DNA of 45,440 nt, taken from FCB group bacterium. GTDB taxonomy: Bacteria; Fidelibacterota; Marinisomatia; Marinisomatales; JAADGP01. The notes below the pieces were generated by a model. That model saw only the letters and a list, made by a program, of their open reading frames with translations, was not told the DNA's origin and made no database searches. How positions within the stretch are numbered: position 1 is the stretch's first letter; each line of letters starts with the position of its first letter. A program made the position numbers and the translations under genes. The stretch spans positions 1-45,440 of the forward strand of contig JAADGP010000064.1 of assembly GCA_013152315.1 (NCBI GenBank), read 5' to 3'. This document shows positions 1 to 45,440 of the stretch, in pieces.

Positions 1-485
1 AATCCACCCTTCAGCCGGTGTTGAGTAATATTAAAGATCGCTTGTTCCGCCGAATCCAGGATTTCATCGACGGATTGACGGTCATCGTAGGCTTCCTTTG
101 ACAGGTCATGGGCTAAAAGAATCAATTGCCGAAGCAGGGCTTTTTCCAACACAATCTTGGCGTAGCCCTCAATATTTGCTACCGTGGGAACGGTTTCCAT
201 TAAACCGGTGATGTAATAAGCGCCCCCCACGGCTTCCAATTCCTTATTTTTCCGCAAGCGATCGATGACGGAAATTGTGTCGATTGGTTCACCTTCGTTA
301 AAAAGCGCAACCATGGTGGAAAATATTTTACTGTGAGCGCTTTTATAGAAATGATTGGGGCCAACCCATTGCATCGCCTTACTGACCGCTTCCTTGCTGG
401 TTAACATACTGCCCAACACCGCCTGTTCGGCCTCAAGCGATTGCGGTTGTACCGATATCGATATTCTTTCGTCGTTTCGGGCCAA
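1..485 (-). CDS. dnaB: Replicative DNA helicase DnaB, N-terminal part (gene runs off the left edge)
   Basis: The reverse strand opens with a TTG codon at 485, two bases after the stop of the upstream uracil-DNA glycosylase gene, with a GGGAAG-type ribosome site inside that gene. The readable 161 residues begin MARNDERISISVQPQS and continue with the DnaB N-terminal signature LEAEQAVLGSML, then RLRKNKELEAVGG and YYITGLMETVPTVANIEGYA. This is the helical N-terminal domain that forms the hexamer collar and contacts DnaG. The RecA-like ATPase domain lies outside the window. DnaB unwinds DNA at the replication fork. The identification rests on the N-terminal domain alone but matches the family closely. 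An intein or other C-terminal peculiarity cannot be excluded. Confidence 0.93.
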   Translation of the reverse strand, partial: MARNDERISISVQPQSLEAEQAVLGSMLTSKEAVSKAMQWVGPNHFYKSAHSKIFSTMVALFNEGEPIDTISVIDRLRKNKELEAVGGAYYITGLMETVPTVANIEGYAKIVLEKALLRQLILLAHDLSKEAYDDRQSVDEILDSAEQAIFNITQHRLKGG

Positions 486-487
486 GT

Positions 488-1168
488 TTAGCTCTTCCCT
501 TCCAGAATGGATTGAACCCATTTAAAATCTTCCCAGGCCGGATATTTCAAAGCCTGGTTCCGTAATAACGCCGCCGGATGATAGGTTACGATCAGGGGGA
601 TTCCCTGATAATCATGCAATTTCCCACGCATTTCCTTTAACATTAATTCCTGTTTTAAAAGCGTCTTTCCGGCAATTCTCCCTAAGGCCACTATTAAACG
701 TGGTTTGATGACTTCGATCTGGTGGATCAGATAGGGCTCACACAATTCAACTTCCGATGGCAAAGGATCACGATTGTTTGGCGGACGACATTTTAATACG
801 TTGCAAATAAATACATCTTTTGTCCGGCTACGCTTGATGGCAGCCAATATTTTATCCAGTAATTTTCCGGCCCGTCCAACAAAAGGTTCCCCCAGGCGGT
901 CCTCTTCCGCTCCGGGAGCTTCGCCGACCAACATCAGCCGGGCATTGGGGTCCCCTACACCGAAAACGAAGTTTTTCCTCGTTTCACCCAACGGACATTT
1001 AAGACAAGCGCTGATTTCCTGTTTATACTCAGCTAATAATTGAGCCCGGTCCTCCCCATTTTGCTCACCTGTTTCGTTCACGACCGTGTGAATAAATAGT
1101 TCTTTGCCATATAATGATTGTGTTTGTTCGAGGTAACGGCGAATAAGGTCATGGGACGTAACTGCCAT
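488..1168 (-). CDS. Family 4 (Fe-S) uracil-DNA glycosylase
   Basis: A 226-residue protein that removes uracil from DNA to start base-excision repair. It carries the family-4 glycosylase motif GEAPGAEED (about residues 82-90), followed by [12 protein letters not shown] and the C-terminal motif HPAALLR (about 197-203). Four cysteines (about 55, 58, 127 and 143) are placed as expected for the 4Fe-4S cluster of this family. The first 45 residues are less conserved and may be a linker. The gene sits between the rpoZ-like gene (7 bases upstream) and dnaB (2 bases downstream), so it probably shares a transcript with the gmk cluster. It may be annotated elsewhere as a 'phage SPO1 DNA polymerase-related protein', an old name for the same family. 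Confidence 0.93.
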
Positions 1169-1174
1169 CAGCCG

Positions 1175-1459
1175 CTATTCGGTCTCCTCTTCGGCAGCCC
1201 TGTGCCAGGTTAATTCACCGTTCAGGAATTCCCTTACGGCAATGGTGGTCGGTTTTTCTAATTCCTGATAATCTTCGGGATCAATCTCAGGTACATGATC
1301 GAACACTCCAAAATCTTCTTCACGCGTTCCCTTCATCGCCGCCTCCACCATACGGTCCCGCAATATTTGTCTTGCCCGTATTGACATAACGACAACCGCT
1401 TCATAAATATCTTCGGTTTGTTCCTCTAATTTTCTTACTGAAATCGGTTCAAGTCCCAT
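1175..1459 (-). CDS. rpoZ: RNA polymerase omega / Rpb6-like subunit
   Basis: A 94-residue protein starting MGLEPISVRKLEEQ. The core YEAVVVMSIRARQI resembles the omega/Rpb6 helix that clamps the beta-prime C-terminus. Omega helps assemble and stabilise RNA polymerase. The gene begins with ATG directly after the gmk stop codon. The gmk-rpoZ order is widespread in bacteria and supports the call. The C-terminal half is strongly acidic and includes HVPEIDPEDYQELEKPTTIA, a pattern seen in the divergent omega proteins of FCB-group bacteria. The family is short and weakly conserved, so synteny carries much of the weight. Confidence 0.8.
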   Translation of the reverse strand: MGLEPISVRKLEEQTEDIYEAVVVMSIRARQILRDRMVEAAMKGTREEDFGVFDHVPEIDPEDYQELEKPTTIAVREFLNGELTWHRAAEEETE

Positions 1460-2029
1460 TCAGCACTCCTTTTGTTTTGTTTGCGAGTTGATAATTGAAA
1501 TTAATTTTTCCGTGGCATCGTTTATATTATCATTCACCACAACATAATCAAAGCGATCTTTGTAAGCCAGTTCGGTCTTAAGACGTTCCATCCGTTTTTT
1601 AATTCTTTCTTCCGAATCGGTTCCCCTGCGATGCAATCTTACTTTCAATTCCTCGATGCTTGGCGGCATTATAAAAATAGTGACGGTTCGGGAAGGATAC
1701 ATCTCTTTTATCGACATGGCCCCCTTAACATCCACTTCCAACAACAATAACTTACCGGTGGCAACGGCCTCGTCCACTGTTTTTTTCATTGTGCCGTAAA
1801 AATAGCCATGGACGTTTTCGTACTCAACCAACTCGTTTTTATCGATCAATTCACGAAATTCCTTTTCGGTAAGGAAATAATAATCGTACCCGTCTCGTTC
1901 ATAGTCCCGTTTCGGACGCGTCGTGCAGGAAACGGAAAACTGAATCTCCGGGTTCCGCCGTTGCAACTCCCGGCAAAGGGTTGTTTTCCCGGACCCGGAA
2001 GGAGCGGATATTGCGATCAGGTTCTTCAT
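1460..2029 (-). CDS. gmk: Guanylate kinase
   Basis: A 189-residue kinase that converts GMP (or dGMP) and ATP to GDP and ADP in the cytosol. The P-loop SAPSGSGKTTL lies near residues 8-18. It is followed by the GMP-binding segment SVSCTTRPKRDYERDGYDYY and the lid region RLHRRGTDSEERIKKRM. The length is normal for the family. Its ATG overlaps the yicC stop codon in an ATGA junction, and its own stop abuts the start of the rpoZ-like gene. The three genes are therefore almost certainly translated from one message. Nothing is missing from the active site as far as the motifs show. Confidence 0.97.
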   Translation of the reverse strand: MKNLIAISAPSGSGKTTLCRELQRRNPEIQFSVSCTTRPKRDYERDGYDYYFLTEKEFRELIDKNELVEYENVHGYFYGTMKKTVDEAVATGKLLLLEVDVKGAMSIKEMYPSRTVTIFIMPPSIEELKVRLHRRGTDSEERIKKRMERLKTELAYKDRFDYVVVNDNINDATEKLISIINSQTKQKEC

Positions 2030-2883
2030 AATACGTTTTGCACCTGTTCCCGTATTTTTTCCACCTCGTCTTTCAGATCAATAACCAGTTTGGTAATCTC
2101 GACATTCGTGCTTTTGGCTCCGATAGTATTTATTTCCCGGCCGATTTCCTGCAGCAGGAAATTCATCCGCTTGCCCACCGGTTTTTCCGGTTCGAGAAAA
2201 TTGAGAAATTGGTGAAAATGACTCTCACAACGCACAATTTCTTCGGTGATGTCTGCCTTTTCAGCCAAAATCGCGATTTCAACGGCCAAGCGATTCTCAT
2301 CAACCGGCGCCTTGCCCAACAGTTGTTGAATTCTTACCTGGTATTGTTCCCTTTTTTCGACCGCTATCGTCTTTGCCAGTTCTTTTAGTCGATCAAGTAG
2401 ATTCTGCAGATTCCGTACCCGATCCTCAAGATCTTTTTGGATTTTTGCCCCTTCCGCAACACGCATCTCTTCGGTCTGTGAAAGCGCTTTATTAAGCGCT
2501 TTCATCACATATTGTGTATTTACCGTTTCAACTTGTTTGGCAATAAATAAATCATTGGCCGAAAATACGTCACCCATTTCAAGATGACGACCGTATTCCC
2601 TTTGAATCATCAACAAAATATTCTCAATGGCTTCGAAGCGCTTCCGATTGAAAACCAATGTGCCGCTCGACCCGTTGGGTAGAGCTATATTAATCTGGAT
2701 ACTACCTCTCTGCAACACCTCGCCGACCCGGTCCCGTATCTTCGCCTCCAGAACAGGGTTCTGCTCAATCCCCCGGATTTTCAAATCCAAATACCGGGAA
2801 TTAACAGCCCGAACCGTAATGGTCACTTCATCCTCTCCACGGCCCGCTTTACCAAGGCCGAAACCTGTCATGCTTTTTATCAT
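2026..2883 (-). CDS. yicC: YicC family endoribonuclease-like protein
   Basis: About 285 residues beginning MIKSMTGFG, the hallmark start of YicC proteins. The conserved C-terminal part (DUF1732) includes EIGREINTIGAKS and ends KDEVEKIREQVQNVL. Family members in E. coli and B. subtilis are reported as RNA-processing endonucleases, the E. coli protein being linked to turnover of a small RNA. ATG at 2883 is chosen over a TTG one codon upstream because it gives the canonical start and leaves an AGG ribosome site at a usable distance. The gene leads the yicC-gmk-rpoZ cluster, a common arrangement. The middle of the protein is predicted to be helical and charged. Confidence 0.93.
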   Translation of the reverse strand: MIKSMTGFGLGKAGRGEDEVTITVRAVNSRYLDLKIRGIEQNPVLEAKIRDRVGEVLQRGSIQINIALPNGSSGTLVFNRKRFEAIENILLMIQREYGRHLEMGDVFSANDLFIAKQVETVNTQYVMKALNKALSQTEEMRVAEGAKIQKDLEDRVRNLQNLLDRLKELAKTIAVEKREQYQVRIQQLLGKAPVDENRLAVEIAILAEKADITEEIVRCESHFHQFLNFLEPEKPVGKRMNFLLQEIGREINTIGAKSTNVEITKLVIDLKDEVEKIREQVQNVL

Positions 2884-3096
2884 CAATGCCTTTTTTGAAA
2901 ACCTTTAAAGTTACTGATTTTTAATAAATTCAAACAATTAACAAAATAAATATTTCAAGTATTCCGCCGCTTGTCAAATGGGGCGATTGCAATGGTATTG
3001 ACCGTACCCAAATGCTTATTATGGAATAATTTCAACGGATGGTTAAGCACTCAAATAATACTTAACAACGCCTGGTCTTCGATGTAAAAAATATTG

Positions 3097-4161
3097 TTAT
3101 AACAACGATCGTAACCACCGCGGGTCAACCGAGAAGGAAATCAGGTGGGAATTCCCCAAGCCCGATGAGGGTGGCTCCAATTGAAAAGCGTAATCGATCG
3201 TGAATGAACTCCATTCCATTCCCAATCCGCTGGTAATGGTCGCAATATCATTTCTCCCGAATCGCAATAGCAATTTGTCTTTTATCCTGACTTCCGCCCC
3301 CAAACGATAATTGCCTCCCATGCCCTTTATCCGAAAATCATCATCCAGCGAACGGCCGTTTCCGTTTATTACCATGTCCCCGCTGATGGTTACCTTAACC
3401 GGGATAAACGGTACTTGGGCCACTTGGGAAATCCCGGCCACGAAACCGGGTAATGTCCTCTCGGTAATTCCGTTTTCCCAGACCAACCACGAGGTTGTGA
3501 CATCTTTTATCACCAATCCCAGTTGGGCGCCGGACCATAAAGGTCTTTTCAGACCCAAATCAATTCCAAAACCACTACCATAGTATTCGCCCAAGGAATG
3601 AAATAAACCCTTTATCCCCACCCCGAACATAGTCGATTTTATTTTCCAGACGGTGCTTAAATATACTCCCCATTGTCGCTGATTAAACCGCTTCAGCTTG
3701 TCCTCATTCAACCGTTCGCCTTCGTCCAGGATTCCATTGCCCTCGCCGGCATCCTGGGTCCCGGGAATACCATCCAATCCCCAATCCAACAGCAAACCCC
3801 GGGTATCGGGAATATTCGTCACGCTTTCATGCAACAGGACCATTTCAATCGGTCTTCGCGCGGACGTATGTAACGAAAAGGCCGCCAGGTCACTATTTAC
3901 GATTCCCGCGAAGCGACTTTGATGCGCATACGTGAAAAACCGGTCGCTTTCTTCATCATAATGAGCCGGGTTCCACAGGATACTGGGAATCCCCGATCCA
4001 TTTCCCGTCTGCGCCCCTCCCAGCGCTATGGACCGCGCGTTTCCGGCCTGTTTGAACAACTGCCAACCATATTTCACCCATACGGCCTGGGCAAAAGCCA
4101 CCTGGATAAACATTACGCTGATCAGGAAACTTATGACTATTGAGGTCTTGATTGTTTTCAT
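3097..4161 (-). CDS. PorV/PorQ-family outer-membrane beta-barrel protein
   Basis: About 354 residues with an N-terminal signal peptide (IVISFLISVMFIQVAFAQA). The mature start, WQLFKQAGNARSIALGGAQT, is followed by GIPSILWNPA. The pattern of a conserved Ala/Gly turn then 'WNPA' is typical of PorV/PorQ (FadL-like) barrels, which in Bacteroidetes shuttle or anchor type IX secretion cargo. The rest alternates short beta strands (for example LLLRFGRNDIATITSGLGMEW) and ends in aromatic residues, as expected for a 14-stranded barrel. An internal insertion GLDGIPGTQDAGEGNGILDEG (with GTQDAGEGNGILDEGE inside it) resembles Ca-binding acidic loops. The gene stands between mutS and yicC on the same strand. 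No other type IX component is in the window, so a role in that system is inference. Confidence 0.8.
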   Translation of the reverse strand: MKTIKTSIVISFLISVMFIQVAFAQAVWVKYGWQLFKQAGNARSIALGGAQTGNGSGIPSILWNPAHYDEESDRFFTYAHQSRFAGIVNSDLAAFSLHTSARRPIEMVLLHESVTNIPDTRGLLLDWGLDGIPGTQDAGEGNGILDEGERLNEDKLKRFNQRQWGVYLSTVWKIKSTMFGVGIKGLFHSLGEYYGSGFGIDLGLKRPLWSGAQLGLVIKDVTTSWLVWENGITERTLPGFVAGISQVAQVPFIPVKVTISGDMVINGNGRSLDDDFRIKGMGGNYRLGAEVRIKDKLLLRFGRNDIATITSGLGMEWSSFTIDYAFQLEPPSSGLGNSHLISFSVDPRWLRSLL

Positions 4162-4242
4162 CAATCGGATAATTCAGTCCGGCAGGAACGAAGGATTAGG
4201 CTCACTCTCCGATAAATGGAGCCAACAATTACCAATGACCGG

Positions 4243-6840
4243 TTATAAACCATGTTCTCTTTTCATCTCATCCAATGCCTGAAGGGCCTGCATGGGGGTC
4301 ATGTTTTCGACATCCAGATTTTTTAATGCGGCTTTCAACTTACTCTCCTGTTGCTCGAAAATCGATAATTGATTGGACGTCTCAGGCAAGGGTTTGGTTC
4401 CCATTGAATCCTGGTTTTGGTCCAGATGATAGTTCAGGATTTCCGTTGCGCGATGTAATACCGTGTTGGGCAACCCCGCCATCCGGGCCACATGGATGCC
4501 ATAGCTTTTATCTCCGGCGCCGGGGAGTATTTTTCGCAGAAACACAATTTTATCACCGAATTCCCTGACCGCCGCGTGATGGTTTTCCAGTCGCTCCAGC
4601 GTGTTCTCCAACTCAGTCAATTCATGATAATGGGTTGCGAAGAGAGTGCGCGCGGCCACGTTGGGAGTGTTGTGAAGATATTCCGTAATCGACCATGCCA
4701 GGGCCAGGCCGTCATAGGTTGCTGTACCGCGTCCTATTTCATCTAATAGAATAAGGCTGCGGGAAGTGGCGTTGTTTAAAATATTCGCCGCCTCATTCAT
4801 CTCCACGAGAAAAGTACTTTCACCGCCCGCCAGGTTATCGCTGGCTCCCACCCGCGTAAACAACTTGTCGACAATACCCACGGTGGCCTTACGGGCCGGC
4901 ACAAACGAACCGATCTGGGCCATCAAAACCAATAATCCCACCTGGCGCAGGTACGTCGATTTCCCCGCCATATTAGGTCCCGTAATCAAATGAATCTGAC
5001 TTGTCCGGGTGTCCATCTTCAAATCGTTCGGAATAAATCGTTCCGTCGGCGGTAACAATTTCTCCACCACCGGATGACGGCCGCCTTCAATGACCAGGAC
5101 AGGCTCCTGCACCAATCGGGGCCGAACATAGTGGTTGTTCAGAGCCACCAGGGCAAGGGCAGACAACAGATCAAGACGGTTAAAAACGCGGGCATTCATC
5201 TGGATTATATCGGCGGATTGCAGTATCGTTCGGCATAATTCATCAAATATTCGTATTTCTATCTCTTCGATCCGGGATTCGGCGGATAGTATTTTTTCCT
5301 CGTACTTCTTTAACTCCGGCGTAATGTACCGCTCGGAATTCACTAACGTTTGTTTACGGATATATTCTTCAGGGACTTTTTCCTGGTGGGTCTTGGTCAC
5401 TTCAATATAATAACCAAAAACTTTATTGTAACCGATCTTAAGCGACGGAATACCGGTTCTTGTTCGTTCCGTGTTCTGCAATTCGGCAATCCATTGCTTG
5501 CCGCCAAAAGCCAATTGCCGCAATTCATCCAACTCTTCGTCAATGCCATCGGCGATGATCTGACCCGGTTTCATCTGTGCCGGGGCATCGGGCCGCACGA
5601 TCTTCAGAATCAGGTCCACAATATCGGAGGTGTCGGAGAACCGCTCCGCCAATCGAATAAGCGCCTGGTTGTTGCTATTCCTGAGCAACCGGCAAATTTC
5701 GGGGATTTTACCGAGGCTGTTGCCCAGGGCCAGCACATCCCGGGGGGAAGCTTTGTACTTGTTAATTTTTCCAATGACACGCTCGATATCAATGATTTGC
5801 TTCAGTTCTTCGCGAATCGTATTCAGCAGCCGCTTTGATTTCACAAATCCTTCAACCACGTCCAGGCGTCCCTGCAACCGGGGGATATCCAAGAGCGGTT
5901 GATACAGCCAATGTTTTAATAATCGGCCGCCCCCGGCCGTGATCGTGGTATCCAATACGTCGATCAGGGTCCCGTGCGTGCCCTGCGTCGCCAGCGATTT
6001 GAATACTTCCAGATTTTTAACCGTAAATCCGTCCAACCCCATGATTCCTTCATCCAACACCGGTTGAACACGGGTTACGTGTTCCAGCGAACTATTGAGG
6101 GTATTACGGATGTGGTAAAAGACTACTCCCCCGGCGGTAATCCCCAGCGGATAATTTTCACAACCGAAACCCTTTAACGTGGTGGTGCGAAAATGTTCGG
6201 TTAACGTGCGGTAACTTTGATCGAAGGTAAAAAGCCAGTCCTCCACGGTTGTGACAAACGGTTTCAGATCACGGTACCAATCGGATGTGGAATACGTAAT
6301 ATTTTCACCCAAGATTACTTCCCGGGGAGAGAACTTGCGCAACGCTTCCAATAGCCGGGTTTGATCACTTTCACCAATGAAAAAATCCCCGGTGGATTGA
6401 TCCAGCACGGCATACCCTACCCGATCGCGGTGAAAGTGCAAACCGACAATAAAATGATTGGATTTCTGACTCAGGGCCTGGTCGGAAGTAATGGTTCCCG
6501 GCGTGACGACTTCAATAACTTCACGTTTGACGATTCCCTTCGCCAATTTGGGATCTTCAACCTGTTCGCAAATTGCGACCCGGTGTCCGGCATTTACCAG
6601 TTTTGGGAGGTAATTATCAAGAGCATGGTGAGGAAATCCCGCCAGGGGGATATCAGCGGCCGCCCCGTTCGCCCGTTTGGTCAGGACAATACCGAGCACC
6701 TTGGCCGTGATTTTGGCGTCTTCCAGAAAGGTTTCGTAAAAGTCGCCCATTCTGAATAATACAATACTGTCCGGATACTGGTTTTTCACCTCCAGGTATT
6801 GTTTCATCAACGGTGTGCCTGCTGGTATCGACTTTGACAT
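4243..6840 (-). CDS. mutS: DNA mismatch repair ATPase MutS
   Basis: About 865 residues. The N-terminal mismatch-binding domain contains PLMKQYLEVKNQYPDSIVLF followed by the Phe-X-Glu element in MGDFYETF. Connector, lever and clamp domains follow. The C-terminal ATPase has Walker A GPNMAGKSTYLRQVG, Walker B LILLDEIGRGT and the downstream ATHYHELTELE histidine motif. MutS recognises mismatches and recruits MutL. The ATG at 6840 gives MSKSIPAGTP and the normal family length. A TTG at 6876 would add 12 poorly conserved residues. The tail region with MTPMQALQALDEMKREHGL is the usual end of MutS1. mutL is not in the window. The gene lies 134 bases downstream of selB on the same strand. Confidence 0.97.
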   Translation of the reverse strand: MSKSIPAGTPLMKQYLEVKNQYPDSIVLFRMGDFYETFLEDAKITAKVLGIVLTKRANGAAADIPLAGFPHHALDNYLPKLVNAGHRVAICEQVEDPKLAKGIVKREVIEVVTPGTITSDQALSQKSNHFIVGLHFHRDRVGYAVLDQSTGDFFIGESDQTRLLEALRKFSPREVILGENITYSTSDWYRDLKPFVTTVEDWLFTFDQSYRTLTEHFRTTTLKGFGCENYPLGITAGGVVFYHIRNTLNSSLEHVTRVQPVLDEGIMGLDGFTVKNLEVFKSLATQGTHGTLIDVLDTTITAGGGRLLKHWLYQPLLDIPRLQGRLDVVEGFVKSKRLLNTIREELKQIIDIERVIGKINKYKASPRDVLALGNSLGKIPEICRLLRNSNNQALIRLAERFSDTSDIVDLILKIVRPDAPAQMKPGQIIADGIDEELDELRQLAFGGKQWIAELQNTERTRTGIPSLKIGYNKVFGYYIEVTKTHQEKVPEEYIRKQTLVNSERYITPELKKYEEKILSAESRIEEIEIRIFDELCRTILQSADIIQMNARVFNRLDLLSALALVALNNHYVRPRLVQEPVLVIEGGRHPVVEKLLPPTERFIPNDLKMDTRTSQIHLITGPNMAGKSTYLRQVGLLVLMAQIGSFVPARKATVGIVDKLFTRVGASDNLAGGESTFLVEMNEAANILNNATSRSLILLDEIGRGTATYDGLALAWSITEYLHNTPNVAARTLFATHYHELTELENTLERLENHHAAVREFGDKIVFLRKILPGAGDKSYGIHVARMAGLPNTVLHRATEILNYHLDQNQDSMGTKPLPETSNQLSIFEQQESKLKAALKNLDVENMTPMQALQALDEMKREHGL

Positions 6841-6974
6841 CAGATTATTGCTTTCATCAGGACCGTAATTTAACAAGCTATCTCGTTTGTTGTTCGCACT
6901 TGCAAAGAATATTTCTTCCGTAATTTTTAGTTGCCAACGACTTTTCTGTCGGATATCGCGGCAAATTATCCAGG

Positions 6975-8879
6975 TTAATCGGTAATCTCAATACCCGAAT
7001 CCAGTTTCTCGCCCCGGATCCGCTCATTTCCTTCACGTTCGGTAAATCCGCGGGCATCCAAATATTCCAGTAAGGGGATGGCCGTCTTGCGCGTCAAGGA
7101 AGTAATGTCCTTAAAATCCGGTACCGTCAATTTTGAATGACCATCAAAAAACCGTCTTATTTCCGCGATCAATTCGTCAAAACGCCGGCAATCCAACCAT
7201 AATTCTCTTTGAATTTCCATTACCCGCCCCTGATTCTTTAACACATGCAGCAATTCCACGACACGCTGTTCATCCAAGTTCGTCGCCGAGGCGATCTCGG
7301 TCACTTTCAGGGACATAAACCGGGAACCATACAACAGGTCGGAAATGGCATCCGCTTTTCTCTGATCTTCACCGGTAAGCGCTATTTGATGACCGGCCAA
7401 CGCGTATCCGGCATCTTTACCAACTATTATCCCCTTCGACACCATGTTGTCCAGGACCCAATCACCCCATCGGTCGGACAGACCGAATTCCTGTTTTATC
7501 ACCTCACCACTGACCGACACGCGGTAAGGATTATCCCGGTGGAAATCATTCAGAAAACCTTCAATCGCCCCGGTCAGCCACTCCAGATCTTCGGGTTTGA
7601 ATACCAGGTCGTTTTCCGGAACGACCGATAATCCGTTGGTTTCTATCAAGGAACGAATCCACGCTTCCGGGTGATGAAACACCCGCGACCATTCCGCCAC
7701 CGTCCGGGGATGATCGCGAAAGCGTTCGATATATTGATTGAACCTCTCGTTAATCGGTGTTTTCAGCTTGGAAGCCCAATCCTTTATTGTTTTCCATTTC
7801 CCCACCGGTTGCGGATCCAGGATTTGACCGCCGCCAATTGTTTCCATGGGCGAATAGGAACGGAGGACGAAACGATCATCCATGGCGGCCACCATAGGTT
7901 TTTCCAGATGAATGATAATGTTCCCTGACTGCCCGCCCTTCAGTTCACCGCTGACAGTTTGTATTCGTCCCAACACCTGTGCTGTTCCTATGTGAACCCG
8001 GATTCGTTGCTTGGTTTTGAGTCGCCACCGCGTATGCGAAACCAGGGTCACCCGGGCAATCAAATGGCGTGTCGATTCCAGCCAACCGGGTGTTACCAAT
8101 TCGGACCCCCGCCAGAGTTGTTGTTTATCAACTCCCGCCAGATTAACCGCCGCCCGGTCGCCCTTAACCACGGCGGGAACGTTTTTCCCGTGGCTCTGGA
8201 GACCACGAACTTTTCCCTTAATACCCACCGGCAGACAAACCAATTCTTCCCCAACAGACAATTGTCCCGCGATGACGGTTCCGGTCACAACGGTACCAAA
8301 ACCGGTTTTGATGAATACACGATCTATGGGAAGCCGGAAGAACCCGCGGTCATCTTCCAGTTGAACCGCGGCCGCCTGTTCCAGTAACGCCGCCCTTAAT
8401 TCTGCTATCCCGGTTTCCGGTTTTACCGAAGTCCGTATGATCGGCGCGGATTCCAGAAACGTGCCCTTCACGGTCTCGCGGATTTCTTCTTCCACCATGT
8501 CAATCCACTCCTCATCATCCACCAGGTCGACTTTTGTGAGGGCGATTACACCCCTTGGTATTTGCAGTAAGGAAATGATCTGGAGATGTTCCCGCGTTTG
8601 GGGCATGATGCCATCATCGGCGGCAACAACCAACAGGGCGATATGAATGGTCGACACCCCCGCCACCATGTTGCGTATGAATTTTTCATGACCGGGGACG
8701 TCAATGATCGTAATGTTGTCATCCAAAAAAGCAAACCCCAGATCAATGGTCATGCCCCGGGCTTTTTCTTCCTCCAGCCGATCGGTATCGGTACCGGTAA
8801 GTGCTTTAACCAGGGCCGTTTTACCATGATCAATATGACCGGCTGTTCCAATGACTATCTGGGAAGGACGGTAATTCAC
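6975..8879 (-). CDS. selB: Selenocysteine-specific elongation factor SelB
   Basis: A 634-residue GTPase that delivers selenocysteyl-tRNA to UGA codons marked by a SECIS hairpin. It starts with GTG at 8879. The G1 motif is [13 protein letters not shown] (about residues 12-24), with [15 protein letters not shown] (switch I), [15 protein letters not shown] (G3) and ALTKVDLVD (G4). After the EF-Tu-like domains 2 and 3 come winged-helix repeats, which in the family bind the mRNA SECIS. Sec-specific SelB is distinguished from EF-Tu by this C-terminal extension of about 250 residues. It is the downstream partner of selA across a 411-base spacer. No selenoprotein gene was recognised nearby. Confidence 0.96.
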
Positions 8880-9290
8880 GATTTTCTAAACACGGTTACC
8901 GAAGAAATGATGTTCATCCACCAAAGAATCGATTTGAGAAAGAGTAAATACAATAGTATTGTATTCTTAATCCTGGCAAGATCAATCCAACCTACCGGAA
9001 AGACGCGAGTCCGAAGAAGGACTGAACCTCTGATATAAAAAATGTCCCTTTCCGACATTGTAATCCGAATTTTCAAAGTTCCTCCCCTCCCGTAACCCAC
9101 GACTTCGTCGGGGCAGGCAGACGGGGACGTTGCTTCCGATCCACCGGCAGACACGTCCGTTAACCGTTGGATAAGACCGGTAATGTGGAAAATACAATCG
9201 TCCAGTAAATACTGTTTTTCCGATCACAATTGACTCCGGGGTTCTGTATTATTCCTGCTAAAATCCATTACAATCCATCTTACGGTAACC
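8880..9290. other. Gene-free selA-selB spacer rich in inverted repeats
   Basis: This 411-base stretch holds no convincing gene. It contains a 19-nt perfect palindrome (8947-8965, AATACAATA and TATTGTATT around a central G) and a 5-bp stem with a 6-nt loop (9008-9023, AGTCC and GGACT). It also has a 6-bp stem with a 7-nt loop (9041-9059, AATGTC and GACATT), and a GC-rich patch (9085-9160) with CGAC-TTC-GTCG and GGACGT/ACGTCC pairs. A weak 92-codon reading frame spans part of it and ends in a GTGA junction with selB, but its composition follows the repeats. A selenocysteine tRNA was sought on both strands and not found. Confidence 0.6.
8947..8965. promoter_or_regulatory. 19-nt AT-rich perfect palindrome upstream of selB (possible operator)
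   Basis: Arms AATACAATA and TATTGTATT flank a single G. The centre lies about 77 bases upstream of the selB GTG start. A perfect 9-bp-arm palindrome in this position is compatible with a dimeric repressor site, but no regulator is known for it and no promoter boxes are clear. Confidence 0.35.
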
Positions 9291-10667
9291 TCAGATATTC
9301 CTGATTGTTTCCGTAAGCTGCTGTATCTGCCCGGGAAGGATGGCTTTCAGGTCAATGTAAAAAATATTGTTGGCGGTATATCCGATAACCGGGTAAGCAG
9401 ACAACCGAAACTGTTGCGCCAATTCCGACACTTTCCGATCACGGGGACAAAACCTGAGGGCCATGCTTTCAATTTTCTCCACCGGCAGGGAACCGCTTCC
9501 CGCTTCAACCGTGGATTCCACCAGCGAAAGACCCAAAATATCCTTCTTTTCTTTTGAAACCGCTTGCAATATTTCTTCCCCTCGTGTCTTTAAAATCGAT
9601 CGCGGGGTGGACAACAACGTTAACGCCAGGTTTCGTTCGGAAACCTGCCGGGAGCGGTATGTCTTCAATATTTCTTCCATGACCGCCAATGTCATCTTAT
9701 CGCATCGCACGGCACGGTAAATGGGATTCGATACTATTTTTTTGATAAAACGTTTCTTGCCGATGATCAATCCCGCCTGGGGGCCTCCCAATAGTTTATC
9801 GCCTGAAAATGTTATGACGGAAGCTCCGGTTCGCACCAACTCCCGTACCGGGATTTCACGGGGCAGCCCCAACGCGGTGAGATCAAGCAACGCGCCGCTA
9901 CCCAGGTCAGCCATAACCGGTATACGTTTTCTCTTTCCCAGGGCGACCAAATCGGCCAGCGGCACTTCCTTAGTGAAACCTTTTACGATATAATTACTGG
10001 TGTGGACCCAGAGCAACAGTCCCGTGTCGGGACCAATCGCTTTTTCATAATCACGTAGATGGGTTCGATTCGTGGTACCCACTTCTTTCAAAACGCAGTG
10101 ACTTTTGCGAATGATATCGGGGATCCGAAACGATCCCCCGATTTCCACCTGTTGTCCCCGGGAAACGACAACTTCCCTACCCTCAGCCAATGTATTTAAT
10201 GTTAAAAGTACGGCGGCGGCATTATTATTAACGATGAGATTACTTTCGGCTTTTGTGATGGCCCGGATTATATCGTGGACATGTTCCAACCGGTTGCCCC
10301 GCTTGCCTGTCCGTAAATCGAATTCCAGGTTAACATACCCCTCCAGTCGCCGGGCGACACGATTTAAAATTTCACCATGGATCGGGGCTCGACCGAAACC
10401 GGTATGCAGAACGATTCCGGTGCCGTTGATTACTTTCGTAAGCGAAGGTCGCGAATACCGCGCCACCTCAGCGACAATTTCCGCTTTTATTTGCCCACGT
10501 GACAGTTCCAGGGCTCCCTTTCGCGCCGCTTTTCGAAAACGTGCGATGGAACGTTTAATAATGAAGGTAACATAATCCCGATGAAGATCAATCTCGTCCG
10601 GCACTTCAAGCAAGACTTCCGAGACGGAAGGAAGTTCTTTTAATAAATCTTTTTGCATAAGCTTCAT
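9291..10667 (-). CDS. selA: L-seryl-tRNA(Sec) selenium transferase SelA
   Basis: A 458-residue PLP enzyme that converts Ser-tRNA(Sec) to selenocysteyl-tRNA(Sec) using selenophosphate. Visible family blocks are VINGTGIVLHTGFGRAP (about 79-95), VNNNAAAVLLTLNTLAEGRE (about 146-164) and SRGQQVEIGGSFRIP. The lysine of ITFSGDKLLGGPQAG (Lys about 291) should hold PLP. The length is normal. An internal ATG three codons in is also possible as the start. selA precedes selB on the same strand, the usual bacterial order, though here the two are separated by 411 bases rather than overlapping. selD and selC are not in the window. Confidence 0.97.
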   Translation of the reverse strand: MKLMQKDLLKELPSVSEVLLEVPDEIDLHRDYVTFIIKRSIARFRKAARKGALELSRGQIKAEIVAEVARYSRPSLTKVINGTGIVLHTGFGRAPIHGEILNRVARRLEGYVNLEFDLRTGKRGNRLEHVHDIIRAITKAESNLIVNNNAAAVLLTLNTLAEGREVVVSRGQQVEIGGSFRIPDIIRKSHCVLKEVGTTNRTHLRDYEKAIGPDTGLLLWVHTSNYIVKGFTKEVPLADLVALGKRKRIPVMADLGSGALLDLTALGLPREIPVRELVRTGASVITFSGDKLLGGPQAGLIIGKKRFIKKIVSNPIYRAVRCDKMTLAVMEEILKTYRSRQVSERNLALTLLSTPRSILKTRGEEILQAVSKEKKDILGLSLVESTVEAGSGSLPVEKIESMALRFCPRDRKVSELAQQFRLSAYPVIGYTANNIFYIDLKAILPGQIQQLTETIRNI

Positions 10668-10803
10668 TAGGGAAACAAATTTAACCCAAAATGTTCATTT
10701 CTAATGCACATTTTGCCGTGGGCGATGGCGGCGGAAAGCAATTTTCTTCTTTAATAAACAGCGGATTTAGGGATGAACCCGCTTATCCGGAAACAGAGAA
10801 TCT

Positions 10804-11961
10804 CTATCTTTTCTTTGTAAACAAATAGGCCAGCCAAACACCCGGCAACAGGATCAATGCCATGGCCGGGAACACATAGGAAATGCCGATATTTTCGGCA
10901 ATCAAACCACTTAAACCGGCCGCCACCGAACCTACGCCAAAGCTGAAAAAGAAACTGATTCCGTAACCCAATCCACGATGTTGACTGTGGGTATACTGGG
11001 CAATAATCGAATTCCCTACCGGTTGCACCGAAAAATGCACGATACCCAATATGATTCCGAATATAATCACCGGGATGCCGGATAGAATTCCAAATAAAAA
11101 CATGAAGGGTACATTGATCAGGACAATTAAAAACAGAAGTTTAACACGGTTATAACGGCTGCCGAGATATCCACCGATCATTTGGCCAATGATGCCGAAT
11201 ATCAAAACGGTGGTGGTAAAAACACCGCCGCGTAATGTATCGGATAGCGATCCCAGCACGTTTCGCGTTTCGACCGCAAAATGCGCCGGCATGAAAGTCG
11301 TGAATCCGGTAAACGCCATTCCCATTAACACCATGATTCCATAGTAGAGCGCCAAAGCCGATCGGTCCGTTGATTCCGTTTGCGCTTCATCAACCTCCTG
11401 TACCTTTCCTTTTCTCAACCCGATGAATGACAATGTCCCCAGCGCCAATAGCAAATTAAATCCGGCCAGGGTCCCATATGCCACCCGCCAGGAAAAAAAT
11501 TCGGTAAACACCGATGCCATAATCGGCCCGATTGCCAGGCCGATCGACCCCGCGATCCCATGGATGGCCATCCCTTTACTGATATTCGTGACTCTTCGGG
11601 AAATAAGGGTCAATCCGGCCGGATGATAAATGCTGCTGAATAAGCCCAGAAGCATCAAACCAATCGTCATGGTAAACAATGATTGCGACAACATGACCAA
11701 CACCGCCGAAAAGGATGTTCCGAATTGGTACGCGAGCAGTTGGTTGCGCCCGCCGATGCGGGATTCGAGATATCCGGTTGGAATGGCCCCCAATCCAAAC
11801 ATGAACGCGCTGGCCATCGCCACAAACCCCAATGTATCCAATCCGGCCTGATATTCCTTCTGCAAAACCAGGAGAATATTCGGGAATACCAGCATTAAAC
11901 TGTGAACCGACAAGTGCGATCCACCGGTAATCATCAGGATTATTTTTTCATCACGTCGCAT
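10804..11961 (-). CDS. MFS transporter, fosmidomycin-resistance-like
   Basis: A 385-residue protein with about 12 hydrophobic segments, consistent with a major facilitator in the inner membrane. The start IILMITGGSHLSVHSLMLVF and the helix-2/3 loop GYLESRIGGRNQLLAYQFG resemble the Fsr/MFS_1 group of drug and sugar exporters. It also shows LLGLFSSIYHPAGLTLISRR and HRGLGYGISFFFSFGVGS, motifs typical of that group. The substrate cannot be read from sequence. The gene is monocistronic in appearance: a terminator closes the rplS operon just upstream and a 136-base gap separates it from selA. Confidence 0.82.
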   Translation of the reverse strand: MRRDEKIILMITGGSHLSVHSLMLVFPNILLVLQKEYQAGLDTLGFVAMASAFMFGLGAIPTGYLESRIGGRNQLLAYQFGTSFSAVLVMLSQSLFTMTIGLMLLGLFSSIYHPAGLTLISRRVTNISKGMAIHGIAGSIGLAIGPIMASVFTEFFSWRVAYGTLAGFNLLLALGTLSFIGLRKGKVQEVDEAQTESTDRSALALYYGIMVLMGMAFTGFTTFMPAHFAVETRNVLGSLSDTLRGGVFTTTVLIFGIIGQMIGGYLGSRYNRVKLLFLIVLINVPFMFLFGILSGIPVIIFGIILGIVHFSVQPVGNSIIAQYTHSQHRGLGYGISFFFSFGVGSVAAGLSGLIAENIGISYVFPAMALILLPGVWLAYLFTKKR

Positions 11962-12048
11962 TGGATAATCTGTTTATTCCGGTATCCACCGATATTCATT
12001 CCGCGCTCGGGTCCGAACTTGTAGGTTTCACCGGACATTTAATAGTGA

Positions 12049-12089
12049 CCACAAAAAGAAAACCCTCACTAAAAACGGAAGCGAGGGTT
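12049..12089 (-). terminator. Rho-independent terminator after the ffh-rplS operon
   Basis: On the minus strand, stem arms AACCCTC and GAGGGTT (12083-12089 and 12061-12067) enclose a loop of about 15 nt. They are followed by TTCTTTTTG. It lies 22 bases beyond the rplS stop, so it ends the ribosomal operon. Confidence 0.8.
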
Positions 12090-12110
12090 AATTTAAGAAT
12101 ATTCCTGTTT

Positions 12111-12452
12111 TTACCGTTTTTCGGCAATCCGGGCCGCTTTTCCTCGCAACTTCCGAAGATAATTGAGTTTCGCCCGGCGAACTTTACCGCGTCTGATTAC
12201 CTGTAACGAGGCAATCATTGGTGAGTGCAGTGGAAATATCCTTTCCACACCAATACCACCGGAAATTTTACGGACCGTGAAAGTAGCTTCCACCCCTTTC
12301 CCTTTACGTCCGATTACCACTCCCTGGTAGCGTTGAATACGCTCTTTGCCGCCTTCCACTACCCGAACATCCACGGCCACCGTATCACCGGCATTGAATT
12401 CCGGAATATCGGAACGCAAGTATTCTTTTCCAGCCTCTTGTAACTTATCCAT
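12111..12452 (-). CDS. rplS: 50S ribosomal protein L19
   Basis: A 113-residue protein beginning [21 protein letters not shown]19 sits at the interface of the two ribosomal subunits. The motifs [29 protein letters not shown] and [20 protein letters not shown] match the family along the whole length, as does the C-terminal [17 protein letters not shown]. The gene follows trmD by three bases, the standard rpsP-rimM-trmD-rplS order, and ends 22 bases before a terminator. Confidence 0.98.
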
Positions 12453-12455
12453 AAT

Positions 12456-13175
12456 TCACTTCTCCGAAGCCTTTTGTTTTTTTAAATAATTCTTCCACAA
12501 ATCCGGGCGACGTTTCGCTGTCCGTCGCTCCCGTTGCTCCTGCCGCCATTGTTTAATCTTCTCATGATGTCCGCTGAGTAACACTTCAGGAACCTTCATT
12601 CCGCGTATTTCCCGCGGTCGCGTATAATAGGGGGCATCCAGGAGACCGTTAGCAAAAGAATCGGTCATAGCCGATTCATACGTATTCAACACACCGGGTA
12701 TCAGACGAACGATTCCGTCAATCATAATCATCGCCGGAAGCTCACCACTGGAGACCACATAATCGCCTATCGAATATTCATGGGTCACGATTGTCTCCAA
12801 TACGCGCTCGTCAATACCTTTGTAATGACCACAAATGAAAATGAGCTTATCCACCCGGCTGTTTTCTTCCGCCGCCGAGTGGCTCCACACAACCCCTTGG
12901 GGTGAGGGATAAATAACGCGCACGTCATCCGTCCCGCCCATAAGATCGCAAAGATAGTCCATCGCCTTGAACATAGGTTCAGGCATCATGACCATCCCAC
13001 TCCCTCCGCCAAAGGGGGTATCGTCTATCTGGCGGTAGTTTCCTTCTCCGAACTGGCGGAGATTACAAATGTGGAACCGGACAATTTCCCGCTCCACGGC
13101 CTGTCTGAGAATGCTATTCCGAATGATTGTTTCAATAATCTCAGGGACAGGCGTAATAACGCCGATCTGCTTCAA
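12456..13175 (-). CDS. trmD: tRNA (guanine-N1)-methyltransferase TrmD
   Basis: A 239-residue SPOUT methyltransferase that makes m1G37 in tRNA and prevents frameshifting. It starts IGVITPVPEIIETIIRNSIL. The substrate loop DDTPFGGGSGMVMMPEPM and the trefoil-knot segment YSIGDYVVSSGELPAMIMID are present, as is LDAPYYTRPREIRGMKVPEV. The end of the protein has the basic helix typical of the family. Translation starts at a TTG whose last bases overlap the rimM stop (TTGA), so it should be coupled to rimM. Confidence 0.97.
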   Translation of the reverse strand: MKQIGVITPVPEIIETIIRNSILRQAVEREIVRFHICNLRQFGEGNYRQIDDTPFGGGSGMVMMPEPMFKAMDYLCDLMGGTDDVRVIYPSPQGVVWSHSAAEENSRVDKLIFICGHYKGIDERVLETIVTHEYSIGDYVVSSGELPAMIMIDGIVRLIPGVLNTYESAMTDSFANGLLDAPYYTRPREIRGMKVPEVLLSGHHEKIKQWRQEQRERRTAKRRPDLWKNYLKKQKASEK

Positions 13176-13675
13176 TCCAGCAGACCATCCATGGGAGAAA
13201 TCAAGATCAACCCCGTTTCAAGATCAACCCGAGTGACAATTTCCTTTATCACGGGGATCAGGATTTCCCGGTTATCACCATCTCGAATCACGTAGACGTC
13301 GTTCTGGGGAAGCCACAATATTTCGGTCAATTCACCAACATACTGGCCCGTTTCGGTTAAAACCGTGGCACCGAGCAAGTCACTGGAAATCCAATGGATT
13401 TTATCATCTTCATTCACCGAAGCGAAAAGATATTGACCAATTAATGCTTCCGCTTCGTCACGTGATTCAACACCCTTAAACCGATAACGCACAGCTTTGC
13501 CAATTCCAATTTTCCCATCTAACGTGACTTCACGACTCAATTCTTCGGAAAAACCGACATACAATGGTCTTTCTTCAACGTAATTATCAAAAAACCGTGA
13601 AAGCGGTTTGACGCGTACCTCGCCTCTCAATCCGGCGGCGCGTGTTATCTTGGCAATGGCAAAGAGATTTTTCAT
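13172..13675 (-). CDS. rimM: 16S rRNA maturation factor RimM
   Basis: A 167-residue cytosolic factor that binds S19 and helps fold the 3' domain of 16S rRNA. The N-terminal barrel opens FAIAKITRAAGLRGEVRVKP, the classic RimM start. It continues with RFKGVESRDEAEALIGQYLF. The C-terminal PRC-barrel-like part includes LPQNDVYVIRDGDNREILIP and VIKEIVTRVDLETGLILISP. It follows khpA by two bases and overlaps trmD by four bases. Confidence 0.96.
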   Translation of the reverse strand: MKNLFAIAKITRAAGLRGEVRVKPLSRFFDNYVEERPLYVGFSEELSREVTLDGKIGIGKAVRYRFKGVESRDEAEALIGQYLFASVNEDDKIHWISSDLLGATVLTETGQYVGELTEILWLPQNDVYVIRDGDNREILIPVIKEIVTRVDLETGLILISPMDGLLD

Positions 13676-13677
13676 CG

Positions 13678-13914
13678 TTACCGATCGATTACATCCAGGC
13701 GCGCTCTTTTTCCACCTTGCTTGGCATTAATGGCAAACACCAGGGAGCGCAAAGCGGAAATGTTCTTACCGCTTTTACCGATAACTTTACCGTAATCACC
13801 CTCACCCACGGTTAATTCGTAGATGATTCTTTTCTCGGTTTCAACGGCATTTACTTTTACTTCATCCGGTTTATCTACCAGTTTCTTCACGACGTATTCA
13901 ATAAACTCCTGCAT
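13678..13914 (-). CDS. khpA: KH-domain RNA-binding protein KhpA
   Basis: A 78-residue protein beginning MQEFIEYVVKKLVDKPDEV, the standard opening of the small KhpA family (formerly YlqC). One KH domain is visible, with the GXXG loop in YGKVIGKSGKNISALR. KhpA binds RNA, and in Gram-positives pairs with KhpB. It lies between rpsP and rimM, where this family is usually found. A 71-base gap separates it from rpsP. Confidence 0.95.
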   Translation of the reverse strand: MQEFIEYVVKKLVDKPDEVKVNAVETEKRIIYELTVGEGDYGKVIGKSGKNISALRSLVFAINAKQGGKRARLDVIDR

Positions 13915-13985
13915 ATCCTACTTCCTCCTTCGTAAGCTTCATTTCGTCTATTCTGATTCAGTCATTTATCTTCCGTGGCAAATTC

Positions 13986-14741
13986 TCATCCTTTCTCTTC
14001 ATTAGAGTCGTCATCAGTACTTGCCTGCGGTTTTTCAGGTTCGGTGTCACCGGAAGTGTCCTCCTCCACCGAATCTGATTTATCCCCTTCAGCTTCCGTT
14101 TCCGCGGGAGCTTCGGGAACTGCTTCGGCCTGATCTTCAGAAGCGGCTTTTTCTTCGGTTACTTCTTCCGATACAGGCGCTTCCGATTCGGCTTCGGTTT
14201 TCGTCCCGCCTTCACTATCAACCGTATCTTCTGGTGTCGCCGCTTCTTCGGTAGTTTCTTCACTTACCGGGGCGGCATCGGTCTCCGGTCCGGTTTCAAT
14301 TTCCGAACTTTCCTCTACGGTTGGGGCGGCGGCTTGCACCTCGGCCTCATCTTCAGCTTTTGCTTTCTTTTCCACCTTGGGTTTTTCCTTTACCGCTTCC
14401 TTGTTTCCCATTTGTTCGCGGTTAAGGGCCCATTTTTGCATTTCTTTGGCTATGGCTTTCTCATCCAAACCCTGACGAATAAGGTGCCATTTATACGCGA
14501 TACCGGCCCGACGGATCAACTTGTGAACCGCCTCGGTTACCTGGGCACCTTCCTTTAACCAGTGAATCACCCGGTCTTCCTTTAAGGAATAATTATTCTC
14601 CTTATCACGGGTGATGGGATTATACCAGCCAATTTCCTCAATGGCGGCACCGTCACGACGTGCCCGGGAATCCATGATAACAACCCTATAAAATGGTCTG
14701 TTCCGTCTGCCTATACGTTTCAGTCTTATTTTCGTCGCCAA
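13986..14741 (-). CDS. rpsP: 30S ribosomal protein S16 with long acidic C-terminal extension
   Basis: 251 residues, well over the usual 80-180. Residues 1-80 are ordinary S16, from ATKIRLKRIGRRNRPFYRVV to TEAVHKLIRRAGI. Residues 80-112 add a short helical linker with HLIRQGLDEKAIAKEMQKW. From about 112 on, the protein is Glu/Ala/Lys-rich then Glu/Ala/Thr/Ser-rich, with two near-copies of an APVSEE-TTEE / APVSEE-VTEE block. S16 binds 16S rRNA in the 5' domain. FCB bacteria often have longer S16 tails, but this one is long. The start is TTG at 14741, with GGAGAG six bases upstream. It is followed by khpA. Confidence 0.95.
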   Translation of the reverse strand: MATKIRLKRIGRRNRPFYRVVIMDSRARRDGAAIEEIGWYNPITRDKENNYSLKEDRVIHWLKEGAQVTEAVHKLIRRAGIAYKWHLIRQGLDEKAIAKEMQKWALNREQMGNKEAVKEKPKVEKKAKAEDEAEVQAAAPTVEESSEIETGPETDAAPVSEETTEEAATPEDTVDSEGGTKTEAESEAPVSEEVTEEKAASEDQAEAVPEAPAETEAEGDKSDSVEEDTSGDTEPEKPQASTDDDSNEEKG

Positions 14742-14810
14742 TTCTATCTCTCCTACTTTTTATTCGCTATGAATACCGAAAATGATACGTGAGAATTTAC
14801 ATGAATATAA

Positions 14811-16151
14811 TTATTGAAATAAATGTGGTATTCCCCGACCGGAAAACGGGTTCCCCTTTCCTTTCAGTGTTCCCATTTTCTTCATCAGTTTCTGCATTTG
14901 TTGAAATTGTTTTAATAATTGATTTACTTCCTGGACCGACCTTCCGGAACCTTCGGCAATGCGTTTACGGCGACTTCCGTTTATTATATGTGGATTCTGC
15001 CGCTCTTGGGGCGTCATTGAATTAATGATGGCTTCGGTCCATGAAAGCTGACGCTCATCCACCTGCATCCCTTTTAACATTTTCCGATTAACACCGGGAA
15101 GCATGCCCAACAGCTGATCAACCGGCCCCATCTTGCGAATTTGCTGTAACTGGGTCTTGTAATCTTCCAGATCAAACTGATTCTTCAGAAGTCTCTTGTG
15201 TAATCGTTGCGCTTCTTTTTCATTAACGACCGATTGAGCTTTTTCCACCAGGGAAACAACATCACCGAACCCCAGGATACGATCGGCCATACGGTGCGGA
15301 TCAAATACTTCCAGGCCGTCAATTTTTTCAGAGACCCCGATAAATTTGATCGGCTTGCCGGTAACTTCCGTGATTGATATGGCCGCTCCCCCCCGCGTGT
15401 CACCGTCCATTTTGGTTAAAATCGTGCCCGTCAAAGTGAGCGCTTCCGAAAACGCCAGGGCGGAATTCACGGCATCCTGCCCCGTCATTCCGTCCACAAC
15501 AAACAACGTTTCACTTGGCGATACGGCATCGGCAATGGCCTGTATTTCGTCCATCATTTCACCGTCGACATGGAGTCGCCCCGCCGTATCAAAAATGATC
15601 ACATCGACTCCATCGCTCTTGCCCTCTTCCAAGGCGTTTCTGCAAATTCTTACCGGGTCGATAACACCTTCCGAATAAACCGGCACATCAATCTGCCGGC
15701 CTAGAACCTTAAGCTGGTCAATAGCCGCCGGACGGTAAATATCGGCGGCTACCAATAGAACCGATTTCCCCTGCTGTTTTAAATACCAGGCCAGTTTGGC
15801 GCAGGTGGTTGTCTTTCCCGATCCCTGCAATCCGGCCATAAGGATCGTCGTCGGCTTACGCGACGCCAAAGCTAACGGAACCGGTTTTTCACCCAACAAT
15901 TGCGTCAGTTCATCACGTATAATTTTGATAAACTGCTCACCCGGTTTGATGGATTTGATAACTTTCGTGCCTTCCGCCTTGACCGAAACACGCTTGATGA
16001 AGTCCCGGGCGACTTTATAGTTCACGTCGGCTTCCAGCAACACACGGCGGATTTCCCGCCCTGTCTGCCGGATGTTTGCGTCTGTTATCTTCCCTAATCC
16101 GCGTACCGTGCGGAAAATGGTGTCAAACCTGTCGGTTATGTAATCAAGCAT
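14811..16151 (-). CDS. ffh: Signal recognition particle protein Ffh
   Basis: A 446-residue SRP GTPase that binds 4.5S RNA and targets nascent membrane proteins to FtsY. The N domain starts MLDYITDRFDTIFRTVRGLG. The G domain has LMAGLQGSGKTTTCAKLA (P-loop), DVIIFDTAGRLHVDGEMM and GTILTKMDGDTRGGAAIS. The Met-rich M domain ends with LGMLPGVNRKMLKGMQ, GSRRKRIAEGSGRSVQEVN and QQMQKLMKKMG. It is the first gene of the ribosomal cluster, 69 bases before rpsP. The 267-base region upstream is shared with the divergent MBL-fold gene and should hold both promoters, though none is clear-cut. Confidence 0.98.
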   Translation of the reverse strand: MLDYITDRFDTIFRTVRGLGKITDANIRQTGREIRRVLLEADVNYKVARDFIKRVSVKAEGTKVIKSIKPGEQFIKIIRDELTQLLGEKPVPLALASRKPTTILMAGLQGSGKTTTCAKLAWYLKQQGKSVLLVAADIYRPAAIDQLKVLGRQIDVPVYSEGVIDPVRICRNALEEGKSDGVDVIIFDTAGRLHVDGEMMDEIQAIADAVSPSETLFVVDGMTGQDAVNSALAFSEALTLTGTILTKMDGDTRGGAAISITEVTGKPIKFIGVSEKIDGLEVFDPHRMADRILGFGDVVSLVEKAQSVVNEKEAQRLHKRLLKNQFDLEDYKTQLQQIRKMGPVDQLLGMLPGVNRKMLKGMQVDERQLSWTEAIINSMTPQERQNPHIINGSRRKRIAEGSGRSVQEVNQLLKQFQQMQKLMKKMGTLKGKGNPFSGRGIPHLFQ

Positions 16152-16418
16152 TAATTTTCGGTTCCAGAATAGCGGGCAAAATTAGAGGATATTGTTTTGT
16201 GATACAATATATTTAGCTTACGCTTTTTAGCACCTTTTCTTTCATAAAAACACCCTCTTAGGGACATGGGATAGGTAAGTGCTTTCTTCCATTCCCGCCC
16301 CTAAGCGGAAAATTAATTGCGTATAACGATAAAGGGTACTATTTTCCTTGGTCACACCACTAACAGGCTTAATATAAAAAATAATAAAACCAGTTAACTA
16401 ATTTTTAAGGAGGGATTC

Positions 16419-17258
16419 ATGAAAATTGATTTTTATGGCGTCCGTGGTTCCATTCCCGCTCCAGGTTTAAATACCGTCAAATACGGCGGAAACACTTCCT
16501 GTGTTCATGTGAAATTGAATAAGGGACAAAACATTATTCTGGATGCCGGGACGGGGATTCGTTCCCTTGGGGGGAAATTGATTAACACGGATGACCCTAT
16601 TTTTTTACTGGTCTCCCACAGTCATTGGGATCATATGCAGGGATACCCTTTTTTCCTGCCTATCTATCAAAGGGAACGGGAGATTTACGTGTGCCCAAGT
16701 GAACAGACCATCCATGATCAATTATGTTCACTTTTGGATCAAATGGACGGGGCCCATTTCCCCGTGGAAGCAAAAGAATTACCATCAAGAACGGAATGTG
16801 TAGTGGAAAACGTTGAACCGGAATTACGTCGGCACGGAATAAATATCACCCGTAAACCGTTGAACCATCCCGGCAGCGGCAGCGCCTATAAAATTACCGA
16901 AAACGGAGTCTCGTGCGCCTATGTAACCGACAACGAATTGGATCCGCCCGACAAAATCCACACTACCTACGATGAATGGGTGGCGTTTTGCGCAAATACC
17001 GATATCCTCATTCATGATGCGCAATATATTGAAGCCGATATGCCACAAAAACATGGTTGGGGTCATTCGCTAATTTCCCAGGTCAGGCAACTGGCACTGG
17101 ATGCGGAAATCAAAACGTTAATTCTGTTTCATCATGACCCGGACCGAACCGACGCGCAACTAACCGAGATTCAACAGGAAACGGAATCTTTCTTCAAATC
17201 CAAAAAGGCGGACATCAAAGTCCATTGCGCCTGGGAAGGATTAAGCCTGCGGGTTTAA
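16419..17258 (+). CDS. MBL-fold metallo-hydrolase
   Basis: A 279-residue cytosolic protein with a strong ribosome site (AAGGAGGGATTC before ATG). The start MKIDFYGVRGSIPAPGL and NTVKYGGNTSCVHV mark the 'phosphoribosyl 1,2-cyclic phosphate phosphodiesterase / class II cAMP phosphodiesterase-like' branch of beta-lactamase-fold enzymes. Metal ligands are visible in SHSHWDHMQGYPF (His67, His69, Asp71, His72). Further histidines lie in LNHPGSGSAYKI, HDAQYI and LFHHDPDRTD. The true substrate is unknown, since related proteins are found next to signalling and repair genes alike. It starts a short plus-strand pair with the SGNH hydrolase gene 119 bases downstream. Confidence 0.85.
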   Translation: MKIDFYGVRGSIPAPGLNTVKYGGNTSCVHVKLNKGQNIILDAGTGIRSLGGKLINTDDPIFLLVSHSHWDHMQGYPFFLPIYQREREIYVCPSEQTIHDQLCSLLDQMDGAHFPVEAKELPSRTECVVENVEPELRRHGINITRKPLNHPGSGSAYKITENGVSCAYVTDNELDPPDKIHTTYDEWVAFCANTDILIHDAQYIEADMPQKHGWGHSLISQVRQLALDAEIKTLILFHHDPDRTDAQLTEIQQETESFFKSKKADIKVHCAWEGLSLRV

Positions 17259-17377
17259 TCGATCCTGCCGATATCAATTAGCGGGAATTTTTGGAATTCA
17301 ATACCGTTTTCTCCGTATCACGGTACCGATTATTTCCTTAGCGCCCTAATCTCCCGCATTTTCTGTAATTTCACTCA

Positions 17378-18514
17378 ATGCCTGCTCACTGGAAAAATAT
17401 TATCAGTTTAATTATCGGCCTGTTTCTTGCCTTTATGATTATCGAGGGGATCCTGCGAGTATACAACCCCATTGAGCAACGAATTAAAGGCGATAAAATC
17501 GTATTGCCTGTAAATAAAAAATACATCTTTAGAAAGGTGAACATAAGGGGCATCGATGATCCGGTAGTGCATACCAAAAACAGTCTGGGTTTCCGCGGTC
17601 CTGAACTGCCGCCCGGGGGCCTGAACGATTACCTCAGCATTATAACCATCGGTGGCAGCACCACCGAATGTTCCGTACTGTCCGACGGGAAAGATTGGCC
17701 CGCTGTTCTTTACAAAAAGCTGCAAACCGATTTTGAAAACATATGGCTGAACAACGCCGGATTAGATGGGCATTCCACGTTCGGTCATATTATCCTGATG
17801 GAAGATTACATTATTAAACTTAAACCGACGCTGGCTCTCTTCCTCATCGGGATAAATGACGTCGGCATCGCCAATCCCACGTATCATGACCATCTCGTAA
17901 TCAGGGAAGGCGTGCAATTCTCCTCTTTTAAGGCTTTTTTCAAATCTTTATCGTTATATAGTGAAACGGTTTCCCTGGCGCTTAATCTCTTCCGCTGGGC
18001 CAAGGCCGAAGTCCAGGGATTAACCCACCACAATGTCGATCTGCAATCATTGCCCCTCATTAACTATCCCGAGCCCGGCCTGGATTCCCTGTTGGAATTT
18101 CACCGATCAAAATACATACCGGGTTTTTACGGACGATTGGAAACGTTAATCCGCCTGGCAAGAACAAATGGGATCGAACCTGTTTTTATCACTCAACCGG
18201 CATTGTTCGGGTATGGGATCGATGACCGAACGCAGGTTGATCTGGGGAAGGTACAGGTCAATCGGCATAGCGGAAATACAAACTGGAAAATATTGGAACT
18301 GTATAATAAGGCAACAATCAAAGCCGGAAAATCATTTTCTGTCTTTGTCATCGACGCCGCTGGTGAAATGAGAAAAAGCTCCACTAATTTTTATGATTTC
18401 GTTCATTTCACCAACGAAGGAGCCCGGGAATTCGGGAATATCGTTTATCAACATTTAAAAAAGCACTTAAAAGAAACTTATCCGAAAAGATTACAGGAAC
18501 AAAAAGCGGGCTGA
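17378..18514 (+). CDS. Membrane-anchored SGNH/GDSL-type hydrolase
   Basis: A 378-residue protein. One N-terminal hydrophobic helix (IISLIIGLFLAFMIIEGIL) suggests membrane anchoring with the enzyme outside. SGNH block I is ITIGGSTTECS with Ser about 94. Asn of block II lies in WLNNAGLDGHS, block III is FLIGINDVG, and the catalytic Asp-X-X-His of block V is in YDFVHFTNEGA. Such enzymes deacylate or esterify lipids or polysaccharides. The substrate is not evident. It converges with smc, with 15 bases between the two stops and no obvious terminator there. Confidence 0.85.
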   Translation: MPAHWKNIISLIIGLFLAFMIIEGILRVYNPIEQRIKGDKIVLPVNKKYIFRKVNIRGIDDPVVHTKNSLGFRGPELPPGGLNDYLSIITIGGSTTECSVLSDGKDWPAVLYKKLQTDFENIWLNNAGLDGHSTFGHIILMEDYIIKLKPTLALFLIGINDVGIANPTYHDHLVIREGVQFSSFKAFFKSLSLYSETVSLALNLFRWAKAEVQGLTHHNVDLQSLPLINYPEPGLDSLLEFHRSKYIPGFYGRLETLIRLARTNGIEPVFITQPALFGYGIDDRTQVDLGKVQVNRHSGNTNWKILELYNKATIKAGKSFSVFVIDAAGEMRKSSTNFYDFVHFTNEGAREFGNIVYQHLKKHLKETYPKRLQEQKAG

Positions 18515-18529
18515 GAAACAGGAATCGGC

Positions 18530-21500
18530 TTACGAATCGAATTTAACCGATACCAACTTGGAAACCCCCTTTTGTTCCATGGTAACACCGTAGAGATAAT
18601 TGGCCGCTTCCATGGTCAATTTATTATGGGTAACCACCAGAAATTGGGTTTCCTCGCTGAACATTTTCAATACGCGGGTAAACTTATGGATATTAATATC
18701 ATCCAGCGGAGCATCTACCTCATCGAGGATACAATAAGGGCTCGGTTTCACCTGGTATATGGAAAACAACAGGGCGATAGCCGTAAGCGCCTTTTCCCCC
18801 GCGGAAAGCATCCGTAACGATTGATTGCGTTTCCCCGGCGGTTGGGCGCGAATAACAATGTCGGCCTCCAGTGGATCGGGGTCCCCGGCCAATGACAATG
18901 ATGCCGTTCCTCCTTCAAAAAACAACGCGAACAATTTTTCGAAATTGGCTTTAACCAAATCAAACGTTTCTTTGAATTGTTTGCGCGCGATCCGGTCTAT
19001 TTTTTGAATCGTTTCCAACAAATTTTCTTCGGACTCAACCAAATCATCCCGTTGTTCATATAACAACTTTAAACGATCATTCTCCTCTTCGTATTCCGCC
19101 TGAACCGCCATATTAATCGGGCCGATTGATTCCAGTGCCCGTTCTATTCGTTGGATTTCCATTTCCAGGTCGTCTTCATCCCCCAATTCAGAAACGGCGT
19201 GTATCTCATCTTTCTTCTTGGGGATCGCTACCGATACTTCGTAACGATCGCGAATTCGTTCCTGGATCAACTTAATACGTTGTTCGTATTCGGCAATTTG
19301 CAATTCATGTTGCTTCAGTTCCTCTAAAATCCGTTCACGGTTTTTCTGTTCCGAACGGATTTTTTCCTGCAGTTCCTCAATAGCCTGGTACGTCGATGAA
19401 TACGATTCACGTTTTAATTCTATTACCGAACGTTGATGTGTGATTTTCCCGCGAACTTTTTCCAGGGCGGTGTTGCCGTCGGAAATTTGGGTCTCCAAAC
19501 TTACTTTTTTCGCTTCCAGCGTCTCAATTTCATCATCAATCTCATGCCGGCGTTTTTTAAGCTCCTTGATTGTTTCCTCCGCGGTACGCAACTGGAACTG
19601 CAGGTTATCCCGCTGGTTTTCCAGATTTAACAGTTCAATTCTGATATCCTGGACCTGTTGATTAAAGGCATCCCGCTCATTACGGGCCGTTTCGAGGGCC
19701 TGAGTGGCCTCCTTTACCTTTTCGGTTAAAATATCAAAACGGTTTTTTGCTTCCTGTAATTTGGGAACCAATATATCGGTCGAATCCGTAAGCTGATGGA
19801 GCTGTTTTCTCTGTTCCGTTAATTCATGGGTAATCTCCTGGATTGCTTCCAGGGCCTGTGATTGCCGGTAATGGTTGCGGATAATTTCCGTCTCCACACC
19901 CGATTGTTCATCCAGCAACGCTTCCACCTGTAACGAAGATTGTTCAATAACGGTCTCTTTTTGAATAATCTCCTGATCCAGGGATTCCAAATCATTTTTA
20001 ATACGCTGTGATTGATCAACCAATTGATCTATTTCACGGTCCAACTTTTCGATCTTTTGCAAACGACCGATAATGGAACCATGATCGGACTCGGGATGAT
20101 ACTTTAAAATGAAATCGGTACCGGCATAAGTGCCTTTCAGATCCACCAGATTCCAGCCTTTTAACTGCGCGTCCTGCAATGCGATATGGAGGTCTTCCAC
20201 AACAATCAGGTTTCCCAATAAATAGTCAACCAGCGGTTTCAAGGTCTGATCCGCCGTAATAAGGTCCGAAGCGCGACCAATAACGGCACTGGAAGACGGC
20301 AGGGGTTTTAAGCGCGGGGAAACAGCCGATATTTCTTTTAACGGAATAATCGTCAACTTCCCGGTTTGTTCATCCCGGGCTTTCGCCAATGTTTTGAGTG
20401 CCGTTAAACGATCCACGGACACCAGGTAATGCGCTCGGTCGGCAAGGCCGCTGTCCATGGCCAGACGATATTCTTCGTCAACATGAAATAAGTCCGCCAC
20501 GGTTCCCAGGATACCGGGATAATGGTCCTGATTTTCAAGAATATGGCGAACCCCTTCCGGGTACCCTTCCCGGGTCGAAACCAATTCGCGGTAAAACTGC
20601 AACTGCGACTCAAGCGATTCCACCTGGGTCAGAGCGGAGTGATGTTCCAGAGTAAGTTCATGGCGCTTTTTCTGAAGCGTTGAAAGGACTTGCTCCTGCT
20701 CGGACAAATGCTTTTTGCGATCATCCAGTTCAGCTAATATCTGTTTCTTTTTTGCTTCCAGAACTTTTTGTTCATCCGAGTAATCGGCTTGATTCGATTC
20801 CAGCACTTCCAGTTTATCCGCAAGATGCTTAATCCGCTCCCTTTTTTCCTGTATCAGCGAGTTGGTCCGGTCAATTAATGCCTGCTGATCGGCAACCTTT
20901 TTTTGTTCTTCCCACCGGAGCGCCCGGATATGCTCCACTTCGGCCTGGGCCTTGCGGTAAGCTTCTTCCAATTGCCCGAATTCTTCCCTTTTTGCTTTGT
21001 AAGCCTGGAGTTTTTCGTCGATACGCGGCTCCAGCAGGCGAATTTCCTCGGAATAATCCTTGATATGATTCTCCAATTGGGTCAGTTTGCTCTGGTTGGT
21101 CGTTCTCTCCAGCGTCAAACGGTTAACCGCGTTGACGGCGGATCGGATTTGTTCCGTCCAAACGAGAACGTTTTGCCGAACTTGTTCCCGCTCATTCTCC
21201 AATTCATCGAGCGCTGACTGCAGGGAAGTCAATTCCTTTTCATATTCCTGGTAAGTCTTTTGCAGATTGAGCAATTCCGCTTCGCGAACATCTTCCTCCG
21301 CCGTTTTGGACTCTCTCAAATGTCTAAACTCTTTTATTTTTAAACGCAGGGGTTCCGCGAGCGCATTATATTTCAAAATTTGAATAGTCGCTAAGGCGAT
21401 TTCCTTTTCCTTCAGTTTCTCTTTCAGCTTGGCGTGACGTTTGAAACGCTTTAACTGGAGATTCAGGGAACGGACTTTGGATTCAACCTCAGTAATAATA

Positions 21501-22078
21501 TCATTAATTCTTTCCAGATCCTGTTTTGTGGCCTCAAACTTCCGAAATGCCGATCGCCGTTGTGACTTATACTTGTTAATCCCCGCCGCTTCCTCAAACA
21601 TCCGTTTTCGTTCATCGCCTGCTTCCGACAGTATTTGCTCAATCATTTTCAATTCAATGACTGAATAGGCATCCGCTCCCATTCCCGTATCGACAAAAAG
21701 ATTTTGGATGTCTTTCAAGCGACAGGGAGTGCGATTCAGGAAATATTCACTTTCGCCATTGCGATACAAACGACGTCCGACCTCGATATCGGTATACTCA
21801 ACCGGCAATTTGCCCCGGTTATTATGAACGGTCAGGTACACTTCGGAAACACTTAAAGGTTTAAGACCCTTGGCCCCGTTAAAAATAACGTCCTCCATTT
21901 TACCGCTGCGGAGAACGCTGTATTTCTGTTCACCAAGCACCCAACGAATTGCGTCCACAATATTTGTTTTACCACATCCGTTGGGACCGACAATAGCAGT
22001 AATGCCTTCGCCAAAATGCAATACTTCTTTATTGGCGAACGACTTAAAGCCTTGAATTTTAAGTTCGGATATATACAT
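18530..22078 (-). CDS. smc: Chromosome segregation protein SMC
   Basis: A 1182-residue ATPase of the bacterial condensin, which loops and compacts DNA with ScpA and ScpB. Walker A is GPNGCGKTNIVDAIRW (about residues 31-46). Two long coiled coils flank a hinge near residues 500-650 (ILGTVADLFHVDEEYRLAMD through TYAGTDFILKYHPESDHGS). The C-terminal head has the signature MLSAGEKALTAIALLFS and Walker B YCILDEVDAPLDDINI. Length and order are typical for bacterial SMC. It is transcribed toward the SGNH gene. scpA, scpB and ftsY are not present, so its usual partners lie elsewhere. Confidence 0.97.
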   Translation of the reverse strand: MYISELKIQGFKSFANKEVLHFGEGITAIVGPNGCGKTNIVDAIRWVLGEQKYSVLRSGKMEDVIFNGAKGLKPLSVSEVYLTVHNNRGKLPVEYTDIEVGRRLYRNGESEYFLNRTPCRLKDIQNLFVDTGMGADAYSVIELKMIEQILSEAGDERKRMFEEAAGINKYKSQRRSAFRKFEATKQDLERINDIITEVESKVRSLNLQLKRFKRHAKLKEKLKEKEIALATIQILKYNALAEPLRLKIKEFRHLRESKTAEEDVREAELLNLQKTYQEYEKELTSLQSALDELENEREQVRQNVLVWTEQIRSAVNAVNRLTLERTTNQSKLTQLENHIKDYSEEIRLLEPRIDEKLQAYKAKREEFGQLEEAYRKAQAEVEHIRALRWEEQKKVADQQALIDRTNSLIQEKRERIKHLADKLEVLESNQADYSDEQKVLEAKKKQILAELDDRKKHLSEQEQVLSTLQKKRHELTLEHHSALTQVESLESQLQFYRELVSTREGYPEGVRHILENQDHYPGILGTVADLFHVDEEYRLAMDSGLADRAHYLVSVDRLTALKTLAKARDEQTGKLTIIPLKEISAVSPRLKPLPSSSAVIGRASDLITADQTLKPLVDYLLGNLIVVEDLHIALQDAQLKGWNLVDLKGTYAGTDFILKYHPESDHGSIIGRLQKIEKLDREIDQLVDQSQRIKNDLESLDQEIIQKETVIEQSSLQVEALLDEQSGVETEIIRNHYRQSQALEAIQEITHELTEQRKQLHQLTDSTDILVPKLQEAKNRFDILTEKVKEATQALETARNERDAFNQQVQDIRIELLNLENQRDNLQFQLRTAEETIKELKKRRHEIDDEIETLEAKKVSLETQISDGNTALEKVRGKITHQRSVIELKRESYSSTYQAIEELQEKIRSEQKNRERILEELKQHELQIAEYEQRIKLIQERIRDRYEVSVAIPKKKDEIHAVSELGDEDDLEMEIQRIERALESIGPINMAVQAEYEEENDRLKLLYEQRDDLVESEENLLETIQKIDRIARKQFKETFDLVKANFEKLFALFFEGGTASLSLAGDPDPLEADIVIRAQPPGKRNQSLRMLSAGEKALTAIALLFSIYQVKPSPYCILDEVDAPLDDINIHKFTRVLKMFSEETQFLVVTHNKLTMEAANYLYGVTMEQKGVSKLVSVKFDS

Positions 22079-22212
22079 TCAGAATTATTTGGCGCCTTTT
22101 TCCGTCGTAAAGTTTACGGATTCCGGAAAGGCGATACTATGTTTTAAATCGGGTTAAATCGTGATAATCCCACCGACATCTCTTTTGTCAAAGACGTTTT
22201 TATCACCCTCAC

Positions 22213-22557
22213 TTATCCCGGCGGCCAGGTCATTTTCCTGCCACCCAATAAATGCAAATGAATATGAAAAACATCCTGTCCCGCATCGGCGTTACAATTA
22301 AATACGGTTCGATAACCCCGTTCCGCAATCCCTTTTTCCCGCGCGATTTTCTGCGCCACCAGCAGAATCTCACCGATCAATTTCTTTTGTTCACCAACAA
22401 TATTATTGAGTGTTGGAATATGCTTTTTGGGTATGATTAATACGTGGACCGGTGCCTGAGGATTAATATCATTGAAAGCCACAACTTCTTCATTTTCATA
22501 AACAATTTCCGCCGGGATTTCCTTGTCAACGATTTTGCAGAATATACAATCGTTCAT
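22213..22557 (-). CDS. HIT-family nucleotide-binding protein
   Basis: A 114-residue protein with the histidine-triad motif DVFHIHLHLLGGRKMTWPPG near the C-terminus. It opens NDCIFCKIVDKEIPAEIVYE, which contains the conserved CxxC-like 'CIFC' of the HINT group. HINT-type enzymes hydrolyse adenosine 5'-phosphoramidates. The ATG overlaps the rsmE stop codon in an ATGA junction. The protein is of normal length for the group. Confidence 0.93.
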   Translation of the reverse strand: MNDCIFCKIVDKEIPAEIVYENEEVVAFNDINPQAPVHVLIIPKKHIPTLNNIVGEQKKLIGEILLVAQKIAREKGIAERGYRTVFNCNADAGQDVFHIHLHLLGGRKMTWPPG

Positions 22558-23300
22558 TCTTTTTCCTCCGTCAATGGTGTTGAATTTAATTCGTTTAAAA
22601 TAGCCAGGGACACCAGCACAGCCGTTTCCGACCGCAGCCGTCTTTTCCCCAGATTAATGATTTCAATACCGTGCTGCTTTAACAGACTTAGTTCCGCCGG
22701 GGTAAAATCGCCTTCCGGACCAATAATGACATGAACCGGTCGGGTTTTGTCCCGGCCTGATTCATTCCAATGTTTCAGCGTAAGCGTACCTTCCGCATGA
22801 CAGGCCACATAACCATCTTTCTTATTGTTGCGTGTAAGCCATGACGCTAAAGTTACCGGCTCCTTGACTTCGGGGAAATAACTCCGGCCGCATTGTTTCG
22901 CGGTGGCGACGACAATTCGGGACAACCGATCAATGTTAACGGTCCGTCGGACACACCGGTCCATTATTACGGGCTGGATCGACTTAACTCCCAACTCAAC
23001 GGCTTTTTCCACCGCCAATTCCATCCGGTCCCGTTTCAAAATCGCCAGGGCAAGATGCAATTCCTGACGATTCTCCCCCCAACCCGGGTAAGCATGCAAA
23101 ATTGTGCCGGAAACCCCCTGCCCATCCACTTCTTCAACAAGGGCCCGGTACATTGTCCCCCGGCCGTTGCTTAACCAGATATCGGTTCCCGCCGGTTTTC
23201 GCAAAACGCGTTGGAAATGATGGGATTCGTCCGGGTCAAGGATGAATTCATCCCCCGTTATATTTTCAGGTGACACGTAAAAGAATATTCGGTCGGCCAT
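22554..23300 (-). CDS. rsmE: 16S rRNA m3U1498 methyltransferase RsmE
   Basis: A 248-residue SPOUT-fold enzyme that methylates U1498 of 16S rRNA. The N-terminal PUA-like domain has DPDESHHFQRVLRKPAGTDI. The knot domain carries LALAILKRDRMELAVEKAVE, VIIGPEGDFTPAELSLL and LGKRRLRSETAVLVSLAIL. All are family hallmarks. Its ATG is embedded in the stop of the upstream outer-membrane gene (TAATG), and it overlaps the HIT gene by four bases, so these three are likely co-translated. Confidence 0.96.
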   Translation of the reverse strand: MADRIFFYVSPENITGDEFILDPDESHHFQRVLRKPAGTDIWLSNGRGTMYRALVEEVDGQGVSGTILHAYPGWGENRQELHLALAILKRDRMELAVEKAVELGVKSIQPVIMDRCVRRTVNIDRLSRIVVATAKQCGRSYFPEVKEPVTLASWLTRNNKKDGYVACHAEGTLTLKHWNESGRDKTRPVHVIIGPEGDFTPAELSLLKQHGIEIINLGKRRLRSETAVLVSLAILNELNSTPLTEEKE

Positions 23301-23884
23301 TATTTGCGTCGACCAAACGCTATTTGAAATAATAATCCGTTGTACTGAGTTTTTCCGTCAACGCGTCCTCTCATGGGAAAAATATCCATACCGGCGCTGA
23401 TAGAAAGAACACTGCCTCCCATCCAGAGGATATCGGTCCCGACTCCAATGTAACCGCCGAGGGTGATTTGTAATTCCGGCTCCTGCCAGCGATCGACAAA
23501 TCGCGAATACGATTCATCGCCGTTAATGGTAATCAGGGGCCCGGCTTTGGCCGTTATAAACGGTGTGAAATTATTTTCGATTTTCCCATGGAAGGGGAAA
23601 TAGAACAAACTTCCGAAAATCGGTACCATAACCAAACTTTGATCGTTTACCGTATAGGATTGTCCGGAATAGTAATCATAAACGATTAATTCATCCTTGG
23701 ATTTGATATCGAATAACCGAATTTCCGCTCCGGTAAAGAGGTTCGGTTTCAGTTCCCATCGCCGCTGGTACATGATACCGGATCCCTGGGAACCGATATT
23801 CAGGCCAAAAGCACTGTCCCGGACTTTAAGCTCACCGGTAAGCAACGTTAACATGGTAACGATTAATAGCGCTGTCCTCAGCAT
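23300..23884 (-). CDS. Secreted, probably outer-membrane beta-barrel protein of unknown function
   Basis: About 194 residues if translation starts at the ATG at 23884, which gives a good signal peptide (MLRTALLIVTMLTLLTGELK). An upstream in-frame ATG at 23959 would add 25 very basic residues ahead of it and looks less likely. After the signal come alternating strands such as FGLNIGSQGSGIMYQRRWEL and WMGGSVLSISAGMDIFPM, then GLLFQIAFGRRK at the end. The terminal Phe and the pattern fit an 8-10 strand barrel. No named family is recognised. The gene leads rsmE and the HIT gene in an overlapping cluster. Confidence 0.7.
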   Translation of the reverse strand: MLRTALLIVTMLTLLTGELKVRDSAFGLNIGSQGSGIMYQRRWELKPNLFTGAEIRLFDIKSKDELIVYDYYSGQSYTVNDQSLVMVPIFGSLFYFPFHGKIENNFTPFITAKAGPLITINGDESYSRFVDRWQEPELQITLGGYIGVGTDILWMGGSVLSISAGMDIFPMRGRVDGKTQYNGLLFQIAFGRRK

Positions 23885-24026
23885 TATTTTCGGTTCCTGA
23901 CTGTTTTTATTTGTTTTTCGGAACCTTCTGAAATTCCGAAATTGTCGCTTTCCGGGCAACCTTTCGTATCGGTCCCTGCCGCGTTTTTGAAACGATAATC
24001 ATTTTACGCAATAACAACGCAAATTA

Positions 24027-25049
24027 TCAAGGAACCAATACTACTTTACCTAACTGACGGCGGTTTTCAAGATACTGATGGGCTTTCTGCACATCCTTCA
24101 TCGGAAATATCCGATCTACAACCGGTTTTATTTTCCGTTCTTTCAGCAGGGCAAAAGCAGCCTCGAAAGCGGCCACATCACCCATGGTCGATCCCAAAAC
24201 CGATTGTTGTTTGAAAAACAGGTGTCGCAAATCTAGGTTTACTTTGGCACCCGTGGTAGCGCCGCAGGTTACCAGCCGTCCGCCCCGGCCCAGGGCTTTT
24301 AAACTGGTTTCCCAGGTTGCGGCGCCGACATGTTCAAAAACAACATCCACTCCATTACCGGCGGTCACTTCCTTCACGATTGTAAGGACTTCCTGCCGGT
24401 AATGGTCAATCACGATATCCGCTCCCAATTCTTTCGCCAAGCGCAATTTTTCTTCGGAACCACCGGTCGCAATAACAAAACAATGCCTGGTTTTGGCGAT
24501 TTGGACGGCCATACTACCGACCCCGGAACCGGCTCCCCATACCAACACCGACTCTCCGGGTTCGATTTGAGCCCGCCGAACCAACATGGCGTATGCCGTC
24601 TGGCCCACCAGCGCGAAGGAAGCCGCTTCTTCGAATAACAGGAAGTCGGGTTTTAATCGGAGATTCTTTTCCTCCACAACCATCAATTCACAATGGGTGC
24701 CGTTTTGGTTTTCCCCGTAGATACCAAACGATTTGCAATAATTTTCCCGACCGGTCTCACAAAACCGGCAATGTCCGCAATACGTCAGCGGCTGAATGAT
24801 AACTTCATCGCCCGGCTTGAAGGACGTTACCCCCTTCCCGACTTCCTCCACGACGCCGGCGCCGTCGCTGCCCAAAATGATCGGCAACGGAGTACCCGGA
24901 ACACCATTACGTATCCAGATATCCAGATGGTTTAAGGAAGTCGCTTTAATTCGCACAAGAACCTGTGAGTCACCCGGTTTCGGATCCGGTATTTCTTCCC
25001 ACTGCAGAACTTCCGGTCCGCCGTGGGTATGAATACGAACTGCTTTCAT
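24027..25049 (-). CDS. Zinc-dependent alcohol dehydrogenase / quinone oxidoreductase (MDR family)
   Basis: A 340-residue NAD(P)-dependent oxidoreductase. It starts MKAVRIHTHGGPEVLQWEEI, like quinone oxidoreductases. It also has the structural zinc Cys set TYCGHCRFCETGRENYCKS. The Rossmann motif is VLVWGAGSGVGSMAVQIAKT, followed by ELGADIVIDH and VDVVFEHVGAATW. The mix places it in the zinc-binding MDR branch. The substrate is unknown. Its ATG overlaps the DoxX stop codon in an ATGA junction, so it is the last gene of the folB-to-ADH operon. Confidence 0.88.
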   Translation of the reverse strand: MKAVRIHTHGGPEVLQWEEIPDPKPGDSQVLVRIKATSLNHLDIWIRNGVPGTPLPIILGSDGAGVVEEVGKGVTSFKPGDEVIIQPLTYCGHCRFCETGRENYCKSFGIYGENQNGTHCELMVVEEKNLRLKPDFLLFEEAASFALVGQTAYAMLVRRAQIEPGESVLVWGAGSGVGSMAVQIAKTRHCFVIATGGSEEKLRLAKELGADIVIDHYRQEVLTIVKEVTAGNGVDVVFEHVGAATWETSLKALGRGGRLVTCGATTGAKVNLDLRHLFFKQQSVLGSTMGDVAAFEAAFALLKERKIKPVVDRIFPMKDVQKAHQYLENRRQLGKVVLVP

Positions 25050-25480
25050 AAATCACCCCCGAATAATTTTGCATCGAGACTGTATTCCCCGGGACCGATC
25101 CATAGAAGACTGAAAAACAAAATCCCGGCTTCCATTGCGTGGTAAGGGCTACCCTGCCCGGTTATTATATGAAATCCCGCTGCCGCGACCATCGTCAACA
25201 ACAGGAAAATAAGCGCAATACGGAAAAACAACCCTAATATAAGTAAAATCCCCCCTCCGAATTCCGAAATAGCGGCCAGGAAACCCCAAAAAGCGTAATG
25301 GAGTTCCAGACCAAAGCTCCCCACTCCTTTGGCGCCGATATCGGCCCACGTTGCCACTCCTCCAAACAATTTCGGGTATCCATGCAGGACAAACATGATT
25401 CCCATTCCGACCCGTAATATCACCAGGCCTGCGTCTCCGTATTTATATCTACCAAATAACAGGTGTCTAATATTCGCCAA
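25046..25480 (-). CDS. DoxX family integral membrane protein
   Basis: A 144-residue inner-membrane protein with four predicted helices. It opens ILRVGMGIMFVLHGYPKLFG, with the family's conserved RxxxGxxFxxHGxxKLFG pattern, and GVGSFGLELHYAFWGFLAAI continues into EFGGGILLILGLFFRIALI. The DoxX family takes part in electron transfer or membrane redox stress in several bacteria. The start codon is TTG at 25480. It overlaps the next gene, the zinc oxidoreductase, by four bases, so the two may act together. Confidence 0.88.
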   Translation of the reverse strand: MANIRHLLFGRYKYGDAGLVILRVGMGIMFVLHGYPKLFGGVATWADIGAKGVGSFGLELHYAFWGFLAAISEFGGGILLILGLFFRIALIFLLLTMVAAAGFHIITGQGSPYHAMEAGILFFSLLWIGPGEYSLDAKLFGGDL

Positions 25481-25488
25481 GACCCAGA

Positions 25489-25668
25489 CTAATCCTGATT
25501 ATCCAAATCCTTGAATTCCGCATCCTGAATATCCATTTTGGACAGGGCGTCATCCTTTTCGCTGTCAGCTCCTGACTTGATGTTGCCCGTTATTTTTATA
25601 TCGGAAATAAAACGATATATATTAACCGCCAGATAAATAATCGCTCCGATAAGTATTAATTTTAACAA
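25489..25668 (-). CDS. Small single-span membrane protein (59 aa) with acidic tail
   Basis: This short frame starts with TTG at 25668, two bases after the stop of the deoxynucleoside kinase. It ends 8 bases before the DoxX start. The sequence begins MLKLILIGAIIYLAVNIYRF, a membrane helix, followed by a basic turn (ISDIKITGNIKS). It ends in a charged acidic tail (GADSEKDDALSKMDIQDAEF then KDLDNQD). The layout resembles small DUF4834-like proteins of FCB bacteria, but homology is not proven. Its position, in register with tightly packed neighbours on both sides, supports a real gene. No alternative gene explains the 180 bases. Confidence 0.6.
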   Translation of the reverse strand: MLKLILIGAIIYLAVNIYRFISDIKITGNIKSGADSEKDDALSKMDIQDAEFKDLDNQD

Positions 25669-25670
25669 AA

Positions 25671-26312
25671 CTAAAACCCGGTGGATGGGTTAAAAAATTT
25701 GGTTCCCGTAACCGGTTGGCGGATCACGTTGATTACTTCTTCCAAATCATTCGGGTTATGAACAAAATCGATGTTGTTGGTATTAATAATTACCAGCGGC
25801 GTGTCCTGATAGCGGAAAAAGAATTCGGTATAGACCTGATTCAAAGCGTCAATATATTCCCACGAGACATTCGATTCGAAGGATCGGCCGCGCCGCGCGA
25901 TATTTCGCATTAACGTATCCGTATCCGCCTGAAGATAAATAACCAGGTCGGGACTAATCACGTTCCGTTCCAACAGGTTGGCTACCGTATCGTACAGGTT
26001 CATCTCTTTTTCGCTCAAATTGAGCGAAGCGAATAACCGGTCCTTGACGAACATATAATCGGTGATCAGCAATTTGTGGAATATGTCCACCTGACGGAGC
26101 TCCTGCTGCTGCTGATAACGTTTAAGCAAAAAGAATAATTGGGTTTGAAACGCGTATCGATCCGGATCACGATAAAAATCCGCCAGAAAAGGGTTGTCTT
26201 CGAACTCCTCCAAAACCATACGCGCGCCCAACCGCTCGGCCAACAGTTTGACCAGACTGGTCTTACCGACCCCGATCGGTCCCTCAACGGCAATGTAATA
26301 AAGATTCCTCAT
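25671..26312 (-). CDS. Deoxynucleoside kinase (deoxyadenosine/deoxyguanosine kinase family)
   Basis: About 213 residues from the ATG at 26312, which overlaps the folK stop (ATGA). The P-loop VEGPIGVGKTSLVKLLAERL stands near the N-terminus. Downstream are ITDYMFVKDRLFASLNLS, carrying the conserved D-R motif, and ARRGRSFESNVSWEYIDALN, carrying the Arg-rich lid. These match the dGK/dAK family, which salvages deoxynucleosides. The gene sits between folK and the small membrane protein. An upstream ATG would add 16 residues that the family does not have. The preferred nucleoside cannot be decided. Confidence 0.9.
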   Translation of the reverse strand: MRNLYYIAVEGPIGVGKTSLVKLLAERLGARMVLEEFEDNPFLADFYRDPDRYAFQTQLFFLLKRYQQQQELRQVDIFHKLLITDYMFVKDRLFASLNLSEKEMNLYDTVANLLERNVISPDLVIYLQADTDTLMRNIARRGRSFESNVSWEYIDALNQVYTEFFFRYQDTPLVIINTNNIDFVHNPNDLEEVINVIRQPVTGTKFFNPSTGF

Positions 26313-26815
26313 GCGCTTTTCTCCGGATAATGTTTTTCCACCCGGGATTGATCCGGACAAATGCGCAGTAAATCATACACGGTCAATTTCCACTTCCTGA
26401 TCACAAAATTCGGCGCTATTTCACAAAAAGGAATTAAAACAAATCGTCGATTGGGCATATCCGGGTGGGGAATGACAAGTCGTTCGGTGTTTATAATCTC
26501 ATCGTCATAACACAGAATATCGATGTCAATCGTCCGGGGCATATTTTTTTCGCGGACCTCGGGCCGTCCCAACAGCGATTCAACATAGCGAATTGTATCG
26601 AACAATTCAAAAGCTGAAAATTCGGTTTTTAATTCCACAACCGTATTTAAAAAATCAGGCTGGTCACGGTTATATAACGGTTCGGTTTCGTAAAATGACG
26701 CGCTTCTGAGATCGTGAATCTCAGGATAGGTACTCAAAGAAGTAATGGCACCAGCTAAATTTGCCTCCCGGTCACCGGCATTGGAGCCCAAAGACAGATA
26801 AGCCACCTCAGACAT
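26309..26815 (-). CDS. folK: 6-hydroxymethyl-7,8-dihydropterin pyrophosphokinase FolK
   Basis: About 168 residues from the ATG at 26815. It begins MSEVAYLSLGSNAGDREANL, the FolK signature. It continues with PLYNRDQPDFLNTVVELKTE and the ATP-binding block VREKNMPRTIDIDILCYDDE. It ends with a HPDMPNRRFVLIPFCEIAP segment, also typical. The enzyme transfers pyrophosphate to 6-hydroxymethyldihydropterin in folate synthesis. It overlaps folB by 8 bases and the deoxynucleoside kinase by 4 bases. A start 16 codons upstream would lie inside folB and adds unconserved residues. Confidence 0.95.
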   Translation of the reverse strand: MSEVAYLSLGSNAGDREANLAGAITSLSTYPEIHDLRSASFYETEPLYNRDQPDFLNTVVELKTEFSAFELFDTIRYVESLLGRPEVREKNMPRTIDIDILCYDDEIINTERLVIPHPDMPNRRFVLIPFCEIAPNFVIRKWKLTVYDLLRICPDQSRVEKHYPEKSA

Positions 26816-27176
26816 AGTCTGTTTTGCACCTCTCCACCTCAACTTCCACCGTGTCCAATACACCTTTCACAGGAGCATGAGGTTTACGCACGCGCACTAT
26901 CAAACGATCCACTTCATAGAGTTCTATTATGGTCCGGGCAATCTTTTCCGCCAACGCTTCCACAAGATAGAACTTGTTGTTTTTGGTACAGTCGTAAACG
27001 GTTTCGTATATCGCCTGATAATCCAAGGTGTATTTGATATCATCTGCCTGACCGGCTTTTTTCAAAGATCGATACAGATCAAGATCAACTTCAAATTTTC
27101 CACCCAGGTCTTTTTCCGAAGCACTCATTCCGTGGTATCCGTAAAAAACCATATTTTTTAATCGAATAACATCCAT
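26808..27176 (-). CDS. folB: Dihydroneopterin aldolase FolB
   Basis: About 122 residues, starting MDVIRLKNMVFYGYHGM at 27176. It shows the family's GYHGMSASEKDLGGKFEVDL and VEALAEKIARTIIE. The C-terminal catalytic part is RVRKPHAPVKGVLDTVEVEV with its lysine. FolB converts dihydroneopterin to 6-hydroxymethyldihydropterin plus glycolaldehyde, one step before FolK. An in-frame ATG 32 codons upstream is rejected because it adds residues with no counterpart in the family. It is the first gene of the folB-folK-kinase-DoxX-ADH operon. Confidence 0.94.
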   Translation of the reverse strand: MDVIRLKNMVFYGYHGMSASEKDLGGKFEVDLDLYRSLKKAGQADDIKYTLDYQAIYETVYDCTKNNKFYLVEALAEKIARTIIELYEVDRLIVRVRKPHAPVKGVLDTVEVEVERCKTDYV

Positions 27177-27406
27177 AGTAAGAGAATTTACCCCAGCGTC
27201 TCGAGAGGAGTCAAGTACGGTAAAAACCAATACATTGCCCGTAGTTTGTATTTCGCACCCCTTCTTAACCACATTTATCGTTACTCCCCGGTGGATATTG
27301 TCCTACAATAAACTTTTTGTGATTGTCCGGTTCAGGCACTTTGGTAAACCGATATCCAAACGTGGAGATCGTTGGCTTTTGTTCCCGGTCGTTAAACTCC
27401 CGATAG

Positions 27407-27444
27407 AAAAAGCCCTCCCACCGTATTGTGGAGAGAGGGCTTTT
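27407..27444 (-). terminator. Rho-independent terminator after groL
   Basis: Arms AAAAGCCCTC and GAGGGCTTTT, with an inner CCAC/GTGG pair, form a strong stem 25 bases past the groL stop. On the minus strand it is followed by a run of T. The symmetry would let it also stop transcription from the plus strand. Confidence 0.88.
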
Positions 27445-27468
27445 ATCAACAACTGATTAAAAGGAGGT

Positions 27469-29399
<1,931 letters not shown>

Positions 29400-29470
29400 T
29401 TAACACTCCTAACCTTTCTTGTGTTGAATTAATTAAATTATTGTTAACTCCAACCATAATACTGCAAAAT

Positions 29471-29498
29471 GCAGCAGGGAAGTTAAAAAACCTGCTGC
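29471..29498 (-). promoter_or_regulatory. Hairpin in the groESL leader
   Basis: Perfect arms GCAGCAGG and CCTGCTGC are separated by 12 nt, mostly T and A on the coding strand. The element lies between CIRCE and groS and would be transcribed if the promoter is at or upstream of CIRCE. A short T run follows only loosely, so it is not a convincing terminator. Confidence 0.55.
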
Positions 29499-29516
29499 CC
29501 TTGAATCAATACATAT

Positions 29517-29543
29517 TTAGCACTCTTCCAAAGAGAGTGCTAA
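29517..29543. promoter_or_regulatory. CIRCE operator (HrcA binding site) for groESL
   Basis: An exact match to the CIRCE consensus: TTAGCACTC, nine bases, GAGTGCTAA. It sits 118 bases upstream of the groS start. In many bacteria HrcA binds CIRCE and represses groESL until heat stress draws GroEL away. hrcA itself is not in the window. Confidence 0.97.
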
Positions 29544-29628
29544 ATTGAGTTACAACAGGCGATTAAATTCTAAGATATAAATACGATATGAAAGAGTGTT
29601 AATATGCGTCTATAATCGATAAATCAAC

Positions 29629-30066
29629 TTACATCCCCGTGCTGCCAAAACCTCCCGCTCCACGGGTAGTCTCCGACAATTCATCAACAAATTCCACCGT
29701 AATGGGAGAACCGTCCATGGCAACCAATTGAAACAAGCGTTGTCCCGGTTCCACAGTGTAGGGTTCATCCTTAATATTATCAACGGCCGCGATGATTTCA
29801 CCCCGGTAACCACCGTCGATCAAACCGATGGAATTTGAGAGGCGCAACGGAGTTTTGGCAATACTCGACCGCGGCATCAGGAGGTACGGTTTGCCTTCAG
29901 TATTTTCACATGCGATTTGCAAATGAATATAAGCCGTATCACCGGGATCAATAGTTTGTTCGTGAACAATAAACAAATCGAGACCGGCATCCCCGGCATG
30001 ATAATGGGAATGGTTTTGGTAAAGATGTTTCACTTCCAAATTGAGCGGTTTTACCAACAATTTCAT
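29629..30066 (-). CDS. dut: Deoxyuridine 5'-triphosphate nucleotidohydrolase (dUTPase)
   Basis: A 145-residue trimeric dUTPase that hydrolyses dUTP to dUMP, keeping uracil out of DNA. All five motifs are visible: AGLDLFI (I), MPRSSIAKTPLRLSN (II), GLIDGGYRGEIIAAVDN (III), GQRLFQLV (IV) and TRGAGGFGSTGM (V). Its length is normal. It lies three bases downstream of the DUF423 gene and 86 bases upstream of the CIRCE region. It pairs functionally with the family-4 uracil glycosylase earlier in the window. Confidence 0.97.
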   Translation of the reverse strand: MKLLVKPLNLEVKHLYQNHSHYHAGDAGLDLFIVHEQTIDPGDTAYIHLQIACENTEGKPYLLMPRSSIAKTPLRLSNSIGLIDGGYRGEIIAAVDNIKDEPYTVEPGQRLFQLVAMDGSPITVEFVDELSETTRGAGGFGSTGM

Positions 30067-30069
30067 CGT

Positions 30070-30438
30070 TTAATTTGCCTTCCAGATTTTCAATCCCAAG
30101 AGTAACCAACCTAAAATAAATGCCACTCCGCCAAAGGGAGTGATGATCCCCACCCAGGTTTGACCGGAAATACTCATCCAGTATAAACTTCCGGAGAATA
30201 AAACAATTCCACTAACAAACAGCCAGGCCGGTACGTAAAGGACATCAGCGTTGAAATGGAAACCCAATATGCCAACAATTATCAAACCCAAAGCATGAAA
30301 GAAGTGATATTTCACCGCCGTTTCAAACGTCATTAACAAATCAGGAGACAAACGGCTTTTCAACCCGTGCGCCCCGAACGCGCCTAACCCCACCGCCAGG
30401 CCGGCCAAAACAACGCCCGTAACAATCCAAATTTTCAC
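30070..30438 (-). CDS. DUF423 family membrane protein (YgdD-like)
   Basis: A 122-residue protein with about four hydrophobic segments. It opens MKIWIVTGVVLAGLAVGLGA and carries FGAHGLKSRLSPDLLMTFET with the conserved FGAHGL start of DUF423. KYHFFHALGLIIVGILGF and GIITPFGGVAFILGWLLLGL follow. The function of this inner-membrane family is not known. Translation starts with GTG at 30438, overlapping the mscS stop (GTGA). Confidence 0.9.
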   Translation of the reverse strand: MKIWIVTGVVLAGLAVGLGAFGAHGLKSRLSPDLLMTFETAVKYHFFHALGLIIVGILGFHFNADVLYVPAWLFVSGIVLFSGSLYWMSISGQTWVGIITPFGGVAFILGWLLLGLKIWKAN

Positions 30439-31478
30439 TGAATCGTGTTTTTATGAATTAAAGTTCGAATGGGGAACGGGATTTCAATTCCCTCTTCTTC
30501 ATACCGCTTATGCAAACGGGTGATAAACTCATGAATGATGGGGTGTTGATCCCCGTACCGCTTGGCCCTGAAATAAACTTTCAGATTAATGCTCGACGGC
30601 CCGAATTCGAAGAATCGAACCGGAGGATCGAAGTCCGGATCTCCGCCTTCCACATCCTTCATAACGCCGCGCGCCACTTCGGAGGTAACCCGCTGCACGT
30701 GATCCAGGTCGCTATCGTAGGCAACACCTACGGTCACGCGCACCGAAAAGGACGAATCCTTCGCATCATAATTCTTAACAATCGCCGACGATAAACGTGA
30801 ATTCGGAATCGAAATGACATTATTTGTCCGCTCCAACAGGGAAGTGTTGCGCCAGGTAATATTGGTAACATAACCCCGTTCCCCGGAATCCAGTTCCACG
30901 AAATCTCCGGGTTTTACCTTTTGACTTAATAAAATTTGCAACCCGCTGAAAAAATCCGAGAGCGTATCTTTCAAAGCCAGCGAAACAGCCAAACCACCAA
31001 CCCCCAAAGCGGTTAATACCGGCGTTACCGTAATATTGATCGTGTCCAGAACAATCAAAATACCGATCACAATCACCACAATCCGCACCAGGTTGGTAAA
31101 AATCGTGGTCGAAGGAAAACCGCGATCCTGGCTTTCGGACCACAGTTTCAATAATCCTACTAAAACATTGCTGATGACCATGGTTACGGATAAAACCAGG
31201 ATAATTAAAGCCAGCTTGCTGATGTATTCACTATAAGGAGAGGCTATTTTCATACCGCCGCTTGCCAGGTAAAACGACAACAGGAAAAACCAAAGCATGA
31301 TCTGCGGTTCAATGGCTTTATAAATAACATCATCATACCGCCAGGAGGTTTTACTGACGATTTTCGTTATTCTGAGGTTGACAAATCGTTTAAACAGCCA
31401 ACCTGCCAACAAACCAATTATCAAGGTGATAACCGGTGGTCCCCACGATTTCAATATCTCTATAATTTGCTTGTCCAT
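30435..31478 (-). CDS. Small-conductance mechanosensitive ion channel MscS family
   Basis: About 347 residues from the ATG at 31478. A TTG at 31487 would add three residues. The N-terminal part has several membrane helices. The pore helix and MscS beta domain are clear: LTALGVGGLAVSLALKDTLS, DFFSGLQILLSQKVKPGDFV, then SGERGYVTNITWRNTSLLER and the ISIPNSRLSSAIVKNYD segment. It opens under membrane tension to release osmolytes. It is first in the mscS-DUF423-dut cluster. The upstream region is a divergent intergenic stretch shared with rnf. Confidence 0.93.
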   Translation of the reverse strand: MDKQIIEILKSWGPPVITLIIGLLAGWLFKRFVNLRITKIVSKTSWRYDDVIYKAIEPQIMLWFFLLSFYLASGGMKIASPYSEYISKLALIILVLSVTMVISNVLVGLLKLWSESQDRGFPSTTIFTNLVRIVVIVIGILIVLDTINITVTPVLTALGVGGLAVSLALKDTLSDFFSGLQILLSQKVKPGDFVELDSGERGYVTNITWRNTSLLERTNNVISIPNSRLSSAIVKNYDAKDSSFSVRVTVGVAYDSDLDHVQRVTSEVARGVMKDVEGGDPDFDPPVRFFEFGPSSINLKVYFRAKRYGDQHPIIHEFITRLHKRYEEEGIEIPFPIRTLIHKNTIQ

Positions 31479-31487
31479 GAAGGGCAA

Positions 31488-31857
31488 AAATTACACTTAT
31501 TTTACAAAATTGGTACCATTCTATTTGGTCGGATATGATTCCAACCTATTTGTGTAAATGGCTGGGAAGGCGTGAAACGTGATGTGTGTCGTAGCGTAGC
31601 GGAGTGGAGTTGCTACCACGACGCACAGTGAATGTCAGGGATACGTGATGTTTTGTTAATACGGGAATATGTGCGTCCCGTGAGCCGCTTACGACATGCC
31701 CGAACAATTCGTTTAAACCAGACAATATTATCTGATTTTTATTTAACAATTTATTCAGGACACAGTAAATTTCGCCGTGGATTCAGGAAGATGATTTCCG
31801 AATAGAAGACCAACGAATCAGCAGGTAACTTCAGCAGACGAACACAAGGGCCACTCC
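31488..31857. other. Intergenic region between mscS and rnfC, holding a dispersed repeat
   Basis: This 370-base region separates the divergent mscS and rnf transcripts. A repeat-like segment lies at about 31571-31640. It contains CGTGAAACGTGATG and a GTCGTAGC...GCTACCACGAC inverted pair. The AT-rich part at 31715-31770 may hold the rnf promoter, but no convincing boxes were found. A 67-codon minus-strand frame here is not a credible gene. Confidence 0.55.
31571..31655. repeat. Dispersed intergenic repeat, copy 1
   Basis: Begins CGTGAAACGTGATG and continues into GTCGTAGCGTAGCGG and a complementary GCTACCACGACGCAC, with a further ACGTGATG near 31643. The first 14 bases occur in reverse complement at 40149-40162, and GCGTAGCG also recurs there. 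It therefore belongs to the same family as the 40058-40162 repeat. Confidence 0.55.
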
Positions 31858-33189
31858 GTGAGACTATCCACCTTCAAAAAAGGCGTCCATCCGGGTAATT
31901 ATAAACATTTCACTTCCCTGAAGGTTATCGAGAAGCTACCTCTTCCAAATGATGTATTCATCCCTCTCCAGCAGCATATAGGAGCTCCCAACACCGCCCT
32001 GGTCAAAAAGGGCGATCAGGTCAGGACCGGCCAGATAATCGGTTCCACTTCCGCCCGTGTTTCCAGTCCGGTCCACGCTACCATTACGGGAATCGTAAAG
32101 GATGTGGCTCCGTTCCGGCACCCTATCGGCGGCAAGGCGCAGATGATTCACATCCGCCGCACCGGTGACGAGGATGAATGGGACCTGCTGCCGGCTTTTA
32201 CGGACTGGCAAGCGCGAAGCGCGGAAGAACTGAACCTGCGGATTCACGAAGCCGGTATTGTCGGCCTGGGCGGGGCGGCGTTTCCCACGCATGTCAAATT
32301 GGCGCCGCCAAAAGATAAACCCATCGACAGCTTTATCCTGAACGGCTGCGAATGCGAACCCTACCTGACGGCGGACCACCGGGCCATGGTGGAAATGACC
32401 GATAAGGTTCTCACCGGAATGTCAATTATTATGAAGATTCTCGGCGTGCAGCAGGGTTACATCGGTATCGAAAACAACAAACTGGACGCCATTGATGTCA
32501 TGCGCGATGCCATTCGCCGGGCCGGATTGGATTTTATCGTTGTTCCGTTGCAGACAAAATATCCCCAGGGCGCGGAAAAGATGTTGATCCAGGCCATATT
32601 GCGGCGGCAGGTGCCGGTGGGAGGTCTGCCCATGGATGTGGGCACGGTGGTGAACAATATCGGTACCGCCATCGCCGTGGCGGAGGCGGTGACGGAGGGG
32701 AAACCCCTTGTTCAACGTATTGTGACCGTAACCGGCGATGGGATCAGGGAACCCCGGAATGTGTTGGCGCGGATCGGTACACCGTTTAAACAGGCGCTCG
32801 AATATTGCGGGGGAACGAACGCCGACACGGCACAGGTATTCATGGGCGGCCCCATGATGGGCATTGCCCAGTTTGATCTGAACGTACCGATAATAAAAGC
32901 CACCAGCGGTATTATCTGCACAAAACAGGCTATACGAAATACTGTACAATCGGGGCCCTGTATTCGCTGCGGATCGTGTGTCAGGGTCTGCCCGATGTTT
33001 CTGCTTCCAACCCGGTTGACCCGTCTGTCCGAAAAGGGGTATTGGGACGATGCGGAAAAATCAGGTATTCTGAACTGTGTCGAGTGCGGCTCCTGCGCTT
33101 TTATTTGTCCGTCACACATTCCCCTCGTTCAATGGATTCGCGTAGGCAAGCTACGAGTGAATGAAAGGAAGCGAAAAAAAGCTGCCTGA
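31858..33189 (+). CDS. rnfC: Rnf complex subunit RnfC
   Basis: A 443-residue peripheral subunit thought to accept electrons from or pass them to NAD(H). It starts at GTG with STFKKGVHPGNYKHFTSLKV. The N-terminal and FMN/NADH-binding domain contains GLGGAAFPTHVKLAPPKDKP and SFILNGCECEPYLTADHRAM. Two 4Fe-4S motifs are at the C-terminal end: GPCIRCGSCVRVCPMFLLP and NCVECGSCAFICPSHIPL. It is the first gene of the rnfCDGEAB operon. The next gene's start overlaps the last codons. Confidence 0.97.
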   Translation: MRLSTFKKGVHPGNYKHFTSLKVIEKLPLPNDVFIPLQQHIGAPNTALVKKGDQVRTGQIIGSTSARVSSPVHATITGIVKDVAPFRHPIGGKAQMIHIRRTGDEDEWDLLPAFTDWQARSAEELNLRIHEAGIVGLGGAAFPTHVKLAPPKDKPIDSFILNGCECEPYLTADHRAMVEMTDKVLTGMSIIMKILGVQQGYIGIENNKLDAIDVMRDAIRRAGLDFIVVPLQTKYPQGAEKMLIQAILRRQVPVGGLPMDVGTVVNNIGTAIAVAEAVTEGKPLVQRIVTVTGDGIREPRNVLARIGTPFKQALEYCGGTNADTAQVFMGGPMMGIAQFDLNVPIIKATSGIICTKQAIRNTVQSGPCIRCGSCVRVCPMFLLPTRLTRLSEKGYWDDAEKSGILNCVECGSCAFICPSHIPLVQWIRVGKLRVNERKRKKAA

Positions 33190-34252
33190 AACCATGGATA
33201 ATCAGCACAAGCCACAAACACCACCTGGACCGGGACGGAGCACACCGGTTAAAAAAGAAAAACCGAAAAAGGATCCGCGCAAAAAATTGTTCCGCCCGGA
33301 GCGGATGCTGATATTGGCATCCAGTCCGCATCTGGGGACCACCGACAGCGTTCCCAAAATCATGTGGACGGTTATAGCGGCTCTGGCGCCGACGGTGGTA
33401 ATGGCCGTTTATTATTTCGGTTGGCCGGCACTGCGAACGATCCTGGCCTGTGTTGCGGCCGCGGTGGTTACGGAATTGATTATGAATTATGTCAAAAGGG
33501 AGCGTTTGACCGTGGTGGACGGCAGTGCGGTTATAACGGGGTTGTTGCTGGCATTAACGTTGCCTCCTTCCCTGTCGCTCGACAGGAGTATCCTGGGAAG
33601 CATCTTTGCCATCGCCATCGGCAAACAAATATTCGGCGGATTGGGATACAATATATTTAACCCGGCCCTGTTGGGTCGCGCTTTTTTGCAGGCCAGCTTC
33701 CCGGTAGCCATGACAACCTGGACAAACCCCAACACCGCCCGCTTTGCCAATATCGACGCGCTCTCCACCGCCACTCCCCTGGGAGCCTTCAAATTCGAAA
33801 AGATCACCACCGATTATACCAGCCTGTTCTTCGGCAACAGCGGCGGCAGTTTGGGAGAAACTTCCGCCCTGGTGATCCTGGCGGGGGGTATATTTCTTTT
33901 GCTTAAAAAATATGCCGACTGGCGCATCCCGGCCAGTTTTCTGGGGACCGTATTCATCGTGGGAGGCATTTTCTGGCTGATTAATCCGTCCCAATATCCG
34001 GACCCGGTATTCCATCTTCTTTCGGGAGGCCTTATGTTGGGGGCGTTTTTCATGGCCACCGATATGGTCACCTCGCCCATTACCTCCGCCGGATGCTGGA
34101 TTTTCGGCAGCGGCGCAGGGATATTGTTGGTATTGATCCGCTTATTCGGAGGACTGCCGGAAGGAGTCATGTATTCCATTTTGTTAATGAACGCGGTGAC
34201 GCCTTTGATCAATCGTTACACGCGGCCACGTGTTTTCGGAGAACTGACATGA
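33161..34252 (+). CDS. rnfD: Rnf complex subunit RnfD
   Basis: A 363-residue inner-membrane subunit with about nine helices. The N-terminal 45 residues are Pro/Lys-rich and not typical. The ATG at 33161 overlaps rnfC by 29 bases, and a second ATG at 33194 would avoid the overlap. The motif DALSTATPLGA places a likely covalent FMN on Thr about 205. Helix signatures LGYNIFNPALLGRAFLQASF and FFMATDMVTSPITSAG match RnfD/NqrB. The stop codon overlaps the rnfG start (ATGA). Confidence 0.95.
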   Translation: MKGSEKKLPETMDNQHKPQTPPGPGRSTPVKKEKPKKDPRKKLFRPERMLILASSPHLGTTDSVPKIMWTVIAALAPTVVMAVYYFGWPALRTILACVAAAVVTELIMNYVKRERLTVVDGSAVITGLLLALTLPPSLSLDRSILGSIFAIAIGKQIFGGLGYNIFNPALLGRAFLQASFPVAMTTWTNPNTARFANIDALSTATPLGAFKFEKITTDYTSLFFGNSGGSLGETSALVILAGGIFLLLKKYADWRIPASFLGTVFIVGGIFWLINPSQYPDPVFHLLSGGLMLGAFFMATDMVTSPITSAGCWIFGSGAGILLVLIRLFGGLPEGVMYSILLMNAVTPLINRYTRPRVFGELT

Positions 34253-34860
34253 ATACGTCCGTCAGGATGATCATTGTACTAACGGTTATTGCCGTTCTAG
34301 CAGGTGGAATTCTGTCGACCTGGGACGGAATTACTCGACCGAAGATCGCGCAACACCGGCTGGAAGAATTAAAAGCCGCCATTGCCGAAGTCCTGCCGGC
34401 ATACGACTATTACGATCAGGTTGAGGCCGGGGAAACGACATTCTACATCGGTCGCCGGAACAACGTGGAGGCGCCGGTGGGGATTGCTTTTAAAGCCGAG
34501 GGGAGCGGTTTCCAGGGTAAAATAACAATGATGGTCGGCCTTAAACCCGATTTTGAAACGTTGACCGGGATCAAGGTCCTGGAACAAATTGAGACGCCCG
34601 GACTGGGGAATAAAATCTCCGTCGATCCATCCAATAAGGAAAATCCTTACTGGTTCGCGGAGCAGTTCCGGGGCGTACAGACCGCACCGGAGATCACGGT
34701 GGTAAAAAACCGTAAGCCCACAAAAAACACTGAAATTGAGGCCATTTCCGGGGCCACAATTTCATCCCGGGCGGTGGTACGTATCCTGAATGAAACAATC
34801 CGAAAGGCGAAACAGCTTTATCTTATCAATCGCAACCGGGACGGGAATCGTAATGGCTAA
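34249..34860 (+). CDS. rnfG: Rnf complex subunit RnfG (FMN-binding)
   Basis: About 203 residues. The ATG at 34249 overlaps the rnfD stop; earlier in-frame codons lie inside rnfD and add residues unlike the family. One N-terminal membrane helix (MIIVLTVIAVLAGGILSTW) anchors a periplasmic domain. The C-terminal SGAT motif (EAISGATISSRAVVRI) carries the threonine, about 170, expected to bind FMN by a phosphoester bond. ETPGLGNKISVDP is also typical. It overlaps rnfE by 8 bases. Confidence 0.96.
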   Translation: MNTSVRMIIVLTVIAVLAGGILSTWDGITRPKIAQHRLEELKAAIAEVLPAYDYYDQVEAGETTFYIGRRNNVEAPVGIAFKAEGSGFQGKITMMVGLKPDFETLTGIKVLEQIETPGLGNKISVDPSNKENPYWFAEQFRGVQTAPEITVVKNRKPTKNTEIEAISGATISSRAVVRILNETIRKAKQLYLINRNRDGNRNG

Positions 34861-35467
34861 GAAAAATGTTTCCCTGAGCGCTGAGTTTCTTAAGGGTATC
34901 TGGAATGAAAACCCCATTCTCAGGTCATTACTGGGATTATGCCCCACCCTGGCTGTAACAAACTCCGCCATAAACGGGTTGGCCATGGGACTGGCAACCA
35001 TATTTGTATTGGTCAGTTCCAGTATTTTAATCTCCCTGTTCAGAAAACGAATTCCTCACCAGGTACGGATTGCCAGTTACGTTGTTGTAATCGCTACTTT
35101 TGTAACCCTGGCCGACCGTTACATGGCCGCCTATTATCCCGTCATCAGCAAAGCCCTGGGACCCTATGTCCCGTTGATTGTGGTAAACTGTATTATCCTG
35201 GGACGACAGGAAGCATTTTCTTCCAAGAATGGCGTCGGCCGCTCGATTCTGGATGCTCTGGGTATGGGTACCGGTTTTATCATGGTCCTGTTGGTACTGG
35301 GAAGTGTACGTGAAATCCTGGGCTCGGCTTCCCTGTTCAACTTCACGATCTTAGGCGATTGGTTCCATCCCTGGATGATCATGATCCTGCCGCCGGGCGC
35401 GTTTCTGACCCTGGGATTGTTAATCGGCCTGGCAAACTGGTACAACGAAAAGCGGGGTATCGTATGA
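34853..35467 (+). CDS. rnfE: Rnf complex subunit RnfE
   Basis: About 204 residues from the ATG at 34853. Six membrane helices are likely. Landmarks are EFLKGIWNENPILRSLLGLC and PTLAVTNSAINGLAMGLATI. Later come SKALGPYVPLIVVNCIILGR and GTGFIMVLLVLGSVREILGS. These match RnfE/NqrD, which pairs with RnfA to shelter a 2Fe-2S or Fe centre at the membrane. A start 21 codons upstream lies inside rnfG and is rejected. The stop overlaps the rnfA start (ATGA). Confidence 0.96.
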   Translation: MAKKNVSLSAEFLKGIWNENPILRSLLGLCPTLAVTNSAINGLAMGLATIFVLVSSSILISLFRKRIPHQVRIASYVVVIATFVTLADRYMAAYYPVISKALGPYVPLIVVNCIILGRQEAFSSKNGVGRSILDALGMGTGFIMVLLVLGSVREILGSASLFNFTILGDWFHPWMIMILPPGAFLTLGLLIGLANWYNEKRGIV

Positions 35468-36042
35468 AATTAATGCTCCTGTTTCTCTCGGCGGCTATCG
35501 TCAACAATTTCGTATTATCATACTTTTTGGGGATATGCCCTTTCGTCGGCGTCTCAAAACGAGTTTCCTCGGCGCTGAGCATGGGTCTTGCCGTAACTTT
35601 TGTCATGACCATTTCCGCCACGGTAACGTGGCTGATTTACAATTTGATCCTGGTACCGTACAACGTGGAAATTCTGGAATACGTGGCTTTCATTCTGGTT
35701 ATCGCTTCGTTGGTCCAGTTGGTGGAAATGTTTATTCGTAAAGTCAGTAAACCGTTATACGACACCATGGGAATTTATTTGCCGTTGATCACGACCAACT
35801 GCGCGATTCTGGGACTGGCCTTGTTCGCCGTCCTGCGGGAATATTCTTTTATCGAAAGCCTGGTGTTCGGCATCGGCGCCGGTGTGGGATTCACGCTGGC
35901 ACTGGTGATCATGGCCGGGATTCGGGAGGAACTGGAACTGTCCCCGGTTCCGAAACATTTCCAGGGCGCCGGGATCACCATGATCGTGGCCGGAAGCCTG
36001 GCGCTGGCTTTCATGGGTTTTGCCGGATTGATTGCAAATTGA
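35464..36042 (+). CDS. rnfA: Rnf complex subunit RnfA
   Basis: About 192 residues from the ATG at 35464, which overlaps the rnfE stop. The start MKLMLLFLSAAIVNNFVLSY and the next segment FLGICPFVGVSKRVSSALSM are diagnostic of RnfA/NqrE. ITTNCAILGLALFAVLREYS and VMAGIREELELSPVPKHFQG follow. Six membrane helices are expected. The cysteines in ICPF and TNCAI match those proposed to coordinate iron with RnfE. Earlier in-frame starts fall inside rnfE. Confidence 0.97.
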   Translation: MKLMLLFLSAAIVNNFVLSYFLGICPFVGVSKRVSSALSMGLAVTFVMTISATVTWLIYNLILVPYNVEILEYVAFILVIASLVQLVEMFIRKVSKPLYDTMGIYLPLITTNCAILGLALFAVLREYSFIESLVFGIGAGVGFTLALVIMAGIREELELSPVPKHFQGAGITMIVAGSLALAFMGFAGLIAN

Positions 36043-36066
36043 ACGCACTAAAAATATGAGCACAAA

Positions 36067-36903
36067 GTGGATATTAATGCTTTAATTGTTTCCATGGTCA
36101 GCATGGGCGGGATGGGGTTCCTGTTCTCCCTCGGTTTGTCCCTTGCCGGAAAAAAATTGCAGGTGGAAGAAGATCCCCGCGTCGCGCTGATCCGGGAGGA
36201 ATTGCCGGGCGCCAATTGCGGCGGTTGCGGCTATCCCGGTTGCGGCAATTTCGCGGAAAACCTGACGCTTGGGAAAAGTGAGATCAGCGGTTGTCCGGTC
36301 TGCAACCAGGAAGCAGCGGACGCAATAGCCGCCATCCTGGGAGTAGAGGTAGAAAGCAGGGAACGACAGGTTGCCCGGGTTATGTGTCAGGGCGGGCTTG
36401 ACGAGACGGCCAAAAAAGGGACCTATGCGGGAATCCAAAGCTGTATTGCCGCCACGCTGGTTCACGGTGGGGATAAGCTGTGTGATTACGGCTGTATCGG
36501 TTTCGGTGACTGCGTGCAGGCCTGCACCTTCGATGCCATGTATATGAGCGCCAATGGATTGCCGGTAGTGTTGGAAGATCGGTGTACCGGGTGCGGTAAT
36601 TGCGCGAGTGCCTGTCCCCGGGGCATAATGGAATTGCATCCCGTGAGCCATACATTGTTCGTATTATGTAAGAATGAGGATGGTCCCAAGGAAGCCCGCC
36701 AGACTTGTTTAAAAGCCTGTATCGGGTGCGGAATCTGTGTACGGGCGGTAAACGAAGGTGAAATGATTATGGAAAACAACCTGGCCAAAATCAATTATGA
36801 TGTTTACGGTCATCAGACCGTCCTGCCCACTGATAAATGTTCCACAAACTGCCTGGTTGTAGTGCCTGCAGCGGAGCAATCTTCCGAAAAAATAGCCGCC
36901 TGA
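36067..36903 (+). CDS. rnfB: Rnf complex subunit RnfB (multi-Fe-S ferredoxin-like)
   Basis: A 278-residue subunit that receives electrons from ferredoxin. A GTG start at 36067 gives the membrane helix ALIVSMVSMGGMGFLFSLGL. The Fis/Fe-S domain has NCGGCGYPGCGNFAENL. The ferredoxin domain contains CIGFGDCVQACTFDAM and CTGCGNCASACPRGIMEL, and a further partial cluster motif TCLKACIGCGICVRA. The order and spacing are those of the long RnfB. It follows rnfA after 24 bases and is followed 6 bases later by the RseC-like gene. Confidence 0.96.
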   Translation: MDINALIVSMVSMGGMGFLFSLGLSLAGKKLQVEEDPRVALIREELPGANCGGCGYPGCGNFAENLTLGKSEISGCPVCNQEAADAIAAILGVEVESRERQVARVMCQGGLDETAKKGTYAGIQSCIAATLVHGGDKLCDYGCIGFGDCVQACTFDAMYMSANGLPVVLEDRCTGCGNCASACPRGIMELHPVSHTLFVLCKNEDGPKEARQTCLKACIGCGICVRAVNEGEMIMENNLAKINYDVYGHQTVLPTDKCSTNCLVVVPAAEQSSEKIAA

Positions 36904-36909
36904 TGGCCG

Positions 36910-37347
36910 ATGAACGCCTCCGGCATTGATCAGGGCGTTGTTACCAAGGTGGAAGGGCACCTGGCCTACGTGGAACTCGAATCAGGGGATGCCTGCGAAT
37001 CCTGTGGCGCTCGAAATTTGTGTGTCCCTTTAAGCGGCGGTACCCGTTCGATTGTGGCCGCCAATCCGGAAAACGCCCGCGTGGGCGATCGGGTAACCGT
37101 TGAAGAACAAGGCCAACCGGTTTTAACCCTGTCAGCTTTGCAATACGGACTGCCCCTGCTGGGCTTCTTTATCGGAATATTGTTTGTGTACGGAGGCCTT
37201 ATTCGGATCCCGTTTCTAGCACCGGAATTGGGCATGTTTCTGTCCGGTTTGATTGGTCTGGGCGGGGGCGGCGTACTGGCCTGGTGGGGAATAAAACGAT
37301 TATCCCGTCGACCGGGACGGTTTTTTACGGTGCGGTTGCTGCGTTGA
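36910..37347 (+). CDS. RseC/SoxR-reducing system family protein
   Basis: A 145-residue protein with the opening QGVVTKVEGHLAYVELE and the Cys pattern DACESCGARNLCVPL, which resembles the RseC/MucC Cys motif. Two membrane helices follow, QYGLPLLGFFIGILFVYGG and MFLSGLIGLGGGGVLAWW. RseC family members are encoded with rnf genes in several bacteria and are implicated in SoxR reduction or Rnf assembly. It is the last gene of the operon, 6 bases after rnfB. The family match is good, but its exact role here is inference. Confidence 0.88.
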   Translation: MNASGIDQGVVTKVEGHLAYVELESGDACESCGARNLCVPLSGGTRSIVAANPENARVGDRVTVEEQGQPVLTLSALQYGLPLLGFFIGILFVYGGLIRIPFLAPELGMFLSGLIGLGGGGVLAWWGIKRLSRRPGRFFTVRLLR

Positions 37348-37423
37348 ATCGGAGGGAATTCCTACAACGTATATGATGTACCCCACTGCTGGCCGGTTAT
37401 CCATAGCACTCTGAACACTGATC

Positions 37424-37447
37424 CTGCAGGGTCTCCCGACCCTGCAG
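37424..37447. repeat. Perfect inverted repeat downstream of the rnf operon
   Basis: Ten-base arms CTGCAGGGTC and GACCCTGCAG enclose TCCC. Outer flanks ACACTG and CAGTGT can extend it with a 3-nt bulge. It lies 77 bases after the RseC-like stop. There is no T run after it on the plus strand, so it is not a standard rho-independent terminator. Confidence 0.65.
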
Positions 37448-37458
37448 TGTGGATAGAA

Positions 37459-37545
37459 ATCCCGAGCACATTCGGCGTGTTTTTGTGATATTTTCCACAT
37501 TATTCGTCCGAATAATGTGATTATCTCCACAAATTACGCCCCAAT
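37459..37545. repeat. Flanking direct repeat, copy R1 (87 nt), downstream of the ATPase gene
   Basis: About 89% identical by eye to the 38936-39022 copy, with the same length and orientation. It contains a perfect palindrome at 37496-37519 (CACATTATTCG, TC, CGAATAATGTG). It is built from three diverged units starting CACATTCGG (37467), CACATTATTCG (37496) and CACAAATTACG (37528). The third unit continues past the shared 87 bases to about 37558. Confidence 0.85.
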
Positions 37546-37587
37546 AATGAGATTTTAACCCAACTTCACTAAATGATTCAGACAGAT

Positions 37588-38907
37588 TTATTTCATTTGT
37601 GAGGATAATTTGGGAAATAAGTGAATTGCGTACAACGGATAATTCACTACCTTACCGTCTTTCTTCAAATTGAGTAATGTTGTACGTGATAAAACAGGGG
37701 GGCTGAATTGCCGATCATAGGACAGGAGACTTTTGCTCCTAGGATTAATACCGGCCTTTACTTCCAGCGGATAGATCCGTGTTTTAAACTCGCAAAGAAA
37801 ATCCAATTCCGCTTTTTTACCGGTGCTGGTCCAATAATATAAAGGAATTCCGGTTTCCGCTTTCAATTGCTGAGCAACATAATTTTCCACCCATGCCCCT
37901 TTGAATTCCTGAAATAAGTCGTCTCCCTTCAGTAAAATCCCGGAATGTAAATTCGCCATGGCACCTAATATTCCAACGTCCAACATAAAAACTTTGAAAC
38001 TTTGAGGATTTGCGTATCCTTTCAGGGGAATTTTCGGATTGGAAACCTGGAATGAGCGGTAAATCAAACCGGCATCCTCCAACCATTGAATAGCCGATTC
38101 ATATTCCCTGGCACGTGCACTTTTCCGAACAGCACTGAAAACGAATTTTTTATTTTCTTTCGCCAACTGCGCCGGGATGGAATTCCAAATCAAATTTATT
38201 TTCGGTATGGAAGCAGTAATTCCATGTTTGGCAAAATCCAATAAGTATGACTCGATGATATCGCGTTGTGTATTTCTGACCAGGGAATAATCACCGGTAT
38301 CGATGTAATTTTTCACAACTTCCGGCATACCACCGATGAAAAAATACAAACGCAACAGCTCTTTCAATTCATCGTGAAAAGGTTTCGGATAGGGAGAATA
38401 TTCCGTCGTATGCACAATCAGGTTACGTAATTGGGGTTTACCGACTGCTTCCAAAAACTCTAGGATAGTTAGCGGATACATAGTAAGGAAATTGACTTTC
38501 CCCACCGGAAAAGATTTTGGTCTGGAAAGAAAAAGCCCGATAAGTGAACCAGCCGCCGCAAGATGGTATTCCGGCGCATTTTCACAAAAATATTTTAAGG
38601 AATTAAGCGCATGGCTGGAATTTTGGATTTCATCAAAGATGAGCAATGTGGTTCCCGGTTTAATATTTTCTCCGGTGTAAAGAGACAAATTGGTAAGTAT
38701 TTTCTCCGGGGCCAGCCGCCCTTGGAAAAAATCATCCAAAGCCGGGTCTTCCTCGAAATTGATGTAAACAATATTTTCATATTCGTGTTTTCCGAATTGT
38801 TTAAGAATATAGGTTTTTCCAACTTGCCGGGCACCACGCAAAATTAATGGTTTGCGTTGCTTTGAGGATTTCCATTGCAATAATTTTTGATAAATATCGC
38901 GTTTCAT
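37588..38907 (-). CDS. AAA ATPase with DUF4143 and PD-(D/E)XK-like C-terminus
   Basis: A 439-residue protein of the large, little-understood AAA/DUF4143 family. Walker A is GARQVGKT (residues 25-32), Walker B is LLIFDEIQNS (about 88-97), and AAAGSLIGLFLSRP is sensor-like. Then comes the DUF4143 region (VVKNYIDTGDYSLVRNTQRD onwards). The last domain has AELDF (Asp about 369) and LEVKAG (Glu about 382, Lys about 384), the spacing of a PD-(D/E)XK nuclease-like fold. These proteins are multicopy in many Bacteroidetes and archaeal genomes and have no clear role. The gene is alone, opposite in strand to rnf, and flanked by 87-nt direct repeats. It looks more AT-rich than its neighbours. Confidence 0.92.
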   Translation of the reverse strand: MKRDIYQKLLQWKSSKQRKPLILRGARQVGKTYILKQFGKHEYENIVYINFEEDPALDDFFQGRLAPEKILTNLSLYTGENIKPGTTLLIFDEIQNSSHALNSLKYFCENAPEYHLAAAGSLIGLFLSRPKSFPVGKVNFLTMYPLTILEFLEAVGKPQLRNLIVHTTEYSPYPKPFHDELKELLRLYFFIGGMPEVVKNYIDTGDYSLVRNTQRDIIESYLLDFAKHGITASIPKINLIWNSIPAQLAKENKKFVFSAVRKSARAREYESAIQWLEDAGLIYRSFQVSNPKIPLKGYANPQSFKVFMLDVGILGAMANLHSGILLKGDDLFQEFKGAWVENYVAQQLKAETGIPLYYWTSTGKKAELDFLCEFKTRIYPLEVKAGINPRSKSLLSYDRQFSPPVLSRTTLLNLKKDGKVVNYPLYAIHLFPKLSSQMK

Positions 38908-38935
38908 AAAGAAAATTTAACAAGTGGCATTAAAG

Positions 38936-39022
38936 ATTCCGAGCACATTCGGCGTATTTTTGTGATTATTCCCACATTTTTCGTCCGAATAATGTGATTA
39001 TCTCCACAAAATGCGTCCCAAT
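38936..39022. repeat. Flanking direct repeat, copy R2 (87 nt), upstream of the ATPase gene
   Basis: The partner of R1, 29 bases before the ATPase start and in the same orientation. Its palindrome (38973-38996) differs from that of R1 by one base, which breaks perfection. The third unit stops at CCCAAT and is followed by unrelated sequence. That may mark a boundary. Confidence 0.85.
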
Positions 39023-39075
39023 CCCGGTATATTTTGGTTGGGTTAACTTCGGGAGTATTACTCCCCCCTTCGCTC

Positions 39076-39966
39076 TCAGGTCGGGGTTGACCTACGGTTA
39101 ATCAGGTAGACCGCGACAATCGCCAGAAGGCCCCCCAACAGGGTCGGCGGGGATAATTTTTCGTCCAAAAATATTCGCGCGAAAAAGAGCGCGCTGACCG
39201 GTACCGCAAAAATGAAGGCGCTGGCCTTCTCGGATCCAAGTTTTTTGGTGGCCAGAAAATAGATGGTGGTACCGAAAGCCATCGCGCCGGCGGACACGGA
39301 AAATAAATTCAACCAGAAAATCCAGTTTAAGGAAAACACTTCGAGGATCCCGGAATGGATAGCAAAGGGCAAGGCTAAAATTGCGGCCACCCAATAGGTG
39401 ATCAAACTGAAATACAGAGTACCAATGTGTCCCCGGGAGGATTCGGCAATGATCGTCAAAATCGCCCACGAAAGGGCGCACAACAGAAAAAAGACATTTC
39501 CACTGCGGAATAATTCGCTTCCGTCCATATGCCAGATGCGCATAATAATCAATCCCCCGGTTACGCCGAGGATGAGCCCCAAAATATCCTTTTTGCGTAT
39601 CGCTCTTCGCCAAACGAAGGCTGCCAGAAAGAAGGTGAGGATAGGGTTGAGGGTAGTGACCAACACCCCGCCGGCCCCGGCCAGGCCACGCCGGGTTCCC
39701 AGGAAGAAGAATATATTATAGGTAGCTATCAACAAACCGCCGAACAGGGCGGCGATGAAACCTTTGCGATTAATGGAACCCCGGGAACGAGTACCAAACA
39801 CAACCGGAGTAAAAAACAGCCCGGTCAACGTGAAACGCCAGAAAATCAGATTGGGAACGGAAGTATAACCGGCAAGGATTTTACCGTTACTCCAGGAAAG
39901 TCCCCAGGTGAGCATGGCGGAAACCAGGAGCAGGTACAGGACCAGTCGGGATGTGTTTTGCTGCAT
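39076..39966 (-). CDS. EamA/DMT-superfamily transporter
   Basis: A 296-residue inner-membrane protein with about 10 helices and two EamA repeats. Repeat one starts LLLVSAMLTWGLSWSNGKIL and reaches FFLGTRRGLAGAGGVLVTTL, repeat two runs through FLLCALSWAILTIIAES to FAVPVSALFFARIFLDEKLS. Such proteins export amino acids, nucleotides or other small molecules; the substrate here is unknown. No operon partner is visible: the gene is followed by a 15-nt inverted repeat (39051-39065) and the ATPase cassette. Confidence 0.9.
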   Translation of the reverse strand: MQQNTSRLVLYLLLVSAMLTWGLSWSNGKILAGYTSVPNLIFWRFTLTGLFFTPVVFGTRSRGSINRKGFIAALFGGLLIATYNIFFFLGTRRGLAGAGGVLVTTLNPILTFFLAAFVWRRAIRKKDILGLILGVTGGLIIMRIWHMDGSELFRSGNVFFLLCALSWAILTIIAESSRGHIGTLYFSLITYWVAAILALPFAIHSGILEVFSLNWIFWLNLFSVSAGAMAFGTTIYFLATKKLGSEKASAFIFAVPVSALFFARIFLDEKLSPPTLLGGLLAIVAVYLINRRSTPT

Positions 39967-40272
39967 GAATTAAGCGAAAAATAAGCCTGAGTATAGAAGC
40001 GCCCGGAAGATATTCAAAGCGGATATCAAGGAGCCAAGAACCAAAAACCAAATCACTCACGTTTTACGTTTCACGTTTTACGCATCACGTTTCCCCGACA
40101 GTCGCTACGCTTCGTCGGGATCTCAACAGCGTTCCGACACGTTTCACGCATCACGTTTCACGTCCCCTCATGTGGAATCAATACATAGGTAACACTTTAG
40201 GCTAGGATTCCTGCAAATATATCTTTTGATACAAGAGAGAAAATCCCCTTTTCTAAAAATATCAGCGCGTGT
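39967..40272. other. Divergent intergenic region with a short-repeat cluster
   Basis: This 306-base region lies between the EamA and transglutaminase genes, which are transcribed apart. It contains the 40058-40162 repeat cluster. The part at 40170-40260 is AT-rich and may hold the transglutaminase promoter, but no boxes are clear. No open frame here looks like a gene. Confidence 0.5.
40058..40162. repeat. Dispersed intergenic repeat, copy 2
   Basis: Clusters of CACGTTTTACG/CACGTTTCACG and CATCACGTTT occur at 40058-40093 and 40138-40162. Between them is a hairpin with arms CCCGAC (40095-40100) and GTCGGG (40114-40119). The last 14 bases (CATCACGTTTCACG) are the reverse complement of the start of the 31571 repeat. 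Confidence 0.6.
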
Positions 40273-41250
40273 ATGTTTTTCGCCATGTTTGGAATAAATA
40301 ATAAATATTTCCCTGGATTTTTGCTGGCCGCAGCCGTGTTTTTCAGTGGCTGCGAATCAAAGCCTGATAATTCCGAAATCGGTTTTGAATTTCGCTACCA
40401 GGTGGTTTTTACCGAACCGGGACAATTGAAGGCCTGGATACCGGTGCCCCAAAACGATGTCTTCCAAACCATAAGCAACTTACGTATTGAAAGCAATCTG
40501 ACTTACCGAACACTTTATGATTCCGTTTACCATAATCGTTTCGTAGTCGTCGACGGTGTTGTCGGGGAAACCCCGGATACGCTCGTAATCACCTTCGATG
40601 TTCTTCGAAAAGAAGCGGGGATTGACACCACCAATTCCGAGCCGGACTATCTTAAGATCTTTATGTCACCGTTCAAAATGGTGCCGAACGACCAGCGCTT
40701 TAAAAACATCGCCGATTCATTGGACAGCGACGGGGAATCCTTCGTGCGACGGGTTTATGAATACGTTCTTGATAATATGATATATGATAAAAGCGGCGAA
40801 GGTTGGGGGCGTGGAGATGCCATATACGCCTGCGAAATCGGCAAAGGCAACTGCACCGATTATCACAGTTTATTCAACGCCATTGTCCGGGCGCGGGGTA
40901 TTCCGGCCCGTTTTCATATCGGATTTCCCCTTCCTTCCGAAAACGCGGGGAATATAAAGGGTTACCATTGCTGGACCGATTTCCATATTCCGGGCCGGGG
41001 TTGGATTCCGGTCGACATTTCGGAAGCCGACAAACACCCGGGGAAAAGGAACTACTATTACGGCACGCTGGATAACCGTCGTGTTGATTTCACAATCGGT
41101 CGGGATATTCCGCTTCCGGAGGGCACCGCGGAAGATGTTGTGAACTATATTATCTTTCCCTATGTGAAACTGAATGGAAATCCACGTGAAGCCTACCTGA
41201 GCACAATTTCTTTCCGGGAATTCCCGGACCGCCGGAAGTTGAGCGAATAA
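40273..41250 (+). CDS. Transglutaminase-like lipoprotein
   Basis: A 325-residue protein with a lipoprotein signal: hydrophobic stretch FPGFLLAAAVFF then SGC, with Cys27 as the likely lipidated residue. The transglutaminase-like core has GKGNCTDYHSLFNAIVRARG (Cys194), GYHCWTDFHIPG (His232) and WIPVDISEADKHPG (Asp248), the Cys-His-Asp triad. The N-terminal domain VFTEPGQLKAWIPVPQND is typical of the transglutaminase N-terminal beta domain. It should sit on the periplasmic face of a membrane as a protease or amide-forming enzyme. It is a single gene on the plus strand. Confidence 0.88.
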   Translation: MFFAMFGINNKYFPGFLLAAAVFFSGCESKPDNSEIGFEFRYQVVFTEPGQLKAWIPVPQNDVFQTISNLRIESNLTYRTLYDSVYHNRFVVVDGVVGETPDTLVITFDVLRKEAGIDTTNSEPDYLKIFMSPFKMVPNDQRFKNIADSLDSDGESFVRRVYEYVLDNMIYDKSGEGWGRGDAIYACEIGKGNCTDYHSLFNAIVRARGIPARFHIGFPLPSENAGNIKGYHCWTDFHIPGRGWIPVDISEADKHPGKRNYYYGTLDNRRVDFTIGRDIPLPEGTAEDVVNYIIFPYVKLNGNPREAYLSTISFREFPDRRKLSE

Positions 41251-41256
41251 ATCAGA

Positions 41257-41718
41257 TCATTCTTTTCTGGTTTCGATCCGTTTCCAGACGCCCTCTTCTT
41301 CGACCCATTTGTACCGCGCGACACCTTGATCCTTGTGAATAATCGCTTTCGTAAAGATCAGGTCATCGGCCGTTGCCCCTTCCATAAAGAAATCCAGATC
41401 ATAAACCTTATTATCGGCGGTCTCGAAATCAGCACAGGCAAAATAGGTATTTTCCCCCAATGCGCTAAGTCGATCCTTGTGTACTTTGACCAATTTTAAG
41501 TTTAATATCTGACCGGTTTTTTCATCCTTTATCCGATACATCCCTTCGGAGGAAGCGGCGGTTACGTAATTTTCTATGGCCATGGCTAAGTTATCCTTGG
41601 TCACAACCCGAACTTCTTTTTGGGAGGGATGTTCTTTTGGATGTTCGCTGGGACGTTCTTGTCCAACAATAAGAGATACTGCCAAAACAAATGGAATTAT
41701 ACGCAATCCCTGTAGCAT
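41257..41718 (-). CDS. Secreted protein of unknown function
   Basis: About 153 residues from the ATG at 41718, which has a strong AAAGGAGGTG ribosome site. A start 21 codons upstream lacks one. A signal peptide is visible: MLQGLRIIPFVLAVSLIVGQ. The mature part is hydrophilic, begins with the Pro/His-rich ERPSEHPKEHPSQKEV, and contains AIENYVTAASSEGMYRIKDE and CADFETADNKVYDLDFFMEG. It ends with KWVEEEGVWKRIETRKE. No named family is recognised. It is convergent with the transglutaminase-like gene, with only 6 bases between the stops. Confidence 0.65.
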   Translation of the reverse strand: MLQGLRIIPFVLAVSLIVGQERPSEHPKEHPSQKEVRVVTKDNLAMAIENYVTAASSEGMYRIKDEKTGQILNLKLVKVHKDRLSALGENTYFACADFETADNKVYDLDFFMEGATADDLIFTKAIIHKDQGVARYKWVEEEGVWKRIETRKE

Positions 41719-41859
41719 GCAAACACCTCCTTTCAGGCAATTGTTACTTAACAATGTACATCCGAAATCGCTCCTTATCAAGAGTTTGGGATTCCACTAA
41801 CCTTCAAGAAATAATTACCTTTCAAATAAACAGCAATTTTGTAAATTTCCCTTAGATCA

Positions 41860-43539
41860 ATGCGAAACATCCTTCATCACTGGTTAGTCCGATTATTAAT
41901 ATTGTGCATCCTGGCGGGAGCACTGCCGGTACCGGGTGGTCAGGTTTCCGCTCAGAGCGCTTCGAAAAAGCAAAGTTCCAAAAAGAAAAAACGTGTTTCC
42001 AAGAAGCCCACTTCAAAACGGAAAACATCATCCAGGAAAAAGAAAAAACGACCGGCAACCAGGAAAAAAAAGGGACGGGCCAAACGCAGTAAACGGATCA
42101 AAGGAAAACCCAAAAGGGTCAAAAAACAAAAATCTACGCGGAAAAAACGACCGGCCGGGAAACGCCCCTCCAAAAAACAAAGGCCGCGTCCCAGGAAAGC
42201 CCCACAACAAGCACCGGAATCAATCCCCACCCCTTCCCTGCCTAAAGAAAAAATCAGCGCCGTCGAGTTGTCAAATGAATTGTATGATCTGACGGAATCA
42301 CTCACAAACAGTTCCCGTCGCTTAGCACGCGCCACCCGCTATTTACAACCTTTCGACCGTAAAAAAGTAATCCGCCTCGAATCCCGCCCGGTTTATACTA
42401 TCGACGAGTTGGAAAAGGCCGCAAGAAAAGAACCGGAGAATATTCGTCTGCAACGGGAATTGGCGCTCCAATATGAATCCCAACACGACTGGGAAAACGC
42501 CAAAGACATTTACTTGCGACTGATTACAAAAGATCCTTTAAACCCTGATTTTCATTATTACCTTGGCTCTTTATACGCCTCAATGGGTGAATTGGGTAAA
42601 GCTCAACAAGCGTTTGAAGAAGCCCTGGACATTCAACCGGATCATAAAGCGACCTTGGATGCCATGGCCTCCTTCATGGGCAGCCGGGATAAAAGGCAGA
42701 TCAGCGAGGAAGTATTATTACGATCAGCGCTAAAGGATCCCGAAGGACCGGCACAGCGACTGGCAACCATTCGCAACAAAATTCAGGAAGGGGATTACAA
42801 AGCGGCAATCCGGTTAGCGGAGGAGGCGATAAAGCTGTATCCTGACCGCAGTGGTTACGTTTACCTGAAAGGCGTGGCTTACGAAGAATCGGGTGAAACC
42901 GACAAAGCCAAAGCCGCCTATCAGCAGGCGATCAAGATGGATCCGAAAAACAGGGAGGCTCACCTGGCGCTGGCTAATTTGTATTATAGTCAGGGGAAAT
43001 ACATATACGCGGCTTTGGCCTACAGTGAAGTCGTTTATTTGGATCCGATGGACATTGAAACCCGGTATATGCAGGGGTTGTGTTACTTTAACGCCCGCGA
43101 ATGGGGCCGGGCGGCCGCGGCCTGGGAGGATTTACTACACTACGATCCGGATCATCCCCTGGCGCGAACTTTATTACCGCAAACATATTATATATTGGCC
43201 GTGGAATACAACCGGTTAGGAAAATCAACACTGGGGAAAACCGCCTTTGAGAAAGCGCTGAGTATCAATCCGAATACCTACGCCTGGTTGCCCGGTTCCC
43301 TACGAACTTTGGGCAAATACTACCGTGAAAAAGGGATGTACAAGGAATCGCTGGCCGCTTTTCAGGAAACGATTGAACTCCGTCCGAACGACGCCGCGGC
43401 TTATCTGGGAATGGGCATCACGTATTGGAAAATGGAGGAAAAGCAACTGGCCCGCGGTGCCTGGGAACGGAGTCTGGAACTCAATCCGGATAACAACGAA
43501 GCCCGCGGCTGGTTAATTATCTCTCAGCAGGATTCCTGA
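41860..43539 (+). CDS. Secreted TPR-repeat protein with Lys/Arg-rich N-terminal region
   Basis: A 559-residue protein. A signal peptide (about residues 8-32, LILCILAGALPVPGGQVSAQ) is followed by a basic region (36-113), in which 46 of 78 residues are Lys or Arg, interspersed with Ser, Pro and Thr. From about 160 on are many TPR units, for example YYLGSLYASMGELGKAQQAF, AYEESGETDKAKAAYQQAI and LGMGITYWKMEEKQLARGAW. TPR proteins scaffold complexes. The basic region resembles histone-like or polyanion-binding tails. Its role is unknown. It is followed 51 bases later by a second secreted TPR-like protein. Confidence 0.8.
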   Translation: MRNILHHWLVRLLILCILAGALPVPGGQVSAQSASKKQSSKKKKRVSKKPTSKRKTSSRKKKKRPATRKKKGRAKRSKRIKGKPKRVKKQKSTRKKRPAGKRPSKKQRPRPRKAPQQAPESIPTPSLPKEKISAVELSNELYDLTESLTNSSRRLARATRYLQPFDRKKVIRLESRPVYTIDELEKAARKEPENIRLQRELALQYESQHDWENAKDIYLRLITKDPLNPDFHYYLGSLYASMGELGKAQQAFEEALDIQPDHKATLDAMASFMGSRDKRQISEEVLLRSALKDPEGPAQRLATIRNKIQEGDYKAAIRLAEEAIKLYPDRSGYVYLKGVAYEESGETDKAKAAYQQAIKMDPKNREAHLALANLYYSQGKYIYAALAYSEVVYLDPMDIETRYMQGLCYFNAREWGRAAAAWEDLLHYDPDHPLARTLLPQTYYILAVEYNRLGKSTLGKTAFEKALSINPNTYAWLPGSLRTLGKYYREKGMYKESLAAFQETIELRPNDAAAYLGMGITYWKMEEKQLARGAWERSLELNPDNNEARGWLIISQQDS

Positions 43540-43590
43540 GTTACCCCCAGGTTTCTTCGACAGTATTCACATTCAAGGTCTTCAATAAAT

Positions 43591-44721
43591 ATGAATTTAT
43601 CGTTTAAAAAGATTGCCATATATTTCGTTATCACCGTCACAATTGCCAATGCTCAAGCGCCCGGCGACGACCAGGTTTGGGCCGGCATAAATGCGTTTTA
43701 TAATTATGAGACCGGCAAAGCAATTGCCATCCTTTCCGAGGCACGGAAGAATTATCCGGAAAATCCAACCGTGCATTTGACCTGGGCGGCGGCCCGTTGG
43801 TTGCATAGTCAGGCCAATGATCCCGTGCCGGTCACATACCAAATCCTCGAAAAAGACCTTGAGGAAATTATCCCGGTTTATAAAAAGCTGGCGGCCAAAT
43901 ACCCCGACAATCCCGATTACAAATTATATCTGGGTTCCGCCATAGGATTAAAGGCCCGTGTTCATCTGGGTAAAAAGGAGTGGCTTAAGACGTTGTTAGC
44001 CGCTTATAAAGGATTCTCTATCATCCAGAAGGTGGCCCGGAACAACCCCGATTTGGTGGATGCCCAATTACCAATCGGAATCGTGGAATACTATGCCGGA
44101 TTAAGTAATCGCCTGGTAAAATGGGCCGTGGAACTTTGGGGACTGGAAACGACGCGTGAAGCCGGCTTGAAAAAAATCGAATGGACGGCGAACCACGGCA
44201 AATTTGCCTGGATTGAGGCTAAAAGCATCTGTTCGTTTCTCTATCTGTGGGTTGAACCGAACCCTGTAAAAGCCCTGGAACATAGTTCGGTTTTGGCCGA
44301 TCGATTCCCCAATAATTTTTATTTCAACGTTATGTACGTGGAAAGTCTCATAAAAAACAGAGAGGATGAAAAAGCCGAAAACCAATTACGATTGATGGAA
44401 ATTAATCTGAAACGTCTGACACCTATCCAGCAACGTTGGTATCTGGGGTACCTCCGTTATGAATGGGCGTTGTATTATTTTAATCAAAAGGATTATTCCC
44501 AGGCCCTGCGTTCGGTAAATGAAGCCATCGAGGTCTACGACGCCGAATTGGACGTAATATTGGCCAATGCCTGGTTGTTGAAAGGCAAACTCCACGATAT
44601 GCGGCAAGAGCGTAAAAAAGCAAAAAACGCGTATAAACACACTGTCGATCTGAGCAATTACACCTACGCGATAAAAGAAGCCAAACAGTATCTCCGAACC
44701 CCTTTTGCCACGGGGAATTGA
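43591..44721 (+). CDS. Secreted TPR-like protein of unknown function
   Basis: A 376-residue protein with a signal peptide (IAIYFVITVTIANAQA). Degenerate TPR helices follow, such as FYNYETGKAIAILSEARKNY and YPDNPDYKLYLGSAIGLKA. At the end is ALRSVNEAIEVYDAELDVIL and ERKKAKNAYKHTVDLSNYTY. No catalytic motif is seen. It lies 51 bases after the other TPR gene and 49 before ispG. The three may share a transcript, but no promoter or terminator is clear. Confidence 0.72.
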   Translation: MNLSFKKIAIYFVITVTIANAQAPGDDQVWAGINAFYNYETGKAIAILSEARKNYPENPTVHLTWAAARWLHSQANDPVPVTYQILEKDLEEIIPVYKKLAAKYPDNPDYKLYLGSAIGLKARVHLGKKEWLKTLLAAYKGFSIIQKVARNNPDLVDAQLPIGIVEYYAGLSNRLVKWAVELWGLETTREAGLKKIEWTANHGKFAWIEAKSICSFLYLWVEPNPVKALEHSSVLADRFPNNFYFNVMYVESLIKNREDEKAENQLRLMEINLKRLTPIQQRWYLGYLRYEWALYYFNQKDYSQALRSVNEAIEVYDAELDVILANAWLLKGKLHDMRQERKKAKNAYKHTVDLSNYTYAIKEAKQYLRTPFATGN

Positions 44722-44770
44722 TTTGAGATTCCCCCGATTCCAAACTAATTTAAACAATTAAGATTTACGA

Positions 44771-45440
44771 ATGATCGAACGCAAACAGACACGAAAAGTA
44801 ATGGTGGGGGATGTCCCGATCGGCGGCGGCAGTCCCATATCCGTTCAATCCATGACAACCGCGAAAACCCACGATCTGGAGGCAACTCTCCGGGAAGTCG
44901 AACGGTTGGAAGAAGCCGGGTGCCAGATCATACGGATTACCGTTCCTGATCAGAAAGCGGCCAACACCCTTTACGAGATAAAAAAACGGATGCAGGTGCC
45001 CCTCGTTGCCGACATTCATTTCAACTATCGAATGGCCCTGGAGGCGGTGGACGCGGGGGCCGACAAGATTCGCATTAATCCGGGTAATATCGGATCCGAA
45101 GAGCGGGTAAAAGCCGTTTTGGATAAGGTAAAAGCCGCCCGGATACCCATCAGGATCGGCGTGAACGCCGGCAGCCTGGAAAAGGACCTGATTGAAAAAT
45201 ACGGTTATCCTACCGCCGAGGCTATGGTGGAAAGCGCCCGGCGTCATATCGATATTTGCCGGAAACACGATTTTGAGGACATTATCGTTTCCTTGAAAGC
45301 CTCCGATGTAAACTTGATGATTGACGCCTACCGGTTGTTTTCACAGGAGTTTGACTACCCGCTCCATCTGGGAGTTACCGAAGCCGGACCCACCAGGTCA
45401 GGGACTATCAAATCAGCCGTAGGCATCGGCACCCTCCTGG
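44771..45440 (+). CDS. ispG: 4-hydroxy-3-methylbut-2-enyl diphosphate synthase IspG, N-terminal part
   Basis: The first 223 codons of IspG (GcpE), running off the right edge. From the ATG at 44771 the sequence is [20 protein letters not shown], then [20 protein letters not shown] and [20 protein letters not shown]. Later [20 protein letters not shown] and [20 protein letters not shown] match the TIM-barrel part of the family. IspG converts MEcPP to HMBPP in the non-mevalonate isoprenoid pathway. The Fe-S cysteines are beyond the window. Confidence 0.97.

Follow-up and report, generated by a model that had tools for sequence, protein, structure and literature searches.

The window, the whole 45,440-nucleotide stretch of contig JAADGP010000064.1 analyzed here, comes from a bacterium of the FCB group and contains, at 37588-38907 on the minus strand, a gene for a 439-aa AAA_14/DUF4143 ATPase-nuclease assigned with Pfam, PADLOC and AlphaFold2. 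Two repeats frame this gene, R1 (37459-37545) past its stop codon and R2 (38936-39022) upstream of its start codon, both annotated on the minus strand. The left neighbor of R1 is the gene that follows rnf (36910-37347, plus strand), which we take to be RseC-like. It is convergent with a transporter gene on the right (39076-39966, minus strand), presumably of the EamA type, whose downstream region holds R2. The GC content of the ATPase-nuclease gene is 40%, against about 52% for its neighbors.

Analysis of the encoded protein revealed an AAA_14 domain (PF13173, E = 2e-27) and a DUF4143 domain (PF13635, E = 4e-33), and the PADLOC model PDLC04786 matched residues 1-433 of 439 (E = 7e-172). By this model match, and as a fusion of an ATPase with a PD-(D/E)XK-superfamily domain (PMC12988326), the gene is the PADLOC phage-defence candidate PDC-S01. 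Its distribution is patchy. PDC-S01 has been ranked the fourth most common defence across prokaryotes, and most such candidates still await experimental validation (PMC12988326). In the literature searched, we found no experiments on PDC-S01 and no description of an upstream 32-nt dyad array or a flanking duplication for it, and DUF4143 was met solely in connection with an unrelated subject.

The Walker A (G25-T32) and Walker B (D92-E93) motifs and the nuclease-like residues D369, E382 and K384 are invariant among 25 homologous sequences, as are N252, K254, F255, R265 and E270, which lie in a basic segment between the ATPase and nuclease parts. A search by sequence returned no solved structure for the protein. 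The solved folds closest to its AlphaFold2 model (mean pLDDT 89.9) are those of SSO1545, an archaeal ATPase, and of Orc1/Cdc6 initiators in complex with origin DNA (2fna, 2v1u and 2qby, TM 0.28-0.44), which supports an AAA+ plus winged-helix layout. The protein would thus have an Orc1/Cdc6-like build, with the AAA+ part followed by a winged-helix segment, and differs from both relatives in its extra nuclease domain and in the low overall similarity.

Self-comparison of the window gave 90% identity between R1 and R2 over 87 nt (E ~1e-24), bearing out the coordinates and the nine to ten differences that an earlier note had given by eye. The match extends to 37454-37545 and 38931-39022, with 88% identity over 92 nt. 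Both copies have the same orientation and are 1477 nt apart from start to start; R1 lies 42 nt past the stop codon, and R2 ends 28 nt (38908-38935) before the start codon. Each copy is built internally as a tandem of about 32 nt and forms a large imperfect palindrome, with a DNA fold z of -4.9 for R1 and -2.9 for R2. R2 has two dyad units with a 32-nt pitch, CACATTATTC..GAATAATGTG, and includes the dyad CACATTTTTCGTCCGAATAATGTG (38973-38996), which has one arm mismatch, and two TGTG-N8-CACA half-site pairs (38961-38976 and 38993-39008) located 32 nt apart. R1 harbors a perfect dyad, CACATTATTCGTCCGAATAATGTG (37496-37519), and likewise two TGTG-N8-CACA half-site pairs (37484-37499 and 37516-37531) with the same 32-nt spacing. 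No promoter of the sigma-70 type could be recognized within R2 or next to it. A hairpin repeat, CACTGATCCTGCAGGGTCTCCCGACCCTGCAGTG (37414-37459), adjoins R1 on the left and has related copies at several places in the genome of a sister species. In the draft genome to which the window belongs (2,084,873 bases, 163 contigs), R1 and R2 are the sole copies of the repeat, which has no copy apart from the gene, so the earlier note's coupling of repeat and gene stands.

Comparison with homologues revealed dyads upstream of these genes as well. Those of the type CAC[AG]TT.TTC....GAA.AA.GTG are located just 5' of the start codon in the closest homologues, whose hosts belong to Nitrospinota, Desulfobacterota, Acidobacteria, Chlamydiae and Gammaproteobacteria, mostly as two to three dyads with a pitch of 32-33 nt, and related dyads precede the start codon of homologues that are 52-65% identical and lie in unrelated contexts. 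The upstream dyads read CCACATTATTC..AAATGTGATTAT at locus L006 and CACGTTTTTC..GAAAAACGTG, at 33 nt, at L010, L013 and L019, while L016 and L017 have two dyads at 32 nt, a pattern found in these two genomes solely at the gene. Within the phylum, the 65%-identical homologues of genomes G200 and G087 lie in other contexts and display a window-like array upstream (82% over 44 nt, E = 4e-8, and 66% over 80 nt, E = 2e-7); in the loci examined, neither was seen to have a further copy downstream.

A tandem repeat with a period of 31-34 nt was counted upstream of 69 of 173 PDC-S01/DUF4143 genes, downstream of 7 of 171 and in 9 of 518 control upstream regions, the criterion being a self-match of at least 18/26 at lag 31-34, with thresholds set during the analysis on the same loci as counted. 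For the 173 upstream regions, the lag spectrum has its maxima at 32 and 33, followed by overtones at 64-66, and a recurrent half-site, AAAAATGTG, could be recognized. A frequency of 40% against 2% in controls, together with the fixed lag, leaves little room for chance. After clustering at 60% identity, 23 of 53 long-form cluster representatives retained a period of 31-34 or 63-67 nt; the effect was observed in both protein size classes, more strongly in that of 405-470 aa. At the thresholds used, roughly half of the genes had no clear 32-nt array. The arrays comprise about 2.5 units at a median of 28 nt from the start codon, and they diverge together with the protein: similar arrays (match of at least 17/22) were found in 1% of the gene pairs whose proteins are less than 30% identical and in 74% of those at 65-90%, while for downstream regions the share of similar pairs stayed at about 2%. 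Most array-bearing homologues carry the upstream array alone, and a downstream copy is not general. Since the upstream dyads travel with the homologues, R2 is the family element and R1 an extra copy past the stop codon. Repeated dyads just upstream of the gene, conserved and diverging with the protein, are by sequence comparison features expected of an autoregulatory operator.

Array-bearing genes were also identified in named isolates, on Fusobacterium animalis pSB029A, on Bacteroides cellulosilyticus pMMCAT and on a Glaesserella parasuis plasmid, where the gene adjoins a type III restriction system; no viral contig with the exact core pattern was found. Other subfamilies have motifs of their own. 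One displays a 23-nt-pitch motif, ATTAGCCGA, before the gene (upstream of L186, L188 and L189, and at L196 and L314-L317), and a similar motif remains at a gene-less site in genome G244. In another, represented in three genomes by L205, L207 and L209, the palindrome CCTTGATAATT..AATTATCAAGG immediately precedes the start codon and occurs a second time past the stop, as in the window. The half-sites of R1 and R2 might suggest CRP/FNR-like sites (TGTGA-N6-CCACA) serving the neighbors, a reading that we rejected in view of the convergent orientation of these neighbors and because it is the ATPase gene that the sites accompany. Short palindromes repeated ahead of the start codon are also known from another defence locus, that of RptR, a small separate repressor with three 9-bp repeats at an autoregulated phage-defence promoter (PMC12255303). 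In the window, by contrast, the array belongs to the effector gene, and the family's pitch is 32-33 nt.

A sister species of the same genus (G001, 99% complete) has one copy of the repeat, 76-79% identical, located 37-47 nt past the stop codon of the orthologous transporter gene (85% nucleotide identity), and no PDC-S01 was found in its genome at E<=1e-60. The right flank and the repeat are thus conserved and the gene is absent, an empty-site-like allele in keeping with the earlier note, while the left flank spans only about 110 nt to the contig start and resembles a dispersed repeat. Given this short flank, and with no rnf genes found in the G001 genome apart from an 84-nt end piece, there is room for other deletions. 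That piece (L096 1-84, contig C99) matches rnfB at a contig end, and the rnf operon was possibly lost. Because the array travels with the gene elsewhere, the gene-less array in G001 most plausibly marks the place where a gene has been lost. On its right, this copy continues like the inner flank of R1 (37546-37575, over its first 13 nt or so) and unlike the outer flank of R2, so R1 would be the older array copy, an indication from a dozen bases that is short and weak. Elsewhere in G001, a further DUF4143 gene (L093, contig C81) lies between repeats about 156 nt long (5508-5673 and 7912-8062) that are 95-97% identical to each other and belong to a dispersed family, whose other long copies are 72-85% identical.

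Based on these observations, we consider it probable that the repeat is a private cis-recognition array of PDC-S01 and that R1 and R2 allow loss and gain of the gene by recombination. R2 is most likely a self-recognition operator: the encoded protein would bind it at its own promoter and thereby restrain its own expression or activity. The 32-nt pitch corresponds to about three helical turns, which should place successive dyads on one face of the DNA for an oligomer. Orc1/Cdc6 initiators and their repeated origin sites offer a likeness, with repeated imperfect dyads as the candidate binding site, and differ in that the window array stands upstream of the gene it belongs to and is confined to that gene. 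Two direct arrays would permit the gene to be deleted or regained by recombination between them, leaving one array. The state with a gene-less array beside the same transporter is observed in G001, and the recombination route is what we infer from it. Gene and array together would spread horizontally as a one-gene unit. Of the two readings in the earlier note, that of an operator duplicated with the gene fits better, the repeat being the family's own upstream array.

To what extent such genes are framed by repeats was determined in the phylum, where 245 genomes were searched for DUF4143 and 80 loci were retrieved. A frame of direct repeats (E<1e-6), with one copy on either side no more than 500 nt away, was present around 21 of 84 DUF4143 genes and 1 of 307 control ORFs from the same genomes (p=2e-14), or 16 of 47 versus 1 of 70 after gap matching (p=9e-7). 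Inverted pairs were rare (3 versus 0 in controls), and the excess outside the phylum was modest (9/86 versus 8/188). Independent clean cases number fewer than 21, since L198 and L201 represent the same event, as do L205, L207 and L209, and since some pairs are dispersed intergenic repeats (L175, L192 and L203) or C-terminal domains common to sorted proteins (L198, L201 and L213). The framing repeats differ from locus to locus, with lengths of 35-399 nt and identities of 68-99%. At seven loci, six in the phylum (L187, L198, L201, L212, L213 and L242) plus L006, one repeat of the pair coincides with the 3' end of an intact neighbor gene as far as its stop codon, and the other is an orphan copy on the far side of the ATPase gene; at other loci, the framing repeats are terminators. 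The duplicated 3' end at L213 separates two DUF4143 genes of different type. In one genus, some species have the gene downstream of TldE and others lack it, different subfamilies occupy this position, and orphan TldE 3' ends were found in G227 and, in a related genus, in G243.

These framing duplications suggest single-gene mobility without a transposase, for which the statistical evidence is good, while the mechanism is what we infer. The conserved array of a very common defence candidate is a stronger finding than this mobility. The earlier note's other reading, in which the unit could move or be excised with no transposase of its own, gains indirect support from the single copy without the gene at the G001 transporter and from framed relatives in the phylum far in excess of controls; its excision, a circular form and a recombining enzyme would be suppositions. 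Several further observations concern the TldE site. Orphan tldE 3' pieces lie at L297 9420-9557, L309 6791-7042 and L317 250-323, adjoining a DUF4143 gene in L297 and LonA in L317. Two different DUF4143 genes stand in tandem behind tldE at L302 1548-4017. This genus has several copies of tldE, and the region behind tldE resembles a hot spot for insertions. The LonA-TldE interval of G244 was rejected as a clean empty site, since it contains two terminators and about 500 nt of repeats.

The framing data could also indicate an active insertion, whereby the ATPase-nuclease, or a host pathway triggered by its cutting, inserts array and gene at gene 3' ends or terminators, the target being duplicated or a replacement 3' end being brought along, as in homing or site-specific integration. 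The phylum-wide excess, both raw and gap-matched, with few inverted pairs, the seven loci with an orphan 3' end, the presence or absence after TldE with its orphan pieces, and the L213 arrangement are all consistent with this account. We nevertheless hold it to be unlikely: the window repeat is the array and not a gene 3' end, no recombinase is present, repeat length and identity vary, unlike fixed target duplications, and the dispersed repeats, the common C-terminal domains and the modest excess outside the phylum likewise speak against it. Similarly doubtful is a selfish form of the same idea, in which PDC-S01 would be a single-gene mobile unit whose ATPase-nuclease recognizes its own private 32-nt-pitch array, and array plus gene would enter sites near gene 3' ends or terminators with long duplications, using neither transposase nor integrase. 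Free-standing homing nucleases and elements that integrate at gene 3' ends are known kinds, which some PDC-S01 relatives resemble in adjoining duplicated gene 3' ends. The window unit differs from them in having no known homing-nuclease or integrase family and in a duplicated stretch that is not a gene 3' end. A transposon or insertion sequence was rejected, since no other gene, and hence no transposase, lies between R1 and R2 and the repeats are direct rather than terminal inverted.

Alternatively, the array could act as RNA, with two to three hairpins transcribed before the gene that neutralize or regulate the protein like the repeat RNA of type III toxin-antitoxin systems. In these systems (ToxIN, AbiQ), about 2.5 tandem repeats of about 35 nt lie upstream of one protein gene. 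The unit number of the family's arrays and their position before a single protein gene are alike, and these arrays fold strongly on the gene's strand (mean z about -3). However, the opposite strand folds about equally (z -2.8), and the sense strand was lower in only 41 of 69 cases. Dyad mismatches on the gene's strand favored G-T over A-C (29:11, p=0.006; controls 281:260), a weak hint of an RNA role; the same data were also examined in several other ways, and the count ignores kinship among the genes. The arrays had no Rfam match beyond two chance matches, their pitch equals three turns of DNA, and the protein fold resembles DNA-bound initiators. Moreover, the window protein is of the AAA_14/DUF4143 kind and not ToxN-type, and its array is symmetric as DNA. 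Taken together, these features make an RNA function rather improbable.

Much less probable still is an ordinary dispersed repeat, or a duplicated terminator shared by convergent genes, with the gene lying between the copies by chance. A terminator-like hairpin does open both copies (37462-37475 and 38939-38952), the neighbors are convergent, and other such genes do sit among dispersed repeats, but the presence of the same dyads with the gene in other genomes largely contradicts this explanation. A dispersed repeat family was likewise rejected, since the genome has just two copies and the sister species one, and a search of 148 other genomes of the class gave no convincing copy; no PDC-S01 was found near the weak matches in other genomes (E about 0.003-0.1). 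An integron-like cassette with attC-type recombination sites, suggested by a single gene with imperfect palindromes of about 90 nt, has a negligible probability, since no paired RYYYAAC/GTTRRRY boxes bound R1 and R2, the array of homologues lies upstream of the gene and attC downstream, and other loci are framed by unrelated sequences.

Read as a private cis-recognition array of PDC-S01, the conserved and fast-diverging array of each gene offers binding, reporter and footprint assays a defined piece of DNA to work on, and it suggests self-recognition as a key to how the PDC-S01 protein is silenced or triggered. Through the flanking duplications and the arrays that lack a gene, it can be tested whether PDC-S01 serves host defence, is a selfish mobile gene, or both, and its status as one or the other would alter how defence-gene counts are read.
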